64,000 nt of DNA from Terriglobales bacterium (GTDB taxonomy: Bacteria > Acidobacteriota > Terriglobia > Terriglobales > Acidobacteriaceae). Shown one piece after another: positions 1-64,000 of the stretch. Below the pieces are notes generated by a model. It was not told the origin of the DNA, ran no database searches, and was given only the letters and a program-made list of their open reading frames with translations. The stretch lies in the NCBI GenBank assembly GCA_035651995.1, contig DASRER010000028.1, forward strand, positions 1-64,000, read 5' to 3'. The stretch's first letter is position 1. Each line of letters opens with the position of its first letter. The position numbers were made by a program, and so were the translations under genes.

Positions 1-1
1 G

Positions 2-856
2 AAAGGGCCCAGGGCCAGCGAGGGCTACATCCTCGACTTTGAGAAGATCTACGAGAAGATTGCCGAAACCCTGGAGATGGGCGGCACTGGCGTGCTCATG
101 CAGGGCGGCATCCACCCCGACTTGAAAATCGATTGGTTCGAGAGCCTCTTCACCGGCATTAAGCAGCGCTTCCCGCAGATCTGGCTGCACTGCCTGTCGG
201 CGTCTGAGGTCCTGGCCATCGCCGAGTACTCCGAGCTCGATCTGCGCACCACCATCGCCCGTCTCCGCGACGCCGGCCTCGACTCCATCCCCGGCGGCGG
301 CGCCGAGATCCTCGACGACGAAGTCCGCTACAAGATCGCGCGCCTCAAGTGCCTCACTCAGGATTGGGTCAACGTGCACCGCACCGCCCACCAGCTCGGC
401 ATGCGCACCACGGCGACCATGATGTTTGGCGTGGGCGAAAAGCTGGAGCACCGCGTCAACCACTTCAAGGTCGTGTACGACCTCCAGGAAGAGACCGGCG
501 GCTTCACCGCCTTCATCCCCTGGACGTTCCAGCCGCACAATACCGCGCTCGGCGGCCGCCACTGGGACGAAGCCACCAGCGTCGAATATCTCAAGACGCT
601 CGCCATCTCGCGCCTGTTCCTCTCCAACATCGAGAACATTCAGTCGAGCTGGGTCACGCAGGGTCTGAAGGTCTGCCAGCTCGGACTGCGTTTCGGCGGC
701 AACGACGTGGGCTCGGTGATGCTGGAAGAGAACGTCGTCAAGGCGGCAGGCACCTCGAACTGCACTACCGAAGAGGAACTGCGCCGAATCATCCGGGGCG
801 CGGGCTTCCGACCAGCCCAGCGGGATACGCTGTACCGGACGATGTTCCTGAATTGA
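2..856 (+). CDS. mqnC: Cyclic dehypoxanthinyl futalosine synthase MqnC, 3' part (5' end outside window)
   Basis: The frame is open from base 2 to a TGA at 854-856, so the N-terminus with the radical-SAM CxxxCxxC cluster lies upstream of the window. The visible part has MQGGIHPDL, IPGGGAEIL, TMMFGVGE and the C-terminal RDTLYRTMFLN, all typical of MqnC. MqnC is a cytosolic radical-SAM enzyme that cyclises dehypoxanthine futalosine in the futalosine route to menaquinone. mqnD lies 7 kb downstream on the same strand. A diverged copy of the last 17 codons reappears at 2369-2419. Identity is firm; only the 5' end is missing. Confidence 0.96.
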   Translation, partial: KGPRASEGYILDFEKIYEKIAETLEMGGTGVLMQGGIHPDLKIDWFESLFTGIKQRFPQIWLHCLSASEVLAIAEYSELDLRTTIARLRDAGLDSIPGGGAEILDDEVRYKIARLKCLTQDWVNVHRTAHQLGMRTTATMMFGVGEKLEHRVNHFKVVYDLQEETGGFTAFIPWTFQPHNTALGGRHWDEATSVEYLKTLAISRLFLSNIENIQSSWVTQGLKVCQLGLRFGGNDVGSVMLEENVVKAAGTSNCTTEEELRRIIRGAGFRPAQRDTLYRTMFLN

Positions 857-867
857 GAATCGGGCAG

Positions 868-1809
868 CTAGCGAAGAGCAGCCGTCACCAGCTTTACCCT
901 TCCTTTTTGCACCTTGAAAAACGTGAGGCCGTCCTTCGAAAGGCAGATGGCGTTGTTGCCCGTTTCGTCGGTGGGTTGAAATACTGCGGTCAATTGACCG
1001 GTCACCCGGTCAAATACTGAATACCTGTACATTAGCATGTTCTTTGAATCTGGCTTGGAGAAGAAGACGACAACCTTACCTTCCACCGCCGCGACATCGG
1101 AAGCGTGAAATCCAGGTTCCGGAGCCGCGAACAGAATCCGGCGCGGTGCACCTCCTGGTGGAAAAACGAGCACGTGGTCGGACTGCAACATGTAGATCGC
1201 TCCGTCTTCGCCTTCCGCGGCGGCGGCCTCGGGCGAGCGGCTCTCAATGTCGCGGAGTGCATCTTCCGCAATCTGCTCCAATGAGTTGCGTACGACGTTT
1301 CCGGCGGGGCCGAACTCCACCAAATCAGTCTTTCCTCGCATTTGTTCCGCTGCCCGATCGTCAAAGTATCCATGCACAAGGATGTGTTCGTTTCCCAAGG
1401 CTACAAAGTTCCGAGCCCGAAAGCCCGTGGCGGTATTCAGATGCAATCGCGACGGAGTACTGGAGCCCTTGCCGTAGGTGTAAACGTCGTAGCCACCACG
1501 GCGGAGTGCAACCATAAGTCTGAGGCTTCCATCTCGACTCACCCGAAATGCCGTGAACTCGCGGTCGTCGTTTTCCTCCGCCGGCTCGTAAAAACTGAAC
1601 ACGCCGTTGGGTTCGAGCTTGAGAATTACGGCAGCCCTCGGACGGCCAGTATGAAAGAAAAGGTTGCCGTCAGCATCACACTGCGCGTTGTCGGTAAATC
1701 CGAAGGCAGGGATGCCTATGTCACGCGTGGTCGACGCACGTAACGGTATCGGGTCTTGTCCGAGGGCGACTGTAGTGCACACCAGGAGCAACGTCAAAAT
1801 GCGCGCCAT
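868..1809 (-). CDS. Secreted protein of unknown function, cassette copy 1 (beta-propeller-like)
   Basis: 313 residues from the ATG at 1809, chosen because it opens a Sec signal peptide (MARILTLLLVCTTVALGQ); the frame stays open further upstream but without a signal. The mature part is rich in short beta-strand-like segments (DADGNLFF, DGAIYMLQ, PEPGFHASDV, DETGNNAICLS), suggesting a propeller or sheet-rich fold. It is paralogous to the product at 2444-3427 along its length, sharing PEPGF, YRYS, ETGNNA and FxKVQ. It converges on mqnC with an 11-nt gap. A six-cysteine gene lies 251 nt upstream on the same strand; that spacer (1810-2060) holds no gene I can support. Function unknown. Confidence 0.75.
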   Translation of the reverse strand: MARILTLLLVCTTVALGQDPIPLRASTTRDIGIPAFGFTDNAQCDADGNLFFHTGRPRAAVILKLEPNGVFSFYEPAEENDDREFTAFRVSRDGSLRLMVALRRGGYDVYTYGKGSSTPSRLHLNTATGFRARNFVALGNEHILVHGYFDDRAAEQMRGKTDLVEFGPAGNVVRNSLEQIAEDALRDIESRSPEAAAAEGEDGAIYMLQSDHVLVFPPGGAPRRILFAAPEPGFHASDVAAVEGKVVVFFSKPDSKNMLMYRYSVFDRVTGQLTAVFQPTDETGNNAICLSKDGLTFFKVQKGRVKLVTAALR

Positions 1810-2060
1810 CAACAGCCCCGTTTCTGTTATGGCAGCCGCAACGCGGGTTCGCGCAGCGAAATATTGGGAGGGGTCATCCGGTCGGCGGCACCGGACAGAT
1901 CGCCGCATGTCGGAATAAAAGCAACCAGTTCCATGCCGCGACCGGTGCGAGTCTGTCGAGACGCCTTGGCGTAGCGTAGGGGCGTCGCCTTCGGCAGTTT
2001 GCCTTCGGGCCCGCATCCATTTTCGGCGCTGCCAACGTAACAGCTCTGATTCTCACCAAC

Positions 2061-2249
2061 CTAGCACTGGGTACCGGGAAACAAATCCCTGCATTGTCCC
2101 GAGAATCCCGAGCACGCGAGCGTGTTCCATCGCGTTTGATCACAAGTGCACGTGGTCTGTCTCGAAACGACTTGTCCTGATGAACACACCGCAGCTGCTG
2201 ATGTGGCGGCGAACACAGCAAATATCAGCGCGAACGCCCCTTTTGGCAT
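2061..2249 (-). CDS. Small secreted six-cysteine protein, cassette copy 1
   Basis: 62 residues. The ATG at 2249 has a strong Shine-Dalgarno (AGGAGG on the minus strand) at good spacing. Residues 1-20 form a signal peptide (MPKGAFALIFAVFAATSAAA). The mature peptide has six cysteines with spacing C-x11-C-x-C-x9-C-x6-C-x8-C and ends in FPGTQC. The paralogue at 3427-3783 has the same pattern with a first gap of 10 and FPGTYC, so this is a real small family. Oxidised export as a disulphide-rich peptide is likely. Function unknown; partnership with the downstream secreted protein is inferred from the duplicated arrangement. Confidence 0.7.
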   Translation of the reverse strand: MPKGAFALIFAVFAATSAAAVCSSGQVVSRQTTCTCDQTRWNTLACSGFSGQCRDLFPGTQC

Positions 2250-2365
2250 GGACGACCTCCTATCGAAAATCCAGCACCGAAAAGCTACCCACTTTTCCAG
2301 CGATCCCGCAAGCGGCAGAATGCGTCATTTGCAGATCAGCTTAGGCGCTCTGAGACCTCGTCTCG

Positions 2366-2422
2366 GACGGCTTCCGCCCCGCCCAGCGCGACACCCTGTA
2401 CCGGACAATGTTCCTGAATCGA
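2366..2422 (+). pseudogene. Relic of a second mqnC 3' end
   Basis: In frame this segment reads D-GFRPAQRDTLYRTMFLN-R, the same 17 residues that end MqnC at 803-853. The two DNA copies differ at six positions, all third-codon and synonymous (cga/cgc, cca/ccc, cgg/cgc, gat/gac, acg/acc, acg/aca). The position of the mqnC TGA stop reads CGA here. Upstream similarity fades within about 20 bases and stops appear in frame. It sits directly 3' of cassette copy 2, just as the real mqnC end sits 3' of copy 1. Confidence 0.85.
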
Positions 2423-2443
2423 AGGTACTGGCTTGAGCGCTCG

Positions 2444-3427
2444 CTACTTCAGCGAAGCCGTCATGATCTGGAGAGTTCCGTGCTGCACCTTCAAGAACTC
2501 TAGCCCATCGTTTGAAAAGCAAACGGCATTGTTGCCGGTTTCAACACTTGGCTGGTAAGTGCGGAGCACCGCCCCGCTCAGGGCGTCGAGCAGCGAATAA
2601 CGGTACTGAATCAAACCACGATCGGGAGACCTGGAAAAAGACACCAGCAATTGCCCGCCGTTCACCGCGATGTTGGAGGCGCGAAACCCCGGCTCCGGCG
2701 CCTTCACCTGGATTCGACGGATGACCCGTCCCGTCTGCGAGACCACCGTTACCTGGGTATCTTGCAACAGGTAAATATCCCCCACCTCGCTCTCGGCCGC
2801 AGCAGCATCGGGTGATCGTCCAAGGACCTCCTTCAGTGCGCTTACTGGGCCTTGGTCCAACGATCGCCGGAGAAGCTGCCCGGAAGCGTCGAACTCGAAC
2901 AACCCACTTTTTCCTGCTTCAACCGCACTCGGCGCCTCGCGAAAATAACCTTGCAGCAGGACGTGGCCATTTTGGAGCATTGCAAAATTTCTGGCTTCCA
3001 GCCCCTGCGGGACATCCAGGCGGATCCTTGTTGGCATGCTCGCGTCGCTGCCGAACTCAAACAGGAGCGGTTTACCCTCATGCGCGTTCACCAGCAACCA
3101 CAACTTTCCTCGCCTGCTTACCCGGAATGCTACAAACCATGCACTGGCCTCCTGTTGGGGCAGCGAGTAGACGCTTGTGCCGCCCTTTCGATTCAGCCGA
3201 AGAATAAGAGGATCGTTGTAAACACGGGTAGCGTGGAAATAAAGATTTCCGGCCTCATCGCATTGAGCATTTCCGAAGCCTCCGAACCCCGGAACCCCTG
3301 CATTACGCACGTCCGTAATTGCTAGTGTTATAGGGGGCGGCGCTGATGGTTCTTGCGCAGCCCCCGCCGTGGCAATCGCCGCGGCAAGTACAGCGTAACC
3401 AATGCGAGGAAAACTGTTGGTTCGCAT
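2444..3427 (-). CDS. Secreted protein of unknown function, cassette copy 2 (beta-propeller-like)
   Basis: 327 residues with a signal peptide (MRTNSFPRIGYAVLAAAIA, cleavage near GAAQ). Paralogue of the 868-1809 product: both carry GxGNAQCDxxGNLYFH-like, FVAFRVSR, LEARNFA, PEPGF, YRYS and ETGNNA. Its start codon overlaps the stop of the upstream six-cysteine gene by one base (TAATG), so the two are translationally coupled here, unlike copy 1 where 251 nt intervene. Beta-strand-rich and probably periplasmic or extracellular. I do not recognise a catalytic motif. Confidence 0.75.
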   Translation of the reverse strand: MRTNSFPRIGYAVLAAAIATAGAAQEPSAPPPITLAITDVRNAGVPGFGGFGNAQCDEAGNLYFHATRVYNDPLILRLNRKGGTSVYSLPQQEASAWFVAFRVSRRGKLWLLVNAHEGKPLLFEFGSDASMPTRIRLDVPQGLEARNFAMLQNGHVLLQGYFREAPSAVEAGKSGLFEFDASGQLLRRSLDQGPVSALKEVLGRSPDAAAAESEVGDIYLLQDTQVTVVSQTGRVIRRIQVKAPEPGFRASNIAVNGGQLLVSFSRSPDRGLIQYRYSLLDALSGAVLRTYQPSVETGNNAVCFSNDGLEFLKVQHGTLQIMTASLK

Positions 3428-3783
3428 TACTGTAGGCTGACTCCCGCTTTGTCTTGAGGAATTCCGTCGGTCGATCCGCAGCTTGCCCAGGCGATTCTGT
3501 CGTCATAATCTGGTCGAAACGAAGCATTCTCGATACGCCGTTCCTTCTCAATTCGACGACCCTGCGGTAGGCAACGGTCGGCAGCCATCGAAACGTAACA
3601 CGACAAGGGAGGGTCGCTGCCGCAATATGTGCCGGGAAAGTCGTAGTCGCAATTTCCAATTTCACCCTCACAGGCAGTCGCCGAGACCATCTGCCCTGTG
3701 CAGGAGCAAAGAGTTTGCGTGGTGACCCTGCGACCGCCACATGGAAAAGCAAAGGTTCCAACCAGCAGCAATCCCAGAAGCAC
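3427..3783 (-). CDS. Small secreted cysteine-rich protein, cassette copy 2 (extended)
   Basis: 118 residues from a GTG at 3783 preceded by GGAAGG. The hydrophobic start (MLLGLLLVGTFAFP) is a short signal or lipoprotein-like segment. The same six-cysteine pattern as the 62-residue paralogue covers the first half. It then continues for about 70 residues with three more cysteines, whereas copy 1 stops right after the sixth cysteine. Either copy 1 was truncated or copy 2 gained a tail. Coupled to the downstream secreted protein by TAATG. Confidence 0.6.
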   Translation of the reverse strand: MLLGLLLVGTFAFPCGGRRVTTQTLCSCTGQMVSATACEGEIGNCDYDFPGTYCGSDPPLSCYVSMAADRCLPQGRRIEKERRIENASFRPDYDDRIAWASCGSTDGIPQDKAGVSLQ

Positions 3784-3947
3784 AAAGACCTTCCGAAGCG
3801 TTTCGTCCTTTGCAGCTCAGAATTCGCGGCATTGTCCCCCCTTGGTAATACGACATGCAAGCGTCAAAGAGCGTCACAGCCGATGTCGTGGCGTCGAAGG
3901 GACACATCGACAAATTGCGACGCCCGAGGCAACGCCGTCACATCAGG

Positions 3948-3953
3948 TACAAT
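3948..3953 (+). promoter_or_regulatory. Candidate -10 box (TACAAT) for the GT2 gene
   Basis: TACAAT lies 55 nt before the chosen ATG of the glycosyltransferase gene in an otherwise gene-free stretch. No clear -35 was identified. Prediction by motif only. Confidence 0.4.
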
Positions 3954-4008
3954 CATTTTTTCTGACTCCGCCGCCGCCGGCGGCAATAGAGAGAGCTTGT
4001 CGTTGAAC

Positions 4009-5640
4009 ATGATGACGGTGATCCCAGCCATGGCCCTGATGGCGGCGGGCTCTCCGCGCGGCGTGGGCCATTACTTCCGCACGCACTTCCTCGACACGAC
4101 CTTCAAGGGCCTCTACCAGCCAAATGGCTTCGACCTGGCGCTGCTGGTTCCCTACTTCGTCGTCCTCATCATTCTGGCGTTCTACGGGCTGCACCGCTAC
4201 GTCCTCGTCTATCAGTACTACAAGTATCGGCGCAATCGCTCGCCGCAGCCGCTCGGGCAATTCGCTGACCTGCCGCGGATCACGGTGCAGCTGCCCGTTT
4301 TCAATGAGCAGTTCGTGGTTGACCGGCTCATCGAGTCGGTGTGCCGGCTGAATTATCCCCGCGAAAAGCTCGACATCCAGGTGCTCGACGACTCCACCGA
4401 CGAGACCGTCACCGTCGCCCGCGGCGCCGTGGAGCGCTGGGCGGCGCTTGGCTTTGACATCAGCTACCACCACCGCGACAATCGCGGCGGCTTCAAGGCG
4501 GGCGCGCTCCAGGAAGGCATGCAGTCGGCCAAGGGCGGGCTGATCGCCATCTTCGACGCCGACTTCACGCCTCCGGAAGACTTCCTGCTGCGCACCGTGC
4601 ACTACTTCACCGACCCAACGGTCGGCATGGTGCAAACCCGCTGGACGCACATCAATCGCCACTACTCGTTCCTGACGGAAGTCGAGTCCATCCTGCTCGA
4701 CGGCCACTTCGTCCTCGAGCACGGAGCGCGCTCGCGCCGCGGCGTCTTTTTCAACTTCAACGGCACGGCCGGCATCTGGCGCCGCGCCGCCATCGAAGAC
4801 GCCGGCGGCTGGCAGCACGACACGCTCACCGAAGACACCGACCTCTCCTACCGTGCGCAGCTTCGCGGCTGGCGCTTCCGCTACCTGCAGGACGTGGAGT
4901 GCCCGGCCGAGGTTCCGGTCGAGATGACTGCCTTCAAGACGCAGCAGGCGCGCTGGGCCAAGGGCCTGATCCAGACGTCGCTGAAGATTCTGCCGTCGGT
5001 CCTGCGCAGCAACGTGCCGCGCAAGGTGAAGGTCGAAGCCTGGTACCACCTCACGGCCAACATCAGCTATCCGCTCATGATCGCGCTGAGCGTGCTGCTG
5101 TTGCCCGCCATGATCATTCGCTTTTACCAGGGCTGGTTCCAGATGCTCTACATCGATCTGCCCCTGTTCCTGGCCTCGACCTGCTCGATTTCCAGCTTCT
5201 ATCTGGTCTCACAGAAAGAGCTCTACCCGAAGACGTGGAAGCGCACGTTCCTCTACCTGCCGTTCCTGATGGCGCTCGGCATCGGGCTCACCATCACGAA
5301 TTCGAAGGCGGTGATCGAGGCGCTGCTCGGCATCCGCTCGCCGTTCGCGCGCACGCCCAAGTATCGCGTCGAGTCGCGCAAGGACAGCGCCGCCCGCGCC
5401 CGCAAGTACCGCCGCCGCCTCGGCTGGGTTCCCTGGATCGAGATCGCCATCGGCGCCTACTTCGCCACGACCGTCTACTACGCAGTGGTCAACGAGAACT
5501 ACTTCACCGTGCCCTTCCTCGGACTGTTCGTGCTGGGCTACTGGTACACCGGCCTGATGTCGCTGCTCCAGGGCCGCTTCGAGCGCCTCTCGCTCACCGC
5601 CACCGAGCCGCACAGCAAACCCTACGCCGTCGGGGTCTAA
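4009..5640 (+). CDS. Membrane-bound processive family 2 glycosyltransferase (cellulose-synthase-like)
   Basis: 543 residues from the ATG at 4009; upstream codons lack GT sequence and cross the candidate promoter. A TM helix (about residues 42-60) precedes a cytosolic GT-A domain with DDS at 127-129, DAD at 183-185, TED at 274-276 and QQARW at 312-316, the D,D,D,QxxRW signature of processive beta-glycosyltransferases. Further TM segments follow residue 345, with a C-terminal TM pair. It probably polymerises or transfers an NDP-sugar at the inner membrane; the product (cellulose-like glycan or glycolipid) cannot be told. No BcsB or PilZ fusion is visible. Confidence 0.88.
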
Positions 5641-5702
5641 AAGTCGCCGGCCTTCGGTCGTCGGCGAAGGGGCTGGGACTGACACGAACGAAGCCCCACG
5701 AC

Positions 5703-5840
5703 GCTGTTCTCTCTTGAGAGTGTCACCAGGTTGCGCGCGATGGTGAACAGCCACGAGCTGAAGGCCGTCTTGCCGTCGTACTGGTGCGCTTCCTCGATCA
5801 CGCGCGTCCAAGTGTCCGGGAAGTGGTCGTCGGCCGCGGC
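5703..5840 (-). pseudogene. ECF sigma-factor region 2 fragment
   Basis: The minus strand encodes DDHFPDTWTRVIEEAHQ followed by FSSWLFTIARNLV, which matches sigma-70 family region 2 (2.1-2.3, the core-binding and -10 recognition segment). Nothing like region 4 follows, and the frame runs into unrelated sequence on both sides within the 274-nt gap. It is a decayed or truncated sigma gene between two plus-strand genes. Confidence 0.6.
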
Positions 5841-5914
5841 GCGATGGCTACCGCGCCGTCCAGTCCTCAGCAACCCCGCCCCGAATGCTAGAATCTCGCT
5901 TTTTCCCACGAGGT

Positions 5915-7240
5915 ATGACCTTGCGCAAAATCATCGCTGCCCTGTTGCTTGTCTGCTCCGTTTCCGCCGCCGCCCTCGAGCGTCAATCGAATGACGACTA
6001 CCGCGCGCGTCGCCAGAAACTCGGCGCGCTCGCCAAAGGCGGCGCCGTGCTGCTGTTCGCCTCCACCGAGGCTTCGGCGGGCGACGCCATCAGCGGCTTC
6101 CGCCAGAACAATAATTTCTACTACCTCACCGGCAATCCCGAGCCTGGCGGCGCGGTGCTGGTGGTGGGCGCGCGTGAAGCGGCCGACGACAAGCCCGCGC
6201 GCGAGTACTCCGAAGTTTTGTTTCTCCCGGCGCGCAACATGGTGCAGGAGAAATGGACCGGCCCCAAGCTCGGGCCCGACAGCCCCGAGGCCAGGCAGGT
6301 CACCGGCTTCGACCGCGTGGCCTCCCTGGAGACATTGCCGCGCGTCCTCGCCGAACTCGGCCCGACCAGGATCTACGCTGACGTGCCTCGCTGGAACGGC
6401 ACGTCGCCTGACGCGCAGGGCATCGAGGGCCTCGCGCGCCTGAACGCCATTTCCGGCCAGGTCGCCGACGCCAAGCCGCTGCTGGCGCAGTTACGCATGG
6501 TGAAAGATGCAGGCGAGCTCGCGCTTATCCGCAAAGCGACCGACGCTTCCGTTGCCGCGCACCTGGCCGCCATGCACGCCATGAAGCCTGGCATCAACGA
6601 GCGCGAAATCTCCGCGCTCATGCAGTACGAGTTCTTACGCCGCGGCTGCGAGCGCTCCGCCTACGCGCCCATTGTGGGCTCCGGCTTCTACTCCACCGTG
6701 CTGCACTACTCCGCCGACGACAAGACCGTGGCCGACGGCGACGTGGCCGTGCTCGACGTGGGCGGCGAATATGGCATGTACGCCACCGACATCACGCGCA
6801 CCCTGCCCGCCAACGGCCGCTTCACCGACCGCCAGCGCGAGATCTACAACATCGTGCTTGGGGCGCAGCAGGCCGCCATCCACGCCTTCGTCGCCGGCAA
6901 GTCGATGCTGCGCGGCGACGGCCCCGACTCGCTCAACAAAGTCGCCAGGGACTACATCAACACTCACGGCAAGGACTTGCACGGCGAGCCGCTGGGCAAG
7001 TACTTCATCCATGGCCTCGGCCACTTCGTCGGACTCGAAGTTCACGATCCCGGCGAGAACGTTCCGCTCACCGCCGGCATGGTCTTCACGCTCGAGCCCG
7101 GCATCTACATTCCCGAGGAAAAGCTCGGCGTGCGCATCGAAGACACGTTCATGGTCGCTGCCGACGGCTCGCTCGTTTCGCTCAGCGCCAAGCTCCCCAG
7201 AACGGCCGAAGACGTGGAGCGCGAGATGAAGAAGCGTTGA
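5915..7240 (+). CDS. Secreted Xaa-Pro aminopeptidase (peptidase M24B)
   Basis: 441 residues from the ATG at 5915 (SD-like ACGAGG), opening a Sec signal peptide (MTLRKIIAALLLVCSVSAAA). An N-terminal creatinase-like domain (FRQNNNFYYLTG) precedes the pita-bread domain. The five metal ligands are recognisable in VLDVGGE, ATDITR, HGLGHFVGLEVHD, LEPGIY and RIEDT. The family cleaves N-terminal residues before proline using two Mn/Co ions; export suggests periplasmic peptide scavenging. Length and motifs are complete. An upstream in-frame ATG at 5885 is less likely because the signal would be internal. Confidence 0.93.
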   Translation: MTLRKIIAALLLVCSVSAAALERQSNDDYRARRQKLGALAKGGAVLLFASTEASAGDAISGFRQNNNFYYLTGNPEPGGAVLVVGAREAADDKPAREYSEVLFLPARNMVQEKWTGPKLGPDSPEARQVTGFDRVASLETLPRVLAELGPTRIYADVPRWNGTSPDAQGIEGLARLNAISGQVADAKPLLAQLRMVKDAGELALIRKATDASVAAHLAAMHAMKPGINEREISALMQYEFLRRGCERSAYAPIVGSGFYSTVLHYSADDKTVADGDVAVLDVGGEYGMYATDITRTLPANGRFTDRQREIYNIVLGAQQAAIHAFVAGKSMLRGDGPDSLNKVARDYINTHGKDLHGEPLGKYFIHGLGHFVGLEVHDPGENVPLTAGMVFTLEPGIYIPEEKLGVRIEDTFMVAADGSLVSLSAKLPRTAEDVEREMKKR

Positions 7241-7248
7241 ACACCGCG

Positions 7249-7335
7249 CCATCGGGGCGGGTCATTGGGTCCTGACAGCTCGACTCTCGTGACCCGGCCC
7301 AATGAACAATAGACCGATGACCCGGTGTTCATTGG
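7249..7335 (+). repeat. Intergenic imperfect palindrome of reiterated GGGTCATTGG-type words
   Basis: GGGTCATTGGGTCC near 7259 faces GACCCGGCCCAATG near 7290, and GATGACCCGGTG plus TTCATTGG follow. It fills most of the gap after the M24 gene. One of the word-built palindromes described in the findings. Confidence 0.55.
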
Positions 7336-7341
7336 CTCTGT

Positions 7342-7347
7342 TATCCT
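7342..7347 (+). promoter_or_regulatory. Candidate -10 box (TATCCT) for the bioY operon
   Basis: TATCCT ends 10 nt before the ATG at 7358, predicting a near-leaderless transcript covering the 52-residue peptide, bioY and mqnD. Confidence 0.4.
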
Positions 7348-7357
7348 GTGAGGCTGC

Positions 7358-7516
7358 ATGCTGGTCTTCTATATCGCGCTGGTGGTGTCAGTGCTGGCGC
7401 TGGTGTGGGCAGGAATCGCGATCTTCCTCAGGGTGCGCCGGCACATGAGTGAGTCCGCCGGCAACGGGGCTTCGCGGAACCGCACCAAGACCGGCAGCCG
7501 AGACGAACAGCCATGA
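7358..7516 (+). CDS. 52-residue single-pass membrane peptide coupled to bioY
   Basis: ATG 7358 to TGA 7514-7516. The sequence begins MLVFYIALVVSVLALVWAG (one TM helix), continues IFLRVRRHM, and ends in a polar tail. Its stop overlaps the bioY start as ATGA, the classic sign of translational coupling. Topology by the positive-inside rule: the arginine-rich tail is cytoplasmic. No known function recognised. A role with the biotin transporter is inference from coupling alone; it could equally be a leader-like peptide setting bioY translation. Confidence 0.6.
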   Translation: MLVFYIALVVSVLALVWAGIAIFLRVRRHMSESAGNGASRNRTKTGSRDEQP

Positions 7517-8124
7517 GCAAAGCCACTTCACAAGTCCAGCCGCTCGCCCGCCCGCTTGTTCCGGCGTTCGTGCGCGAAATCACGCTGATTGTCAGCGCCA
7601 GTCTTTTTGTCGCGCTTTGTGCGCGCCTCACCCTTCCGCTGCCCTTCACGCCCGTGCCGCTCACGCTGCAGAACTTCGGCGTGCTGCTGGTGGGCATGAT
7701 GCTGGGCGCCCGTCGCGGATTCGCGGCCCTGGTTCTCTACCTCGCCGAAGGCACGCTCGGAATGCCCGTATTCAATCCCACCGGACCGGGCGGCCTCGCA
7801 CAACTTCTCGGCCCCACCGGCGGATATCTGATCGCCTATCCGCTGGTCGCTGCCATTGCAGGATTTTTCGCTGACCGCGGACGCAAGTGGCTCACGCCAT
7901 CGCTCGCCCCGGCATTTTTCGCCGAGCTCTGCCTGGGCGCCGTGCTTGCGGAAGCCTTGCTCTTCGCCGCAGGCGTGGGCTGGCTGGTGCTGATTTCTCG
8001 CCAGCCGCTGCTCAACGTGGCGCGCTTGGCCCTCTACCCGTTCCTCTTCGCTGAAGTCATCAAGATCATGGCCGCCGCAGGGTTGGTGTCGCGTCCGGGC
8101 GTGGCGCGCCTGCTACGGAGCTGA
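7513..8124 (+). CDS. bioY: Biotin ECF transporter substrate-binding subunit BioY
   Basis: 203 residues, about six hydrophobic segments. The BioY core is present: LPFTPVPLTLQNFGVLL, GARRG and EGTLGMPVF followed by GPTGGYL. BioY is the membrane S-component that captures biotin, usually with a shared EcfA/A'/T module; none is in the window. Start overlaps the 52-residue gene (ATGA), and mqnD begins 2 nt after its stop, so the three probably form one transcript. Confidence 0.94.
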   Translation: MSKATSQVQPLARPLVPAFVREITLIVSASLFVALCARLTLPLPFTPVPLTLQNFGVLLVGMMLGARRGFAALVLYLAEGTLGMPVFNPTGPGGLAQLLGPTGGYLIAYPLVAAIAGFFADRGRKWLTPSLAPAFFAELCLGAVLAEALLFAAGVGWLVLISRQPLLNVARLALYPFLFAEVIKIMAAAGLVSRPGVARLLRS

Positions 8125-8126
8125 TC

Positions 8127-9005
8127 GTGGCTGCCAATTCCGACTCCGCCGTCCTCACCTCGGCCGCCGACGTGCGCGACATCACCGTCGCGCACAGCCC
8201 CGATTCCGACGACGCGTTCATGTTCTACGGGCTGGCGACCAACAAGGTCCGCCGCGCCGGCCTGCGCTTCACCCACGTCCTTTGCGACATCCAGACGCTC
8301 AACCAGCGCGCCATGGGCGACGCTCCCTACGACCTCACCGCCATCTCCTTCCATGCCTATCCGTATGTGCAGGAGAAGTACGCGCTGCTCACCGTGGGCG
8401 CCAGCGTGGGCGAAGGCTACGGGCCCATGGTGGTTTCGCCGCGCGCCCTCACCCAAAGCGAGATCAGGCGCAAAACCATCGCTGTCCCCGGCACGCTCAC
8501 TACGGCCTACCTGGCGCTGAAGCTGTTCGCGCCCGAGGTGCAGACCGAAGTCGTTCCCTTCGACCAGATCATTCCGCGGGTGCTGGCCGGCAAATACGAA
8601 GCCGGACTCATCATCCACGAAGGCCAGCTCACCTTCGCCAAGAGCGGGCTGCACCGGGTGCTTGACCTGGGTGACTGGTGGCGCCGCGAAACCGGCCTGC
8701 CGCTGCCACTGGGCGGCAACGCCATCCGCCGCGAGCTGGGGGCGGAGCTGATCGCAAACATCGCTTCGGCGCTGCGCGAGAGCATCGAGTACGGGCTGTC
8801 GCACCGCGAGCCAGCGCTCGCCTACGCCATGCAGTTCGCCCGCGACCTCGATCCGCAGCTCGCCGATAAGTTCGTGGGCATGTATGTCAACGAGCGCACG
8901 CTGGATTACGGCCCTGACGGCCGCGAAGCCGTCCGCCGCCTGCTCGAGATGGGACACGCCGCCGGCATCATCCCGCACGAGATCAAGCTGGAGTTTGTGG
9001 GGTAA
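8127..9005 (+). CDS. mqnD: 1,4-dihydroxy-6-naphthoate synthase MqnD
   Basis: 292 residues from a GTG at 8127, 2 nt after bioY, with GGAG inside the bioY end. Signature segments HSPDSDDAFMFYGL, CDIQTLN, ISFHAYPYVQEKY, TTAYLALKL and GLIIHEGQLTF match MqnD rather than MqnA. It converts cyclic de-hypoxanthine futalosine to 1,4-dihydroxy-6-naphthoate, the step after MqnC, so both consecutive activities lie in this window. Soluble periplasmic-binding-protein-like fold, cytosolic. Full length. Confidence 0.93.
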   Translation: MAANSDSAVLTSAADVRDITVAHSPDSDDAFMFYGLATNKVRRAGLRFTHVLCDIQTLNQRAMGDAPYDLTAISFHAYPYVQEKYALLTVGASVGEGYGPMVVSPRALTQSEIRRKTIAVPGTLTTAYLALKLFAPEVQTEVVPFDQIIPRVLAGKYEAGLIIHEGQLTFAKSGLHRVLDLGDWWRRETGLPLPLGGNAIRRELGAELIANIASALRESIEYGLSHREPALAYAMQFARDLDPQLADKFVGMYVNERTLDYGPDGREAVRRLLEMGHAAGIIPHEIKLEFVG

Positions 9006-9015
9006 GAGAACTTCC

Positions 9016-9123
9016 ACCACACAGACACAGAGTCACAGAGAAAAAGTCACTCATTCTTTTCCGAGAAAGGGACGGGAGAGCACGTGATGAACGTTCTGCC
9101 GTCTTTCTCTGCGTCTCTGTGGT
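9016..9123 (+). repeat. CACAGAG-word palindrome between convergent genes
   Basis: ACCACACAGACACAGAG and TCACAGAGAAAAAG (to 9046) are mirrored by CTTTCTCTGCGTCTCTGTGG (9103-9122), with a roughly 55-nt loop. It sits between the stops of mqnD and the PilZ gene and may act as a bidirectional terminator. A related pair lies at 28641-28760. Confidence 0.65.
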
Positions 9124-9128
9124 AAGTG

Positions 9129-9458
9129 TTATCGCCCCGCTCCCGCCGAGTAGTGCTTTCCGATGATCACGCCGATCTCCACCGCCGCATCGGCATCGAG
9201 CCCGTCAAACTCGAACCCTACACCCTCGGCCACGCGATAGCGCGCCACCACGCGCAGGGGCCGCTGAATGCCCTCGCGTTCATCCACGACGACCAGATCG
9301 TAGAGCTGCCCGAGGCGAAAGTCTTTCTGCGTGTCTACCAGGAGACCGCCTCGCCCAATCACCGCCACAGGCCCGAGCACTTCCTTCTCCGCGGTAGTTG
9401 CGACTACTTTGGCCGAGGGTGGCAGCGCCACCCGTTCAAACTTCCGGCGCTCGTGCAC
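9129..9458 (-). CDS. PilZ domain protein
   Basis: 109 residues from a GTG at 9458 with a GGGGAGGG ribosome site. It starts ERRKFERV, the RxxxR c-di-GMP-binding motif of PilZ domains; the usual D/NxSxxG is replaced by VIGRGGLLVD. A stand-alone PilZ protein could bind cyclic-di-GMP and signal to a partner. The HD-GYP gene at 12417 is a plausible functional neighbour, and the GT2 at 4009 a possible target; both links are inference. Confidence 0.75.
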   Translation of the reverse strand: MHERRKFERVALPPSAKVVATTAEKEVLGPVAVIGRGGLLVDTQKDFRLGQLYDLVVVDEREGIQRPLRVVARYRVAEGVGFEFDGLDADAAVEIGVIIGKHYSAGAGR

Positions 9459-9578
9459 GCAGCCCTCCCCGTCGAGCTGACTTGCGGGAACTATGCAGAA
9501 TCCACGGCACTACTACCAGCAAAAAGGTACCACCTTCACAAGGCCAAAATACGCCAAATCGCGTCGCCCCCGGGACTT

Positions 9579-11315
9579 CTACTGTATCGGTTCGGGAAAC
9601 GAGAATATCGGGTCAATATCCACCGGCACTCCGGTGACGCCGGCCAGCGACTTCTTCAGTTCATCCGGCATCTTGTCGTAACGAGCCAACAGCGCTTCTC
9701 CGCGTTGCCGGTCGCCAGTCGCCTCGATCTCCAGCAGCTCTTTGGCGAGCGCCGCGATGGCTGCCGGCATCCGCTGATAATCAACCCGGTAGCGGCCCGA
9801 GACGCTGCGTGTGATCGCCTTCTGCTCCGCGAGGAAATTGAACTCCATCATCTCGGCGCGGCCATGCGCCTCAGCCACGCCGAAGCGCATGGTGCGAAAC
9901 ATGCCCGCGACATACGACGCGTAGTACTCCGGCAGGCGCTCTTTCGGCAGCGCACCCTTGTCCACGAGCCACTTCAAACCGAACATGCCCACGGTGTCAG
10001 CCTTGGCCTCTTCCAGCCCGCTGTAGGCCGGCCCAACCGCCTCGCGGATGTCCACCTGCTGGCCGTTGCGGCGGGCAAACGCCGGTCCCAGGCCGTGGCA
10101 GATCTCGTGCATCACGGTCGATGCCATGTAGCCTTCGCCCGAGGCCTGCGCCGCCTGCTCCGGTTCCATCAGCTTGCGCGCGATCGGCAGGATCACCACG
10201 TTCACGCGCGCATCCATGAAGTTCTTGAAGAACAGCTTTTTCGATCCCTTTTCCTGGTGGATGCGCGGATCGTTGGGCAGATTGTCGGCCACCGGCTGGT
10301 ATCCATGGCGCAAGTCGCCGGAGCGGAACGGCGTGTCCATCACCTCCATGGGCGTGAGGTGTTTCTGCTTGCTCGGACGGTCCTCGGGCGGAAGCGGCAG
10401 CGCCTCCTGGATGTCAGGCACGTACTTCTGGTAAAGCGCCAGCTTCTGGCTCTCCTCGCGGTTGCGGATCATCACCGCGCCGCCGTAGCTGGTCTTCACG
10501 CCAAGCAGGCCGTCGAGATAGGTCTCGTAGGGCGCATAAATAATGTCGAACTTCGGATCGTTCAGCTCCAGCCAGGCGATATCGCTCGGGTAGTAGTCGT
10601 CGGTGAGCAGCGCGTCGGCGCGCAGCGTGAGGAAGCGCGCGAACGCCGGATCGTCGCTCAGCGCCGCGGCCTCCTTCAGCAGCCTGGCGGCGGGAAGAAG
10701 GAACTCGCGGTAGGCCACGCGGTACGGGATCGCGTCGAGTTCGCCGCCGTTGCGACGCACCACCGTGCGTTCATCGTAGATGGCCTTCTTCTTCTCCGGA
10801 TGAGCGGCCACGTACTTCTCGATCTCTTCGCGCGTGATGCCCTCGGGATAGAATCCGCGGCCCGGCGAGAGCGATTCCGTGCCCACGAACGGCCGCTCCT
10901 CTTCCAGCAGATCGAAGCGGCTTCCGTTGATGCGCAGCATGCGCGCGATCTTCTGGTCCCGCGGGTTCCTGCTGTTCATCAGGCGCCTGAGCAGCGCCAG
11001 CGCTTCAGAATCCGACTGCCGCCAGTAGATGTAATCAATGTAGTGGTTCGCCTCCACCAGCTTGTCCACCAGTTGCCGCTCGCGCGCGCTCAGGCCAGCG
11101 CCGTTGAACGGCATCCGGTAGGGCTGCCACTTGGCAAGCTGCTGGTCCAGGTCCGCCGCGGGCTTCAGACTCTGCGCGCCGCGCGCCGTGCCCGTACGCG
11201 CCATTCGCGCGGCCGGCGCCGGTTGCGTCTTTTTTTTGACAGCTTGCGCCGATGCTCGGTTGGCGGCGGTAAGACAAAGGGAGAAAACCAGGCAGGCACT
11301 CAGAAGGGTTCGCAT
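9579..11315 (-). CDS. Secreted M49-like (dipeptidyl-peptidase III family) zinc metallopeptidase
   Basis: 578 residues with signal peptide MRTLLSACLVFSLCLTAANR. The zinc site reads HEICH at residues 403-407 with EEAKAD at 435-440, the HExxH plus EExxAD arrangement of bacterial M49-like peptidases lacking the extra residue of the eukaryotic HELLGH. Tyr/Trp-rich substrate-cleft segments precede it. It probably removes dipeptides from peptide N-termini in the periplasm. Neighbouring genes give no operon context. Confidence 0.85.
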   Translation of the reverse strand: MRTLLSACLVFSLCLTAANRASAQAVKKKTQPAPAARMARTGTARGAQSLKPAADLDQQLAKWQPYRMPFNGAGLSARERQLVDKLVEANHYIDYIYWRQSDSEALALLRRLMNSRNPRDQKIARMLRINGSRFDLLEEERPFVGTESLSPGRGFYPEGITREEIEKYVAAHPEKKKAIYDERTVVRRNGGELDAIPYRVAYREFLLPAARLLKEAAALSDDPAFARFLTLRADALLTDDYYPSDIAWLELNDPKFDIIYAPYETYLDGLLGVKTSYGGAVMIRNREESQKLALYQKYVPDIQEALPLPPEDRPSKQKHLTPMEVMDTPFRSGDLRHGYQPVADNLPNDPRIHQEKGSKKLFFKNFMDARVNVVILPIARKLMEPEQAAQASGEGYMASTVMHEICHGLGPAFARRNGQQVDIREAVGPAYSGLEEAKADTVGMFGLKWLVDKGALPKERLPEYYASYVAGMFRTMRFGVAEAHGRAEMMEFNFLAEQKAITRSVSGRYRVDYQRMPAAIAALAKELLEIEATGDRQRGEALLARYDKMPDELKKSLAGVTGVPVDIDPIFSFPEPIQ

Positions 11316-11471
11316 GTAGGCCGAAAAATCTTATCACTCCGGATCGCCCGACCGGCCCCTCACTCGATCACCCGATGGTCTGGTGGCCTGCGTGTCCCTT
11401 CGTGTCTTTGTGTTTCCGCTTTAGATCTTGACCCTGTTCGCCAGTGCGTCCGATCACCCGCTCAACCGATT

Positions 11472-11477
11472 TATGAT
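11472..11477 (+). promoter_or_regulatory. -10 box (TATGAT) placing HAD mRNA start at its GTG
   Basis: TATGAT ends 6 nt before the GTG at 11484, so transcription should begin at or next to the start codon (leaderless). Confidence 0.5.
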
Positions 11478-11483
11478 GGTGAG

Positions 11484-12179
11484 GTGCCCGACCCGCAAAT
11501 CCTCCTGATCGACGCCGACGACACGCTCTGGGAGAACAACATCTACTTCGAGCGCGCCATCGCCGAGTTCATCTCGTTCCTGAACCACCGCGAGCTTTCG
11601 CCGCCCGAGGTCCGCGAGGTGCTGAACCAGGCCGAGCGCGATTCGATCGTCACCCACGGATACGGCCTGCACAGCTTTGCCCACTCGCTCGTGCAGACGT
11701 TTGAGCGCCTTTCGGTCGAACCGCTCACGCCGGCGCTGCACGAGACCATTCACGGCTTCGCCCATGCCATCGCCGAGCATCCCATCGAGATCATCGAGGG
11801 CGTGCCGGAGACGCTCCAGTACCTCGCCGGACGGCATCGGCTGCTGCTGGTGACCAAGGGCGTGATCACCGAGCAATCGGGCAAAGTCGAGCGCTCGGGC
11901 CTGAAGGAATACTTCACCGCCGTGGAGATCGTGGCGGAAAAGAATCCCGACGCCTACCGCTCCCTGGTCAGCAAGTACGCCCTTGCCCCCGGCGTGACCT
12001 GGATGGTGGGCAACAGCCCGCGTTCCGACATCAATCCTGCGCTCAGCGCCGGCCTGAACGCCGTCTTCGTGCCCCACGACCAGACCTGGGTGCTGGAGCA
12101 CGAAGAAGTGGGCGTGCCCAGCGCCGCCGGAAAGCTGCTCCAGGTGCAGCGTTTCGCCGATCTGCAGGTCCACTTCTAG
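11484..12179 (+). CDS. HAD-superfamily hydrolase
   Basis: 231 residues from GTG 11484. The open frame extends far upstream, but that part is antisense to the M49 gene. Motif I is LIDADDTLW (nucleophile Asp in DxD), motif II LLLVTKG, and motif IV VGNSPRSDINPALSAG with the Mg-binding Asp. Helical cap of about 80 residues between motifs I and II (type C1). It hydrolyses a small phospho-compound; substrate unknown. Preceded by a leaderless-type promoter. Confidence 0.88.
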   Translation: MPDPQILLIDADDTLWENNIYFERAIAEFISFLNHRELSPPEVREVLNQAERDSIVTHGYGLHSFAHSLVQTFERLSVEPLTPALHETIHGFAHAIAEHPIEIIEGVPETLQYLAGRHRLLLVTKGVITEQSGKVERSGLKEYFTAVEIVAEKNPDAYRSLVSKYALAPGVTWMVGNSPRSDINPALSAGLNAVFVPHDQTWVLEHEEVGVPSAAGKLLQVQRFADLQVHF

Positions 12180-12180
12180 C

Positions 12181-12289
12181 ACTCAGCATTCAGCACTCAG
12201 CCCCTGCACGCCCTCGCCTGGCAACCACCCTTTGCCGGGCTCAATCGTGTGAGGGCTGAATGCTGAAATGCCGAGTGCTGAGTGCTGCG
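12181..12289 (+). repeat. TCAGCAC/TCAGCAT-word palindrome
   Basis: ACTCAGCATTCAGCACTCAG (12181-12200) is mirrored by GGGCTGAATGCTG and GAGTGCTGAGTGCTGC (12253-12288). Same word family as 34357-34516 and as the 3' end of rnhB. Sits 2 nt after the HAD stop. Confidence 0.7.
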
Positions 12290-12416
12290 GTCGGCGGTTA
12301 CCCCGCGCACCGCCCCGGTTACTCCCGTGACCCTCCGAACCAAGCTAACCAATTAAGCCGTTGCCGCGGCGCGTGGTAGGCTCGCACTGCTCGGCGTATT
12401 TTTCTCCCACGCCTGC

Positions 12417-13676
12417 GTGGCGGTGAGAAAAGACAATTTCCGTCGCCTCCTGATGACGTTCGAGGCCCTCGCGGACCTTGGCCCCATCGTCACCGGCGAA
12501 GGCGACTTCTCGCAGACTTCGCGCACGCTGCTCGCTTCGCTGCTGGAAGCGGTGGGCGCGCGCGAAGGCGCCCTCCTTTCCTTCACCGACAAGCCCGCCG
12601 TGCTGCGTTCGCTGGCCGCGCAGGGATTCCTCGCGTTCCCCGACCCGGCGCTCATTCCGCTGCTGCCGCGCAACGTGCACGCGCTGAACACGGCCAAGCT
12701 GCCGCAGATCATCGGACCCGGCGGCACAACGATTGACAACTTCCTCAGCTCCAACGGCAACGTGGCGCCGGAGCTGTTCAAGTGCATCGCCCCGCTGCGC
12801 ATCGGCAGCAAGCTGGTGGGCGTGATCGCGCTGGGACGTCGCCACGGCGAAGCGCTCTACGGCCCCGACGAAGTCGACGCGCTCACCCTGCTCTCGCACT
12901 ATGTGGCGCTGGCGGTGCACAACTGGGCGCTGGCGCAGTCGCTGGAGCACCGCATCACCGAAAACCTGCGGCTGATGGCCTCGCTGCACACCTTCTACGA
13001 CAACGCCCTGGAGGCCTTCGCCGCCGCCATCGACATCAAGCACGTCAACGTCCGCGGACACTCGCTTCGCGTGGGCCGCTACTCGGCCGGCATCGCCGAG
13101 GCCATGGGCCTGGAGCCGGCGCAGGTGGCGGGCATGCGCGCCGCAGGGCTGCTGCACGATATCGGCAAGGTGGCGGTGGACAAGCGCCTGTTCGCCAAGC
13201 CGGCGGCGCTCGATCCGGAAGAATTCCGCGAGATGGCCGACCACACCACCGTGGGCCACCGCATCGTAAGCGGCGTCGAGTTCCCCTGGCCGATCGTGCC
13301 CGAGGTGGTGCGCTCGCACCACGAGCGCGCCGACGGAACCGGCTATCCCGACAAGCTTCACCTGCCCGAGATCGCCATGCCCGCGCGCATCACCGCCGTG
13401 GCCGATACGTTTGACGCCATGGTCACCGAGCGCCCGTATCGCGCCGGCATGAGCGTGGGTGAAGCGCTGAGCGAACTGGTGCGCATCGCTCCGCAGAAGT
13501 TCGACCCGCAGGCGGTGCAGGCGCTGCTCATCCAGGTCCGCCGCGACGCCGCCGGCAGCAACCGCACGTCATTCCTCGACGAGAGCGTGGTGTGCAACAT
13601 CGCGCCGACCGATGTGGACCACCTGGCCTCGTCGCTCAACCACAAGGCGACGAACGGGCGGGTGTATCTGACCTAA
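12417..13676 (+). CDS. GAF / HD-GYP domain protein, probable c-di-GMP phosphodiesterase
   Basis: 419 residues from a GTG at 12417 (a second GTG at 12423 is possible). A GAF-like sensor occupies about residues 15-175 and the HD-GYP domain about 190-370, with HD at 247-248, the GYP loop as HHERADGTGYP at 301-311 and the preceding HTTVGHRI. All metal ligands of an active HD-GYP appear present. Soluble, no TM. It would hydrolyse cyclic-di-GMP in response to a ligand in the GAF pocket. The last 50 residues are variable. Confidence 0.88.
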   Translation: MAVRKDNFRRLLMTFEALADLGPIVTGEGDFSQTSRTLLASLLEAVGAREGALLSFTDKPAVLRSLAAQGFLAFPDPALIPLLPRNVHALNTAKLPQIIGPGGTTIDNFLSSNGNVAPELFKCIAPLRIGSKLVGVIALGRRHGEALYGPDEVDALTLLSHYVALAVHNWALAQSLEHRITENLRLMASLHTFYDNALEAFAAAIDIKHVNVRGHSLRVGRYSAGIAEAMGLEPAQVAGMRAAGLLHDIGKVAVDKRLFAKPAALDPEEFREMADHTTVGHRIVSGVEFPWPIVPEVVRSHHERADGTGYPDKLHLPEIAMPARITAVADTFDAMVTERPYRAGMSVGEALSELVRIAPQKFDPQAVQALLIQVRRDAAGSNRTSFLDESVVCNIAPTDVDHLASSLNHKATNGRVYLT

Positions 13677-13737
13677 GACCGCCCTCCGCTGCCCGCTCCC
13701 CGATCTCCGCGTCGGCCAGAAGGCAGCATTTCGGTGG

Positions 13738-13863
13738 AAGCATCGGCCTTCAGGCCGGTGAAAACGACGCCCCCGAAGATTCTTCGGCCTTGGCCGCGGG
13801 CCGGGGCTGAAGCCCATTTTCCATGCGCCAGGATTCGCCGGGCTGAAGCCCGGCGCTTCCACC
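13738..13863 (+). repeat. Cluster of GGGCTGAAGCCC-type hairpins
   Basis: CGGCCTTCAGGCCG near 13745, GGGGCTGAAGCCC near 13803 and GCCGGGCTGAAGCCCGGC near 13846 are three versions of one palindromic core. The flanks GGAAGCATCGG and GCGCTTCCACCGG are also related. A further copy in the opposite orientation is at 58752-58769 with flank GTGGAAGCACC. Confidence 0.7.
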
Positions 13864-13994
13864 GGCGCGTTATCGCGCGCAATCCGGGCCTCCACCTCTC
13901 CTTCTCCCTACCGGATTTACCCATCAAGCCCCTTTGGGGCAAAGCCCCTCCCCTCCCCCCTCCCCCTTCCCCTCGGTCCAGCAGAATCAAGACT

Positions 13995-14015
13995 TTGGCG
14001 GGAAATTCCCGCCAA
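13995..14015. repeat. Perfect 21-nt palindrome
   Basis: Nine-base arms TTGGCGGGA and TCCCGCCAA flank AAT. It could be a dimeric-repressor operator or a small hairpin; no adjacent gene start decides. Confidence 0.5.
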
Positions 14016-14692
14016 TACAGGCGATCTACAGAGGTTAGAGGTAAATACAGGCGCCGCAAGGATTTAGCTATCAAAGAGCAAGGCCCGCGCGTGTGCGCAG
14101 GCCTGCTTCCAGTGTAGCGGATTCCGTGGGGAGAATGGGAAGGAGCAGCTGAGATTTATTGCGAATGTTGACAGCAGTTTGCGGAGAAATCTCGTGCTGT
14201 AGCGCTTGACAACATTCATGAGGGTCACGCGAACCGGCCCAGTCGGTGCTAGCTCGTGTGGCTGAGTTGCGATGTGATCGCGCGGTATCAAAGACTCGAG
14301 ATCGGGGGCAGCGGGATGCCACGCAAGGCTCAATACGTGTGCCGAAACATTGGTGGCGGTTCCGCTAGCGCCGAAGGTTACGGTCACATTCGGAGCGACC
14401 GCTTGCCATTCGCTGTGCGGCTGTTCCAGGCGGCTCTTCGCCGGTCGCGATAGGTGCCAGAAATGGTGAGCCCAATGCTCCAACAACCACAAACGTGGTC
14501 AAGTCTCGAGTGTTCCATTGCATGTAGCTGATTTGATCAGCTTCAATCATCGGAGTTTTCGCCCTCCGCAACTTTTTCCGGCCTCCGGGTTTAACGGAAC
14601 CAGAGAACGTGCACCTTGTTCCCCCTAGCACGCAAGGGCCGCGTGCAAAGCCTCACCGGGCTGGTTACTCCAGCCTGGTGGGGTCCTCCTCA

Positions 14693-14698
14693 TACAAT
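14693..14698 (+). promoter_or_regulatory. Candidate -10 box (TACAAT) for DUF1800/DUF1501 pair 1
   Basis: TACAAT lies 39 nt before the ATG at 14738, which itself has CGGAG at proper spacing. No clear -35. Confidence 0.4.
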
Positions 14699-14737
14699 GT
14701 CATGGGCCCGCGGTAACGAACGCACACGGAGCACAAC

Positions 14738-16942
14738 ATGAGGATGACGCGGAACGGGCTTACATCCCTGGTCGCGGCCGGAGTGGTGGTGGTGGGTCTG
14801 CTGGCGGCCGCCGGGTTCGCGGAAAAGCGCGCCAAGACGCCGCAGCTCGACGAGAGCAAGCGCGCGCTGCATGCCCTGAATCGGCTGACCTTCGGCCCGC
14901 GCCCGGGCGAGGTGGACCGCGTGGCGCGCATGGGCGTGGACAAGTGGATCGAACAGCAACTGCATCCGGAAAGCATTGACGATGGCCAGCTCGAAGCGCG
15001 CCTCTCCGGCTTCCGCACGCTGAAGATGGATTCACGCACGCTGGCGCAGAACTTTCCGCCGCCGCAAGTGATCAAGGCGGTCGCGCAAGGACGCCGTCCG
15101 CTGCCCAACGATCCGGAAAAACGCGCCGTGTACGAAAGCGCCATCGATCGCTACGAGCAGAGGAGAGAGAAGAAGCTCAACGCCACCGACAAGAACAGTC
15201 CCAATGGCAATGGGAACGACAACGGCAACAGCAATGACACCGCCACCGGCGCACCGGCCGATCCCAGCGAGCCTGACATGCGTGCCGGCGCGAATGGCGG
15301 CGGGCAGCCAGCAACCAACACGGCCGACGCCGGCAACGGGCGGCGCAATCGGAAAAACGACGATCCCGAACTGCGCGCGCGCCGCCGCGAAGCGCGGATG
15401 AATGCCGAGGCCAACGCCGACGACATCATGGCGCTGCCGCCCGAGCGCCGCATGGACGCGGTGGTCAAGATGCCGCCCGAGGACCGGCGCGCGCTCATCG
15501 CTTCCCTGCCGCCCGACCAGCGCCAGCAGCTCATGAACAGCTTCACGCCGGAGCAGCGGGAGCGGCTGCAGGCGATGCAGAACCCGATCGCCGTGCCGGT
15601 CAGCGAGCTGCAGCAGGCCAAGATCCTGCGCGCCGCCTATAGCGAGCGCCAGCTCGAAGAAGTGATGACCGACTTCTGGTTCAACCACTTCAACGTTTAT
15701 CTGAACAAGGGCGCCGACCGCCTGCTGGTGGGCGAGTACGAGCGCGAGGTGATCCGCCCGCACGCGCTGGGCAAGTTCCAGGACTTGCTGGAAGCGACGG
15801 CGAAGAGTCCGGCCATGCTGTTCTATCTGGACAACTGGCAGAGCATCGGGCCGCACTCCGACGCGGCCGAGGGCCGCGCGCGCCGCAACAACAACGGCGG
15901 CGGCTTCCGCCGCAATCGCCGCGGGCCGTTCGCGCGCCCGTTCCCGGGCAACGAAGGCGGTCTGCCGCGTCCGCAACCGCAGCAGGCGAAGAAGCGCTCC
16001 GCCGGCCTGAACGAGAACTACGGCCGCGAGCTGATGGAGCTGCACACGCTCGGCGTGAACGGCGGATACACGCAGGCTGACGTGACCGAGGTCGCGCGCG
16101 TCTTCACCGGATGGACCATCCGCCAGCCGCAGCAGGGCGGGTCGTTCGAGTTCGATGAGCGCCGCCACGAGCCCGGGGACAAGCACGTCCTGGGACACAC
16201 GATCAAAGAGCACGGCCAGAAGGAAGGCGAAGAAGTGCTGAAGATCCTGGCCGAGCATCCGAGCACGGCGAAGTTCATCTCGACGAAGCTGGCCATGCGC
16301 TTCGTCTCCGACACGCCGCCGGCGTCGCTGGTCGATCGCATGTCGAAGACGTATCTGAAGACGCACGGCGACATCCGCGAAGTGCTGCGCACCATGTTCA
16401 GGTCTGAGGAATTCTGGTCGCAGGACGCCTATCGCGCGAAGGTAAAGACGCCGCTGGAGTTCGTCGCGTCGGCGATCCGCGCCACCGGTGTGGACGTGGC
16501 CAACGCGATGCCGCTGGTCGGGCAGCTCAACCGCATGGGCATGCCGCTCTACCAGATGCAGCCGCCCACCGGCTACTCGATGAAAGCGGAGGCCTGGGTG
16601 AACTCGTCGGCGCTGCTGGCGCGCATGAACTTTGCGCTGGCGCTCGGCTCGGGACGCATGCCAGGCCTGCGCTTCGATCCGGAAGCGCTGCTGAATTCGC
16701 CGCCGCCCACGTCGGCATCGGCGGCCATGCCGGCAAGCGGCGACGACGCGCAGGCGACGCTGGCCATGCTGGAGTCGGCGCTGCTGGCCGGCGACGTCTC
16801 GGCGCAGACGCACGACACCATCGTGAAGCAACTGAATGATCCCCAGGTCACCGGCCGCCGGCTCGACGATCCGCGGCGGGCGCCGAATGCGGGAGTGATC
16901 GCGGGATTGATATTGGGATCACCTGAATTTCAACGGCGCTAG
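14738..16942 (+). CDS. DUF1800 domain secreted protein with Asn-rich and PPE-R repeat insertion
   Basis: 734 residues. An N-terminal hydrophobic signal (about 8-28) is followed by the DUF1800 hallmarks ALHALNRLTFGPRPGE, FWFNHFNVY, NYGRELMELHTLGVNGG and FTGWTI. Residues about 150-230 are a polar linker rich in Asn, Gly and Asp. Residues 233-280 carry four repeats of about 12 residues built on [L/M/F]-P/T-P-[E/D]-x-R (LPPERR, MPPEDRR, LPPDQR, FTPEQR). DUF1800 proteins are exported and nearly always paired with a DUF1501 protein, as here 70 nt downstream. Biochemical role unknown; the conserved core suggests an assembly or export partner. Confidence 0.9.
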   Translation: MRMTRNGLTSLVAAGVVVVGLLAAAGFAEKRAKTPQLDESKRALHALNRLTFGPRPGEVDRVARMGVDKWIEQQLHPESIDDGQLEARLSGFRTLKMDSRTLAQNFPPPQVIKAVAQGRRPLPNDPEKRAVYESAIDRYEQRREKKLNATDKNSPNGNGNDNGNSNDTATGAPADPSEPDMRAGANGGGQPATNTADAGNGRRNRKNDDPELRARRREARMNAEANADDIMALPPERRMDAVVKMPPEDRRALIASLPPDQRQQLMNSFTPEQRERLQAMQNPIAVPVSELQQAKILRAAYSERQLEEVMTDFWFNHFNVYLNKGADRLLVGEYEREVIRPHALGKFQDLLEATAKSPAMLFYLDNWQSIGPHSDAAEGRARRNNNGGGFRRNRRGPFARPFPGNEGGLPRPQPQQAKKRSAGLNENYGRELMELHTLGVNGGYTQADVTEVARVFTGWTIRQPQQGGSFEFDERRHEPGDKHVLGHTIKEHGQKEGEEVLKILAEHPSTAKFISTKLAMRFVSDTPPASLVDRMSKTYLKTHGDIREVLRTMFRSEEFWSQDAYRAKVKTPLEFVASAIRATGVDVANAMPLVGQLNRMGMPLYQMQPPTGYSMKAEAWVNSSALLARMNFALALGSGRMPGLRFDPEALLNSPPPTSASAAMPASGDDAQATLAMLESALLAGDVSAQTHDTIVKQLNDPQVTGRRLDDPRRAPNAGVIAGLILGSPEFQRR

Positions 16943-16948
16943 GAAACC

Positions 16949-17000
16949 GCTGCTGGCTGCTCGCCGATGCCAGCAGCCGGCAGCCAGGGGCCAGCAGCGA
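16949..17000 (+). repeat. GCTGCTGGC / GCCAGCAGC-word palindrome inside an operon
   Basis: GCTGCTGGCTGC pairs with GCCAGCAGCC and GGCCAGCAGCG across a short loop, between the DUF1800 and DUF1501 genes. Related palindromes occur at 41251-41320 and 62841-62922. Confidence 0.6.
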
Positions 17001-17012
17001 ATTGAGGTTGTC

Positions 17013-18245
17013 ATGATTACACGCCGCGTATTCCTGAAGTCCGGGGCCCTTGCCGCGGTCGGCACCGCGGCATTGCCCGCATTCCTTACGCGCGCGGTTT
17101 ACGGCGCGCAGACCACCGGCGGACGCAAGCGCCTGGTCATCATCTTCCAGCGCGGGGCGGCCGACGGCCTGAACATCGTGGCGCCGCATGGCGAAGCGGC
17201 CTACTACCAGATGCGTCCGTCGCTCGCCATCCCGCGCTCGGGCGAAAACGGCGTGATCGACCTTGACGGATTCTTCGGCCTGCATCCCTCGCTGGCCGCC
17301 TTCAAGCCGCTGTGGGACCAGAAGCACCTGGCGATCGTGCACGCGGCCGGCTCGCCCGACAATACGCGGTCGCACTTCGATGCGCAGGACTACATGGAAT
17401 CGGGCACGCCCGGGTACAAGGGCACGGAAGACGGATGGCTCAACCGGGCATTATCCAAAGAGGAAGCTGATGCGACGCCGTTCCGCGCCATTTCGCTGGG
17501 CGCGTCGCTGCCGCGCATCCTGCTCGGTTCGCAGCCGGCGGTGGCCATCAACAGCATCGCCGACTTCGGGGTGGGCGGGCGCAGTCCGGCCGCGCAGCCG
17601 CTGGCCAACACCTTCGAAGCCATGTACGCGCAATCGGTGGACACGGTGCTGCACGGCACCGGCGCGGAGACCTTCGACGCGGTGAAGATGCTCAAGTCGG
17701 CCGACCCGGCCCGCTACCAGCCCGCGCCCGGCGCCAACTATCCGCGCGGACGCTTTGGCGACGCGCTGCGCCAGACGGCGCAACTGCTGAAAGCCAACCT
17801 GGGCGTGGAAGTCGCGTTCACCGACATCGGCGGCTGGGACCACCACGTGAACGAGCCGCCGCAGCTCACCAACATCCTGCGCGACTTCGCGCAGTCGATC
17901 GCCGCGTTCTGGACCGACCTGGGCCCGCTCGGCGAAGACACGGTGGTCATCACCATGTCGGAATTCGGGCGCACGGCGCGCGAGAACGGCAACCGCGGCA
18001 CCGACCACGGCCACGCCAACGTGATGTTCGTGCTCGGCGGCCCGGTGCGAGGCGGCCGCGTCTATGGCCAGTGGCCCGGCCTGGAGATGGAACAGCTCTA
18101 TGAGGGCCGCGACCTGGCCCTCACCACCGACTTCCGCCGCGTGGTCGGCGAAGCCGTGGCGCGCCACGTGGGCAACACCGCGCTGGATACGGTGTTCCCG
18201 AATTTCGACAACTCGCCGAAGAAGTTCCTGAACTACCTGGGATAG
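17013..18245 (+). CDS. DUF1501 protein, Tat-exported (pair 1)
   Basis: 410 residues. It opens with a twin-arginine signal (RRVFLKSGALAAV, residues 4 onward). The body has FQRGAADGLNIV, DNTRSHFDAQ, GGWDHHVNE, SEFGRTARENGN and TDHGHANVMFVLGG, the sulfatase/alkaline-phosphatase-like metal-site pattern of DUF1501. It is folded before export, so it probably carries a cofactor or metal. Follows its DUF1800 partner on one transcript with a GAGGT ribosome site; the operon ends at a strong hairpin terminator. Confidence 0.92.
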   Translation: MITRRVFLKSGALAAVGTAALPAFLTRAVYGAQTTGGRKRLVIIFQRGAADGLNIVAPHGEAAYYQMRPSLAIPRSGENGVIDLDGFFGLHPSLAAFKPLWDQKHLAIVHAAGSPDNTRSHFDAQDYMESGTPGYKGTEDGWLNRALSKEEADATPFRAISLGASLPRILLGSQPAVAINSIADFGVGGRSPAAQPLANTFEAMYAQSVDTVLHGTGAETFDAVKMLKSADPARYQPAPGANYPRGRFGDALRQTAQLLKANLGVEVAFTDIGGWDHHVNEPPQLTNILRDFAQSIAAFWTDLGPLGEDTVVITMSEFGRTARENGNRGTDHGHANVMFVLGGPVRGGRVYGQWPGLEMEQLYEGRDLALTTDFRRVVGEAVARHVGNTALDTVFPNFDNSPKKFLNYLG

Positions 18246-18268
18246 GTCCGGCGTTAGACCCTGACGAT

Positions 18269-18333
18269 TGTCATCCTGAGCGAAGCAAAACAGCCGGCAA
18301 GAGCCGGCTGTTTTGTGCGGTCGAAGGACCCCT
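18269..18333 (+). repeat. Dispersed TCATCCTGAGCGAAG...TCGAAGGA element, copy A
   Basis: Left end TGTCATCCTGAGCGAAGC, right end GTCGAAGGACCCC, with a hairpin core in between that is itself a terminator. Other copies: 18451-18510 (inverted), 53065-53097 (no core) and 61829-61878. Confidence 0.75.
18287..18314 (+). terminator. Rho-independent terminator of DUF1800/DUF1501 pair 1
   Basis: Perfect 12-bp stem AAAACAGCCGGC / GCCGGCTGTTTT with AAGA loop. The A and T tracts make it functional in both directions. It is the core of dispersed repeat copy A. Confidence 0.85.
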
Positions 18334-18450
18334 ATCGCCTTTTCGGACGCCGAGCACGTGAGCGCCTGGAATTCCGAGTCAGGGTTGATGGCGGCCCGCG
18401 CAAGGCCGAACCGTGCAGAAGCGCTCACGCGGCACATCCGTGGTGAAAGT

Positions 18451-18510
18451 AAGGATCCTTCGACGCGGCAACGCCCGCTTGCGCGGGCGCTGGCCTTGCT
18501 CAGGATGACC
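18451..18510 (-). repeat. Dispersed TCATCCTGAGC...TCGAAGGATCC element, copy B (inverted)
   Basis: On the minus strand: GGTCATCCTGAGCAAGGCC, core hairpin CGCCCGC-GCAA-GCGGGCG, then GCGTCGAAGGATCCTT. It lies just 3' of the APTPEV protein gene, where it may serve as terminator. Confidence 0.75.
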
Positions 18511-18518
18511 CCAAGGGC

Positions 18519-20036
18519 CTACCGCGCCGCCTGCTCCTTCTGGATCTGCGTGGCCACATCGCGCGACTCGCGGTCGAAGGTTGCGCCGATCACCTCGTCA
18601 GCAGAGCCCGACGACGTTTCCGCCGCCTTGTCGAGGGAGGGCGAGGTCACGCCCATGCGGAACAGCCGGTACTGAACCGTGCCCTGAAAGTCGTTGCTGC
18701 CCGAGGCGCTGCTCATGCCGGTGGCCCGGCTGAGGAAGCCGCCAATTTTCTTCTTGGTGTTGTCCTTGGCGGTGACGTCGGTGAAGACCACGTAGTCGCA
18801 GTCCTTCGACTTGGCGTCCGCCATGGCCGGCGCCTGGTCCGGGCCTTCCACCTGCACCACGTCATAGCCGAAGCGCGCCAGTTGGGTGATGAGCTGGTCG
18901 CGCAGGCCGTTGCCGTTCAGCCCGCGGCTGCTGCGGTCGCCGATCGTGACCACGCCCACGCGGAGCTTGCCCGGAATCTTCTGTCCGACAACGCCGCCAT
19001 GGACTTCCGGTGTGGGCGCTTGCGCGCGGGCGACCCCGAAGCCCGACTTGCCCATGCGGCCGCGCACTTCCGGCGTGGGCGCCGGCAGGCGCCCTGCGCC
19101 AAAGCGCACTTCCGGGGTCGGAGCGGGCGCCCGCTGCGTGGTGGCGCCGGCGCGGTTTCGGGCAGAGTTGCCCATCATCGCGCCCATCATGCCGCCGAAG
19201 CCCATCATCTCGGAGTAGCTGCTCACCTGGCGATAGCCGGCGGGCGGCTCGAACAATCCCGGATCGAGCGACGACCTGGAGATATCGAGCGCCTGCTGGC
19301 GCATGGCGCCGGACTGCCCGTCTTTGCCGCTGAACGTGGTGGTCACGTCAACCGGGTAGCCGAGCCTGGTCAGCGCCATGATCCCGGGGCCGGTGTACTT
19401 GATTTTGTCCTCGCAGTCGGGACGGCGTTGGCGCCCGCCCGGAGCCATCGGGCCTTCCATCATCTGGCGCTCGGGCCGAATGCACGAGAGGTGGCTCTCG
19501 GTGAAGTCGATGTACCAGCCGTCGCTCGACATCTGGAACGATCCCGGGTTGCAGGCGTCCGGGCTCGACTCGGCCGTGATGCTGGTCTTCACGTGCCGCG
19601 CGGTGTAGCCGAACATCTGCTTGCGCTCGCCGGTGTCGGTCACGCTGGTGTTGAAGGTGATGGTGCCGCCCTTGCGCGCGCCACCCTGCGGCCCTGCGTC
19701 TTCGTCCGGCGGCGGCGCAGATTGGCGGGGCGCACCCGCACGCGGCGCGGTGGCCGGCGCGGCGCCCGCTCCCGGCTGCGACTCGGTGGTGACCATGTAC
19801 GTCTTCGTGCTGTCGTTCAGCGTGATCACCTTGCCGGTGTCGCACTGGTGGATGGTGATCATCCGCATCGGGCCGAAGTTCATCTCGTCGCGCGAGCGCT
19901 CGCCCTTGATGTACGAGGTGGAGTCGAACGAGTTGCCGCTCACCGACATGCGCTTCTTCACCGTCTGGTCGGCAAACAACGCGCTGAGCGGAACGAAGAT
20001 GACGAGCAGGACACCAGCAGTGGAAAGGCGCTTCAC
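18519..20036 (-). CDS. Secreted protein with APTPEV repeats and CsgG/LpoB-like C-terminal part
   Basis: 505 residues from a GTG at 20036 with GGAGG 4 nt upstream; earlier codons cross a repeat. Signal peptide MKRLSTAGVLLVIFVPLSALFA. Residues about 25-270 contain segments seen in exported metal/lipid-responsive proteins (GPMRMITIHQCDTGKVI, LNDSTKTYMV). A Met/Gly-rich stretch leads to three APTPEV units, spaced 14 and about 21 residues. The C-terminal 170 residues (LRVGVVTIGDRS to CDYVVFTDV) look like the alpha/beta fold of CsgG/LpoB-type lipoproteins. Function not known; last gene of the tmk-holB run. Confidence 0.7.
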   Translation of the reverse strand: MKRLSTAGVLLVIFVPLSALFADQTVKKRMSVSGNSFDSTSYIKGERSRDEMNFGPMRMITIHQCDTGKVITLNDSTKTYMVTTESQPGAGAAPATAPRAGAPRQSAPPPDEDAGPQGGARKGGTITFNTSVTDTGERKQMFGYTARHVKTSITAESSPDACNPGSFQMSSDGWYIDFTESHLSCIRPERQMMEGPMAPGGRQRRPDCEDKIKYTGPGIMALTRLGYPVDVTTTFSGKDGQSGAMRQQALDISRSSLDPGLFEPPAGYRQVSSYSEMMGFGGMMGAMMGNSARNRAGATTQRAPAPTPEVRFGAGRLPAPTPEVRGRMGKSGFGVARAQAPTPEVHGGVVGQKIPGKLRVGVVTIGDRSSRGLNGNGLRDQLITQLARFGYDVVQVEGPDQAPAMADAKSKDCDYVVFTDVTAKDNTKKKIGGFLSRATGMSSASGSNDFQGTVQYRLFRMGVTSPSLDKAAETSSGSADEVIGATFDRESRDVATQIQKEQAAR

Positions 20037-20093
20037 AGGACCTCCCAGGCGGGATGGAGAGTACTTACGAACGCACGATTCTACATTGAATAC

Positions 20094-20182
20094 CGGGTCA
20101 TCGGGCCATCGGGCCATTGAGGGTTCCGGCGCGTGCTGCGCGCGGCCAGGCGCGGCCCAATGTTCAAGGCCGGATGACCCGA
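20094..20182 (+). repeat. CATCGGGCC-word palindrome
   Basis: GGGTCATCGGGCCATCGGG and GCCATTGAGG are mirrored by CGGCCCAATGTTC and GGCCGGATGACCCG. Occupies nearly all of the gap before the secreted-protein gene. Same word family as 22549-22659. Confidence 0.6.
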
Positions 20183-20186
20183 AAAC

Positions 20187-21299
20187 TCAACGTTCGCCGG
20201 CGCCCACCGCCCAGGCGTCCAGCGACAACGACCGCAGCAGGTTGCGTCGCATGCCGGCCTCGAGCTCTCCCAGTCGCTGCGCGGCGCGCGCCAGCCAATC
20301 GAAGTCCACGCGCTCGCTGATCGCGCGCAATTGCGGAACGGCGTCGTGGTTGCGCACCAGGTCCGGCGCGCCGGACTTGAGCATCATCACATCCTGCAGC
20401 AGCGAATACGTGGTGCGGACCAACTGGTCGGTCTTCTCTTTGCCTTCGGCGCCGGCGCGATAGCGCTCGGTCACCTGGAAGAGCGCGCTGTGGTCGGCGT
20501 CTCCCGCGGCCGCGGCCAGCAGCGTGAGCGCATCCAGGCGCGCGGCGATGTACGCCGCCAGGTCGAAGGTGCGCGCGCGGCCAACGGCGCCGCCGGCTAG
20601 CCGCGCCACCAAGGCGCGCTGCCTGGCGTTCAGCTCGGGCCGCGACTTTTCCAGGTACTTCTCCAGCTCCGCCACCGGCAACGGCGTGAGAGTGAAGGTC
20701 ACGCAGCGCGAGCGGATGGTGGGCAGCAGCGCTCCCGCGTTTTCCGCGAGCAGAAAGAGGGTGGCGTACCCGGGCGGCTCTTCCAGCACCTTCAGCAGCG
20801 CGTTGGCCGCCTCTTTCATGAAGGCGGAGCCGGTGAAGATGTACACGCGCTCGCGCGCCTCGGCGGGGCGCAGGTAGATGCTGGCGATCACGCGACGCAC
20901 CTGGTCCACCTTGATCATCATCTGCGGCGGGTCGGGCGGGATGATGGTCACGTCGGGATGCGTCTGCACGAAGATGCGCGTCTCGCGCTTATCGGCGTCG
21001 CGCAATGCCTCGCGCGCCTCCACTGCTTCCTCGAACCGCGCGCGCAAGTCGTCGGCCTGGGCGATGCGCACGCAGTTGGCGCAACGTCCGCAGAAATCCG
21101 GCAGCCCGTCCCTGGAAACTGGCGGATCGTTCCTGGGGGGACCCAGGCAGTTCATCGCCTTGGTGAGCATCTGGGCGAGGGTGTACTTCCCCGCGCCTTC
21201 GGGCCCGGCCAGGACCAGGCCGTGCGGCAGCCGTCCGCGGCCGAGCATTTGCCGCAGCCGGGTGACTACTTCGACGTTGCCGTGGAAATCGGAGAACAT
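20187..21299 (-). CDS. holB: DNA polymerase III delta' subunit
   Basis: 370 residues. P-loop region LAGPEGAGKYTLA (Thr kept, preceding Ser/Thr replaced by Tyr), zinc module FCGRCANC, LLKVLEEPP and the SRC motif (IRSRC) identify a clamp-loader AAA+ subunit. It loads the beta clamp within the replisome. An insertion of about 40 residues around the zinc module (GPPRNDPPVSRDG, RFEEAVEAREALRD) is longer than in enterobacteria. Six nt downstream of the 184-residue membrane gene and in the same run as tmk, the usual bacterial neighbour of holB. Confidence 0.93.
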   Translation of the reverse strand: MFSDFHGNVEVVTRLRQMLGRGRLPHGLVLAGPEGAGKYTLAQMLTKAMNCLGPPRNDPPVSRDGLPDFCGRCANCVRIAQADDLRARFEEAVEAREALRDADKRETRIFVQTHPDVTIIPPDPPQMMIKVDQVRRVIASIYLRPAEARERVYIFTGSAFMKEAANALLKVLEEPPGYATLFLLAENAGALLPTIRSRCVTFTLTPLPVAELEKYLEKSRPELNARQRALVARLAGGAVGRARTFDLAAYIAARLDALTLLAAAAGDADHSALFQVTERYRAGAEGKEKTDQLVRTTYSLLQDVMMLKSGAPDLVRNHDAVPQLRAISERVDFDWLARAAQRLGELEAGMRRNLLRSLSLDAWAVGAGER

Positions 21300-21305
21300 G
21301 AATCG

Positions 21306-21860
21306 CTATTTTCCGGCGGCGCGGCGCGCCGAGAGGACCGCTTTTCGCGCCCGCTCGCGGTACAGGCGCAGGCACAGCACGATCCCGCCCAGCACGCCGA
21401 CGGCGCACGACGCATTGTGCGCCCACCAGTCGGCCATGAAGAGCTGCTGCCGTTCGGCGGGCAGCAGATCGACGAAGTCCTGCGGCACGTCGAGCACTCC
21501 GTTGCGCGCCAGCACGTATCCCAGGGCGCCCGCCAGCGCCGCCGCAAGCGCAATCATGGCAAACAGGAGGCCTACGGGGCGCAGCAGTTCTCCCGCGCCC
21601 AAGGCGCGCCGCGCTCCGGCGCGCGCCGCTGCCGCCAGCAGCACGCCGAACGGCAGCGCCAGCCACCACGTGTCGGCCACACCCCAACCCAGCGCCAGCA
21701 GGGTGGGCGACGTGGTATCGAACAGGGGAACGTGCCCGATGGTGAAGTACTCCCCGGAAACGCGCACGGCGACCTGGTCCTGAATGATGCCGTAGGCCAT
21801 GGCCGCACCGGCGCCGAGCGCCACGATCCAGAGCCACGCCAGCGCCGCGCGACCGTTCAT
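21306..21860 (-). CDS. Four-helix membrane protein between tmk and holB
   Basis: 184 residues with about four hydrophobic helices (near 5-25, 60-80, 95-120 and 150-168). A periplasmic-looking segment FTIGHVPLFDTTSPTLL lies after helix 1. No family recognised. ATGA overlap with tmk upstream and a 6-nt gap to holB downstream show it is co-transcribed and translationally coupled. Its link to nucleotide or replication functions is positional only. Confidence 0.7.
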   Translation of the reverse strand: MNGRAALAWLWIVALGAGAAMAYGIIQDQVAVRVSGEYFTIGHVPLFDTTSPTLLALGWGVADTWWLALPFGVLLAAAARAGARRALGAGELLRPVGLLFAMIALAAALAGALGYVLARNGVLDVPQDFVDLLPAERQQLFMADWWAHNASCAVGVLGGIVLCLRLYRERARKAVLSARRAAGK

Positions 21861-22534
21861 GCGCCGCGGGTGACCGGCGCGAGCAGACGTTCGCGCACCG
21901 CGGCCACGATTTCGCCGTGCACCAGCTCCAGGGGCCGCCGGGCGTTCACCAGGAAAACGCGATGCGCGTCGCGGCGCGCGATCTCCAGGTATTGATTGCG
22001 CACGCGCTCGAAGAAAGCGCGGCTTTCCTGCTCGAAGCGGTTTTCGTCGCCTTTCGCCAGGCCGTGCCGCGATGTATTCCTGCGGCGCGCGCGCTCCACG
22101 CTGGCCGCCGGGTCAGAGTCCATCACCACGGTGAAGTCAGGCTGAAGGTTGCCGCAGATCACGCGATGAACGTCGAGCACAGCGGCGCTGCCCAGCCCGC
22201 GTCCGGCGCCCTGGTAGGCTTCGGAGGAATCGGTGAAGCGGTCGCAGAGAACGTACTTGCCGGCGGCGAGGGCGGGATCGATGACTTCGGCGATCAACTG
22301 CGCCCGCGCGGCGAACATCAGCGCCAGCTCAGCCGTGGGAGAGAGATTCGCGGTGCCGGAGTTGAGCACGATGGCGCGCACGCGCTCGCCGATTTCGGTC
22401 CCGCCGGGCTGGCGCGTGGTCACCACGTCGAGGCCGTCGCCGCGCAGAACTTCGGCCAGCTTCTCCAGCTGCGTGCTCTTGCCGCAGCCGTCGAGGCCCT
22501 CGAAGGTGATGAATTTGCCGCGCCGCGCGCTCAC
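21857..22534 (-). CDS. tmk: Thymidylate kinase
   Basis: 225 residues from GTG 22534. An ATG at 22558 is in frame but lies upstream of the predicted transcript start. P-loop FEGLDGCGKSTQ, DRX motif DRFTDSSEAYQG, and a lid region ENRFEQESRAFFERV. It phosphorylates dTMP to dTDP in the cytosol. A -10 box 6 nt before the GTG supports a leaderless mRNA and this start. First gene of the tmk, membrane protein, holB run. Confidence 0.93.
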   Translation of the reverse strand: MSARRGKFITFEGLDGCGKSTQLEKLAEVLRGDGLDVVTTRQPGGTEIGERVRAIVLNSGTANLSPTAELALMFAARAQLIAEVIDPALAAGKYVLCDRFTDSSEAYQGAGRGLGSAAVLDVHRVICGNLQPDFTVVMDSDPAASVERARRRNTSRHGLAKGDENRFEQESRAFFERVRNQYLEIARRDAHRVFLVNARRPLELVHGEIVAAVRERLLAPVTRGA

Positions 22535-22540
22535 GGCTGC

Positions 22541-22546
22541 ATCATA
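22541..22546 (-). promoter_or_regulatory. -10 box (TATGAT) of tmk
   Basis: TATGAT on the minus strand ends 6 nt before the GTG start, predicting a leaderless transcript. Confidence 0.5.
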
Positions 22547-22548
22547 GC

Positions 22549-22659
22549 ATCGGGCCATCGGGCCATTGACAACCTGCCCCGCCGCGGAGCAGTTTTGTAG
22601 CCGGGCCGAATCATCTCTGGCCCTTGGGGCCCAGGGACCACTGGCCCGATGTCCCGATC
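22549..22659 (+). repeat. CATCGGGCC / GGCCCGATG-word palindrome in a divergent gap
   Basis: GCATCGGGCCATCGGGCCAT faces CTGGCCCGATGTCCCGAT, with GGCCCTTGGGGCCC-type words between. Lies between divergent tmk and the zinc-ribbon gene; its left edge abuts the tmk -10 box. Confidence 0.6.
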
Positions 22660-22668
22660 TTCACTGCC

Positions 22669-22932
22669 ATGCGCCTCGGCGATGACATTGACGACTACTG
22701 CTCGCGCTGCAAGCGCACCACCGACCACTCGGTCGTCTCGCTGACGGGCGACGAAGCGCAGAAGGTCCGCTGCCGCACCTGCACCTACGAACACACGTAT
22801 CGCAAGAACCGCGGCGGAAAAAAAGAGATGTCGAACAAGGAAGCGTTCGACCGCGTACTGGCCAGCGTGATGGGTCTGCAGCCTGCCTTCGGCAGTGCGC
22901 CTGAATCAGGCAAGAAGAAAAAGAAGCATTGA
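22669..22932 (+). CDS. Small zinc-ribbon protein with lysine-rich tail
   Basis: 87 residues from ATG 22669. Two knuckles, CSRC at residues 11-14 and CRTC near 36-39, form a zinc ribbon. A basic middle (YRKNRGGKKE) and an oligo-lysine end (KKKKKH) suggest nucleic-acid or ribosome contact. Not assigned to a named family. It stops 1 nt before the convergent receiver-like gene. Confidence 0.65.
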   Translation: MRLGDDIDDYCSRCKRTTDHSVVSLTGDEAQKVRCRTCTYEHTYRKNRGGKKEMSNKEAFDRVLASVMGLQPAFGSAPESGKKKKKH

Positions 22933-22933
22933 A

Positions 22934-23308
22934 CTAGCGCGAGCCGCTGGCCGCGCGGCGCCGCGGCCCGAGAAGACCGGCAACCGCCTTCAGCAGGGCG
23001 GCCGGACCTTCGCTGGAATCCACGCGCACGTCAGCCGCGATGTCGGAACTCTGGCCGCGCCCGAGGCAGAGCAACACGACCGGCGTGGCATGCCTTTGTC
23101 CCATTTCCGACAGCGTCCTGCGCACGCTCTCCGGCATGGTGTGGCCGATGACGAGCACGTCAAAGCGCGACCCGTCGAGCAGTTTTTTCGTGTCGTCCGC
23201 GCCTGTGGCGTCGCTAACGTCGTAGCCGGCAGAACGCAATACGGCGTTCCGCGTTTGCAACAGGATTGGATCCGAGGACACCGACACGATTCGCTTCGCG
23301 GCTGGCAT
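22934..23308 (-). CDS. Degenerate response-regulator receiver domain (stand-alone)
   Basis: 124 residues from ATG 23308 with AGGAGCAGG upstream. The pattern RIVSVSSDPILLQTRNAVL, GYDVSDA, FDVLVIGHTMPE and PVVLLC follows the CheY fold. The phospho-acceptor aspartate before MP is Gly55 and only one of the two upstream acidic residues (Asp13) remains. No output domain. It is probably phosphorylation-independent, binding a partner. Divergent from the STAS gene 295 nt away. Confidence 0.7.
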   Translation of the reverse strand: MPAAKRIVSVSSDPILLQTRNAVLRSAGYDVSDATGADDTKKLLDGSRFDVLVIGHTMPESVRRTLSEMGQRHATPVVLLCLGRGQSSDIAADVRVDSSEGPAALLKAVAGLLGPRRRAASGSR

Positions 23309-23603
23309 AGCGAATGCCTGCTCCTGGCCCTGTGGAATTTCTGGACTGCACACAGAGTACCAGCCAGTTGCCGCGCCGCAAGCGCCAATTTGCGCCCGGA
23401 TTGCACCATGAATTGTGCAGCTCTGGATGCCGTGGCCCTGTGAACGAAGCCACCGGGCCGTATCCAAACCGGACATTCGCGGCGTGGGTGGAATGCTGGT
23501 CGCCTGCGCGGTCGGATGTTTGTTGCTCAGCAAGCACGCTGGAACTCATTGCATTCCCAGCGGCCCACGGCTACCATTGCCCGCCGCAGACCGAGGAGGC
23601 GCC

Positions 23604-23960
23604 GTGCTCACCGTTCAGACCCGTAACGTCGCGCCCGACGTCGCCGTCGTCGAAGTCACCGGCCGCATCTGCATCGGCCGCGACTGTCAGCAGCTGGAGT
23701 GGCAGGTCAACGAACTCATCCAGAAGGGCACCCGCAAGCTGGTGCTCGACCTGACGAACGTTACCCACATGGACAGCACGGGCATCGGCATCCTGGTGTC
23801 CTGCTCGGGGAAGATGCGCGTTGCCGGCGGCGAACTGCGCGTGGCCGGCGCCACCGGCGCGGTCGAGAAGGTCATCAAGCTCACCCAGGTGGACAACATC
23901 GTCCCCCTGTTCCCCACGGCGGCAGCAGCAACCGAGAACTTCCGCACTGCGCCGGCCTGA
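23604..23960 (+). CDS. STAS-domain anti-sigma-factor antagonist
   Basis: 118 residues from a GTG at 23604 with GAGGAGG at good spacing; the frame continues upstream without STAS features. The phosphorylation motif is MDSTGIGIL, Ser58, as in SpoIIAA/RsbV. GKMRVAGGELRVAG and TQVDNIVPLF complete the fold. It would bind an RsbW-type kinase in a partner-switching cascade; no kinase or sigma partner is in the window. Confidence 0.85.
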   Translation: MLTVQTRNVAPDVAVVEVTGRICIGRDCQQLEWQVNELIQKGTRKLVLDLTNVTHMDSTGIGILVSCSGKMRVAGGELRVAGATGAVEKVIKLTQVDNIVPLFPTAAAATENFRTAPA

Positions 23961-24068
23961 TCTGGCCTGCCTTGCTTTGGCGGATGTGGCCCTCTTCTTT
24001 CGGCTTCCTCTCGCTTCCCGGCGGTTTTGGCTTGGCGGTTGCAGCGACGTGACTGAAAGGCGCGGCCG

Positions 24069-24740
24069 GTGCGGCTTTCAGCCGCTATTCAGGCAGGTGA
24101 AGATTTGCGCGCAACTAGCATCATTCGCGGCGCTTTGCTTCCCGGGCTGCTGCTGGCAGCATTCACCGTAGGGTCACAGGCGCGCGGGGAGGAGGGTGCG
24201 CGCGCGGCATCCATCGCCCCACTTGTGGACTGGGAGTTCCACTCCGTGGTGCCGTTGGGGGCCGAAGCGCTGCAGTTGCCGCCGGCTGATCGCATGTTCG
24301 TGCTGTTCGCCACGGCCGAGAGTCCCGGCTTCGAGGGCATGCGCCGCTACGTCCAGGGAAGCACGAGGCTTGTGAAGGACCGCGACGGTGAGCCGGTCCG
24401 CTACTTCCCCGCCAACGTTTCGTTTCGTGTGACCGCCACCGCGCGGCGTCCGTACGCCGAAACCGGTGAGCCGCCGTTTTCGCTGAAGAGCAGGTATGCG
24501 CTCGACGACCTGCTGCTCCACCTGGTCTTCCGCGCGCGCGTCTACCGCGGCCTGAACGTGCGGACCCTGCAACCGAATGACGTGCAGCTGATTGGTGTCC
24601 CCGCCGATGTGCCCTACGACGAGCGCATTTACCGCGTGGACTTCACCCTGCGCGACGTCGCGGCCGAAGACCGCGTAGTCCTGGAAGTGCTCTCACCCGA
24701 CGGCGAGCGGCTGAGCAAATTTCATTTGGAATTGATGTAG
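24069..24740 (+). CDS. Secreted protein of unknown function
   Basis: 223 residues from GTG 24069; a TTG at 24105 would give a cleaner signal peptide (IIRGALLPGLLLAAFTVGS). The mature part contains MFVLFATAESPGFEGMRRYV, a beta-rich segment PANVSFRVTAT and VDFTLRDV near the end. No family recognised. Ends just before an inverted repeat shared with convergent rnhB. Confidence 0.6.
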   Translation: MRLSAAIQAGEDLRATSIIRGALLPGLLLAAFTVGSQARGEEGARAASIAPLVDWEFHSVVPLGAEALQLPPADRMFVLFATAESPGFEGMRRYVQGSTRLVKDRDGEPVRYFPANVSFRVTATARRPYAETGEPPFSLKSRYALDDLLLHLVFRARVYRGLNVRTLQPNDVQLIGVPADVPYDERIYRVDFTLRDVAAEDRVVLEVLSPDGERLSKFHLELM

Positions 24741-24745
24741 GAAAG

Positions 24746-24800
24746 GCGCTGTTGGCTTTTAGCTGTTGGCTCTTCGCCGAAAGCTCAGAGCCAAAAGCGC
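24746..24800 (+). repeat. GCTGTTGGC/GAGCCAAAAGC-word palindrome
   Basis: GCGCTGTTGGCTTTTAGC and TGTTGGCTC face GAGCCAAAAGCGC across a short loop (TTCGCCGAA). Between convergent genes, so possibly a shared terminator. Confidence 0.6.
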
Positions 24801-24820
24801 ATCTGGAATAGCGCGTGTCC

Positions 24821-25591
24821 TCAGCCTTCCTCGCCCAACAACTCTTCCCCGGCTGAATACTGATTGCTCAGTGCTGACTGCTCCTGTTCCTCCAGCATGA
24901 ACTCGAGCACTTCCTGCGGCGCCGACGAGGTCCACACCGGCGCGAACGATTGCCGATGCAGCGGCGAGGGCCCGTGCTCGCGCAGCGAGCGTATGTGCCG
25001 CGGCGTGCTGTAGCCCTTGTTGCTGGCCAGCCCGTACTCGGGGAACACCGGGTCCCAGGCAGCGATCATGCGGTCGCGCTCCACCTTGGCGATGATCGAG
25101 GCGGCGGCGATCGAGGCCGAACGCGCGTCGCCGTGGATGATGCGCGTCTGGCCGCACGGCCAGTCGATCAGCAGCGCGTCGATCAGCAGATGATCGGGCG
25201 CGGGAGTCAACTTGGCGACAGCTTCCGCCATGGCCAGGCGCGAGGCGTGGTAGATGTTCATCTGGTCGATGCGCGCCACGTCCACCGCCGCCACCGCCCA
25301 GGCCACGCAGCGTTCGCGGATGCGCTCGGCCAGCACCTCGCGCCGCTCGGCCGGCAGGAGCTTGGAATCGCGCAGGCCGCGAATGCGGTCCTCGGGATTC
25401 AGAATGACCGCGCCGGCCACCACCGGACCGAACAGCGACCCGCGCCCCACTTCGTCCACGCCGGCCACCAGCCTGGCGCCCGACGCCCACGCCTGCTGCT
25501 CGAACCGGGTGGTGCAGCGCAGCCGCTTCAGCAGACGCAGCTTCAGCGCCGACTTGGAGAGCTTCTCGGGATGGGCGGCGGGGCGAGGCAA
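24821..25591 (-). CDS. rnhB: Ribonuclease HII
   Basis: 256 residues from a TTG at 25591 (start uncertain). Catalytic segments VDEVGRGSLFGPVVAGAVIL, LLIDALLIDWP and SIIAKVERDRM give the D-E-D-D set of RNase HII, with YGLASNKGYST after. It removes ribonucleotides from DNA and RNA primers. The last dozen or so codons (QEQSALSNQYSA) are encoded by a TCAGCAC-word intergenic repeat, so the C-terminal tail is repeat-derived. Confidence 0.93.
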   Translation of the reverse strand: MPRPAAHPEKLSKSALKLRLLKRLRCTTRFEQQAWASGARLVAGVDEVGRGSLFGPVVAGAVILNPEDRIRGLRDSKLLPAERREVLAERIRERCVAWAVAAVDVARIDQMNIYHASRLAMAEAVAKLTPAPDHLLIDALLIDWPCGQTRIIHGDARSASIAAASIIAKVERDRMIAAWDPVFPEYGLASNKGYSTPRHIRSLREHGPSPLHRQSFAPVWTSSAPQEVLEFMLEEQEQSALSNQYSAGEELLGEEG

Positions 25592-25596
25592 GATAT

Positions 25597-25695
25597 TTGC
25601 TATTTGTTATTTGGCGATGGATTGGGTGAAGCCCGTCGGCCGGAGTCTCCAAGACGGTTTCGCAATAACAAACCGCCAATAACCAATAGCAAATT
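25597..25695 (+). repeat. TTTGTTATTTGG-word palindrome
   Basis: TTTGCTATTTGTTATTTGGC is mirrored by GCAATAACAAACCGCC and AATAACCAATAGCAAAT. It is AT-rich against a GC-rich background, and sits between divergent rnhB and the MBL gene. Confidence 0.65.
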
Positions 25696-25808
25696 ATCTT
25701 CTCAAATCCAACTTCCTCCGGAATTCGGGGGCTGATTTATGTGAGAATGAAGGCGCGCATGCTGCTTGCGAATCCTTCATCCACTCTGCCTCGTCCAATT
25801 GTAAGGAC

Positions 25809-26693
25809 ATGCTGAACATCACGCTCCGCAAGAAGGCCCGGCAGTTTGGACGCCTGGTGCGCCACTCGGCGCTCACACCGCGCACCGGGGAGAACCACCG
25901 GCCCGTCCTCGGGCATCATGACGAACTGGGCGTCACCTTCATTGGGCACTCCGGCTTCCTGCTCCAGGTTGCGGGCCGCAACGTCGTCGTCGATCCGAAT
26001 TTCGCCCGCTGGCTGTTCGTGCTGAAGCGGCTGCGCCGGCCCGGGCTGCGCCCGCAGGACCTGCCGCCGATTGACTACGTGCTGGTCACGCACGCGCACT
26101 TCGACCACCTGAACCGCCGGTCGCTGCGGACGATCGCGCGCCTTACGCGCCGCCAGCAGGGGCGCGCGCCCATCATCGTCGTGCCGAAGAACCTGCGCGA
26201 CCTGGTGTTCGATCTCGGTTTCCGCGAAGTGATCGAGCTGGAGTGGTGGGAGGAGCACCGGCGCGACGGATTGAGCGTGACCCACGTGCCCTCACGGCAT
26301 TGGGGCGCGCGCATGATCCGCGATTACCACCGCGGATACGGCGGATACGTGGTTCGCGCCGGCCGCCACAGCGTTTACCACGCCGGCGACACCGCCTACT
26401 TCAACGGCTTCCACGAAATCGGCAAGCGGCTGGCACCCGAACTCGCGCTGCTGCCCATCGGCGCCTACTCGCCGGCATCGTTCCGCAACGTCCACACCAG
26501 CCCCGGCGACGCGGTGCAGGCGTTTGTGGACCTCGGCGCGCGCTGGATGATTCCCATGCACTATGGCACGTTCCGGCTCTCGCACGAGCCGGTGGAAGAA
26601 CCGCCGCAGCTCCTCATGGACGAGGCGCGGAAGGCCGGCGTCGACGACCGCGTGCTGGTGCTCCAGGAGGGCGTGACGCAGTTCTTCCGGTAG
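25809..26693 (+). CDS. MBL-fold metal-dependent hydrolase (UlaG/NAPE-PLD-like)
   Basis: 294 residues, ATG 25809 with AAGGA. It has FIGHSGFLLQV, DPNFARW, the metal motif THAHFDHLN, PSRHWGAR, VYHAGDTAYF and PMHYGTF, in the order of the NAPE-PLD/UlaG branch of the metallo-beta-lactamase superfamily. Complete two-metal site. It hydrolyses a phosphodiester or lactone; substrate not predictable. A DinB gene follows 20 nt later. Confidence 0.9.
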   Translation: MLNITLRKKARQFGRLVRHSALTPRTGENHRPVLGHHDELGVTFIGHSGFLLQVAGRNVVVDPNFARWLFVLKRLRRPGLRPQDLPPIDYVLVTHAHFDHLNRRSLRTIARLTRRQQGRAPIIVVPKNLRDLVFDLGFREVIELEWWEEHRRDGLSVTHVPSRHWGARMIRDYHRGYGGYVVRAGRHSVYHAGDTAYFNGFHEIGKRLAPELALLPIGAYSPASFRNVHTSPGDAVQAFVDLGARWMIPMHYGTFRLSHEPVEEPPQLLMDEARKAGVDDRVLVLQEGVTQFFR

Positions 26694-26713
26694 ACCTCGC
26701 GGTTGAGAACGTC

Positions 26714-27262
26714 ATGAGTGAACATCGCCTGCAGGACACCATCGCACTCCTCGCCCGCACGCCGGCGGCGCTCGACGCGCTGCTGCACGACCTGCCGGAG
26801 GTTTGGACGGAGACGAACGAAGGCGAGGACACCTACTCGCCCAAGATCGTGGTCGCGCATCTTATCCAGGCCGAACGCACCAACTGGATTCCGCGAGTGA
26901 AGACGCTGTTGGAGTTTGGTGAGTCGCGCGTTTTCGAACGCTTCGATCGCGACGAAGACGAGCGGGAGCGGCTGGCCAGGCCGCTGCCGCAGCTGCTCGA
27001 CGAATTCGCCGTTGTGCGCCGCGAGAGTCTTGACGCGTTGCGCGTCCTCAACCTGCGCGATTCCGACCTCGCCAAGCGCGGGCGTCATCCCTCGTTCGGC
27101 CCGGTCACGCTTTCACAACTGCTCGCCACCTGGGCCGCGCACGACCTCACACACCTGCATCAGATTTCGCGCGTGATGGCGCACCAGTACCGCGAAGCGG
27201 TCGGCCCGTGGATCAAGTACCTCGGCGTGCTCCACTGCAACGGACACAGCTCATCAGACTAG
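26714..27262 (+). CDS. DinB-family four-helix protein
   Basis: 182 residues from ATG 26714. The DinB/YfiT pattern is three histidines on a four-helix bundle: AHLIQAERTNW (first His), then HDLTHLHQISRVM near the end with two. DinB-like proteins are metal-binding, often thiol-S-transferase-related. Probably co-transcribed with the MBL gene. Specific substrate unknown. Confidence 0.85.
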   Translation: MSEHRLQDTIALLARTPAALDALLHDLPEVWTETNEGEDTYSPKIVVAHLIQAERTNWIPRVKTLLEFGESRVFERFDRDEDERERLARPLPQLLDEFAVVRRESLDALRVLNLRDSDLAKRGRHPSFGPVTLSQLLATWAAHDLTHLHQISRVMAHQYREAVGPWIKYLGVLHCNGHSSSD

Positions 27263-27278
27263 ATCGGTGGATTTCCGT

Positions 27279-28592
27279 TCATTCAGCCAGCAACACCCTC
27301 AGATCGCGAACGTTGTTTCCCGACGGCCCGGTGACAATCGCGTCGCCTGTCTTCTGGAACAAAGGAAATGCATCGAAGCTGGCCAGTGAACGGGATGCGT
27401 CGAAACCCGCTTCCCGCGCCCGTTCCAGGGTAGTACCGTCGGCGATGGCGCCGGCCGCCGGGCTGTTGCCGTCAATGCCGTCGGTCCCCGCGCTGAGGAC
27501 GGCGATTTTTTCTCCCGCAATTCTTGTCGCGCAATAGAGCGCGAACTGCTGGTTGCGTCCGCCGGCGCCGCCGTTGCGGAGGCGCACCGTGACTTCGCCG
27601 CCGGAGAGCAGGCAGACGCGCGAAACTCCCTGGCGCAATTTGCGCAATCGCTCCAGCAGGTAGTCGGCCGCGCGAGCATAGTCCCAGTCGTCGCAGCTGT
27701 TGTCCACCTCCACCGCGAAGCCGGCAGCCGCGGCTGCCGCGGCCGCCGCCTCCAGCGCGTTCTTGTTCGAGAGAACGGGCCACCAGCGCGAGCGGGCGAA
27801 GGCCGGGTCGCCCGCTTTCGGCGTCTCGACCAGTGAACGTTGCTCGAAGGCGCTGCGCAGCGACGCAGGAACCTGCGGCCCGAGGCCGTATCGCGCGGCG
27901 ATCTCGAAGCACTGTTCCACCGTGCTGCTGTCGGGCATGGTCGGTCCCGAGGCGAGCGCATCGAGCGCATTGTCGGGCACATCGGACACCATGATCGAAA
28001 CCTGCTGCGTCCCCGCCGCCGCCTGCGCCATGCGCCCGCCCTTGACGGACGACAGGTGCTTGCGCACGGCGTTGATCTCGGCGATCGGCGCCCCACAATT
28101 CACCAGCGCCTGATAGCAGGCCTTCAGGTCTTCGAGCGAGATCGAACTGTCGAGCGGTTTTTCGACGAGTGAAGACCCGCCGCCGCTGATCAGAAAGATG
28201 ACCGGGCCGCGCCGCCGCGCCTGCGCGCGCAGCTCGCGCAGCATGGCCTGCGCCGCTTCCATCGAGTCTCGATTTGGCGCCGGGTGCCCGCCGCGGAAGT
28301 ACTGGAAGCCGGCCAGGCGCGGGCCGGGACCAGGCGGCGCGCTGATCACGCCGCGCAAACCGCTTCCCATGCGCGCTCCGAGTTCGGCCGCCATGGTGTG
28401 GGCGGCCTTTCCGAAAGCGACCACCAGCGCGTCGGCCGGCGAGGGAATGTCGTAGAGGTCGTCCACCACGCGCAGCACGCCGCGCTCGTAGTGGACGTGG
28501 CGCTCGAAGGCGCGCGCAATCGAGGCTTCCGCCAGCGCAGTCGTGAAGATGTGGCGCGCGATTTCGCGCAAAGAGTTTACGCCGGCTGGCAT
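27279..28592 (-). CDS. Glycerate 2-kinase, MOFRL family
   Basis: 437 residues from ATG 28592. Contains FGKAAHTMA, FLISGGGSSL, INAVRKHLSSVKGGRMA and SDVPDNALDALASGPTMPD of the DUF4147 lobe. The C-terminal MOFRL half has SGGEVTVRLRNGGAGGRNQQ and SAGTDGIDGNSPAAGA. It phosphorylates glycerate to 2-phosphoglycerate (class II). A perfect TATAAT 7 nt before the ATG predicts a leaderless mRNA. Confidence 0.92.
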   Translation of the reverse strand: MPAGVNSLREIARHIFTTALAEASIARAFERHVHYERGVLRVVDDLYDIPSPADALVVAFGKAAHTMAAELGARMGSGLRGVISAPPGPGPRLAGFQYFRGGHPAPNRDSMEAAQAMLRELRAQARRRGPVIFLISGGGSSLVEKPLDSSISLEDLKACYQALVNCGAPIAEINAVRKHLSSVKGGRMAQAAAGTQQVSIMVSDVPDNALDALASGPTMPDSSTVEQCFEIAARYGLGPQVPASLRSAFEQRSLVETPKAGDPAFARSRWWPVLSNKNALEAAAAAAAAAGFAVEVDNSCDDWDYARAADYLLERLRKLRQGVSRVCLLSGGEVTVRLRNGGAGGRNQQFALYCATRIAGEKIAVLSAGTDGIDGNSPAAGAIADGTTLERAREAGFDASRSLASFDAFPLFQKTGDAIVTGPSGNNVRDLRVLLAE

Positions 28593-28599
28593 TGCGGGA

Positions 28600-28605
28600 A
28601 TTATA
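28600..28605 (-). promoter_or_regulatory. -10 box (TATAAT) of the glycerate kinase gene
   Basis: Consensus TATAAT on the minus strand, 7 nt from the ATG; the best example of the leaderless-promoter pattern in this window. Confidence 0.6.
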
Positions 28606-28640
28606 GCCACGCCAGACGATTGCAGGTCGTTGCGCCGCCC

Positions 28641-28760
28641 CAAAAGCTAACCACAAAGGACACGAAGGTCGCGCGAGCGAGGCGGACCAGCGTTTCACTT
28701 GTTTTTGAGGTTGTTGTCCCTTGTGCTGCCTTCGTGCCTCTGTGGTTCGCTGTAGCTTTT
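28641..28760 (+). repeat. ACCACAAAGGACACGAAGG-word palindrome
   Basis: CAAAAGCTAACCACAAAGGA with CACGAAGG (28641-28668) is mirrored by CCTTCGTGCCTCTGTGGTTC and GCTGTAGCTTTTG (28729-28761), with about 60 nt between. Same family as 9016-9123; a single arm lies at 11387-11423. Confidence 0.7.
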
Positions 28761-28790
28761 GATCTTCGCGCCCGGGACACTCTGCGTTGC

Positions 28791-29429
28791 CTACAACCCT
28801 TCCACCCATTCCTCAATCGCCGCCCGCATTTGGTCGAGCTTTCCCGCGAAGAAGTGGTCCGCGCCCTCGACCAGCACAAGTTTCTTCGGCCCGGGCGCCG
28901 CCTCAACCACGCGCTTCAAATCGGCGCTCGACGCGTACTGGTCGCGCGCGCCGCTGACGAACAGCTTCGGCTTCGAGCATCCGCTGAGGAATCCGTAGCT
29001 GTAGTTGCGTCCTTCGGCCGAGACGGGCATCCCGATTGCGACGCACGCTGTGACGCCGGCGTCGCCGCACGCCACCCGCAGCCCGACGGCGGCGCCGAAG
29101 GAAAACCCGGCAAAGATGATGGGCACGCCGAATTCGCGCTTCAGCCAGTCCAGCGCCGTGCGGACATCGTCCTGCTCGCCGCGCCCCGCGTCGTGCTCGC
29201 CGTCGCTGAGACCCGCGCCGCGAAAATTGAAACGCAGCACGGGATATCCGAACCGGTTCAGCGCCTTCGCCGCGTGATACACAACCTTGTTGTGCATGGT
29301 GCCGCCGAACATCGGATGCGGATGGCACACCACCGCCGCCCGCTGCGGCTGCGCATCGCCGGCATTGAGCAGCGCCTCCAGGCGGCCGGCCAGTCCGTCG
29401 AGGAAAAGGGACCTGATTTCGCCGGGCAC
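28791..29429 (-). CDS. Alpha/beta hydrolase (dienelactone-hydrolase-like)
   Basis: 212 residues from GTG 29429. CHPHPMFGGTMHNKVV (oxyanion), RFNFRGAGLSDG, nucleophile elbow GFSFGAA, VSGARDQY (Asp) and GADHFFAG (His) give a full Ser-Asp-His triad. This is the compact group lacking a lid, sometimes called the YcjY/DLH-like serine hydrolases. Leaderless-type -10 box 8 nt upstream. Substrate unknown. Confidence 0.88.
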   Translation of the reverse strand: MPGEIRSLFLDGLAGRLEALLNAGDAQPQRAAVVCHPHPMFGGTMHNKVVYHAAKALNRFGYPVLRFNFRGAGLSDGEHDAGRGEQDDVRTALDWLKREFGVPIIFAGFSFGAAVGLRVACGDAGVTACVAIGMPVSAEGRNYSYGFLSGCSKPKLFVSGARDQYASSADLKRVVEAAPGPKKLVLVEGADHFFAGKLDQMRAAIEEWVEGL

Positions 29430-29437
29430 GATCCTGG

Positions 29438-29443
29438 ATCATA
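29438..29443 (-). promoter_or_regulatory. -10 box (TATGAT) of the alpha/beta hydrolase
   Basis: TATGAT on the minus strand, 8 nt before the GTG start at 29429. Confidence 0.5.
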
Positions 29444-29496
29444 CAGCCAGCTATTCCAACGGGCTGCCCTTCTGATCGTGCACCGTGTCCCCGCTT

Positions 29497-29603
29497 TTAG
29501 GGTCCAATCACCGGAGCGCCATTGAGCATCACATACTGCAGGTCCTTGCGGCCTTCCCTCAGAAGGACGTCTACCGTTATCAGGGGCGACGAGACTTGAG
29601 TCC
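29497..29603 (-). pseudogene. Possible C-terminal fragment of a lost gene
   Basis: An open minus-strand stretch ends in TAA at 29497 and reads ITVDVLLREGRKDLQYVMLN then GAPVIGP. This looks like a protein C-terminus but has no start and is closed by TAA at 29604-29606. I do not recognise the family. Confidence 0.3.
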
Positions 29604-29707
29604 GTTACATTGTGGATTTCCAAGATGGGAATGCGTCAGCCGGGTTTCGGCGTCCCGTTAACATCGCACGCACTGACGTCGTTGGCCAGCAGCCGGCAGC
29701 GCTCTGC

Positions 29708-29713
29708 TATCCT
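29708..29713 (+). promoter_or_regulatory. -10 box (TATCCT) of the M20 peptidase gene
   Basis: TATCCT ends 7 nt before ATG 29721, again predicting a leaderless transcript. Confidence 0.5.
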
Positions 29714-29720
29714 GCCCGGC

Positions 29721-30710
29721 ATGGATCCTCTGCGCCTCACGCGCGAGCTGGTGGACATTGAATCCACCACCGGACGCGAGGCCGACGTGGGCAACTTCCT
29801 GCTGGCGCGGCTCGCCTCGCTTGGCTGGGAGGCGCGCGCCATGGCGGTGGAAGAAGGGCGGTTCAACGTGCACGCCACGCTGCCCGGCCCTGCGCCGGTG
29901 ACCTACTTCTCCACCCACATGGACACGGTGCCGCCGTTCATTCCCTCGTCGGAAGACGACCAGCGCATCTACGGACGCGGCTCGTGCGATGCAAAAGGCA
30001 TCATCGCAGCGCAGATTGCCGCCGCCGAGCGCCTGCGCGCCCGCAATATCCCGGTCGGCCTGCTGTTCGTCGTGGGCGAAGAGCGTGACAGCCTGGGCGC
30101 CATGGTCGCCAACCGGCAGCCCACCGGCGCCAAGTTTCTGGTGAACGGCGAGCCCACCGAGAACCGCCTGGCGCTGGCTTCCAAGGGCGCGCTGCGGGTG
30201 GAGTTGGTTGCTGAAGGCCGCATGGCGCACTCGGCGTATCCCGATCTGGGCGAGTCGGCGATCGAAAAACTCATTCGCGCCCTGAACCGCCTGCTCGAGA
30301 TGCCGCTGCCCGCCGACCCGGAAATTGGGTCCACGACCATGAACATCGGCGTGATCGAAGGCGGACGCGCGCCCAACGTCATCGCCGACCGGGCGCGCGC
30401 GCAGCTGCTTTATCGGCTGGTCGGCCCGGCGCAGGAGCTCAAGCGGCAGATCGAAGCCGCCGTCGCCGGGCTCGCCACCGCCAATTTCGTGCTCGAGATC
30501 CCCTTCGTCCGCCTGCGCGCGCTCGATGGGCTGCCCACCATGATCGCCAGCTTCACCACCGACATTCCCGCGCTTTCCGCCTGGGGCACGCCGCTGCTGG
30601 TCGGCCCCGGCTCCATCCTGGTGGCGCACACCGAGCGCGAACACATTGAAAAGCGGCAGCTTCTGGCGGCGGTGGACCTGTACTGCGAAGTCGCTCTCCG
30701 GCTGCGGTAA
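29721..30710 (+). CDS. M20-family amidohydrolase/peptidase (ArgE/DapE/CPG2-like)
   Basis: 329 residues from ATG 29721. Zinc and catalytic residues: STHMDTVP (His66, Asp68), GRGSCDAKG (Asp90), GEERDSLG (Glu120, Glu121) and the C-terminal AHTEREHIE histidine. A dimerisation domain (residues about 165-265) includes MAHSAYPDLG. It removes an acyl or amino-acid group from a small substrate, cytosolic. Too short and generic to assign to ArgE or DapE. Confidence 0.9.
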   Translation: MDPLRLTRELVDIESTTGREADVGNFLLARLASLGWEARAMAVEEGRFNVHATLPGPAPVTYFSTHMDTVPPFIPSSEDDQRIYGRGSCDAKGIIAAQIAAAERLRARNIPVGLLFVVGEERDSLGAMVANRQPTGAKFLVNGEPTENRLALASKGALRVELVAEGRMAHSAYPDLGESAIEKLIRALNRLLEMPLPADPEIGSTTMNIGVIEGGRAPNVIADRARAQLLYRLVGPAQELKRQIEAAVAGLATANFVLEIPFVRLRALDGLPTMIASFTTDIPALSAWGTPLLVGPGSILVAHTEREHIEKRQLLAAVDLYCEVALRLR

Positions 30711-30784
30711 CCTCCCGCCGATTACCTTCCGGCCATGTCCTGAATTCCTTGCCTGAGCAGTGCTGCTGCCGGGACGGACGGTGC

Positions 30785-30790
30785 TATCAT
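30785..30790 (+). promoter_or_regulatory. Candidate -10 box (TATCAT) for DUF1800/DUF1501 pair 2
   Basis: TATCAT lies about 100 nt before the chosen ATG at 30890, implying a longer leader than for most genes here. In-frame starts nearer to it exist (30875) but lack a signal peptide. Confidence 0.3.
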
Positions 30791-30889
30791 GCACCCCTCC
30801 CCTACGGTGGACGCGGTTTCTCGCTGTTCGGCCCCCGGTCCTTCTGTCCGCCAAAGTACATCGTTGATTGCGGGATGCAGGTGGTGAGC

Positions 30890-32980
30890 ATGCGCAACTT
30901 CGCTCGCTGGACGGCGGTTCTGCTAATGGCCGCGCTGGTCGGATGCGGTGGCGGCGGCGGTTCCACTTCCACCAACACGAATCCGGTCGTGGCTGGAGTC
31001 AACGTCATCGTCAGCCCGGGCACGGCGTCGGTGCGCCTTGGCGACACGCAGCAATTCACCGCCACCGTCACCGGCGCCGCCAGCACCGCCGTGACGTGGG
31101 CGGTGAACGGCGTCACCGGCGGAAACGCGACCACGGGCACCATCAACGCCAGCGGCCTCTACACTGCGCCGGCAACGATGCCCGCCGCCGGCATCAGCGT
31201 CACCGCGACCAGCGTGCAGGACACGACCAAGTCCGGCGGCGCCGCGGTCACGCTCCAGAACCCGATTCCCGTGATCACGGCGATCGTACCGGCCACGGTG
31301 GAGGTGGGCCCGTTCAACAACATCACCATCGTCGGCAGCAAGTTCGTGAATGGGGCCACGGTCGCCGTGAATGGCACGAATATCGCGACGACGTTCGTCT
31401 CGTCCACCCAGCTGCGCGCCTCCGGCAACGCCGCCGCGGTCGGCACGCTGAGCGTCACGGTCACCAATCCGAATCCCGGCAGCGCGACGTCGGGAAGTGT
31501 GAACCTGCCGGTGACGCTCATCAGCGCGCGCGCCGCTGCTCGCTTCCTGGAGCAGGCAACGTTCGGACCCACGCCCGCGCTGGTCGCGCACGTGGCCCAG
31601 GTGGGCATGCAGGCTTATCTGAACGAGCAGTTTGCAGCGCCCGCATCCACGCTCACCGATCCCGCCAGCGCCACAGACTTCACCAACCTCCAGCAGCAGT
31701 GGTTCAACAACGCCATGAACGGCAACGACCAGGTGCGGCAGCGCATGGCGTTCGCGCTCGAGCAGATCTGGGTAATCTCGGGCATCACCATCACCAACGC
31801 GCAGGGTTACGCGCAGTTCCTTCGCCAGATGCAGGCCAACGCGCTGGGCAACTACTCCACCATCATGCGCGACGTGACCCTGAACCCGGCCATGGGCCGC
31901 TATCTCGACATGGTGAACAACGACAAGCCGAACCCGGCGGCCGGCACGCACGCCAACGAGAACTACGCGCGCGAACTGCTGCAGCTGTTCACCACGGGCA
32001 CGTTCCAGCTGAATCGCGACGGCACGGTGAAGACCGACGCGCAGGGCGCGCCGCTCAACACCTACGACCAGGCGACGGTGCAGGAGTTCGCGCGCGTCTT
32101 TACCGGCTGGACGTACCCGCCGCGGTCCGGCGCCACCGCGCAGGCGCACAATCCGGAGAACTACAGCGGCCCGATGGTGGCGTGGGAGCCGCTCCACGAT
32201 GTTGGCACGAAAACGCTGCTCGATGGCTTTATCGTGCCGCCCAACCAGACTGCCGCGCAGGACCTGGACGCGGCGATGGCGAACATCTTCAACTACTCCA
32301 GCACGGCGCCGTTCGTGTGCAAGAACCTGATCCAGCACTTCACCTCGAGCAATCCCAGCCCGGCGTACGTGCAGCGCGTGGTGGCGGCGTTTGAAAACAA
32401 CGGCAGCGGCGTGCGCGGCGACATGAAGGCGGTGATCACCGCCATCCTGCTCGATCCCGAGGCGCGCCGCGGCGACAACACGCCCGCCGCCAGCGATGGG
32501 CACCTGCGCGAGCCGGTGCTGTTCGTGACCGGTCTGCTGCGCGCGATCAATGCCACCAGCGACGGCTCCAACCTGGCGACGCAGGCGCAGAACATGGGCC
32601 AGCGGCTGTTCTTCTCCGGCAGCGTGTTCAATTATTTTCCGCCCACGTGGATCATTCCCGGCACGGCGCTGCTCGGTCCTGAGTTCAACATTCAAACCAC
32701 GACGAACGCGGTCACGCGCATCAATTTCGTGAACACCATCGCCTTCGGCACGCTGGCGGGCACAACCATTGACGTCAGCCGCTACGCCAGCCTGGCGGGC
32801 ACACCGCAGTTGATGCTCGACGCGCTCGACGCCGACATGATGCACAACCAGATGTCCAGCGAGATGCGCCAGCAGGTGCTGGCCGCGGTGCAGGCCGTGG
32901 GCGCCTCCAATACCACGCAGCGCGCGCGCACCGCGATCTACGTGATCGGCTCGTCGTCACAGTTCCAGGTTTCGCACTGA
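30890..32980 (+). CDS. DUF1800 lipoprotein with Ig-like and IPT/TIG N-terminal domains
   Basis: 696 residues from ATG 30890. The signal ends in a lipobox LVGCGGGGG (Cys near 18). Residues about 30-120 are an Ig-like (BIG2) domain ([32 protein letters not shown]). Residues about 125-215 look like an IPT/TIG fold ([20 protein letters not shown]). The DUF1800 core follows: [29 protein letters not shown] and [13 protein letters not shown]. Lipid-anchored, facing the periplasm or exterior. Its DUF1501 partner starts 11 nt later. Differs from pair 1, which lacks the Ig/IPT domains. Confidence 0.92.
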
Positions 32981-32991
32981 GGGAGATGCTC

Positions 32992-34356
32992 ATGGCAAAT
33001 CGCCGCGACTTCATCAAGTGCTGCTCGCTGCTGACCGTGGCGGGCGCCGCCGGATTCAGCAAGCTGGGCCTGATCAGCGCCTTCGCGCAGGCCACCGCGG
33101 ACTATCGCGCGCTGGTGTGCATCTTTCTGTTCGGCGGCAACGACGGCAACAACATCATCGTGCCGCTCGACAACACGCTCTACCAGAACTACGCCAACGC
33201 GCGCGGCAGCACCGCCAACGGCGGCCTGGCGCTCACGCAGAGTTCGCTGCTCTCCGTCACACCTGCCACAGGCGGCGTCAACTACGGCTTCCACGCCAAC
33301 CTTGGCGGATTGCAAACCCTGTTCAATGCCCGCCGGCTGGCAATCCTTGCCAACGTCGGCGTGCTGGTGCGGCCAACGACGCGCGCGCAATATCTGGCGC
33401 GCCAGGTCGCCGTCCCGTCGAACCTGTTCTCGCACTCGGACCAGCAGTCGGAGTGGCAATCGTCATTCGCCAGCAGCAACGCCACCACGGGCTGGGCCGG
33501 CCGCGTGGCCGACAAGATCGCGCCCGCGTTCAACTCCGGCGTCAGCTTCCCCACGGTGCTCTCCGTCGCCGGATCGCCGCTGTTCTGCAACGGCGCGCAG
33601 ACGCGCCCCGCCACCATGACGCCCGGCTCCACCAGCGCGCTCAGCGGCTTCGGCAGCGACGCCGCCTCCACCGCGCGCCTCAACGCGGTGCAGCAACTGC
33701 TCACGCTCGACACGGGACTCTCACTGGTGCAGGCAGCCAGCGGCATCACGCAGCAGGCCTTCCGCGACGCCGCCACGCTGAACGCCGCGCTCGCCGGCGG
33801 CACGCCGCTGGCGACCACGTTTCCCAACACCTCGATTGGAAATCAGCTCGCGCAGGTGGCGCGCATCATCCAGGTGCGCGGCGCGCTCGGATTGAAGCGC
33901 CAGATCTTCTTCTGCTCGCTCGGCGGCTTCGACACGCACAGCGACCAGATCAACCAGCAGGGCAATCTGTTCTCGCAGCTGGCGCCCGCGCTGCTGGCCT
34001 TCTCCGACGCCACGCGCGAACTCAACGTCGACTCCAGCGTGACCACCTTCACGCTCTCCGACTTCGGCCGCACGCTCCAGCCGGGCTCGGGCGGCGGCAG
34101 CGACCACGGATGGGGCAGCCACCACCTGATCATGGGCGGCGCCGTCCTCGGCGGCGACATCTACGGCACGTTCCCCACGCTCGCGCTCGGCGGCCCCGAC
34201 GACGCCGGCTCCAACGGCCGCTGGATTCCAACCACCGCCGTGGACCAGTACGGCGCCACGCTGGCTTCCTGGTTCGGCGTGGCGGCAGCGGACCTGCCCA
34301 CAATCTTCCCCAACCTGGCGAACTTCGCGACGCAGAAGCTCACGTTCCTGGGGTAA
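32992..34356 (+). CDS. DUF1501 protein (pair 2)
   Basis: 454 residues from ATG 32992; an ATG at 32986 is too close to GAGGGAG. Twin-arginine-type signal ([19 protein letters not shown]). Body: [59 protein letters not shown] and [14 protein letters not shown], matching the metal-site histidines of DUF1501. Tat export implies folding in the cytosol. Paired with the DUF1800 lipoprotein. Confidence 0.92.
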
Positions 34357-34516
34357 GCAATCAGCAGTCAGCACTCAGCATTCAGCCTCTGGAACGGTCT
34401 GCCGAAAATGGAACTGCCGAATTGATCACCCGTCAAGAGCGGGTGTTCAGTTCGGCAATTCCGCAGCTCGGCATCAGCTCAGGGGCTGAATGCTGAGTGC
34501 TGATTGCTGACTGCTG
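34357..34516 (+). repeat. Nested TCAGCAC-word palindrome between convergent genes
   Basis: Outer arms GCAATCAGCAGTCAGCACTC plus AGCATTCAGCC and GGCTGAATGCTGAGTGCTG plus ATTGCTGACTGCTGC. Inner arms TGCCGAAAATGGAACTGCCG / CAGTTCGGCAATTCCGCAGC enclose a third hairpin ACCCGTC-AAGA-GCGGGT. The largest palindrome of the window. Confidence 0.75.
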
Positions 34517-34518
34517 CT

Positions 34519-35757
34519 TTACTCGTACCGCAGCGCCTCGATCGGGTCCATGTTGGCCGCGCGGATGGCCGGCAGCATGCCGCTGATCAGCCCGACGAAG
34601 CCGAGAATCATGGTGGAGACCACGAGGTTACCGGGGTTGATGATCAACCGTATGTCGGCCGCCTCGGCGTTCTTGGCGATGGCGCTGTAGAGCGTCAGCG
34701 GTCCCACGCTCCACGAAACCAGGTAGGCGATCACGATGCCGGCTGCGCCGCCGGCCGCCGTGATGGTCAGCGCCTCGGCGAGGAACTGGAAGAGGATATG
34801 CCGCTTGCGCGCGCCCAGCGCTTTCTCCACGCCGATTTCGCGCGTGCGCTGCGTGACCGCCACCAGCATGATGTTCATCAGGCCCACGCCGCCGATGCCC
34901 AGCGTGAGCATGCCGATGAAGCCCAGCAGGACCTGCAAACCCGCGGTGATGATCTCGAACTGGTTCACCTGGTCCATCAGGTCGAACATCATGACGGCGC
35001 GCTTGTCGTCGGGCTTGAAGTTGTGCATGGTGGCCAGCGCGTTCTTCACGCCCTTGGCGACCGCCTTGTGGTCGCCCTCGTAGTTCATCCAGATGGACTC
35101 GATGTAGTGCGTGTCCTTCAGGTCGCCCATCACGGCGAACGGGACGTAAATCTGCCTGTTGATGTTGTCGTCGCCCTCCTGCATCTTGGGCGCGAGCACG
35201 CCAACCACGGTGAACGCGATGCCGTTCACGCGGATGCTTTCGCCGAGCGCGTACTGGCCGCTGAACAGCCTGGTCTTCGCCTCCGAGCCGAGCACGGCCA
35301 CGCGGGCGCGCTGCTGCTCGTCCTGCTCGTTGAAGAAGCGGCCGTCGGCCACGTCCAGCTTGCGGATGCGGACGATGTTCGCGTAATCGCCCGAAATCGG
35401 CATCTGGTAGGAGCGCACGTCGTGCTGCACCTGCGCCTGCTTGCCGACTTCCGGAGAGATGTGCCGGATGAGCGGCACGGCCGCCTGCAGCTTCTCCACG
35501 TCGTCGAGCGTGAACTTGATTTCGGTGCCGGCCTTCAGCCCGCCGGCCTGCTGGGCCGTGCGTCCGGGCACCGCGATGATGACGTTGGTGCCGAAGTTGG
35601 CGAAGATGGCCTGGATCGCGCGTCCGAATCCGGCGCCGTAGGCCAGCAACAGCACCACCGTGGCGATACCCCACGCCATGCCGAGCATGGTGAGCGCCGT
35701 GCGCCGGCGATCGTGCCGCATGGCGGCATAGGCCTGTTGGAACAGATCGTGGACCAC
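34519..35757 (-). CDS. MacB/FtsX-type ABC transporter permease (second of pair)
   Basis: 412 residues from GTG 35757. One N-terminal TM (LTMLGMAWGIATVVLLLAYG), a large periplasmic MacB-PCD domain (about 45-270), then three TM helices with the conserved cytoplasmic motif VTQRTREIGVEKALGARKR. Two nt after the upstream permease, so co-translated. Such permeases need a LolD/MacB-type ATPase, which is not in this window. Likely mechanotransmission export of a lipid, peptide or lipoprotein. Confidence 0.9.
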   Translation of the reverse strand: MVHDLFQQAYAAMRHDRRRTALTMLGMAWGIATVVLLLAYGAGFGRAIQAIFANFGTNVIIAVPGRTAQQAGGLKAGTEIKFTLDDVEKLQAAVPLIRHISPEVGKQAQVQHDVRSYQMPISGDYANIVRIRKLDVADGRFFNEQDEQQRARVAVLGSEAKTRLFSGQYALGESIRVNGIAFTVVGVLAPKMQEGDDNINRQIYVPFAVMGDLKDTHYIESIWMNYEGDHKAVAKGVKNALATMHNFKPDDKRAVMMFDLMDQVNQFEIITAGLQVLLGFIGMLTLGIGGVGLMNIMLVAVTQRTREIGVEKALGARKRHILFQFLAEALTITAAGGAAGIVIAYLVSWSVGPLTLYSAIAKNAEAADIRLIINPGNLVVSTMILGFVGLISGMLPAIRAANMDPIEALRYE

Positions 35758-35759
35758 GG

Positions 35760-37013
35760 TTACTCCTTCCTCAGGGCTTCCACCGGCTGGAGCATGGCCG
35801 CGCGCCGCGCCGGATACAGGCCGGCCACCACGCCGGCCACTGTCAAAGTGCCGATGGCCAGCGCCGCCGATGCCGGCACCAGAGTTGGCGGATCGAACCC
35901 CGGAGGCGAAGGCAGCGTGTGCATCCAGCCCATGAATCCCGCGGCCACGCCCATCCCGATCCCGCCGCTCAGCAGCGTGAGGAACAGGCCCTCGAAGAAA
36001 AATTGCAGCAGCACGCTGCGGTTGGTGGCGCCGAGCGCCTTGAGCAGTCCGATTTCGCGGGTGCGCTCGGTCACCGACACCAGCATGATGTTGATGATCC
36101 CGATGGCGCCCAGCGTGAGCGTCACCACGCCCACGCCGCCCAGGAACATGTCCATGGCGGTGAAGATCTGGCCCACTGTCTCGGCGCTCTTCACCGTGTC
36201 CCAGTCTTCGAAGGCGTCGGGGTCGCTGGCGTCGAAGCCGTGGCGCTGCGCGATGATCTTGCGCACTTCCTGCCGGGCCGCGTCGTGCATCTCGCGGGTG
36301 ATCGGCTGGTAGTTGATGAAGGAAACCGCGTCCTTCTCCTGCTCTTTCTTCAGCGGAAAAAGCTGGCGCATGGTGTCCAGCGGGATGAACACGCGCTGGT
36401 TGGTCATGTTGGTGTCGCCGCGGCCGACGGACTTGATGATGCCGATCACCTCAAAGCGCACACCATTCATGAGAATCGTGGAGCCCAGGGCCGGACGCCC
36501 GGGAAACAGGTTGTTGCGCATCTCCCACGCCAGCACGGCCACGTTGCGCCGCTCGGCGTTGTCGGCGTCGTTGAACCAGCGGCCTTCGCCGGTGGGCAGA
36601 TAGCGGATCTGGTTGTAGCTGGGCGGCACGCCGAACACCTGCCCGTTGCTGTTGGCGAACTCGCTGACCGAGCGCACATCGGTGCGGCTCAGCACCGGCG
36701 CCACGGCGCGCAGCGTCTTGGCCTGGGCCTTGATGGCTTCGTAGTCGTCGAAGGTGAGGAAATACTGCCGCGCGGAATTCGGCTGTCCCGGAACCGCTGG
36801 CGTGCGTCCCGGGAAGATGAACATGATGTCTTTGCCGATGGTGTTCAGCTCCCGCTCGTTGCCGCTGCGAAAGCCCTCGCCCAGCCCGACCAGCAGCAGC
36901 AGCGAACCCACGCCCCACGCGATCCCGAACATGGTCAGGAACGAACGCAGCTTGTGCGCCCACAGCGTGCGCAGCACCTGGCGGACGATGTCCAGCATCA
37001 TTCGCATCGACAT
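35760..37013 (-). CDS. MacB/FtsX-type ABC transporter permease (first of pair)
   Basis: 417 residues from ATG 37013; nearby ATGs at 37007 and 36998 are alternatives. Same layout as its partner: N-terminal TM (FGIAWGVGSLLLLVGLGEG), periplasmic domain with VFGVPPSYNQIRYLP, then three TM helices around VTERTREIGLLKALGATNR. Both likely form a heterodimer. Upstream lies a word-built palindrome, then the divergent yyaL-like gene. Confidence 0.9.
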   Translation of the reverse strand: MSMRMMLDIVRQVLRTLWAHKLRSFLTMFGIAWGVGSLLLLVGLGEGFRSGNERELNTIGKDIMFIFPGRTPAVPGQPNSARQYFLTFDDYEAIKAQAKTLRAVAPVLSRTDVRSVSEFANSNGQVFGVPPSYNQIRYLPTGEGRWFNDADNAERRNVAVLAWEMRNNLFPGRPALGSTILMNGVRFEVIGIIKSVGRGDTNMTNQRVFIPLDTMRQLFPLKKEQEKDAVSFINYQPITREMHDAARQEVRKIIAQRHGFDASDPDAFEDWDTVKSAETVGQIFTAMDMFLGGVGVVTLTLGAIGIINIMLVSVTERTREIGLLKALGATNRSVLLQFFFEGLFLTLLSGGIGMGVAAGFMGWMHTLPSPPGFDPPTLVPASAALAIGTLTVAGVVAGLYPARRAAMLQPVEALRKE

Positions 37014-37107
37014 GGTGAGATACGGCCAGAAAACGGGGAAAGTTCCCGCAAAAGCGGCCTTCCGTTGGACGGTCAAAGATGGCCAAAGTTGCGTGTCCGA
37101 TTCCTGT

Positions 37108-37194
37108 CCGTGGGTCGCCCAGTCGGTCCGCCCGTCAGTCTGTCAGCACGTCGGCTGTCGATCTTGCTGACCGGCTGACAGACTGGCCGACCAA
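37108..37194 (+). repeat. CAGTCGGTC/CAGTCTGTCAGC-word palindrome in a divergent gap
   Basis: GTCGCCCAGTCGGTCC and GTCAGTCTGTCAGCACG are mirrored by GACCGGCTGACAGACTGG and CCGACC. Between the permease gene and the yyaL-like gene. Confidence 0.6.
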
Positions 37195-37199
37195 GAGAC

Positions 37200-37205
37200 T
37201 AGACT
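37200..37205 (+). promoter_or_regulatory. -10 box (TAGACT) of the yyaL-like gene
   Basis: TAGACT ends 7 nt before ATG 37213; a second TAGACT-like copy is 5 nt upstream. Confidence 0.45.
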
Positions 37206-37212
37206 AGATCGA

Positions 37213-39393
37213 ATGCCCGTCTCCCCGGCCAATACGCTGTCCCAGGCCGCCTCGAGCTACTTGCGGTCGGCGGCCCACCAGCCCATCCACTGGCACGAGT
37301 GGGGCGAGGAGGCCTTTGCCACCGCGCAGCGCGAGAACAAGCCCATCCTGCTCGACATCGGCGCGGTATGGTGCCACTGGTGCCACGTGATGGACCGCGA
37401 GTCCTACGAGAACCCGGAAACGGCGCGCGTGATCAACGATAACTTCGTCGCCGTCAAGGTAGACCGCGACGAACGCCCTGACGTGGACAGCCGCTACCAG
37501 GCCGCCGTGCAGGCCATCAGCGGACAGGGCGGCTGGCCACTGACCGTCTTCCTGACGCCCGAGGGCAAGCCGTTCTTCGGCGGCACCTACTTCCCTCCCG
37601 CTGACCAGTGGGGACGCCCCGGCTTCCCGCGCGTGCTCCAGGCCATCGCCGCCGCTTATCGCGACAAGCACGGCGAGGTGCAGGAATCCGCCGGCGCGGT
37701 GATGGCGGCAATCTCGCAGGCGGAAACGTTCGCCGGCCGCGAAGGAAAAATTTCGCCGCGCATCGCCGAGCGCATGGTCGAATCGGCGCTCCAGAATTTC
37801 GACGCGCAATACGGCGGCTTCGGCCACGCGCCCAAGTTCCCCCATCCCAGCGCGCTCGACCTGGCCATGGACCGCTACGCGCGTACTGGCGACGAGCGCC
37901 TGCGCTCGCTCATCGTCACCACGCTCACCCGCATGGCGCGCGGCGGCGTCTACGACCAGCTCGCCGGCGGCTTCCATCGTTACTCGGTGGACGAGCGCTG
38001 GATCGTTCCCCACTTCGAAAAAATGGCGTACGACAACTCCGAGCTGCTGAAGAACTACGTCCACGGCTTCCAGGTCACGGGCGACCCGTTCTTCGCGCAG
38101 GTCGCCGGCGACATCATGCGCTGGATGGACGAAGTGCTCAGCGATCGCCAGCACGGCGGCTTCTACGCCAGCCAGGACGCCGACTCCTCGCTCGACGACG
38201 ACGGCGACTATTTCACCTGGACGCTCGCTGAAGCGCGTGAAGCCCTGAACGGAGACGCCGGAACGGCGTCAGAAGAAAACGAGTTGAAGGTTGCCGCCCT
38301 GTACTACGACATCAACGAAGCCGGCGAGATGCACCACGATCCCGCCAAGAACGTGCTCTACGTCCGCGCCGGCCTCGATGAGATCAGCGCGCGCACCGGC
38401 TTTCCCCGCGAGCGCGTGGAAGAGCTCTTAGGGTCAGCCAAAAGAAAGATGCTGGCGGCGCGGTTGAAGCGCCCAACGCCTTACGTGGACAAGACCGTTT
38501 ACGTCAGCTGGAACGCGCTCTGCATCTCGGCCTACCTGGAAGCCGGCCGCGCGCTCGAGCTCGACGGCGCGCTCCACTTCGCGCTGCGCTCGCTCGACCG
38601 CATCCTGAGCGAAGGCTGTTTCACGGACGAGAACAAGCGCCTCGGGCTGCGCCACGTCATCGCCTACTCCGATCCGAGCGCTGCCGCACGCGACACGCGC
38701 GGTCTGCTCGACGATTACGCCTTCACCGCCAACGCCTGTCTCGATGCCTACGAAGCCACCGCCGACCTGAGCTACTTCAGCTTCGCGCGCCGCATCGCCG
38801 ACTCCATGATCGAGCGCTTCTACGACCCGGCCGGCGGCGGCTTCTTCGACACGCCTGCCGGCTTCGGCGGCAAGGGCGACAACCCGCTCGGGGCGCTCGT
38901 CGCCCGCCGCAAGCCCTTCCAGGACGCGCCCACGCCGGCCGGCAATCCGGCCGCCGCGCTCGCGCTCCTGCGCCTGCACGAGTACACAAATGATGCGGGT
39001 TACCGCGACAAAGCTGAACAAACACTTGAACTGTTCGCCGGCGTCGCCGAGCAGTTCGGCATCTTCGCCGCGACCTACGGAATCGCGGTCCTGCGCGCCA
39101 CGCTTCCGCACGTGCAGGCGATTGTGGTGGGCCCGCACGACGATCCGGCGGCAAAGGCGCTCTGCCGCGCCGCGATCGCCCCGTTCGCGATCAACAAAAC
39201 CGCGCTGCATCTCACAGCGAATGAGGCCGTCGCCCCTAATCTCCCGCCCGCGCTCGCCGAAACCATCGCCCGGCAACCCGCGCTGAACGATGAGAAGCCC
39301 TTCGCGCTGCTCTGCACCGGTACGAGCTGCCAGCCGCCGGTCTACGACGCGGACCCGCTAGCAAACGCCCTTGGCGCGGCGCTCCGTGGCTGA
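37213..39393 (+). CDS. YyaL/DUF255 thioredoxin-domain protein (spermatogenesis-associated-20-like)
   Basis: 726 residues. N-terminal thioredoxin-like domain with the active site AVWCHWCHVMDRESYE (C54-H-W-C57) and GGWPLTVFLTP. The rest is an (alpha/alpha)6 barrel resembling N-acylglucosamine epimerases and cellobiose epimerases (GGVYDQLAGGFHRYSVD, HFEKMAYDNSELL, YLEAGRALE). The family is conserved from bacteria to mammals but its reaction is not settled. Leaderless-type promoter. Full length. Confidence 0.93.
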   Translation: MPVSPANTLSQAASSYLRSAAHQPIHWHEWGEEAFATAQRENKPILLDIGAVWCHWCHVMDRESYENPETARVINDNFVAVKVDRDERPDVDSRYQAAVQAISGQGGWPLTVFLTPEGKPFFGGTYFPPADQWGRPGFPRVLQAIAAAYRDKHGEVQESAGAVMAAISQAETFAGREGKISPRIAERMVESALQNFDAQYGGFGHAPKFPHPSALDLAMDRYARTGDERLRSLIVTTLTRMARGGVYDQLAGGFHRYSVDERWIVPHFEKMAYDNSELLKNYVHGFQVTGDPFFAQVAGDIMRWMDEVLSDRQHGGFYASQDADSSLDDDGDYFTWTLAEAREALNGDAGTASEENELKVAALYYDINEAGEMHHDPAKNVLYVRAGLDEISARTGFPRERVEELLGSAKRKMLAARLKRPTPYVDKTVYVSWNALCISAYLEAGRALELDGALHFALRSLDRILSEGCFTDENKRLGLRHVIAYSDPSAAARDTRGLLDDYAFTANACLDAYEATADLSYFSFARRIADSMIERFYDPAGGGFFDTPAGFGGKGDNPLGALVARRKPFQDAPTPAGNPAAALALLRLHEYTNDAGYRDKAEQTLELFAGVAEQFGIFAATYGIAVLRATLPHVQAIVVGPHDDPAAKALCRAAIAPFAINKTALHLTANEAVAPNLPPALAETIARQPALNDEKPFALLCTGTSCQPPVYDADPLANALGAALRG

Positions 39394-39439
39394 CGGCCAC
39401 CGGTCGCCAGATGATCAGATCGTCCGAGCGACAGATCTG

Positions 39440-40027
39440 TCACCGCCACCTGTCCACCACTTCGAACCACCCCAGCTTCAAACTCTCGTCCAGAAATGTT
39501 TTCGCCGTCTGCCGTGCCCGCCACCAGCGCGGCGTGAAACTCTCCGGATCGCAGGCGGCGGCGGCGGAGAAATGCATCCCGGGCAGCTCGTGGCGAAAGA
39601 TGGCGCGTGCGCGCCTGGTGTGGTAGTCGGAAGTCACGATCAGCACCGAGCGCGCGCCCATCGCTTTCAGGCAGCGCTCGGCTTCGCGTGCCTCGGTTTG
39701 CGTGGAGAGCGCATCGAAGGGACAAATGGACATCCTCGCCGCGTCTTCCGGCGGGAGCGAAGCAATCCACTTCTGCGCGAGATCGATTTTCGACGTGCCG
39801 TAGAACGAGTCGGCCTCACGAACATCGAGCAGCACGCGCGGCGCCCAGCCCTGCCGCAGCAGCTCCAGGGCGCGACGCAGCCGCACGCCGGCCTCGCCTT
39901 CGAGCACCAGGATGGCGTCCGATTTCTCCGGCGCATCCACCACCAGGAAACGCCCGCCAAGCGCGCCCCAGAGGATCGCGCCCAGCAAGGCAAGAGCGGC
40001 CAGAGTGCGAAACCGCGCGCGTCTCAC
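39440..40027 (-). CDS. YdcF/SanA-like DUF218 protein
   Basis: 195 residues from GTG 40027 with GAAGG. An N-terminal anchor helix (TLAALALLGAILWGALGG) precedes the DUF218 fold: DAILVLEGEAGVRLRRAL, RVLLDVREA, ALSTQTEAREAERCL and VLIVTSDYHTRRARAIF. The family acts on envelope precursors in some bacteria (SanA, ElyC); role here unknown. Membrane-anchored with the domain outside. Confidence 0.85.
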   Translation of the reverse strand: MRRARFRTLAALALLGAILWGALGGRFLVVDAPEKSDAILVLEGEAGVRLRRALELLRQGWAPRVLLDVREADSFYGTSKIDLAQKWIASLPPEDAARMSICPFDALSTQTEAREAERCLKAMGARSVLIVTSDYHTRRARAIFRHELPGMHFSAAAACDPESFTPRWWRARQTAKTFLDESLKLGWFEVVDRWR

Positions 40028-40102
40028 GCTTGCGCCTTCATTTCAGCCTGGAAACCGCCGCGCGACGGAAAGCGGGCAGCGGAACGCGGAGAGCGGGGTT
40101 GC

Positions 40103-41200
40103 TCACGCCCTCGCCGCATTCGCGCAGATGGACTGCATCGCCTCCAGCGCCTGCGCGCAGCCTTCGCGGTCCACGTCCATGTGCGTCACGAAGCGGACCA
40201 ATTCAGGATTCACCGCGTTCGCGAGCACGCCGCGCTCCTTCAGCTTCGCGCAAAGCTCGTGCGCGGTCATGCCCGTGCCGCTCACGTCGAAGACGAGGAT
40301 GTTGGTCACCACCTTGGCAGCGTCCACGCGCACGCCGCGAATCTGTGCGAGGCCGCGGGCCAGGTAACGGGCGTTGTCGTGGTCCTGCTGCAGGCGCGCC
40401 GGCATCTTCTCCAGCGCGATCAGCCCCGCGGCAGCGAGAACCCCCGCCTGCCGCATCCCGCCGCCCAGCGCCTTGCGATAGGCGCGCGCCTTGTCGATGA
40501 ACTCACGGCTTCCCACCAGCATCGATCCCACCGGCGCGCCCAGTCCTTTGGAGAGGCAGAACATCACCGAATCGAACTTGCGCGTGATCTCGGCCACGCC
40601 GCGCCCCAGCGCCGTGGCGGCGTTGAAAATGCGCGCGCCGTCCAGATGCACCGGCAAGCCGGCGGCGTGCGCGCCATCGCAGATCTCGTCGGCAACTTCC
40701 ACCGGATACACCGAACCGCCGGCCATGTTGTTGGTGTTCTCGAGCGAAACGAGCCCCGTTTGCGCGCGGTAATAGATCGCGGGCGCGATCCGCCGCTTCA
40801 CCTCCGGCCAGGTGAGAATGCCGTCCTGCGCCGGCACCAGCCGCGGCACGCACCCGGAGAACGCCGCCAGCGTGGCCATCTCGTACTGGTAAATGTGCGC
40901 GCGCTCCTCGCAGATCACTTCCTGGCCGTGGCGGGTGTGGATCTTGATGGCGATCTGGTTGCCCATCGTGCCGCTGGGGACGAAGATCGCCGCCGCGCGC
41001 CCGAAAATTTCCGCCGCGCGCTGCTCCAGCTTGTTGACCGTGGGATCCTCGCCGTAAACATCGTCGCCGACCTCGGCCTCGGCCATCGCCTGCCGCATCT
41101 CCGGCGTGGGGCGCGTGACCGTGTCGCTCCGCAAATCAACCGCCGCAGCGCGCTTCGGTTCAAGCTCGGCCAGCGCCTGCGGCGCAGAATTCGATCTCAT
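40103..41200 (-). CDS. ltaE: Low-specificity L-threonine aldolase
   Basis: 365 residues. PLP fold-type I aldolase: [58 protein letters not shown] and the PLP lysine in [12 protein letters not shown]. It cleaves L-threonine/allo-threonine to glycine and acetaldehyde. The gap to the upstream hemW gene (41201-41323) is a GCTGCTGGC-word palindrome. Confidence 0.93.
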
Positions 41201-41250
41201 GAGCGCTTCTTTCTCCGGACTGGATTTGGAGCAGGAAAGTTTACAACACC

Positions 41251-41320
41251 GCTGCTCGCTGCTGGCTTCTGGCCCGGACCTCGATCCCGGCCAGCAGCCG
41301 GTGACCAGCAGCCAGCAGCG
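41251..41320 (+). repeat. GCTGCTGGC/GCCAGCAGC-word palindrome
   Basis: GCTGCTCGCTGCTGGCTTC faces GGCCAGCAGCCGG and CCAGCAGCCAGCAGCG. Same words as at 16949 and 62841. Confidence 0.65.
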
Positions 41321-41323
41321 CCG

Positions 41324-42622
41324 TCACTGCACTTTCTTCGTCAGCGGCCTTGGCTCGTCAGGTCCTTCCGGCCCGTCTCTCTTCGTGCGCTCCAGGTACT
41401 CCAGCAGCTCCGGCAGATCGTCCGCTGTACCGATGGCCACGAAAGCGTCGAACACCTCGTTCGAGAGCAACCGCCCGCGCGGCGTCAGCTTGAGGGTGGC
41501 GCCGTGCCGGACCACCAGTCCCTGCTGGATTACCTGCGCGATGCTCGGCTCCAGGTCGTTCACTGCCTCCACGCCGAACTCGGCTTCCACTTCGTCCAGC
41601 CGCACGCCGCGGGTCAGCCGCAGGCCGAGGAAGAAGCGCTCTTCCAGCGCCGAACTGCGGGAGATGATGTCCGTCGCCGGCTCGTCGTCTGCCGGACGCG
41701 CCAGGAATTCCTCCAGCTCCGCCGGCATGGCGAAGCGCAACGCGTTCACGCCGGCGGTGAGCAGCCACGTGCTGGGCTCGATCATGGAGTGGGCGTCCAC
41801 GCCGAAGCCCAGATACGGCTGGCGCGTCCAGTACTTCAGGTTGTGGCGCGACTCAAAGCCTTCGCGCGCGAAGTTTGAAATCTCATACTGCGCGATCCCG
41901 GCGCGGGCCAGCCGCTCGCAGGCCATCTCGTAGAAGCCGGCCACCTGGTCATCGTCGGGGACGAAGTGCGCGTGGTAGCGCGTGCCGCCCGCGATCAGCT
42001 CGCGTCCCAGCCGCGACTCATCGTCCACCTCGAGCATGTACACGCTGACGTGCGGCGCCTCGGCCGCAATGGCATTGTCGAGCGATGCCTGCCAGCTCTC
42101 TTCCGTCTGGTGCGGCAGCCCGGCGATGAGGTCAACGTTGATGTTGGTGATCCCCGCGCCGCGCAGCCGCGCAATCTCCTCCAGCACGATCGCGCGCGTG
42201 TGCAGCCGGCCGACCGCCGCCGCTTCCTGGTCCACAAACGACTGCACGCCGAGGCTCACGCGGTTCACGCCCAGCCGGACAAGCTGCTCGATCATCGCCG
42301 CGCTCAGAGTGCCCGGCGCGCACTCCACCGTGATCTCGCTGCCCAGCGGCAGGCTGAAGCGCCCGCGCGCCGCCGCGAAGATCGCCTCCAGCTGCGAGGG
42401 CTGGAGCACCGTAGGCGTGCCTCCCCCGAAATAAATCGAGTCGGCGTCGAGTTGTATCTTGCCGTCCACCGCTTCGGCCAGCTCGGGCGCGCGGCGGATG
42501 TCGGCGCACACGCGGTCGGCATAGTGCTGGTAGGTTTTCGGAGAAAAGACGCCGGACGCGAAGTTGCAGTAGCTGCACTTCGAGCGGCAGAACGGCACCG
42601 AGATGTAGAGGCCGAGTGACAA
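41324..42622 (-). CDS. hemW: Heme chaperone HemW (HemN-like radical SAM)
   Basis: 432 residues from a TTG at 42622; no better in-frame start exists before the cluster. Radical-SAM cluster CRSKCSYCNF (C12, C16, C19). The CNF, rather than the CxC of HemN, points to HemW, a heme chaperone, rather than coproporphyrinogen dehydrogenase. GGGTPTVL, LGVQSFVD and GFGVDAHSM follow, with a C-terminal winged-helix (FLGLRLTRGV). Divergent from the FabF-like gene. Confidence 0.9.
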   Translation of the reverse strand: MSLGLYISVPFCRSKCSYCNFASGVFSPKTYQHYADRVCADIRRAPELAEAVDGKIQLDADSIYFGGGTPTVLQPSQLEAIFAAARGRFSLPLGSEITVECAPGTLSAAMIEQLVRLGVNRVSLGVQSFVDQEAAAVGRLHTRAIVLEEIARLRGAGITNINVDLIAGLPHQTEESWQASLDNAIAAEAPHVSVYMLEVDDESRLGRELIAGGTRYHAHFVPDDDQVAGFYEMACERLARAGIAQYEISNFAREGFESRHNLKYWTRQPYLGFGVDAHSMIEPSTWLLTAGVNALRFAMPAELEEFLARPADDEPATDIISRSSALEERFFLGLRLTRGVRLDEVEAEFGVEAVNDLEPSIAQVIQQGLVVRHGATLKLTPRGRLLSNEVFDAFVAIGTADDLPELLEYLERTKRDGPEGPDEPRPLTKKVQ

Positions 42623-42663
42623 TTCCGGGGTCCGTGTTGTAACGGATGGAACGCTTCCGTCAT

Positions 42664-42669
42664 CATACT
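42664..42669 (+). promoter_or_regulatory. Candidate -10 box (CATACT) of the FabF-like gene
   Basis: CATACT ends 9 nt before ATG 42679; a CCAGG ribosome site overlaps the spacer, so the mRNA may have a very short leader. Confidence 0.4.
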
Positions 42670-42678
42670 AACGCCAGG

Positions 42679-43926
42679 ATGCGTCGCGTGGTCATTACCG
42701 GAATGGGAGTAGTAAGCCCCAACGGCACGGGCAACGAAGCTTTCTGCCGCGCCGTGCTCGCCGGCCACAGCGGCGTGCGCCGCATCACCCGCTTCGATCC
42801 TTCGGACCTGCCGGTGCACATCGCCGGCGAGGTCGCCGATTTCGATGAACTCGCCTGGATCGAACCGGGCGAGCGCAAGCACGTCTCGCGCGCCGTTCCG
42901 CTGGCGCTGGCGGCGTCGCATGAAGCCGTGCGTGACGCAGGCCTTGATGTGGACAAGATGTCGCTCGACGACAAGCGCGACATCGGCGTGATGCTCGGCA
43001 CCGGCGGCGGCGCGCAGGACTTCAGCGAAGAGCAATACCGCCTCTGGCTTACCGGACACATTAAGCGCGTCTCGCTGTTCAGCATTCCCAGTGGGACCAT
43101 GGGCACGCTATCGAGCGAAGTCAGCATGCGCTTCGGCTTTCGCGGGCCGAGCCACGTGGTCACCACCGGCTGCACTTCGTCCACCGACGCGCTCGGCTAC
43201 GCGCTCCGCCACATCCAGGCCGGCGTCGGACCGATGATGCTGGTGGGCGGCGTGGACTCGCCGCTGGCGCCCGGCATCGTAAAGGGCTTCACCCTGATGA
43301 AGATCCTCACCACGCGCTGGAACCACGAGCCGGAGCGCGCGTCGCGTCCATTCTCCGCCGATCGCGACGGCTTCGTGCTCGCCGAAGGCGCATGGATGTT
43401 CGTGCTGGAAGACCGCGAGCATGCGAAAGCGCGCGGCGCGCGCATGTACGCCGAGGTCGCCGGCTACGGATCGACCTGCGAGGCCTTCCACCGCGTGCGC
43501 CTGGCCGAGTGCGGCGAGGAGCCGGCACGCGCCATCCATCTCGCCATGAAGGAAGCGGGCATCGCGCGGGCGGACGTGAATTACGTCAACCTGCACGGGA
43601 CATCTACGGAACTCAATGACCGCATCGAGACGCGCGCGCTCAAGCTCGCGCTCGGCGACGCGCGTGCCCGCCAGGTCCCGATGTCGGCGCTGAAGTCGCA
43701 GATCGGACACCCGCAGGGCGCCTGCGGCGCCGCCGGCGTCGCTGCCACGCTGGTCGCCATGCGGCACGGCGAGATCCCGCCCACCATCAACCTCGACCAG
43801 CCCGACCCGGAATGCGACCTGGATTACGTCCCGCAAACAAAGCGGCGCGCCCAAATCGAGCACGCCGTGTGCAACTGCATCGCTTTCGGATCGAAGAATT
43901 CCGCGCTGGTGCTGCGCGCGGTCTAG
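42679..43926 (+). CDS. FabF-like beta-ketoacyl-ACP synthase
   Basis: 415 residues from ATG 42679 (the frame extends 11 codons further). Thiolase fold with the Cys-His-His triad: TTGCTSSTDA, NLHGTSTELND and KSQIGHPQGACG. The last motif reads GHPQGACG where housekeeping FabF has GHTxGAAG, and SPLAPGIVKGF replaces the usual gatekeeper, so it may serve a special acyl chain. It condenses malonyl-ACP with acyl-ACP. No ACP gene adjoins. Converges with the aminotransferase gene with a 4-nt overlap. Confidence 0.88.
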   Translation: MRRVVITGMGVVSPNGTGNEAFCRAVLAGHSGVRRITRFDPSDLPVHIAGEVADFDELAWIEPGERKHVSRAVPLALAASHEAVRDAGLDVDKMSLDDKRDIGVMLGTGGGAQDFSEEQYRLWLTGHIKRVSLFSIPSGTMGTLSSEVSMRFGFRGPSHVVTTGCTSSTDALGYALRHIQAGVGPMMLVGGVDSPLAPGIVKGFTLMKILTTRWNHEPERASRPFSADRDGFVLAEGAWMFVLEDREHAKARGARMYAEVAGYGSTCEAFHRVRLAECGEEPARAIHLAMKEAGIARADVNYVNLHGTSTELNDRIETRALKLALGDARARQVPMSALKSQIGHPQGACGAAGVAATLVAMRHGEIPPTINLDQPDPECDLDYVPQTKRRAQIEHAVCNCIAFGSKNSALVLRAV

Positions 43927-45056
43927 TTCTTCGCCGTCATCCGCTTCAGCCCATCGCAGACGTAATCAATGTCGCTCTCGCTCAGCTCGGCGAACATCGG
44001 CAGGCTCAGCATCTCGGCAGCCGACTTCTCCGTCACCGGGAACTTCTCTTTCGCGAACGGCATCGCGGCATACGCTTTCTGCTGGTGCAGCGGGATGGGA
44101 TAGTGCAGCCCGGTATCGATGCCCATCTCGGCCAGGCCGGTCCTCACCGCGTCGCGGTTCTTCACGTGGACCACGAACAGATGAAACGCGTGCGTGCGGT
44201 CGGGCAGGGCAACGGGAAGCTGGATCTGCGGTGAATTCTTCAGCCGCTCGGCGTACATCGCCGCGTTGCGCCGCCGCGCCGCGTTCCACGAATCCAGATG
44301 CTTCAGCTTGACGCTGAGCACCGCCGCCTGCAGCGCGTCCAGGCGCCCGTTGTAGCCCTCGATGTCGTGGACATATTTCTGGCTCTGACCGTGGTCCTTC
44401 AGCAGGCGCATCTTGCGTTCGATCTCGGGATCGTTCGTGTTCGCCGATCCGGCGTCGCCGAACGCGCCCAGGTTCTTGCCGGGATAAAAGCTGAAGCCGG
44501 ACGCCAGCCCGATCGAGCCCGCGCGCTTGCCCTTGTACTCCGATCCGTGCGCCTGGCAGGCGTCTTCGAACAGCAGCAGGTTGCGCCGCTTGGCAATCTC
44601 GGCCAGTTCATCCATGTCGGCCGGCTGCCCGTAGAGATGCACCGGCAGCAGGGCGCGCGTCTTCGGCGTGATCTTGCGCTCGACCTGCGCCGGATCGATC
44701 AGGAACGTGTCCGGACGCACATCCACCAGCACCGGCGTGGCGCCGCACTGCGAAATCGCTTCGGTGGTGGCGATGAACGTGTTGGCCGCCGTGATTACCT
44801 CGTCGCCCGGCCCGATGCCCGCGGCCATCAGCGCGAAGCGCAGCGCGTCGGTGCCGCTGTTCATCCCGACGCAGAACCTGGTGTGGCAGTACTTGGCGAA
44901 CTCCGCCTCGAACTTGCTCACGAACGGCCCGTTGATGAACGAAGTGTTGTCGAGCACCTGCCGGATGGCGTCGTCAATTTCCGGACGCAGCGGGGCCAGC
45001 TGCTTCTTCAGATCAAGAAATGAAATCTTGCGGGTCGCTGCAATCGCAGTGCTCAT
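43923..45056 (-). CDS. DegT/DnrJ/EryC1/StrS sugar aminotransferase
   Basis: 377 residues from ATG 45056 with CAGGAGC. FLDLKKQLAPLRPEID, GTDALRFALMAAG, FEDACQAHGSEYKG and the PLP lysine in FSFYPGKNLGAFGD match the WbpE/WlbC-like 3-keto-sugar aminotransferases. It transaminates a UDP-3-keto sugar. The acetyltransferase gene upstream on the same strand would acetylate the resulting 3-amino group, as in the UDP-diNAc-uronate pathway; dehydrogenase partners are not in the window. Confidence 0.9.
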   Translation of the reverse strand: MSTAIAATRKISFLDLKKQLAPLRPEIDDAIRQVLDNTSFINGPFVSKFEAEFAKYCHTRFCVGMNSGTDALRFALMAAGIGPGDEVITAANTFIATTEAISQCGATPVLVDVRPDTFLIDPAQVERKITPKTRALLPVHLYGQPADMDELAEIAKRRNLLLFEDACQAHGSEYKGKRAGSIGLASGFSFYPGKNLGAFGDAGSANTNDPEIERKMRLLKDHGQSQKYVHDIEGYNGRLDALQAAVLSVKLKHLDSWNAARRRNAAMYAERLKNSPQIQLPVALPDRTHAFHLFVVHVKNRDAVRTGLAEMGIDTGLHYPIPLHQQKAYAAMPFAKEKFPVTEKSAAEMLSLPMFAELSESDIDYVCDGLKRMTAKN

Positions 45057-45158
45057 CTGCCGTGCTCCTGATGCTTTTTTTGTGAAACGTGCAACTGGCT
45101 CTTTGCGCTTCGCTGCTGCTTTTGCGCTTTCGTGAAACGGGAAACGGGAAACCGCTTC

Positions 45159-45737
45159 TTACTTCTCGCGCAACCCCTGCTTCGTCTTGACAAAAGAGCT
45201 GCCGCACTTGCCGCAGCGGCCCCTGGTCCCCTTCAGCTTCAGGCGCTCGCCGCACTTGCACATCCAGCCCCTGGGACGCGCGGGCACGCCCATCACCAGC
45301 GCAAAATCGGGAACGTCGGACGCCACCACTGCGCCCGCCGCCACGAACGCGTAGCGTCCCAGCGTAATGCCGCACACGATGGTGGCGTTGGCTCCGATGC
45401 TGGCGCCATCTTTGATCCTGGTCGGCACCCACTGCTCGCGCGGCTTCTTCACTTCGGCGCGCGGGTTCAGGTCGTTAGTGAACACCGCGTTCGGGCCGAT
45501 AAAAACGTTGTTCCCGACCTCCACGCAATCCCACACGGAAACGCTGTTCTTCACCGTGACGTTGTCACCCAGCACGGCGCCCGATTCCACAAAGCTGTGG
45601 TCGCAAAGGTTGCAGCCCTTGCCGACCTTCGCGCCCTTCATCACGTGCGCGAACGCCCACACCCGCGTGCCCTCGCCCACCTGCTCCGACTCGCACAACG
45701 CATGCGGGTGCACGAAAACACCCTGGGGAGTTGCCAT
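45159..45737 (-). CDS. Left-handed beta-helix sugar N-acetyltransferase with C-terminal zinc ribbon
   Basis: 192 residues from ATG 45737; the same frame is open far upstream but without coding signs. Hexapeptide repeats run from about 25 to 150 (VGEGTRVWAFAHVMKGAKVG, VESGAVLGDNVTVKN, GANATIVCGITLG) as in WbpD/WlbB, which transfer acetyl from acetyl-CoA to UDP-3-amino sugars. The end is unusual: MCKCGERLKLKG and GRCGKCGSS, a four-Cys zinc ribbon not found in the minimal enzymes. Upstream of and probably co-transcribed with the aminotransferase. Confidence 0.87.
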   Translation of the reverse strand: MATPQGVFVHPHALCESEQVGEGTRVWAFAHVMKGAKVGKGCNLCDHSFVESGAVLGDNVTVKNSVSVWDCVEVGNNVFIGPNAVFTNDLNPRAEVKKPREQWVPTRIKDGASIGANATIVCGITLGRYAFVAAGAVVASDVPDFALVMGVPARPRGWMCKCGERLKLKGTRGRCGKCGSSFVKTKQGLREK

Positions 45738-46103
45738 GGATTCGCCGCCTTCTCGGTCTGCTTTCCGGCCCGCGCCCGCCCGGACCAATTGCCGGCTTTC
45801 CAGCCTTGAACCGGGCCTTTTCAGGGACTCCGGCGTGGAACTGCTCATCCTGACATCTCTGTTTTTCGATTGCAAGGAACCGGCAGCACCAAAGTAACGT
45901 TTCCGATTACCGGCTGCCCACATGCGACAACCGGCCCTTCGGCCGGCGCGCTCAGCAAAATTTCGGCGAGGGCACGGACGGTGCGGACGCGGGCCGGCCC
46001 CGCCCGCGGATTCCTCATGACCGCGAGCCGCGCCAGGAATGTGCGAAGGCGTCCCACGCAAGTTTCCTTTGGCTTGAATGGAGATTTTCCCGCACCCCCA
46101 TGT
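45738..46103. other. Divergent gap with no supported gene
   Basis: The stretch between the acetyltransferase and the first GT-C-like gene holds only GC-rich sequence. There are inverted words around 45930-45955 (CGGCCCTTCGGCCGGC) and no plausible protein. It should contain the minus-strand promoter; I could not place one. Confidence 0.5.
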
Positions 46104-46109
46104 CATAGT
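46104..46109 (+). promoter_or_regulatory. Candidate -10 box (CATAGT) shared in form with the paralogue downstream
   Basis: The stretch CGCACCCCCATGTCATAGTT (46091-46110) resembles CGCACCCGTGTCATAGTA (48072-48089), upstream of the paralogous gene, including CATAGT. Conservation in front of both paralogues supports a promoter. Confidence 0.5.
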
Positions 46110-46118
46110 TACAGCACT

Positions 46119-47969
46119 CTGTCCTCCACGCCCCGACCGACGCTCGCGGAGAAAGCCGCGCCCTCGCGCTTGCGCATCACTCTCGCTGTCACTCTGCTGC
46201 TCACCGCTGCCCTCAGCGTCCCGGGCCTCAAACGCGGATGGCGCCCGCACGATGACGGCCTGCTTGCCCAGTCCGCCGAGCGCGTCCTTCAGGGCGAGCT
46301 TCCCCACCGCGACTTCGACGACGCCTACACCGGCGGCCTCAGCTTCCTCAATGCCCTCGCCTTCCGCGCCTTCGGCGAGACGCTCGCCGCGCCGCGCTAC
46401 CTGCTGCTCATCTTTTTCCTGTTCAGCTCGGCAGCGACCTTCTACATCGCCTCGCAATTCGGTTCGCCGGCCGCCGCCGCCGGCATCACGCTGCTCGCCG
46501 CCGCCTGGAGTGTGCCCGCGTACCCGGCCGCGATGCCCTCCTGGTACAACTTGTTTTTTGCCCTGTTCGGTGTCGCCGCGCTGCTGCGCTTTTTCGAGAC
46601 CGATCACCCCCGCTGGACCTTCCTCGCCGGCCTGTGCGCCGGATGCTCCATCGCCATCAAGATCAGCGGGCTCTACTTCGTGGCCGCCGCCCTGCTCTTC
46701 TTCATCGCCCGCGAACAAGGCCGCCGAGACAGTGCGGGACGTGCCGCGCGCTCGCGCGCCTACAGCCTCTTCGTCGCCTCGGGACTCGTGCTCTTCCTTG
46801 CGCTGCTCCTGCGGCTCTGGATCGCAAGCGGACGTGCCGCATATCTGCTCCTCGTTTTCGCGCCGGCGGCGACGGTGGCGATTGCCCTGGCGCGCGCCGA
46901 GGTTCGCGGCGGCGCCGGCCATTCGGCCGATCGCTTCGCCGCGCTTTTGCGTGACCTCGCTCCGTTTTTCGCCGGCGTCGCCTTGCCGCTGCTCGTGCTG
47001 CTCGTGCCGTACCTGGTCACCGGATCAACGGCTGCGCTCGTGCATGGCGTTTTCGTTTCACCCCTGCGGCGAACGCAGGCAGCGCTGTGGTCGCCGCTGC
47101 CGCCTCGCGTCATCCTCTATTCATTGCCGCCGATCCTGCTGCTCATCGCCGCGGCGCGCTGGCGAAATAGACTGCGCGCACCGCTGCTCGCCGCCGTTGG
47201 CATCGCACTCGCTCTCGTCCTTGCCTCACCGCTTGCCGTTCCCGCCATGTGGCCTCGTATCTGGATGTCGTTCGGCGCCTCGCTGCCCATCGCCGTGCCG
47301 CTCGCGCTCCTTCCTCTCGGCAGAGCATCCGTCTCTGACCGCAACCGGCACGCCGCCTTCCTGCTTGTTGCTGCCGCCGCGCTTTGCAGCCTCATCCAGT
47401 TTCCCTACGCCGCGCCGGTGTACTTCCACTACGCGGCGCCGCTGGTCTTGCTTGCCGCCTTTGCGGTGGCCAGCTTCTGCGCGCCGCGTCCTGCCCTCGC
47501 CTGGGCGCTCGGCGCGTTCTACTTCCTGTTTGCCGTGGCCTACGACAGCCAGATGTTCATCGACCTGAAGCATCCGCTGCGCTACCCCGACCGGCTCTCC
47601 GCACCGCTTCCCGGGCCGCGCGCCGGGGGGACCCGCGTCCGGGCCGAAGAAGCCCGCCAGTACGAACAGCTTCTGCCGCTCATCCAGGCCCACGCCGGCG
47701 CGGGCGACTGCATCTACGCCGGCCCCGACGCACCCGAGGTCTACTTCCTCGCAGGCAAGCGCAACCCAACTCGCCTCACCTTCGATTTCCTCAGCGACGA
47801 GCCGCCCGCTACCGTGGTCTCGGCCATCGAGCATCACGACGTTCGAGTCGCCGTCATCCGCAACGACCCGGAGTTCTCCCGCCTTACGCCCGAACTGCGC
47901 GACTTCCTCGTGCACGCCTTCCCCAACAGCACCTCCACCGGCCGCTTCGAGGTCCGCTGGCGCGAGTAG
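46119..47969 (+). CDS. Polytopic GT-C-like membrane protein, paralogue 1
   Basis: 616 residues if it starts at CTG 46119. No ATG or GTG lies between the candidate promoter and the first TM; TTG 46170 is the alternative. About 11-12 TM helices. Near the N-terminus comes GLKRGWRPHDDGLLAQSAERV with GELPHRDFDDAYTGGLSFL, the acidic first-loop pattern of GT-C (ArnT/PMT-like) transferases. The C-terminal 130 residues form a soluble domain (ECxYAGPDAPEVYFL-like, RFEVRWRE). It probably uses a polyprenyl-phosphate sugar, as made by a GtrB/DPM enzyme like that at 50603. High similarity to the next gene along its length. Confidence 0.8.
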   Translation: MSSTPRPTLAEKAAPSRLRITLAVTLLLTAALSVPGLKRGWRPHDDGLLAQSAERVLQGELPHRDFDDAYTGGLSFLNALAFRAFGETLAAPRYLLLIFFLFSSAATFYIASQFGSPAAAAGITLLAAAWSVPAYPAAMPSWYNLFFALFGVAALLRFFETDHPRWTFLAGLCAGCSIAIKISGLYFVAAALLFFIAREQGRRDSAGRAARSRAYSLFVASGLVLFLALLLRLWIASGRAAYLLLVFAPAATVAIALARAEVRGGAGHSADRFAALLRDLAPFFAGVALPLLVLLVPYLVTGSTAALVHGVFVSPLRRTQAALWSPLPPRVILYSLPPILLLIAAARWRNRLRAPLLAAVGIALALVLASPLAVPAMWPRIWMSFGASLPIAVPLALLPLGRASVSDRNRHAAFLLVAAAALCSLIQFPYAAPVYFHYAAPLVLLAAFAVASFCAPRPALAWALGAFYFLFAVAYDSQMFIDLKHPLRYPDRLSAPLPGPRAGGTRVRAEEARQYEQLLPLIQAHAGAGDCIYAGPDAPEVYFLAGKRNPTRLTFDFLSDEPPATVVSAIEHHDVRVAVIRNDPEFSRLTPELRDFLVHAFPNSTSTGRFEVRWRE

Positions 47970-47971
47970 AG

Positions 47972-48044
47972 CCGGTCAGTCTTTCAGTCGTTCAGTCCGT
48001 CAGCCAAGAACGGCTGCCGAGCGGAGAACTGACTGACTGACTCC
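47972..48044 (+). repeat. TCAGTC-word palindrome
   Basis: GGTCAGTCTTTCAGTCG and TTCAGTCCGTCAGCC are mirrored by GGCTGCCG and GAACTGACTGACTGACTCCC. Between the two GT-C-like paralogues. Confidence 0.65.
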
Positions 48045-48082
48045 CAGGTAATTACCTACACACTGCCCCCACGCACCCGTGT

Positions 48083-48088
48083 CATAGT
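48083..48088 (+). promoter_or_regulatory. Candidate -10 box (CATAGT) of GT-C-like paralogue 2
   Basis: Same CATAGT within the segment shared with 46091-46110; 18 nt before ATG 48107. Confidence 0.5.
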
Positions 48089-48106
48089 AGGGATGGGCCT
48101 TCACTC

Positions 48107-49999
48107 ATGGTCCAAGCGCAGGCCGATCTCGAACTCCCGTTGCGCTGCGCGGCCGTGCCGCCGCTGCCGCAAACGCGCCATTCGCGCGGCTTCTGGCTGA
48201 TTTTCGCGCTCACCATCATCCTCGGCGGTTCGTACACGCTCTTTGGACTCAAGCGCGGATGGGTTCCGCACGACGAAGGCCTCCTGGGCCAGACCGCCGA
48301 GCGCGTCCTCTCAGGCGAGCTCCCTCACCGCGACTTCGATGACGTTTACACCGGCGGCCTGAGTTTCCTGAACGCGATCGCCTTCCGCGTTTTCGGCACG
48401 ACCCTCGCCGCGCCCCGGTACGTTCTGCTCCTCTTCTGCCTGTCCGGACTTGCCGCGACGTTCTACATTGCGTCGCGCTTCGCCACCGCACTCGCCGCCG
48501 CCGGGATCACGCTGCTCACCGCCGCCTGGGGCGTGCCCAACTACAACGCGGCCATGCCCTCCTGGTACAACCTGTTCTTCGCGCTCTTCGGGGTCGCCGC
48601 GCTTCTCCGGCATCTCGAGACCGGGCGCGCGCGCTGGCTGTTCGTCGCCGGCCTCTGCGGCGGCCTGTCGGTCACCATCAAGATCAGCGGGCTCTACTTT
48701 GTCGCCGCCGCCGTGCTGTACCTGCTGACCCGCGAGCAGTCCATCGATCGCGAGCGCTGGCAAGGCCCCGGCGGAAAGCTGACCGTGTACAGCCTGTTCG
48801 TCGCGGCGGGTTTGGCAACGTTCGTCGCCGGCCTGTTCCGCATGATCGGCCCGCAGGCGCTCAATCCGACGTACATGGGCCACTACATTGTTCCTTCGGC
48901 AACGATTGCGCTTGCCGTGGGCTTGGCCGAAATCCGCACCCGGAGCGCCTTTCCAGCCCTTCGCTTCAAGACCTTCTTCCGGATGCTCGCCCCGTTCCTC
49001 GCCGGCGTCGCGCTGCCGCTGCTCGCCTTTCTTGCGCCGTACGCGCTCACCGGGTCAGTCGGCGCGCTGGTGGAGGGAATTTTCGTCGCGCCCTTCCGCC
49101 GCACGCAGTTCGCTTACTTCCCGCCTCCAGGAATCTGGACATCGGTTTTCGTTCTGCCCGCACTCGCGCTCCTCATCGCGGCGTGCGTGTGGCACAAACG
49201 GATCGGGGCGCCGACGATCGCGCTTGTCGGCGTCATTTTCGCGCTCCTGCTGGTGCTGCCGCTGGGCGACGCCGTGATGTGCTGGAAAATCTGGCTTTCG
49301 GTCGGCGCGGCACTGCCGCTCGCCATTCCGCTGTCGCTCGCGCTGCTCGGCCGCGCCGCCGCCGGGCACGCCAAACGTGACGCGGCTTTCCTGCTGCTCG
49401 CCACCACCGCCGTTTGCAGCCTGATTATTTTTCCCTTTGCCGCGCCCACCTACTTCCATTACATCAGCCCGCTGACGTTCCTCAGCGTCTTCGCCATCGG
49501 CAGCTTCTACCGCCCGCGGCGCGAACTGGCGTGGGCCCTCGGCGCTTTCTATCTCGTCTTCATGGTCACGTACGAAAGCTCGCTCTACATGCAGTTGCGG
49601 CGCCCGCAGCGCTACCCTGACCAGGTTTCGTTCCGCCTCGACGAACCGCGCGCCGGCGGCCTGCGCGTCCGCTACGAAGAAGCGGCGCAGTACCGCGAGC
49701 TGCTGCCGCTGGTGCGCGCGCACGCCGGCCCCAGCGCCTACATCTACGCCGGCCCCGACGCGCCCGAGGTCTACTTCCTCAGCGGGCTGAAGAACCCCAC
49801 ACGCACGCTCTTCGACTTCCTCAGCCGCGAGACGCCCGCATCCACCGCCGCGAAAATCGAATCGCACGACGTGCGCGTCGCCGTCATCCGCAACGACCCG
49901 CAGTTCTCGCGCTTCACGCCCGAGTTCCGCGAGTATCTCGACACCCGCTTCCCGCACTCGGCCCCCTGCGGCCGGTTCGAGGTGAGGTGGCGCGAATGA
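48107..49999 (+). CDS. Polytopic GT-C-like membrane protein, paralogue 2
   Basis: 630 residues, ATG 48107. Same architecture and many identical segments as paralogue 1 (LKRGWVPHDEGLLGQTAERV, GELPHRDFDDVYTGGLSFLN, MPSWYNLFFALFGVAALLR, YAGPDAPEVYFLSG, RFEVRWRE). Eleven or more TM helices and a C-terminal soluble domain. The pattern suggests a lipid-linked-sugar transferase acting on the periplasmic side. The methyltransferase gene downstream overlaps its stop (ATGA), tying it to glycan or lipid modification. Confidence 0.82.
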   Translation: MVQAQADLELPLRCAAVPPLPQTRHSRGFWLIFALTIILGGSYTLFGLKRGWVPHDEGLLGQTAERVLSGELPHRDFDDVYTGGLSFLNAIAFRVFGTTLAAPRYVLLLFCLSGLAATFYIASRFATALAAAGITLLTAAWGVPNYNAAMPSWYNLFFALFGVAALLRHLETGRARWLFVAGLCGGLSVTIKISGLYFVAAAVLYLLTREQSIDRERWQGPGGKLTVYSLFVAAGLATFVAGLFRMIGPQALNPTYMGHYIVPSATIALAVGLAEIRTRSAFPALRFKTFFRMLAPFLAGVALPLLAFLAPYALTGSVGALVEGIFVAPFRRTQFAYFPPPGIWTSVFVLPALALLIAACVWHKRIGAPTIALVGVIFALLLVLPLGDAVMCWKIWLSVGAALPLAIPLSLALLGRAAAGHAKRDAAFLLLATTAVCSLIIFPFAAPTYFHYISPLTFLSVFAIGSFYRPRRELAWALGAFYLVFMVTYESSLYMQLRRPQRYPDQVSFRLDEPRAGGLRVRYEEAAQYRELLPLVRAHAGPSAYIYAGPDAPEVYFLSGLKNPTRTLFDFLSRETPASTAAKIESHDVRVAVIRNDPQFSRFTPEFREYLDTRFPHSAPCGRFEVRWRE

Positions 50000-50592
50000 G
50001 GCTCGCGAACCTGATGGAGAACCGGCTGGTCTACCGCCTGTGGCAGGCGCCCTTCGCCGAAGACAAGTTCGCGCCCATCCGCCGCCACAACGACCTGCGC
50101 CGGGTGCGCCGCGTGCTCGACGTCGGCTGCGGCCCCGGCACCAACACGCAGCACTTCGCCCACTGCGACTACACCGGCATTGATCTCAACGAGGGATACA
50201 TCAACGACGCGCGCCGCCGCTACGGGCGCAACTTCATCGCCGCCGACGCCACGCAATTCACGCCCGAAGGCGATCCCTACGACTTCATCCTGATCAACAG
50301 CTTCCTTCACCACCTGCCGACGCCGGCGGTGGAAGGCATCCTGCGGAATCTCTCCACGCTGCTCACGCCCGGCGGACACATCCACATCCTGGAGCTGATC
50401 ATGCCGGCCGGGCCGTCGGTCGCGCGCCTGCTCGCGCGCATGGACCGCGGCCACTATGCGCGCCCCGAGGCTGAGTGGCGCGCGCTGTTCGAGCGCGATT
50501 TCGCCACCGTGCTGTTCGAGCCGTATCCGCTGCGCGGTCTAGGCGCTACCCTGTGGAACATGGTTTACTTCAAGGGCCAGGCCAAATCATGA
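49996..50592 (+). CDS. Class I SAM-dependent methyltransferase
   Basis: 198 residues from ATG 49996, which overlaps the upstream stop (ATGA). Motif I VLDVGCGPGTNTQHF, acidic motif II YTGIDLNEGYI, motif III FIAADATQF, and NSFLHHLP typical of small-molecule methyltransferases. Translational coupling to the GT-C-like protein and a 10-nt gap to the GT2 gene place it in the glycan cluster; probably methylates a sugar or lipid. Confidence 0.88.
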   Translation: MRLANLMENRLVYRLWQAPFAEDKFAPIRRHNDLRRVRRVLDVGCGPGTNTQHFAHCDYTGIDLNEGYINDARRRYGRNFIAADATQFTPEGDPYDFILINSFLHHLPTPAVEGILRNLSTLLTPGGHIHILELIMPAGPSVARLLARMDRGHYARPEAEWRALFERDFATVLFEPYPLRGLGATLWNMVYFKGQAKS

Positions 50593-50602
50593 ACCCGCAA
50601 TC

Positions 50603-51589
50603 ATGACCACGCCGTCCATCTCGATCGCCATCCCGCTGCACAACGAGGAAGAGGTGGTTCCCGAGCTGCTGCGGCGCGTGGGCGCGGTGCTCGACCAGAT
50701 CGGCGGCTCGCGCCACCAGATCGTGCTGGTAGACGATGGCAGCACCGACGCCACGCTCGACCTGCTGCGCCGCGCCGCCGCGCAAGACGCGCGCATCACC
50801 GTGGTCGCGCTCTCGCGCAACTTCGGACACCAGGCGGCCATCACCGCCGCCCTCGACCACGCCTTCGGCGACGCCGTCGTCGTCATGGACGCCGACCTGC
50901 AGGACGTGCCCGAAGCCATCCCGCAGTTCGTCGCCAAGTTTCAAGAGGGATTCGACGTGGTCTACGCGCAGCGCATCCGCCGCAAGGAAGCCTGGCCGGT
51001 GCGGCTCTGCTACTTCATCTTCTATCGGCTGCTGGCGCAGCTCTCCGAAGTCCGGCTGCCGCTCGACGCCGGCGACTTCGGCCTGATGTCGAAGCGGGTG
51101 GTCGAAGAGTTGCGCGCCATGCGCGAGCACCATCGCTACCTGCGCGGATTGCGCGCCTGGGTCGGCTTCCGCCAGATTGGCGTGCCCATCGAGCGCGACC
51201 GCCGCGGCGCCGGACGCAGCAAGTACAGCTGGCGCCGCCTCATGAAGCTCGCCTCCGACGGCATCCTGGCCTTCTCCATCGTTCCGCTGCGCGCCGCCGC
51301 CATGCTCGGCCTGCTCGCCATGGTGGCGTCGTTCGCCTTCGCGCTCTACAGCGTGCTCGCCAAGTACCTGTTGAACCGCTCGCCGCTCGGGTTCACCGCT
51401 CTCACGCTGCTCATCACGTTTCTCTCCGGCGTCAACCTGCTTTTCCTCGGCGTGATCGGTGAGTACGTCGGAAGGATTTACGAGGAAACGAAAGCGCGCC
51501 CGCTTTATATCGTGCAACAGGTCATCGGCGCGCCGCGCACTGCTGATGCCCGTGCCGCCGCGGCGCTCCCTGAGCGCTCGCGCCACTAG
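50603..51589 (+). CDS. GT2 polyprenyl-phosphate glycosyltransferase (GtrB/DPM1-like)
   Basis: 328 residues. IAIPLHNEEEVVPELLRRV, VDDGSTDAT and VVVMDADLQDVPEAIP give the catalytic GT-A core, with RSKYSWRRLMKLASDGI at the membrane interface. Two C-terminal TM helices (about 235-255 and 270-295) follow. It makes undecaprenyl- or dolichyl-phosphate-sugar on the cytoplasmic face, the donor type that GT-C proteins such as the two upstream use. Downstream methyltransferase starts 2 nt after its stop. Confidence 0.92.
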   Translation: MTTPSISIAIPLHNEEEVVPELLRRVGAVLDQIGGSRHQIVLVDDGSTDATLDLLRRAAAQDARITVVALSRNFGHQAAITAALDHAFGDAVVVMDADLQDVPEAIPQFVAKFQEGFDVVYAQRIRRKEAWPVRLCYFIFYRLLAQLSEVRLPLDAGDFGLMSKRVVEELRAMREHHRYLRGLRAWVGFRQIGVPIERDRRGAGRSKYSWRRLMKLASDGILAFSIVPLRAAAMLGLLAMVASFAFALYSVLAKYLLNRSPLGFTALTLLITFLSGVNLLFLGVIGEYVGRIYEETKARPLYIVQQVIGAPRTADARAAAALPERSRH

Positions 51590-51591
51590 CC

Positions 51592-52314
51592 GTGGACCCG
51601 CGCTACGGCGAACGCTACCGCGATCTCTACCAGCGGCACTGGTGGTGGCGCGCCCGCGAAAAAGCCGTGCTGGGCGTGCTCGCGGAAAATCTGGCGCCCA
51701 ACGGCCGGCAACGCATCCTCGACGTCGGCTGCGGCGATGGGCTGCTCTTCGACGAGCTGCTCAAGTTCGGCGACGTCGAGGGCCTCGAGCCCGAAGCCGC
51801 GCTTCTCGATCCGACCGGGCCTCATCGCGCCCGCATCCACGTCGGCGGACTCGATTCCGCCTTCCGCCCAGCACAACCGTATTCCGCGCTGCTCATGCTC
51901 GACGTGCTGGAGCACCTGCCCGAGCCCGCCGCAGCGCTGCGCCACGCCGCCACGTTACTCGCGCCCGGCGGCGTTCTGCTGATCACCGTTCCGGCCTTCC
52001 GCCTGCTCTGGACGCAGCACGACGTGCTCAATCACCACGTCACCCGCTATCGCCGCTCAACCCTGCTGCCGCTGGTGACCGATGCCGGCTTCGACGTAAA
52101 GCTGGCGCGCTACTACTACCACTGGATGTTCCCCGCCAAGCTCGTCACGCGCGCCGTGGAAGCGATCACGCGCGCCGGACCCGCCGTCCCGCGCGTTCCG
52201 CCAGCGCCCATCAATCAGCTGCTCTATGCCGTCAGCCGCATGGAGCAGCCCCTCAGCCGCGCCCTGCCGATTCCATTCGGCAATTCGCTGCTGGTGCTCG
52301 CGACAAAGAAATAG
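51592..52314 (+). CDS. Class I SAM-dependent methyltransferase
   Basis: 240 residues from GTG 51592, 2 nt after the GT2 stop. RILDVGCGDGLLFDELLKFG (motif I), VEGLEPEAAL, LMLDVLEHLPEPAAAL and LLITVPAFRLLWTQHDVLN place it in the UbiE/COQ5-like group that accompanies GtrB-type genes. It probably methylates the lipid-linked sugar or glycan. Full length; last gene of the glycan cluster. Confidence 0.9.
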   Translation: MDPRYGERYRDLYQRHWWWRAREKAVLGVLAENLAPNGRQRILDVGCGDGLLFDELLKFGDVEGLEPEAALLDPTGPHRARIHVGGLDSAFRPAQPYSALLMLDVLEHLPEPAAALRHAATLLAPGGVLLITVPAFRLLWTQHDVLNHHVTRYRRSTLLPLVTDAGFDVKLARYYYHWMFPAKLVTRAVEAITRAGPAVPRVPPAPINQLLYAVSRMEQPLSRALPIPFGNSLLVLATKK

Positions 52315-52332
52315 GGCTTCTCGCGATGTAAC

Positions 52333-52352
52333 GGCGGGCGCCCTCGCCCGCC
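52333..52352 (+). terminator. GC-rich hairpin after the glycan cluster
   Basis: GGCGGGC-GCCCTC-GCCCGCC, 7-bp perfect stem, 18 nt after the methyltransferase stop. There is no T-tract, so termination is uncertain. Confidence 0.35.
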
Positions 52353-52432
52353 GGCATCTCACCACGGACTCGGGCGCCCCATCCTTTCCGGCGCGCTTTT
52401 TGCGCCGCTAACGTGGGGTCCTACCGTCCCGC

Positions 52433-52438
52433 TATACT
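52433..52438 (+). promoter_or_regulatory. -10 box (TATACT) of the CYTH gene
   Basis: TATACT ends 6 nt before GTG 52445, predicting a leaderless mRNA. Confidence 0.5.
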
Positions 52439-52444
52439 CGCCAC

Positions 52445-53017
52445 GTGCCCGCGGAAAACGAAATCAAGGTCCGCCTCGCCGACCTCGCCGCTTTCGAGCA
52501 GCGGCTCGCCTCCGCCGGTTTCCAGCTCAAGACCCCGCGCACGCACGAGGTGAACACGCTCTACGATTTTCCCGGACACCCGCTGCGCGGTCGCGGCGAA
52601 CTGCTGCGCCTGCGCCGCTACGGCGACCAGTGGACGCTCACCCACAAGGGCCCGGGCAATCCCGGCGCCCGCCACAAATCGCGCGTGGAAACGGAAACCC
52701 GCGTGGCCGATGGCCAAGCCACCGAGCGAATCCTGCTGGCGCTGGGACTTGAGCCCGTGTTCCGCTACGAGAAGTTCCGCAGCGAGTGGGCCGATTCGAC
52801 CGGCCACGTCGTCCTCGACCACACGCCCATCGGCGACTTCGCCGAGATCGAGGGCCCGCCCGACTGGCTCGACCGCACCGCGTCGCGGCTGGGCATCAGC
52901 CAGGACGGCTACCTCACCTCGTCCTACGCCGAGCTTTTCGCAGACTGGAAACGCCGCTCCGGCAGCGGCGCGACCGAAATGACATTCGCGGCCACTGGCG
53001 CCAAAGAAAATCGATGA
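52445..53017 (+). CDS. CYTH-domain protein (class IV adenylate cyclase / thiamine-triphosphatase-like)
   Basis: 190 residues from GTG 52445. The ExExK signature is ENEIK at residues 4-8. Basic and acidic residues on alternate strands (LLRLRRYGD, TLTHKGPG, KSRVETET, VVLDHTPIGDFAEIEG) line the triphosphate tunnel. It acts on a nucleotide or thiamine triphosphate, or polyphosphate. Sequence is closest in style to class IV cyclases (CyaB). Leaderless-type promoter. Activity cannot be assigned by sequence alone. Confidence 0.88.
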   Translation: MPAENEIKVRLADLAAFEQRLASAGFQLKTPRTHEVNTLYDFPGHPLRGRGELLRLRRYGDQWTLTHKGPGNPGARHKSRVETETRVADGQATERILLALGLEPVFRYEKFRSEWADSTGHVVLDHTPIGDFAEIEGPPDWLDRTASRLGISQDGYLTSSYAELFADWKRRSGSGATEMTFAATGAKENR

Positions 53018-53064
53018 ACGTTGCGGCGCGCCTCGCGGTGCGGCGCCTGGGCACGGCCTCAATG

Positions 53065-53097
53065 AGTCATCCTGAGCGAAGCACTCGAAGGACCCCG
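53065..53097 (+). repeat. Dispersed TCATCCTGAGCGAAGC...TCGAAGGACCC element, copy C (coreless)
   Basis: GTCATCCTGAGCGAAGC is joined almost directly to CTCGAAGGACCCC with no hairpin core. Confidence 0.75.
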
Positions 53098-53155
53098 CAC
53101 CGGTTCGCGCACCGACGCAGCCCAAGGCTTCTCAGCCGCCGCCGTGCGCACGCGA

Positions 53156-53188
53156 ACTTGAAACTGAAAACTTGAAACTGGAAACTGC
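53156..53188 (+). repeat. TTGAAACTG direct repeats
   Basis: Three near-copies, CTTGAAACTGAAAA, CTTGAAACTGG and AAACTGCGG, lie just 3' of secA on the other strand. Similar GAAACGG words lie at about 45130-45155. Confidence 0.6.
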
Positions 53189-53190
53189 GG

Positions 53191-56178
53191 TTACGCTCCG
53201 CAGCACTTCTTATATTTCTTCCCCGACCCGCAAGGACAAGGATCGTTCCGCCCCACCTTGTCGCCTGCGCGGCGCACCTGCTGGACGGGCTGCATGTCGC
53301 CGGCGCCGGCCATGCGCGCCTGCTCCAGTTCGCGGCGCTTCTTGCGCTGGAATTCTTCGAGCACGTCGTCCATCGAGGTTGCCGGCATGCGGCCGTGGCC
53401 GTCGGCGCCCGGGGCCGCCTGCGCCCGCGCTGCGCCTTGCGGCCCGCCCGCCGATGCCGGCGCCGGCGCCGGACGGCCGCTCTCCACCACCTGCATCAGG
53501 TAGAGATAGCGCACCGTGTCTTCCTGGAAGCGCTGCAGCATCGCCTCGAACATCTCGAACGACTCACGCTTGTACTCCACCAGCGGATCGTGCTGCCCGT
53601 AGCCGCGCAGCCCGATGCCCTCCTTCAGGTGGTCCATGGAGAGCAGGTGGTCCTTCCACTGCGCGTCGAGCACGCTCAGCATGATCATGCGCTCGTGATA
53701 GCGCATGGCGTCGGCGCCGATCAGCTTTTCCTTGGCGTCGTAACGCTCCTTCAGCTTGGCAAAGGCCGCGTCGCCCAGCTCCTGCCGGTTGAGGCGCTGC
53801 GAGAGCACGCCCTCGGCGCCCAGGTCCACGCCGAACCGCGTGAACACCTGGTTCTTCAGGCCGTCCAGGTCCCACTGCTCGGCGTGAACGTTGGCCGGCG
53901 CGTACTCATCCATCAGCTCGCCCAGGATGCCGGCGACGTAGTCCTCGACGATCAATTCCTTCTGGTCCACTCCCTCGAGCAACTGGCGGCGCAGGCCGTA
54001 AACCGCCTCGCGCTGCTTGTTCATCACGTCGTCATACTCGAGCAGGTGTTTGCGGGCCTCGAAGTTCTGCGCCTCGACCGCCTTCTGCGCCGCCTCGATG
54101 CGCCGCGTAATCATGCGCGACTCGATGGGCACGCCCTCTTCCATCCCCAGCCGCTGGAGCAGGTTTGACACCCACTCCCTGGCGAAGATGCGCATCAGGT
54201 CGTCTTCCAGCGAGAGATAGAAGCGCGACGATCCGGGATCGCCCTGGCGGCCCGCGCGTCCGCGGAGCTGGTTGTCGATGCGCCGGGCCTCGTGCCGCTC
54301 GGTGCCCAGGATGTGCAGCCCGCCCACGCTGACTACTTCGTCGTGCTCGCGCCGCGTCTCGCGTTCGTAGCGCGCATAAATTTCCTGCCACTGCGCCGCC
54401 GGCGCTTCATACTCGGTGCCCTGGTAATAAAGAAGAGTGGTCTCCTCGCCCGACTTCCTGCCCGCCAGCTTGCCCGCCGCCGTCTGCACCGGACGCAGCA
54501 CGCCCTTCTTGAAGCACTCCTGCTTGGCCATGAACTCGGCGTTCCCGCCGAGCAAAATATCCGTGCCGCGGCCGGCCATGTTGGTGGCGATGGTCACCAT
54601 GCCCTTGCGCCCTGCCTGGGCCACGATCTCGGCTTCGCGCTCGTGATACTTGGCGTTCAGCACCACGTGCTTGATGCCCTTGCGCTTCAGCAGTTCTGAC
54701 AGCCTCTCGGACTTTTCGATGGACGTGGTGCCCACCAGCACCGGCTGGCCGGTCTCGTTCAGACGCTGGATCTCGTCGGCCACCGCGCCGAATTTTTCTT
54801 TTTCGGTGCGATAGACGATGTCGGGATTCTCTTTCCGCAGCAGCGGCTTGTTCGTGGGGATAACGATAACTTCCAGCTTGTAGATCTTCTCGAACTCAGG
54901 CGCTTCCGTCTCCGCCGTACCGGTCATGCCGGCCAGCTTCCTGTACATGCGGAAGTAATTCTGGAAGGTAATCGTGGCCAGCGTCTGGTTCTCGCGCTCG
55001 ATCTTCACGCCTTCCTTGGCTTCAATCGCCTGGTGCAACCCGTCGGACCAGCGACGCCCCGGCATCAGGCGCCCGGTGAACTCATCCACAATGATGACTT
55101 CGCCGTCCTTCACCACGTACTCCACATCACGCCGGTAAAGCGCGTGCGCCTTCACCGCGGTTTCCACGTGGTGCTTCAGGTCCCAGTTTTCCGGATCGGC
55201 GATGTTCCCGATGCCGAGGAGCTGCTCAACTTTTTCCCAGCCCTCGTCGGTGACGGTGATGGTGCGGTGCTTCTCATCGACCACGAAGTCGCCGGTCAGG
55301 ATTTTCGGCTCGCCGGGCGCGGTGTCCCGCTCCTCGCCCTTTTCCAGCTTGGGGATGATGCGGTCGACGCGGTAGTACTTGTCGGTGGATTCCTCGCTCG
55401 CGCCGCTGATGATGAGCGGCGTCCTGGCCTCGTCGATGAGGATCGAGTCCACTTCGTCCACGATGGCGAAGTTGTGCCCGCGCTGCACACAGTCATTCAG
55501 GTCGAACTTCATGTTGTCGCGCAGGTAGTCGAAACCGAACTCGTTATTGGTTCCGTAGGTGACGTCGGCGGCGTAGGCTTCGCGGCGCTCGGCGTCGTCC
55601 AGTTCGTGCACGATCACGCCCACCGTCAGCCCAAGGAAGCGATACAGCCGGCCCATCCACTCGGCATCGCGCTTGGCCAGGTAATCGTTGACGGTGACCA
55701 CGTGCACGCCGCGCCCGCTCAGCGCATTCAGATACACCGGCAGGGTGGCGACCAGCGTTTTGCCTTCGCCGGTCTTCATTTCAGCAATCTTGCCCGAGTG
55801 CAGCACCATGCCGCCGATCAACTGCACGTCGAAGTGCCGCATATTGAGGACGCGCTTGCCCGCCTCGCGGACCACGGCGAACGCCTCCGGCAGCAGCTCT
55901 TCGAGCGCCTCCTTCAGCGCCGCCTCGCGCTCGTCTTCCACCGGCTTGGCGGCATCGGCGTCGGTCTCAGGATCGGCCGCCAGCCGCGCCAGTTGCTCGT
56001 CGAAGGGCTTGGTTTTCCCGGCAATGCGCGCGCGGAACTCGTCGGTTTTGGCGCGCAGGTCGGCATCGGAGAGCGCGGCCATCCGCGGCTCGAGCGCATT
56101 GATGCGCTCCACCAGCGGCATCAGCCGCTTTACCTCGCGCTCGTTCTTGGTGCCAAAAACTTTGGCTAGAAGGTTCAA
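53191..56178 (-). CDS. secA: Preprotein translocase ATPase SecA
   Basis: 995 residues from TTG 56178 ([13 protein letters not shown]), typical SecA start. Walker A MKTGEGKT at 134-141, the [13 protein letters not shown] box, GTDILLGG and [15 protein letters not shown] of the second motor domain. The zinc tail [14 protein letters not shown] is at the end. SecA drives Sec-dependent export, used by many of the secreted proteins here. Longer than the 900-residue norm because of an acidic insert near residues 68-85 and an Ala/Pro/Gly-rich linker before the zinc tail. Confidence 0.97.
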
Positions 56179-56285
56179 CTCAGGGGGTCCTCACTGCGGG
56201 GAGAGCGGAGCACACCTCCGCCTCGATTTAGCGTAACACACTGAATTGGATGCGGTAGGAACCCCCAAGGCGCGCTGAAAGGACG

Positions 56286-57047
56286 CTATTTGAATTCGCG
56301 CTTTGCAACGTGCTCGGCCGCCTTGCCAGCCAACGACGCTGCAAATGCCTTGAATGTCAGGTCTGTTGCAGGCTCGGAAAATCTGCCTCGCATACCCTGC
56401 GAGCGTGGGCTCAGAATCAGGCATGCTGAGTCGTACAAGCGATCGAGCATCATCTTGCGGCAGAAGAGCTCGTAACGTTTCGCGTACGAGACCGCAAGAT
56501 GATTGCCGGGCGCGTATCGTTCATCCCGGAATTCAGGGCGTACCGGAAAGTGAGGCTCGCAAACCTTCTTGACACCACGGGACTCTGGACAGTCCTCCAA
56601 CAGCATGAGATATCCAAGCCATGGACGCGGTGAGCTAGCGAACGTCTTCTCCGCATACGCCTTCCACACGTCCGTCGCATTCCCAAGTGCTTCTTCAACA
56701 CGATTGTTGAAATTGTTTCCGAACGATGGACCCATCTGCGACTTCAACTCGATCAGCGCCACGAGTTTGCCATCAGCCACGATGATGGTGTCCCAGTTCT
56801 TTGTCGGGCGGTAAAAGCCTGGAATCTCTCCGATCGACTTGCCTCGAAAAATCTCGGTTCGGTGAAGGCCGGCCTGTTCGATGACGTCGCAAAGCACGTG
56901 AGTAAACCCGTCCATCTGCTTGCCGCCGGTGACGGAGGCCCGCTCCTTATAATCCTGGTTCCCTCCCTTGCCCTGGTTCGCCGCCTGAAACGACCTGGTT
57001 TTCCCGTAGTGGGCGACGGCCTTCGATAGTCCTCTTTCCAGGTTCAT
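56286..57047 (-). CDS. Type II restriction endonuclease, XhoI/PaeR7I family
   Basis: 253 residues from ATG 57047. GNQDYKERASVTGGKQMDGF, the metal-binding core WDTIIV...ALIELKSQ (PD-(D/E)xK), GPSFGNNFNNRVEEALG and SYAKRYELFCRKMMLDRLYD match the XhoI/PaeR7I restriction family, which cuts CTCGAG. Its ATG overlaps the methyltransferase stop by 4 nt, so the nuclease is made only when the methyltransferase is translated. Visibly lower GC and different codon use from flanking secA suggest transfer. Confidence 0.88.
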   Translation of the reverse strand: MNLERGLSKAVAHYGKTRSFQAANQGKGGNQDYKERASVTGGKQMDGFTHVLCDVIEQAGLHRTEIFRGKSIGEIPGFYRPTKNWDTIIVADGKLVALIELKSQMGPSFGNNFNNRVEEALGNATDVWKAYAEKTFASSPRPWLGYLMLLEDCPESRGVKKVCEPHFPVRPEFRDERYAPGNHLAVSYAKRYELFCRKMMLDRLYDSACLILSPRSQGMRGRFSEPATDLTFKAFAASLAGKAAEHVAKREFK

Positions 57048-58027
57048 CGGTGGGTCGTAACGGACGAGATTTTGAAGAGTCCTTCCTGGCGGGGCACCAC
57101 CCGAACGCATGCGCGGGAAAAATACTCGGGATCAACTTCAATACCGATGCTGTTTCTGCCCCAATTGGACGCCGCCAGGTTGGTGGTCGCTGTGCCCATA
57201 AAGGGATCCAGCACGGTATCTCCAACGAAGCTGAACATCCTTATCAACCGTTCCGCAAGTTCTAACGGGAACGGGGCAGGATGGTCCTTCGTGGACGCGC
57301 CCGGCAGGTCGGACCAAATCTGCTGAAACCACACCTGGTGTCGTTCCGCGGGGATCAGGCTCAGGAGTCGCGTCTCGATTGAAGGACTGCGATAGCCGCC
57401 GGGTTTGCGCTCCATGATGATGTACTCGATGTCGTTCTTGATCACGGCATTTGGCTCGTACGGCTTGCCCAGAAACCCTGCTCCGCCATTCTCGACCTCG
57501 AATGCCGCATTGGCGATTTTGTGCCAAATGATCGGGGCCAAGTTATCAAAGCCGATCCGTCGGCACCGCTCTTGAATTGACGCGTGCAGCGGAACGACGG
57601 TATGACGGCCCCCATTTCGACGGCGGGACAAGCAAACGTCGCCGACGACGCATATCAATCTACCGCCTGGAACCAGGGCGTCATAAAGACGGGCCCACAC
57701 TTTATCCAGTTCGTCGAGAAAGCTTTCGTAGTCTGTGATGTAGCCGAGTTGTTCCGTTCCGAGGTTATATTCCTTGAGCGTCCAGTAGGGAGGCGAAGTC
57801 AGGACGAGCTCCACACTTTTGGGCTGCAGGTCGGGAGTCACTCTTGAGTCACCCAAGTAGAGCCGATGGACCGACGGGACCAATCTCACTGCCTGTTCGA
57901 CACGAGTACACGCCACGGGATCCCGAGCAATGCGAGGAATATCCGTCTGCGGATCAGGCAGGTTTCTGAATTCCGGCGGAACCAAGTCCGACAGAGAACG
58001 CTCGGAATGGATGCTGTGAACGGCCAT
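57044..58027 (-). CDS. DNA methyltransferase of the XhoI-type system (beta-class, TSPPYW)
   Basis: 327 residues from ATG 58027. Catalytic motif IV is TSPPYWTLKEY at 77 onward, and the SAM motif I (VLDPFMGTATTNLAA) comes late, the beta-class order. TSPPYW is common among N4-cytosine and some N6-adenine enzymes; the base is not decided by sequence alone. It differs from the larger methyltransferases usually described with PaeR7I-type nucleases. Candidate -10 box 9 nt upstream. Confidence 0.88.
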   Translation of the reverse strand: MAVHSIHSERSLSDLVPPEFRNLPDPQTDIPRIARDPVACTRVEQAVRLVPSVHRLYLGDSRVTPDLQPKSVELVLTSPPYWTLKEYNLGTEQLGYITDYESFLDELDKVWARLYDALVPGGRLICVVGDVCLSRRRNGGRHTVVPLHASIQERCRRIGFDNLAPIIWHKIANAAFEVENGGAGFLGKPYEPNAVIKNDIEYIIMERKPGGYRSPSIETRLLSLIPAERHQVWFQQIWSDLPGASTKDHPAPFPLELAERLIRMFSFVGDTVLDPFMGTATTNLAASNWGRNSIGIEVDPEYFSRACVRVVPRQEGLFKISSVTTHR

Positions 58028-58036
58028 TTCAGTGCA

Positions 58037-58042
58037 ACTGTA
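58037..58042 (-). promoter_or_regulatory. Candidate -10 box (TACAGT) of the restriction-modification operon
   Basis: TACAGT on the minus strand ends 9 nt from ATG 58027. Confidence 0.4.
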
Positions 58043-58069
58043 CCATCGTCTGCTTACAAATCTAAAAAA

Positions 58070-58093
58070 AGCCCGGCCGAGACCGGCCGGGCT
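58070..58093 (-). terminator. Rho-independent terminator of the YciF-like gene
   Basis: On the minus strand, AGCCCGGCCG-GTCT-CGGCCGGGCT (perfect 10-bp stem) is followed by a run of seven T. It lies 12 nt after the stop of the 58105 gene and isolates it from the restriction-modification operon. Confidence 0.9.
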
Positions 58094-58104
58094 CGACCCA
58101 TGTT

Positions 58105-58662
58105 CTACGCGATCCGCCGTCCGCGCCTCGCCGCCCCGCGCGCGCCGCGACGCGGCGCCTCCTCCATCTCCTCCTCGCCCATGCCCGGTTCTTCGGGCTT
58201 GAGCTTCTTGCTCAACTGCTCCAGCTTGCGCAGCGCCTGCTGCTCTTCCTTCAGGTTCTGATTCAGCAGCTTCTCGGCTTGCTTGTGCCTCATCTGCTTC
58301 GCAAGCTGGATGAGCGATTCGTACGCGCTGATCTCATACCGCTCCGTCTTGATACCCGCGCCGACATTGAATACATCCATCAGGTCCGGAGACGGGTCTT
58401 GTTCTTTGAACGTGTCGTGCTCCTCCTTCAGCCCCATGATGCCCCTGCACTCGGTCGTCTCCGGCTCCTCGCCGATGGAATCGAGTGCCTCGCGCAGCCG
58501 CTCCACCTGGTTCTCTGTCTGCTGGCGGTGCTGCTCAAAGTTTTTGCGCAGCTCGGGACTGGCGCTCTCGCCGGCCATCTCGCCCAGCGCCTCCAGCACC
58601 TTCTGTTCGCCGTCCAGCATGTCGTTCAATTCATGGATGAATAATTCGTGAGCTGTCTGCAT
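58105..58662 (-). CDS. YciE/YciF-like ferritin-fold protein (DUF892)
   Basis: 185 residues from ATG 58662 with GAGGAGGAG. FIHELNDMLDGEQKVLEAL, ELRKNFEQHRQQTENQVERL, CRGIMGLKEEHD and YEISAYESLIQLAKQM give the four-helix DUF892 fold with conserved Glu/His ligands. A basic tail (RRGARGAARRGRR) follows. The family is stress-induced and ferritin-like; role unproven. Ends at a strong terminator. Confidence 0.9.
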   Translation of the reverse strand: MQTAHELFIHELNDMLDGEQKVLEALGEMAGESASPELRKNFEQHRQQTENQVERLREALDSIGEEPETTECRGIMGLKEEHDTFKEQDPSPDLMDVFNVGAGIKTERYEISAYESLIQLAKQMRHKQAEKLLNQNLKEEQQALRKLEQLSKKLKPEEPGMGEEEMEEAPRRGARGAARRGRRIA

Positions 58663-58751
58663 GCACTCCTCCTCGCGAAAGAATTCCGCCTCGTAGGATG
58701 CCGCCCCGCACCGGCGTGCTGCGGAAATCGCGAGCGTCTGCCAGTGGAAGC

Positions 58752-58769
58752 ACCGGGCTTCAGCCCGGT
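58752..58769. repeat. GGGCTGAAGCCC-type hairpin, distant copy
   Basis: ACCGGGCT-TC-AGCCCGGT flanked by GTGGAAGC; same core and flank as the cluster at 13738-13863. Confidence 0.7.
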
Positions 58770-58839
58770 GAATAGAGGCGCGCGTCCCATCCGCGCCGAC
58801 TGAGCTGGGCGAAGGAGGCGCGGCCGCCCTCAACTTCGG

Positions 58840-58845
58840 TATAGT
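58840..58845 (+). promoter_or_regulatory. -10 box (TATAGT) of the acyl-ligase fusion gene
   Basis: TATAGT ends 11 nt before ATG 58857, implying a leader of about 4 nt. Confidence 0.5.
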
Positions 58846-58856
58846 TGGCCCGCGCC

Positions 58857-61727
58857 ATGCCCAACTACTACCGGCGATTCGTCGAATCCGCCGAGCGCTG
58901 GCCGAAGAACGTCGCACTGGAATTGCAGCGCCAGCACGGCGCGCCCGCCGGGCCCGGCGACCGCCTTACCTACGCCGAACTTCGCCGCCTCGCCGAGGCG
59001 GTCGGCGCGTGGCTCGGCCAGAACGCGCCGCCGGGCGCACGCTGCGCTCTGCTGGCCAACAACAGCCCGCGCTGGGTAGCGGCGTATCTGGGCGCGCTCG
59101 CCGCCGGCTGCGTCGCCGTGCCGCTGGACACCGCGTTCAAGGCCGAGCAGGCCGCCAAGCTCCTCAAGGACAGCGGCAGCTCCATCCTGTTCACCGACGT
59201 CCGCCATCTGGCCTTGGCGCAAAAGTCCGTGACCGGCGACACCGGTATCGTGCTGCTCGATGCGCCCCACGCCACCGCCGCTGATTCGCGCCTCAAGGAC
59301 CTGAAGTCCGCCGCGCACGCCGCCGTCTCGCCAAGCGCCGCCGGCGTTCCAACGCTCGATCAGATCGCCGCCGCCGGCGCGCGCAACTTCTCCGTCGCCG
59401 AGGTCGCCAATGACGATCTCGCCATGCTGCTCTACACCTCCGGCACCACCAGCGACCCCAAGGGCGTGATGCTCACGCACGGCAACCTGTGGGCCGAGAG
59501 CGAAGCCGTCTTCAAGGCGCTGCGGGTCTACCCAACCGACGCCCTTCTTGGCGTGCTCCCGCTCTTCCACGCGCTGGCGCAAATGGCCAACCTGCTGCTG
59601 CCGCTCGTCGCCGGCGCCCGCGTCGTCTACCTGGAATCGCTCAACACCAGCGAACTCATGCGGGCGCTGAGCGAGCGCGACATCACCATCTTCGCCTGCG
59701 TCCCGCAGTTCTTCTACCTGATCCACGAACGCGTGCTGCACCAGGTGGAAGAGCGCGGCGCCTTCGCCAAGATCGTCTTCAGCCTGCTCAAACGGTTCAC
59801 CGCCGCCGCCCGCAAGCTCGGCCTCAATCCCGGACGCGTCCTGTTCCGCCGCGTGCATGACGCGCTCGGGCGCAACATGCGGTTCCTCGTCACCGGGGGC
59901 TCCCGCTTCGATCCCGCCGTCGCCCGCGACCTGTACTGCATGGGCTTCGACATCCTGCAGGCCTACGGCCTCACCGAGACTTCCGGGGGCGCCACCGTCA
60001 CGCTGCCGAACAACAACGTGCTCGGCTCGGTCGGACAGCCGCTCCCGGGCGGCGTGGAGGTCCGCATCGTTGATCCGAAGCCGCAATCCGAAGGCCCGCC
60101 CGTGGGCGAAATCGCCATGCGCGGCGGCATCGTGATGCGCGGCTACTACAACCGTCCTGACGCTACCGCCGAAACACTCCGCGACGGATGGCTGCACACC
60201 GGTGATCTCGGCTATCTCGATTCGCGCGGCAACCTGTTCATCACCGGCCGGCAGAAGGACGTCATCGTCCTCAGCTCGGGAAAGAACATTTATCCCGAAG
60301 AAATCGAGGCGCACTACCAGCGCTCGCCGTTCATCAAGGAAATCACCGTGATGGGCCTGCAGGGCCGCCCCGGCGAGCCGTTTTCCGAGCGCCTGCACGC
60401 CGTCATCGTTCCGGACTTCGACGCGCTCCGCGCCCGCAAGATCGTCAACGCGAAAGAGGTCATCCGCTACGACATCGAAACGCTCTCCGCCGAGTTGCCT
60501 TCGACCAAGCGCATCCTGAGCTACGAGATCTGGCAGAAGGACCTGCCTCGGACGACAACCCGCAAACTCAAGCGCTTCGCTATCCAGCAGGAAGTCGTGC
60601 GCGGACAAGCGGCGCAAGCCGCCGCGGCGCCGGCCGGGCCCAGCGCTCCCGGCCGGGAGTTCACCGAAGACGACCTCGCCTGGCTCGACGATCCCGAAGC
60701 CGCCCGCGCCCTCGCTGTCGTCAAGTCCGCCAGCAACGTCAAGCGCGAGGTCATCCACCCCGACGATTCGCTCGAACTCGATCTCGGTCTCGATTCGATG
60801 GAGCGCGTCGAACTGCTGGTCGCCGTGGAAGAAGCGCTGGACGCGAAAGTGGAAGACTCGGTCGCCGCCGACGTCTACACCGTGCGCGAACTGGTGGAAG
60901 CCGTCCGCGCGGGCGCCGGGCGCAAGCGCGCCGACGCCGCCGGATGGGACTCGCTCCTCGCCGCCGATCCGCCGCCGGAAGACGTGCGCGAGTTCCGCCC
61001 GCGGCCCGTCGCAACCTTGTTTTGGTATCTGGCCGGACGTCTGGTGCAGGTCGCCTCGCGCGACCTGTTCAAGCTGCGCGTCTCCGGCCTCGAGAACCTG
61101 CCGCGCGAAGGCCCGTTCATCATCTGCCCCAACCATCAGAGCTATCTCGATCCCCCGGTGGTCGCGAGCACGATTCCGTGGCCGGTCTTCCGCCGCATTT
61201 TCGTCGTCGGCACCAGTGAGATTTTCGGCGCCGGACTCTTCCGCAAGATTGCGCAGACGTTCCGCCTCTTCCCCGTCGATCCCGACCGGAACCTGGTTCC
61301 GGCCATGCGCATCGGCGCCTGCGGCCTGCGCCGCGGCGGTGTGCTGCTGATTTATCCCGAAGGCGAGCGCTCCGTAGACGGCGCCGTCCGCCGCTTCAAG
61401 AAAGGCGCCGCCATTCTCAGCGCGCACTTGCACGTGCCCATCGTGCCCGTCGCGATTGACGGCTTCTACGACGCCTGGCCTCGCGGCAAAGGTTTCCAGA
61501 AACTAGCGCCGCTCACGATTCGCTACGGCCCGCCCGTGTACCCGCCGGAGAAAATCGCTGCCGACCCCGAGCAGACGTATCAGGAAGTGATCGGCGAAGT
61601 CCGCAAGCGCGTGATCGCCATGTGGAACGATGTGCACCGCGCGGCAACACCACCGCGCTCCGACTCCGCCGATGCCGCCCACACCGCCGCTGCCGGTTGT
61701 CCCGGCATCGCCGCACCTCGGCTATGA
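58857..61727 (+). CDS. Acyl-AMP ligase / ACP / PlsC acyltransferase fusion protein
   Basis: 956 residues from ATG 58857 (TTG 58845 in frame). Domain 1 (1-580) is an AMP-binding ligase with YTSGTTSDPKG at 193-203, AYGLTET, GWLHTGD and a C-terminal TTTRKLKR. Domain 2 (about 600-685) is an acyl-carrier domain with DLGLDSMERVEL, Ser647 as phosphopantetheine site. Domain 3 (about 735-925) is PlsC-like with NHQSYLD (HX4D at 760-765) and PEGERS. The enzyme could activate a fatty acid, hold it on its own ACP and esterify a lysolipid. The C-terminal 24 residues are encoded by a tandem repeat and look accidental. E. coli Aas has the reverse order and no ACP. Confidence 0.88.
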   Translation: MPNYYRRFVESAERWPKNVALELQRQHGAPAGPGDRLTYAELRRLAEAVGAWLGQNAPPGARCALLANNSPRWVAAYLGALAAGCVAVPLDTAFKAEQAAKLLKDSGSSILFTDVRHLALAQKSVTGDTGIVLLDAPHATAADSRLKDLKSAAHAAVSPSAAGVPTLDQIAAAGARNFSVAEVANDDLAMLLYTSGTTSDPKGVMLTHGNLWAESEAVFKALRVYPTDALLGVLPLFHALAQMANLLLPLVAGARVVYLESLNTSELMRALSERDITIFACVPQFFYLIHERVLHQVEERGAFAKIVFSLLKRFTAAARKLGLNPGRVLFRRVHDALGRNMRFLVTGGSRFDPAVARDLYCMGFDILQAYGLTETSGGATVTLPNNNVLGSVGQPLPGGVEVRIVDPKPQSEGPPVGEIAMRGGIVMRGYYNRPDATAETLRDGWLHTGDLGYLDSRGNLFITGRQKDVIVLSSGKNIYPEEIEAHYQRSPFIKEITVMGLQGRPGEPFSERLHAVIVPDFDALRARKIVNAKEVIRYDIETLSAELPSTKRILSYEIWQKDLPRTTTRKLKRFAIQQEVVRGQAAQAAAAPAGPSAPGREFTEDDLAWLDDPEAARALAVVKSASNVKREVIHPDDSLELDLGLDSMERVELLVAVEEALDAKVEDSVAADVYTVRELVEAVRAGAGRKRADAAGWDSLLAADPPPEDVREFRPRPVATLFWYLAGRLVQVASRDLFKLRVSGLENLPREGPFIICPNHQSYLDPPVVASTIPWPVFRRIFVVGTSEIFGAGLFRKIAQTFRLFPVDPDRNLVPAMRIGACGLRRGGVLLIYPEGERSVDGAVRRFKKGAAILSAHLHVPIVPVAIDGFYDAWPRGKGFQKLAPLTIRYGPPVYPPEKIAADPEQTYQEVIGEVRKRVIAMWNDVHRAATPPRSDSADAAHTAAAGCPGIAAPRL

Positions 61728-61858
61728 AGTCATCCTGAGCGAAGGCCGCGCGCCGCGCTCCGACTCCGCCGACGCCGCCCACACCGCCGCTGCCGGTTGT
61801 CCCGGCATCGCCGCACCTCGGCTATGAAGTCATCCTGAGCGAAGGCCGCGCGCCGCGC
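61653..61858 (+). repeat. Two tandem copies of a 100-bp unit spanning a stop codon
   Basis: 61653-61758 and 61753-61858 match at an exact 100-nt offset with one mismatch (T61673/C61773). The unit starts CCGCGCTCCGACTCC and ends in GAAGGCCGCGCGCC. The first copy encodes the last codons of the fusion protein; the second repeats those codons and the stop outside the gene. Confidence 0.9.
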
Positions 61859-61878
61859 GGCCGAAGTCGAAGGATCCC
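61829..61878 (+). repeat. Dispersed TCATCCTGAGCGAAG...TCGAAGGATCC element, copy D
   Basis: Left end GTCATCCTGAGCGAAGG, core GGCCGCGCG-C-CGCGCGGCC (perfect palindrome, 61844-61862), right end GTCGAAGGATCCC. A partial copy (61729-61758) lacks the right end because of the 100-bp duplication. Confidence 0.75.
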
Positions 61879-61922
61879 TACCCGCACTACGGCATTGCGG
61901 GCCGAGCACGAGCCCGCAGCCC

Positions 61923-62831
61923 TCACTTCGCCTTGGGATGCGTCCGGTCGTACACCTCCAGCACGTGCTTCACCGAGAGCTGCGTGTAACGCTGCGTCGT
62001 CGAAAGGCGCTCGTGCCCGAGCATTTCCTGGATGGCGCGCAGGTCGGCGCCCTCTTCCAGCATGTGCGTGCCAAAGGCGTGCCGCAGAGTGTGCGGATGC
62101 ACGTCGGGCGACAGCCCGCGCCGCACCGCGATGTGCTTCACGATGCGGCCCACACTGCGCGTGGTCAGGCGCTCGCCGCGCAGATTGATGAGCAGCGCCG
62201 GCGTCTGCTTTTTCTTTTCGCCGAGCACGCGCTGCCTGTGCGGCAAGTACGTCTCCACCGCATCACGCGCCGCGCCGGCGAACGGAACATAGCGCTCCTT
62301 CTTGCCCTTGCCCCGGACGAGGATCGCGTCGTTCGACCACGACACATCGTCCAGGTTGATCCCCACCAGCTCCGAATTGCGGATTCCGCACCCGTAGAGC
62401 AACTCCAGGATCACCCGATCGCGCTCGGCAAACGCGGCGCTCTCCGGCAACGCGCCGTCCAGCATCGTCGCCATCTCTTCGATCGTCGGGACGCGCGGCA
62501 GCTGCTTCGGCAGGCGCGGCGTGGCCACCAGCGCCGCCGGGTTCTGCTCCACCTCACCCTCGCGCGCCAGCCACCGATACAGCGAGCGCACCGCCGCCAG
62601 CGCCCGGGCCACGCTGGTCTTGCTCAGCCCGCGCTGATACAGCTCGCCCAGCCACCCGCGGATGCGCACATGATCAATCGCGCGCACGTCCGCATCGCCA
62701 ACGAATGCCGCAAACTGCGCCAGGTCTTTCCCGTACGCCAGGATCGTGTTCGGCGAAGCGTTCCGCTCCCGCAGCGCGCTCAGGAAGCGCGCGACGTGCC
62801 GCTCGGTTGATGTTTGCTTCTTCGCTGGCAT
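61923..62831 (-). CDS. xerC: Tyrosine recombinase XerC
   Basis: 302 residues from ATG 62831. Catalytic residues R (GIRNSEL), K (GKGKKER), H-x-x-R (HTLRH), H (LGHERLST) and Y (RYTQL) are in order, and the end [10 protein letters not shown] is XerC-like. An N-terminal SAM-like core-binding domain (about 10-95) is present. It resolves chromosome dimers at dif with XerD, whose gene is next upstream. Confidence 0.92.
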
Positions 62832-62840
62832 TGACAACTG

Positions 62841-62922
62841 CGCTGCTGGTTACTGGCTGCCAGCTGCTGGCCAATGCGGTCCTTGCCTTTGCCAGCAGCC
62901 CGTAGCGAACAGCCAGCGGCGC
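62841..62922 (+). repeat. GCTGCTGG/GCCAGCAGC-word palindrome between xerD and xerC
   Basis: GCTGCTGGTTACTGGCTGCC and AGCTGCTGGCC face GCCAGCAGCCCG and ACAGCCAGCGGCGC. Confidence 0.65.
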
Positions 62923-62924
62923 AT

Positions 62925-63869
62925 TCAGCCCTTTCTCGCCCTCGGATGATGCGCCGCGAACACGCTCTTCAGCCGGTCCAGCGCCACGTGGGTGTAAACC
63001 TGCGTGGTCGAAATGTCGGCATGCCCCAGGATCGTCTGCACCGTGCGCAAATCGGCGCCGCGCTCCACCATGTGTGTGGCCGCCGAGTGCCGCAGCATGT
63101 GCGGGCTCGCGCCGCGTCCCGAGCCCGCTCCCGCGCGCCGCACCAGTTGCCACACGCGCTGCCGCGTCAGCTTGCGCGCTCCACGCGCGATAAACAGCCA
63201 CGGCGCCGTCTTCGCGCCCGCGAGCTTCGGCCGTGCCTCGGCCACATAGTCGCGCAGCGCCGCAATCGCCGACGCCCCCAGCGGCACGATCCGCTCCTTG
63301 TCGCCCTTGCCGCGGACGAGCAGATAGCCGAGATCGAGCTTCAGGTCCTCCATCCGCGCCGAGGTGAGCTCCGAAACTCGCAGCGCGCCCGCGTACAACA
63401 CCTCGAGCATCGTGCGATCGCGCAGCGCGAGCGCGGCGGGCAGCGGACCGCCGTTGGTCCGCGCCGGCGCCAGCATCTTCTCCACTTCCGCGAGCGCCAG
63501 CGACTTGGGCAGGACCTTCCACTGCCGCGGCGTCTCGATATTGAGCGTGGGATCGTGCTTCACGTGCCTATCCAGCAGCAGGTACTTGTAGAAGTGCCGC
63601 AGCGCCGAGAGCTTTCGCGCCACCGACCGCCCGTCGAGCTGATGGGAAAAAAGCTGGTCCAGGAAGGCGCGCACATCCTCGCGCCGCGCAGTCGCCAGCG
63701 TCCGCCGCTTCTTCGCGGCGAACTCGGCGAATTGCTCCAGGTCGCGCTCGTAGGCGCCCAGCGTCAGCCGCGCCAGCCCCTTTTCCACCTGCAGATAATT
63801 AAGGAATGCCGCGGCCAACTGCTTGTCCTCGCTGCGCAACGCGGGCCGCGTCTGGACAAACTTCCGCAT
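62925..63869 (-). CDS. xerD: Tyrosine recombinase XerD
   Basis: 314 residues from ATG 63869. R (GALRVSEL), K (GKGDKER), HMLRH, LGHADISTT and Y in VYTHVALDRL form the R-K-H-R-H-Y set; ISTTQVYTH and HHPRA are XerD-like. N-terminal core-binding domain with FLNYLQVEKGLARLTLGAYE. Partner of XerC, 93 nt downstream on the same strand. Confidence 0.92.
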   Translation of the reverse strand: MRKFVQTRPALRSEDKQLAAAFLNYLQVEKGLARLTLGAYERDLEQFAEFAAKKRRTLATARREDVRAFLDQLFSHQLDGRSVARKLSALRHFYKYLLLDRHVKHDPTLNIETPRQWKVLPKSLALAEVEKMLAPARTNGGPLPAALALRDRTMLEVLYAGALRVSELTSARMEDLKLDLGYLLVRGKGDKERIVPLGASAIAALRDYVAEARPKLAGAKTAPWLFIARGARKLTRQRVWQLVRRAGAGSGRGASPHMLRHSAATHMVERGADLRTVQTILGHADISTTQVYTHVALDRLKSVFAAHHPRARKG

Positions 63870-63875
63870 GGGGGA

Positions 63876-63881
63876 AGTATG
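63876..63881 (-). promoter_or_regulatory. -10 box (CATACT) of xerD
   Basis: CATACT on the minus strand ends 6 nt before ATG 63869, again predicting a leaderless mRNA. Confidence 0.45.
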
Positions 63882-64000
63882 CGCGTTATCGGACGCAGCT
63901 GCTAATGGCGAACCCGGTACGCTGACCCGCTATGCGGATCCGAACGCGAGCCCTTCATCCCTTGTGATCCAGAACTCAGGCGGCGCATTGCGGTTCAAAG

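Follow-up and report, generated by a model that had tools for sequence, protein, structure and literature searches.

The window, a stretch of 64,000 nucleotides of DNA from a member of the Acidobacteriaceae, begins at base 1 of contig C28 of a 3.66 Mb genome and opens within mqnC (2..856, plus strand), a gene of vitamin K2 (menaquinone) synthesis whose 5' part is lost to the contig start. Its product is a radical SAM protein with a CofH/MqnC C-terminal region (Pfam PF19288, 6e-35; PF04055, 9.3e-11). Downstream of mqnC, on the minus strand, lie sec1, a gene for a secreted protein (868..1809, the start being set at a signal-peptide-like Met, while the longest open reading frame begins at 2016), and cys1, a gene for a small Cys-rich secreted protein (2061..2249). 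A short second copy of the mqnC 3' end, which we call the relic, follows on the plus strand (2369..2419). Beyond it are a second secreted-protein gene, sec2 (2444..3427), and a second gene for a Cys-rich secreted protein, cys2 (3427..3783), both on the minus strand. The right flank of the insertion is a glycosyltransferase gene (4006..5640, plus strand), which was named by inspection and comes after mqnC in many relatives.

None of the products of sec1, cys1, sec2 and cys2 has a Pfam match at E ≤ 0.1. The two secreted proteins are 43% identical (296 residues) and the two Cys-rich proteins 42% identical (38 residues). Since a Cys-rich open reading frame also precedes the sec gene at 5 of 12 other sec loci, sec and cys are a real two-gene unit. 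Matches to sec1 at E ≤ 1e-15 occur in 13 of the 398 family genomes searched, the window's own included; in all 12 others, mqnC is absent within the 1.5 kb flanks of the secreted-protein gene, and a sec/cys pair adjoining mqnC was seen only in the window.

A second mqnC 3' end in the window

The first-pass annotation of this DNA had reported that 17 codons at the end of mqnC (803..853, plus strand) recur at 2369..2419 with six differences, every one of them synonymous, and the alignment of the two segments gives exactly this (45 of 51 positions identical). The relic lies ~1.5 kb downstream of the working gene. The two copies part at the 18th codon, which is TGA in mqnC and CGA, not a stop, in the relic (2420-2422). 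At the left edge of the relic the homology ends abruptly; beyond its right edge, blastn aligns the copies weakly (70.7% over 174 columns) into the 3' ends of both secreted-protein genes. The longest perfect stretch shared by the relic and the mqnC end is at most 12 bases. Because the two cassettes have the same make-up, an mqnC end with a secreted-protein gene and a Cys-rich gene, the relic is the left edge of the second cassette.

The match is not a chance one. When an HMM of mqnC ends was run over both strands of 115 distinct mqnC loci, the relic was recovered at E = 1.4e-8, whereas the best score otherwise obtained, with four clear second ends set aside, was 0.56, for a second piece in genome G026. 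When the first 10.85 kb of the window were scanned base by base, the relic scored 45/51 and the runner-up, on the opposite strand, 26/51. Counted by identical positions, the relic agrees best with the mqnC end of G032 (47/51), compared with 45/51 for the mqnC of its own genome.

Second mqnC ends in related genomes

Second mqnC ends were sought by a search for mqnC in 61 genomes, by scanning the loci with their own mqnC ends, by the HMM scan and by comparing a 45-residue mqnC end with 398 family genomes. In the last search, up to 18 candidates were scored per genome and the 42 genomes with at least three matches were looked at more closely, G000 and G026 having been identified before, so that the genome count is a lower bound. 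At least ten second ends were found in at least 8 of the 398 genomes, the window included, and all ten lie downstream of mqnC, on the same strand and at a distance of 0.3-3.9 kb. Their left boundaries, counted in codons before the stop, are at 17 in the window, 13 in G396, 20 in G382 (stop included, 64 nt at 97%), 21 in G100 (decayed), 27 in G350 (locus L102) and 35 in G415 (locus L103). G071 has two relics, with boundaries at 24 and 61, and G026 has one at 25 together with a 43-nt piece (93%) that starts 23 codons before the stop. All ten boundaries fall in the last 61 of ~350 codons.

In G382 both of the two differences are synonymous, as are those in the window, but the relics of L103, L102, G026, G071 and G100 carry many amino acid changes; the relics thus appear to differ in age. 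The first-pass annotation had held that many relatives with both copies, and with the relic drifting at all codon positions, would speak against its reading. Such second ends do occur; however, their cargo and boundaries differ from those of the window, and they are therefore taken to be separate events.

Several candidates were left aside. A possible second end in G030 (33/51) was dropped as unconvincing. Pieces of mqnC ends at contig edges in G264, G430, G168, G260 and G285 (the last weak), which could stem from relics, from truncated genes or from mixed strains, were not counted, nor were other pieces from the 42 genomes, which were whole-length relatives of the protein or weak matches. As separate observations, a tRNA-Asp gene sits between the two relics of G071, and the sequences behind these relics (L173 2195-2321 and 2725-2857), which are alike, have a terminator-like start.

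Cargo between the two ends

The cargo enclosed by the two ends mostly differs among the relic genomes. It consists of the secreted and Cys-rich genes in the window, a HigB/HigA-type pair in L102 (a Gp49-like toxin that barely reaches the Pfam cut-off, with an addiction-module antidote) and a 199-residue protein without a Pfam match in L103. By inspection, G026 has a secreted protein and a TPR-type regulator, G071 an antitoxin-like gene and G382 a lipoprotein-like gene. The 0.3 kb that separates the mqnC end from the relic in G100 and G396 holds no clear gene, and no gain of cargo is visible there. The relic starts no more than ~7 nt from the last cargo stop codon in L102 and G026 and no more than ~20 nt from it in L103; the distance from the cargo reading frame to the relic is ~300 nt in G382 and ~120 nt in the window.

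The 3' end of mqnC had been proposed as the junction at which the cassette was inserted, and the relatives bear this out. Of the 24 loci at which the glycosyltransferase was matched, 23 were measured (G017, whose mqnC is divergent, was omitted, and the start was extrapolated). In these, mqnC and the glycosyltransferase gene are 19 to 7036 nt apart; the gap is 3150 nt in the window and below 300 nt in 10 of the 23, where the glycosyltransferase gene directly follows mqnC. Insertions are concentrated in the mqnC 3' flank, a hot spot where toxin-antitoxin pairs of the HigB/HigA type are frequent. At 17 of a set of 120 loci, a HigA gene of the L102 type is found on the mqnC strand, at most 4 kb downstream. 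Of 80 genomes in the genus of G382, 23 match HigA at E ≤ 1e-30; the match is on the mqnC contig in 19, on the same strand and 101-2609 nt downstream, and on another contig in four. G441 represents the empty site for L103, since the two genes beyond the L103 insert start ~140 nt after the mqnC of G441. Sequence further downstream is common to G441, G304, G336 and G382, and the content in between differs. In a literature search, mostly of sources other than subscription journals, no paper linked mqnC with toxin-antitoxin genes, and no title among those listed described this locus.

Displaced ends of other genes

Gene ends in general were scanned over 864 kb of the window's genome (689 open reading frames). 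There were 31 partial matches, of which one, that of the window, was judged clean; the remainder were, by eye, low-complexity sequence, very short matches or distant paralogues. Over the 115 mqnC loci (1292 open reading frames), 12 partial 3'-end matches were obtained, five of them judged clean, three for mqnC and two for other genes. The clean cases of both scans were chosen by eye, and the 115-locus scan missed L102. A 5'-end scan of the same loci returned 49 partial matches, all judged to be repeats or low complexity. Displaced 3' ends thus occur for 3 of 115 mqnC genes versus 2 of ~1177 other reading frames (P 0.006; 0.041 without the window): mqnC is enriched for displaced 3' ends, but is not unique.

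Both of the other clean cases lie in the mqnC neighbourhood, beside toxin-antitoxin-like pairs. At L117:10534-12190, the gene for a large protein that neighbours the mqnC-side toxin-antitoxin locus in convergent orientation has its displaced 3' end beside a HigB-like remnant; here the right flank may gain genes in the same way as the mqnC side. At L153:2948-4754, a galE-like gene has its displaced 3' end ~690 nt downstream, with a BrnT/BrnA-like pair in between.

Divergence of the two copies

It had been suggested that selection for the MqnC protein acted while the two mqnC ends diverged, and the pattern of differences supports this. Under unconstrained drift, the probability that six of six differences are synonymous is 3.2e-4 to 8.4e-4, depending on the weighting of transitions. 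Counted per 100 alignment columns, the first block of the repeated unit, which holds the relic, is 79% identical and the later blocks 53-73%, and the relic itself reaches 88%. As the remainder of the repeated unit is less well conserved, the relic appears to have been part of a functional gene until recently; as the surrounding cassettes are far more diverged, it does not behave as an old local duplicate in decay, and that explanation is disfavoured. The best reading remains the one first proposed, namely a displaced end in whose origin recombination with a relative was involved. A target duplication of the transposon type was rejected, because the lengths vary and the copies differ.

The repeat could nevertheless have arisen by a local tandem duplication of the mqnC end together with the secreted-protein and Cys genes, followed by divergence. 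Such a duplication would explain why both units of the window have the same order and orientation, and in G071 the stretches that follow the two relics do resemble each other (71% over 134 columns). However, it predicts that the unconstrained relic should be the least conserved part of the repeat, whereas it is the most conserved part and all six of its differences are synonymous; moreover, self-comparison of G382, L102, L103 and G026 revealed no direct repeat beyond the mqnC end. We therefore regard a tandem duplication as highly improbable and retain the displaced end.

Mosaic mqnC and probable direction of transfer

Compared with its 15 nearest relatives, the mqnC of the window agrees with them in the first half and lags over much of the last 140 codons. 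In a 5'/3' mosaic statistic it ranks first of 117 (maximum z 3.3), holding the first rank at six of seven cuts and the third at the seventh. The other seven relic genomes have ranks of 17 to 106 of 117 and give no such signal. The approximate imported-looking 3' tract, in which identity to the relatives falls, is at 373..856 (plus strand); its left limit is uncertain and lies 80-160 codons from the stop.

With the 15 nearest relatives chosen by the mqnC body, the relic of the window is the closer of the two ends in ten and the present end in two; for G382, the corresponding numbers are five and one. For L103, L102, G026 and G071, it is the present end that is closer to the relatives, a pattern that fits old, decayed relics and gives the direction of transfer no support. 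The mosaic of the window and the closeness of its relic to the relatives suggest that the present end was imported with sec1/cys1 and that the relic is native, together with sec2/cys2. This is the reverse of what the first-pass annotation had expected, that is, a relic clustering with another lineage: the relic looks native and the present end does not. No donor genome was found.

tRNA genes, integrases and competence genes

Integrative elements of the kind that restores a target gene end, for example at tRNA genes, do so with the incoming end and require an integrase and a fixed core site. They have in common with the mqnC locus that the target is restored and the old end displaced; they differ in the integrase and the fixed core, neither of which was found at mqnC. 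The first-pass annotation had supposed that the gene end is restored as integrating elements do at tRNA genes, and this part of its reading is not sustained. The left boundaries lie anywhere from 13 to 61 codons short of the stop, a spread of up to 48 codons, which argues against a single fixed attachment site, and no tyrosine integrase lies near mqnC. In seven of the eight relic genomes the mqnC contig, which in some is short (6.6 kb in G382), is free of matches to the Phage_integrase family (PF00589), and in the window the two matches are 61 kb from mqnC. The latter are two adjacent tyrosine recombinase genes at 61968-63500, probably a xerC/xerD pair; similar pairs are present in others of the genomes searched.

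tRNA genes, on the other hand, are enriched at the relic loci. They lie within 4 kb downstream of mqnC at three of the eight (G071, G100 and G396) against 3 of 112 others (P 0.0036), and in these three, as in two of the three others, they run opposite to mqnC, with their 3' ends towards it. Owing to this arrangement, a tRNA-anchored element could act at G071, G100 and G396. For the window, a tRNA island was rejected since there is no tRNA gene in it, and G026, G382, L102 and L103 have none in the 4 kb after mqnC.

Site-specific integration, either by an element at the mqnC 3' end or by a tRNA-anchored island downstream that disturbs this end, would thus explain the tRNA genes and their orientation, and also why the end is restored and the old one displaced, always at the same gene and in the same orientation. 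The varying left boundaries, the lack of Phage_integrase matches on the seven contigs and within 61 kb in the window, the five loci without a tRNA gene and the fact that the duplicated sequence is that of mqnC rather than of a tRNA gene all stand against it, and we hold it to be very unlikely.

Genes for DNA uptake are frequent: ComEC was found in seven and DprA in seven of the eight relic genomes. ComEC is also present in 10 of 14 controls; judged from this gene content, which is only permissive, DNA uptake is possible in the relic genomes. The dprA gene is close upstream of the main mqnC in G026, G071, G100 and G396. G000 (L090) has a second complete mqnC, 72% identical, at C33:48703-49554, with dprA at C33:44718-45332, ~3 kb before it.

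A proposed mechanism of gene gain at mqnC

The two ends of the window differ at synonymous sites only, its mqnC is a mosaic and similar scars occur in seven more genomes. With the relic 1.5 kb past the gene and such scars in relatives, new genes probably reach this locus of soil acidobacteria through recombination in which the end of mqnC is replaced and the old end displaced. As to how this proceeds, the sequences lead us to favour, with somewhat better than even confidence, an additive recombination in which a donor mqnC end and its cargo were added and the native end was shifted downstream. A donor fragment from a related species would have brought the 3' portion of its mqnC and, behind it, a secreted-protein/Cys-rich cassette. 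The left joint would have been a homologous crossover some 80-160 codons ahead of the mqnC stop, and the right joint, formed without extended homology, would lie 17 codons before the native stop. The donor end would then have restored mqnC, while the native end, the older cassette (sec2/cys2) and the glycosyltransferase gene moved to the right, leaving the native end 1.5 kb downstream as the relic. In this scheme, we infer the direction of transfer, the illegitimate nature of the right joint, uptake by natural transformation and the action of one mechanism in all scars.

Several points count against additive recombination, among them G100 and G396, where no cargo is visible, and the absence of a donor genome. 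A further one is the enrichment of tRNA genes at relic loci, which it does not predict; this count lowered our confidence in it and raised that in site-specific integration. Another is that the mosaic is present in the window alone of the eight relic genomes. In addition, random joining by itself, under a uniform model, leaves the clustering of the boundaries near the gene end unexplained; to invoke the loss of longer direct repeats would be ad hoc.

In a rival scheme, the incoming DNA was an integrase-free circle that carried a short mqnC 3' end and cargo. A single homologous crossover would leave the whole gene on the left and the truncated end on the right, and recombination between the two ends would free the circle again. 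Relics of variable length are then expected, as is a relic that starts close to the last cargo stop codon, as at the circle junction, and this is what is seen in L102, G026 and L103. Docking of a circle by an mqnC end would apply above all to G382, whose 64-nt ends at 97% are enough for RecA (a threshold of ~30 bp, as given in the available part of PMC2884548). In the window, however, the perfect stretches are now too short for a RecA crossover and the mosaic extends far upstream of the 17 codons, which a circle with a short end does not predict; the distance from cargo to relic is also long in both the window and G382. A circle is accordingly an unlikely explanation. Distinctly unlikely too, as a general statement, is that the conserved mqnC 3' end is a reusable, integrase-free docking site at which small cassettes of toxin-antitoxin pairs or secreted proteins, each carrying a copy of the mqnC end, would enter by ordinary recombination, restore the gene and leave scars. 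If this were true, a docking locus would grow like an integron without an integrase, each previous end being a countable scar.

Relation to known systems

Homology-facilitated illegitimate recombination needs RecA and incoming linear DNA. It appears to be the closest known process to additive recombination at mqnC, by analogy: one side is homologous and the other is joined without homology. The non-homologous joint is found at varying positions (boundaries at 13, 17, 20, 21, 23, 24, 25, 27, 35 and 61 codons), whereas a joint in extended homology may be seen in the mosaic mqnC of the window (rank 1 of 117), a signal that the other seven relic genomes lack. The process is described in three competent species (PMC2884548), and transformation itself can generate tandem duplications (PMC3784515), as far as the excerpts of these papers go.

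The minimal mobile elements of Neisseria, according to the definition quoted from PMC3082526, are different whole-gene cassettes exchanged between the same conserved genes by homologous recombination. Displaced ends of flanking genes, however, lie outside this quoted definition. Differing whole-gene cassettes are indeed found between mqnC and the glycosyltransferase gene, as the range of gaps and the cargo clusters indicate. As for exchange of the flanks, a left mosaic is found in the window only, and there is one possible displaced end on the right flank, in L117.

Orphan ends of Rhs genes are also displaced 3' regions behind an intact gene, and in this they resemble the relic; the difference is that they are toxin modules and not the end of a housekeeping gene. 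Such orphan 3' ends of Rhs toxin genes are mentioned in the accessible text of PMC5361080, which concerns the sequential displacement of T6SS effectors in V. cholerae, proposed to occur via homology-facilitated illegitimate recombination. As far as that text goes, the V. cholerae case is similar to that of mqnC in its homology anchor on one side, in a resident 3' end that is shifted and can be kept, in the absence of an integrase and in the stacking of additions. It differs in that there a toxin gene is displaced and the immunity genes are kept, whereas here a conserved menaquinone gene remains intact and has no relation to the cargo.

Implications

When genes are gained next to core genes without mobile-element machinery, a legible record is rarely left. 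At this locus, the end of a conserved gene can occur twice without an integrating element in sight, and the displaced end of a menaquinone synthesis gene probably marks recombination. Each addition may leave a scar of this kind, whose state, with synonymous changes only or decayed, tells its age. The order and the donors of successive additions at one locus could thus be read across hundreds of Acidobacteriaceae genomes.
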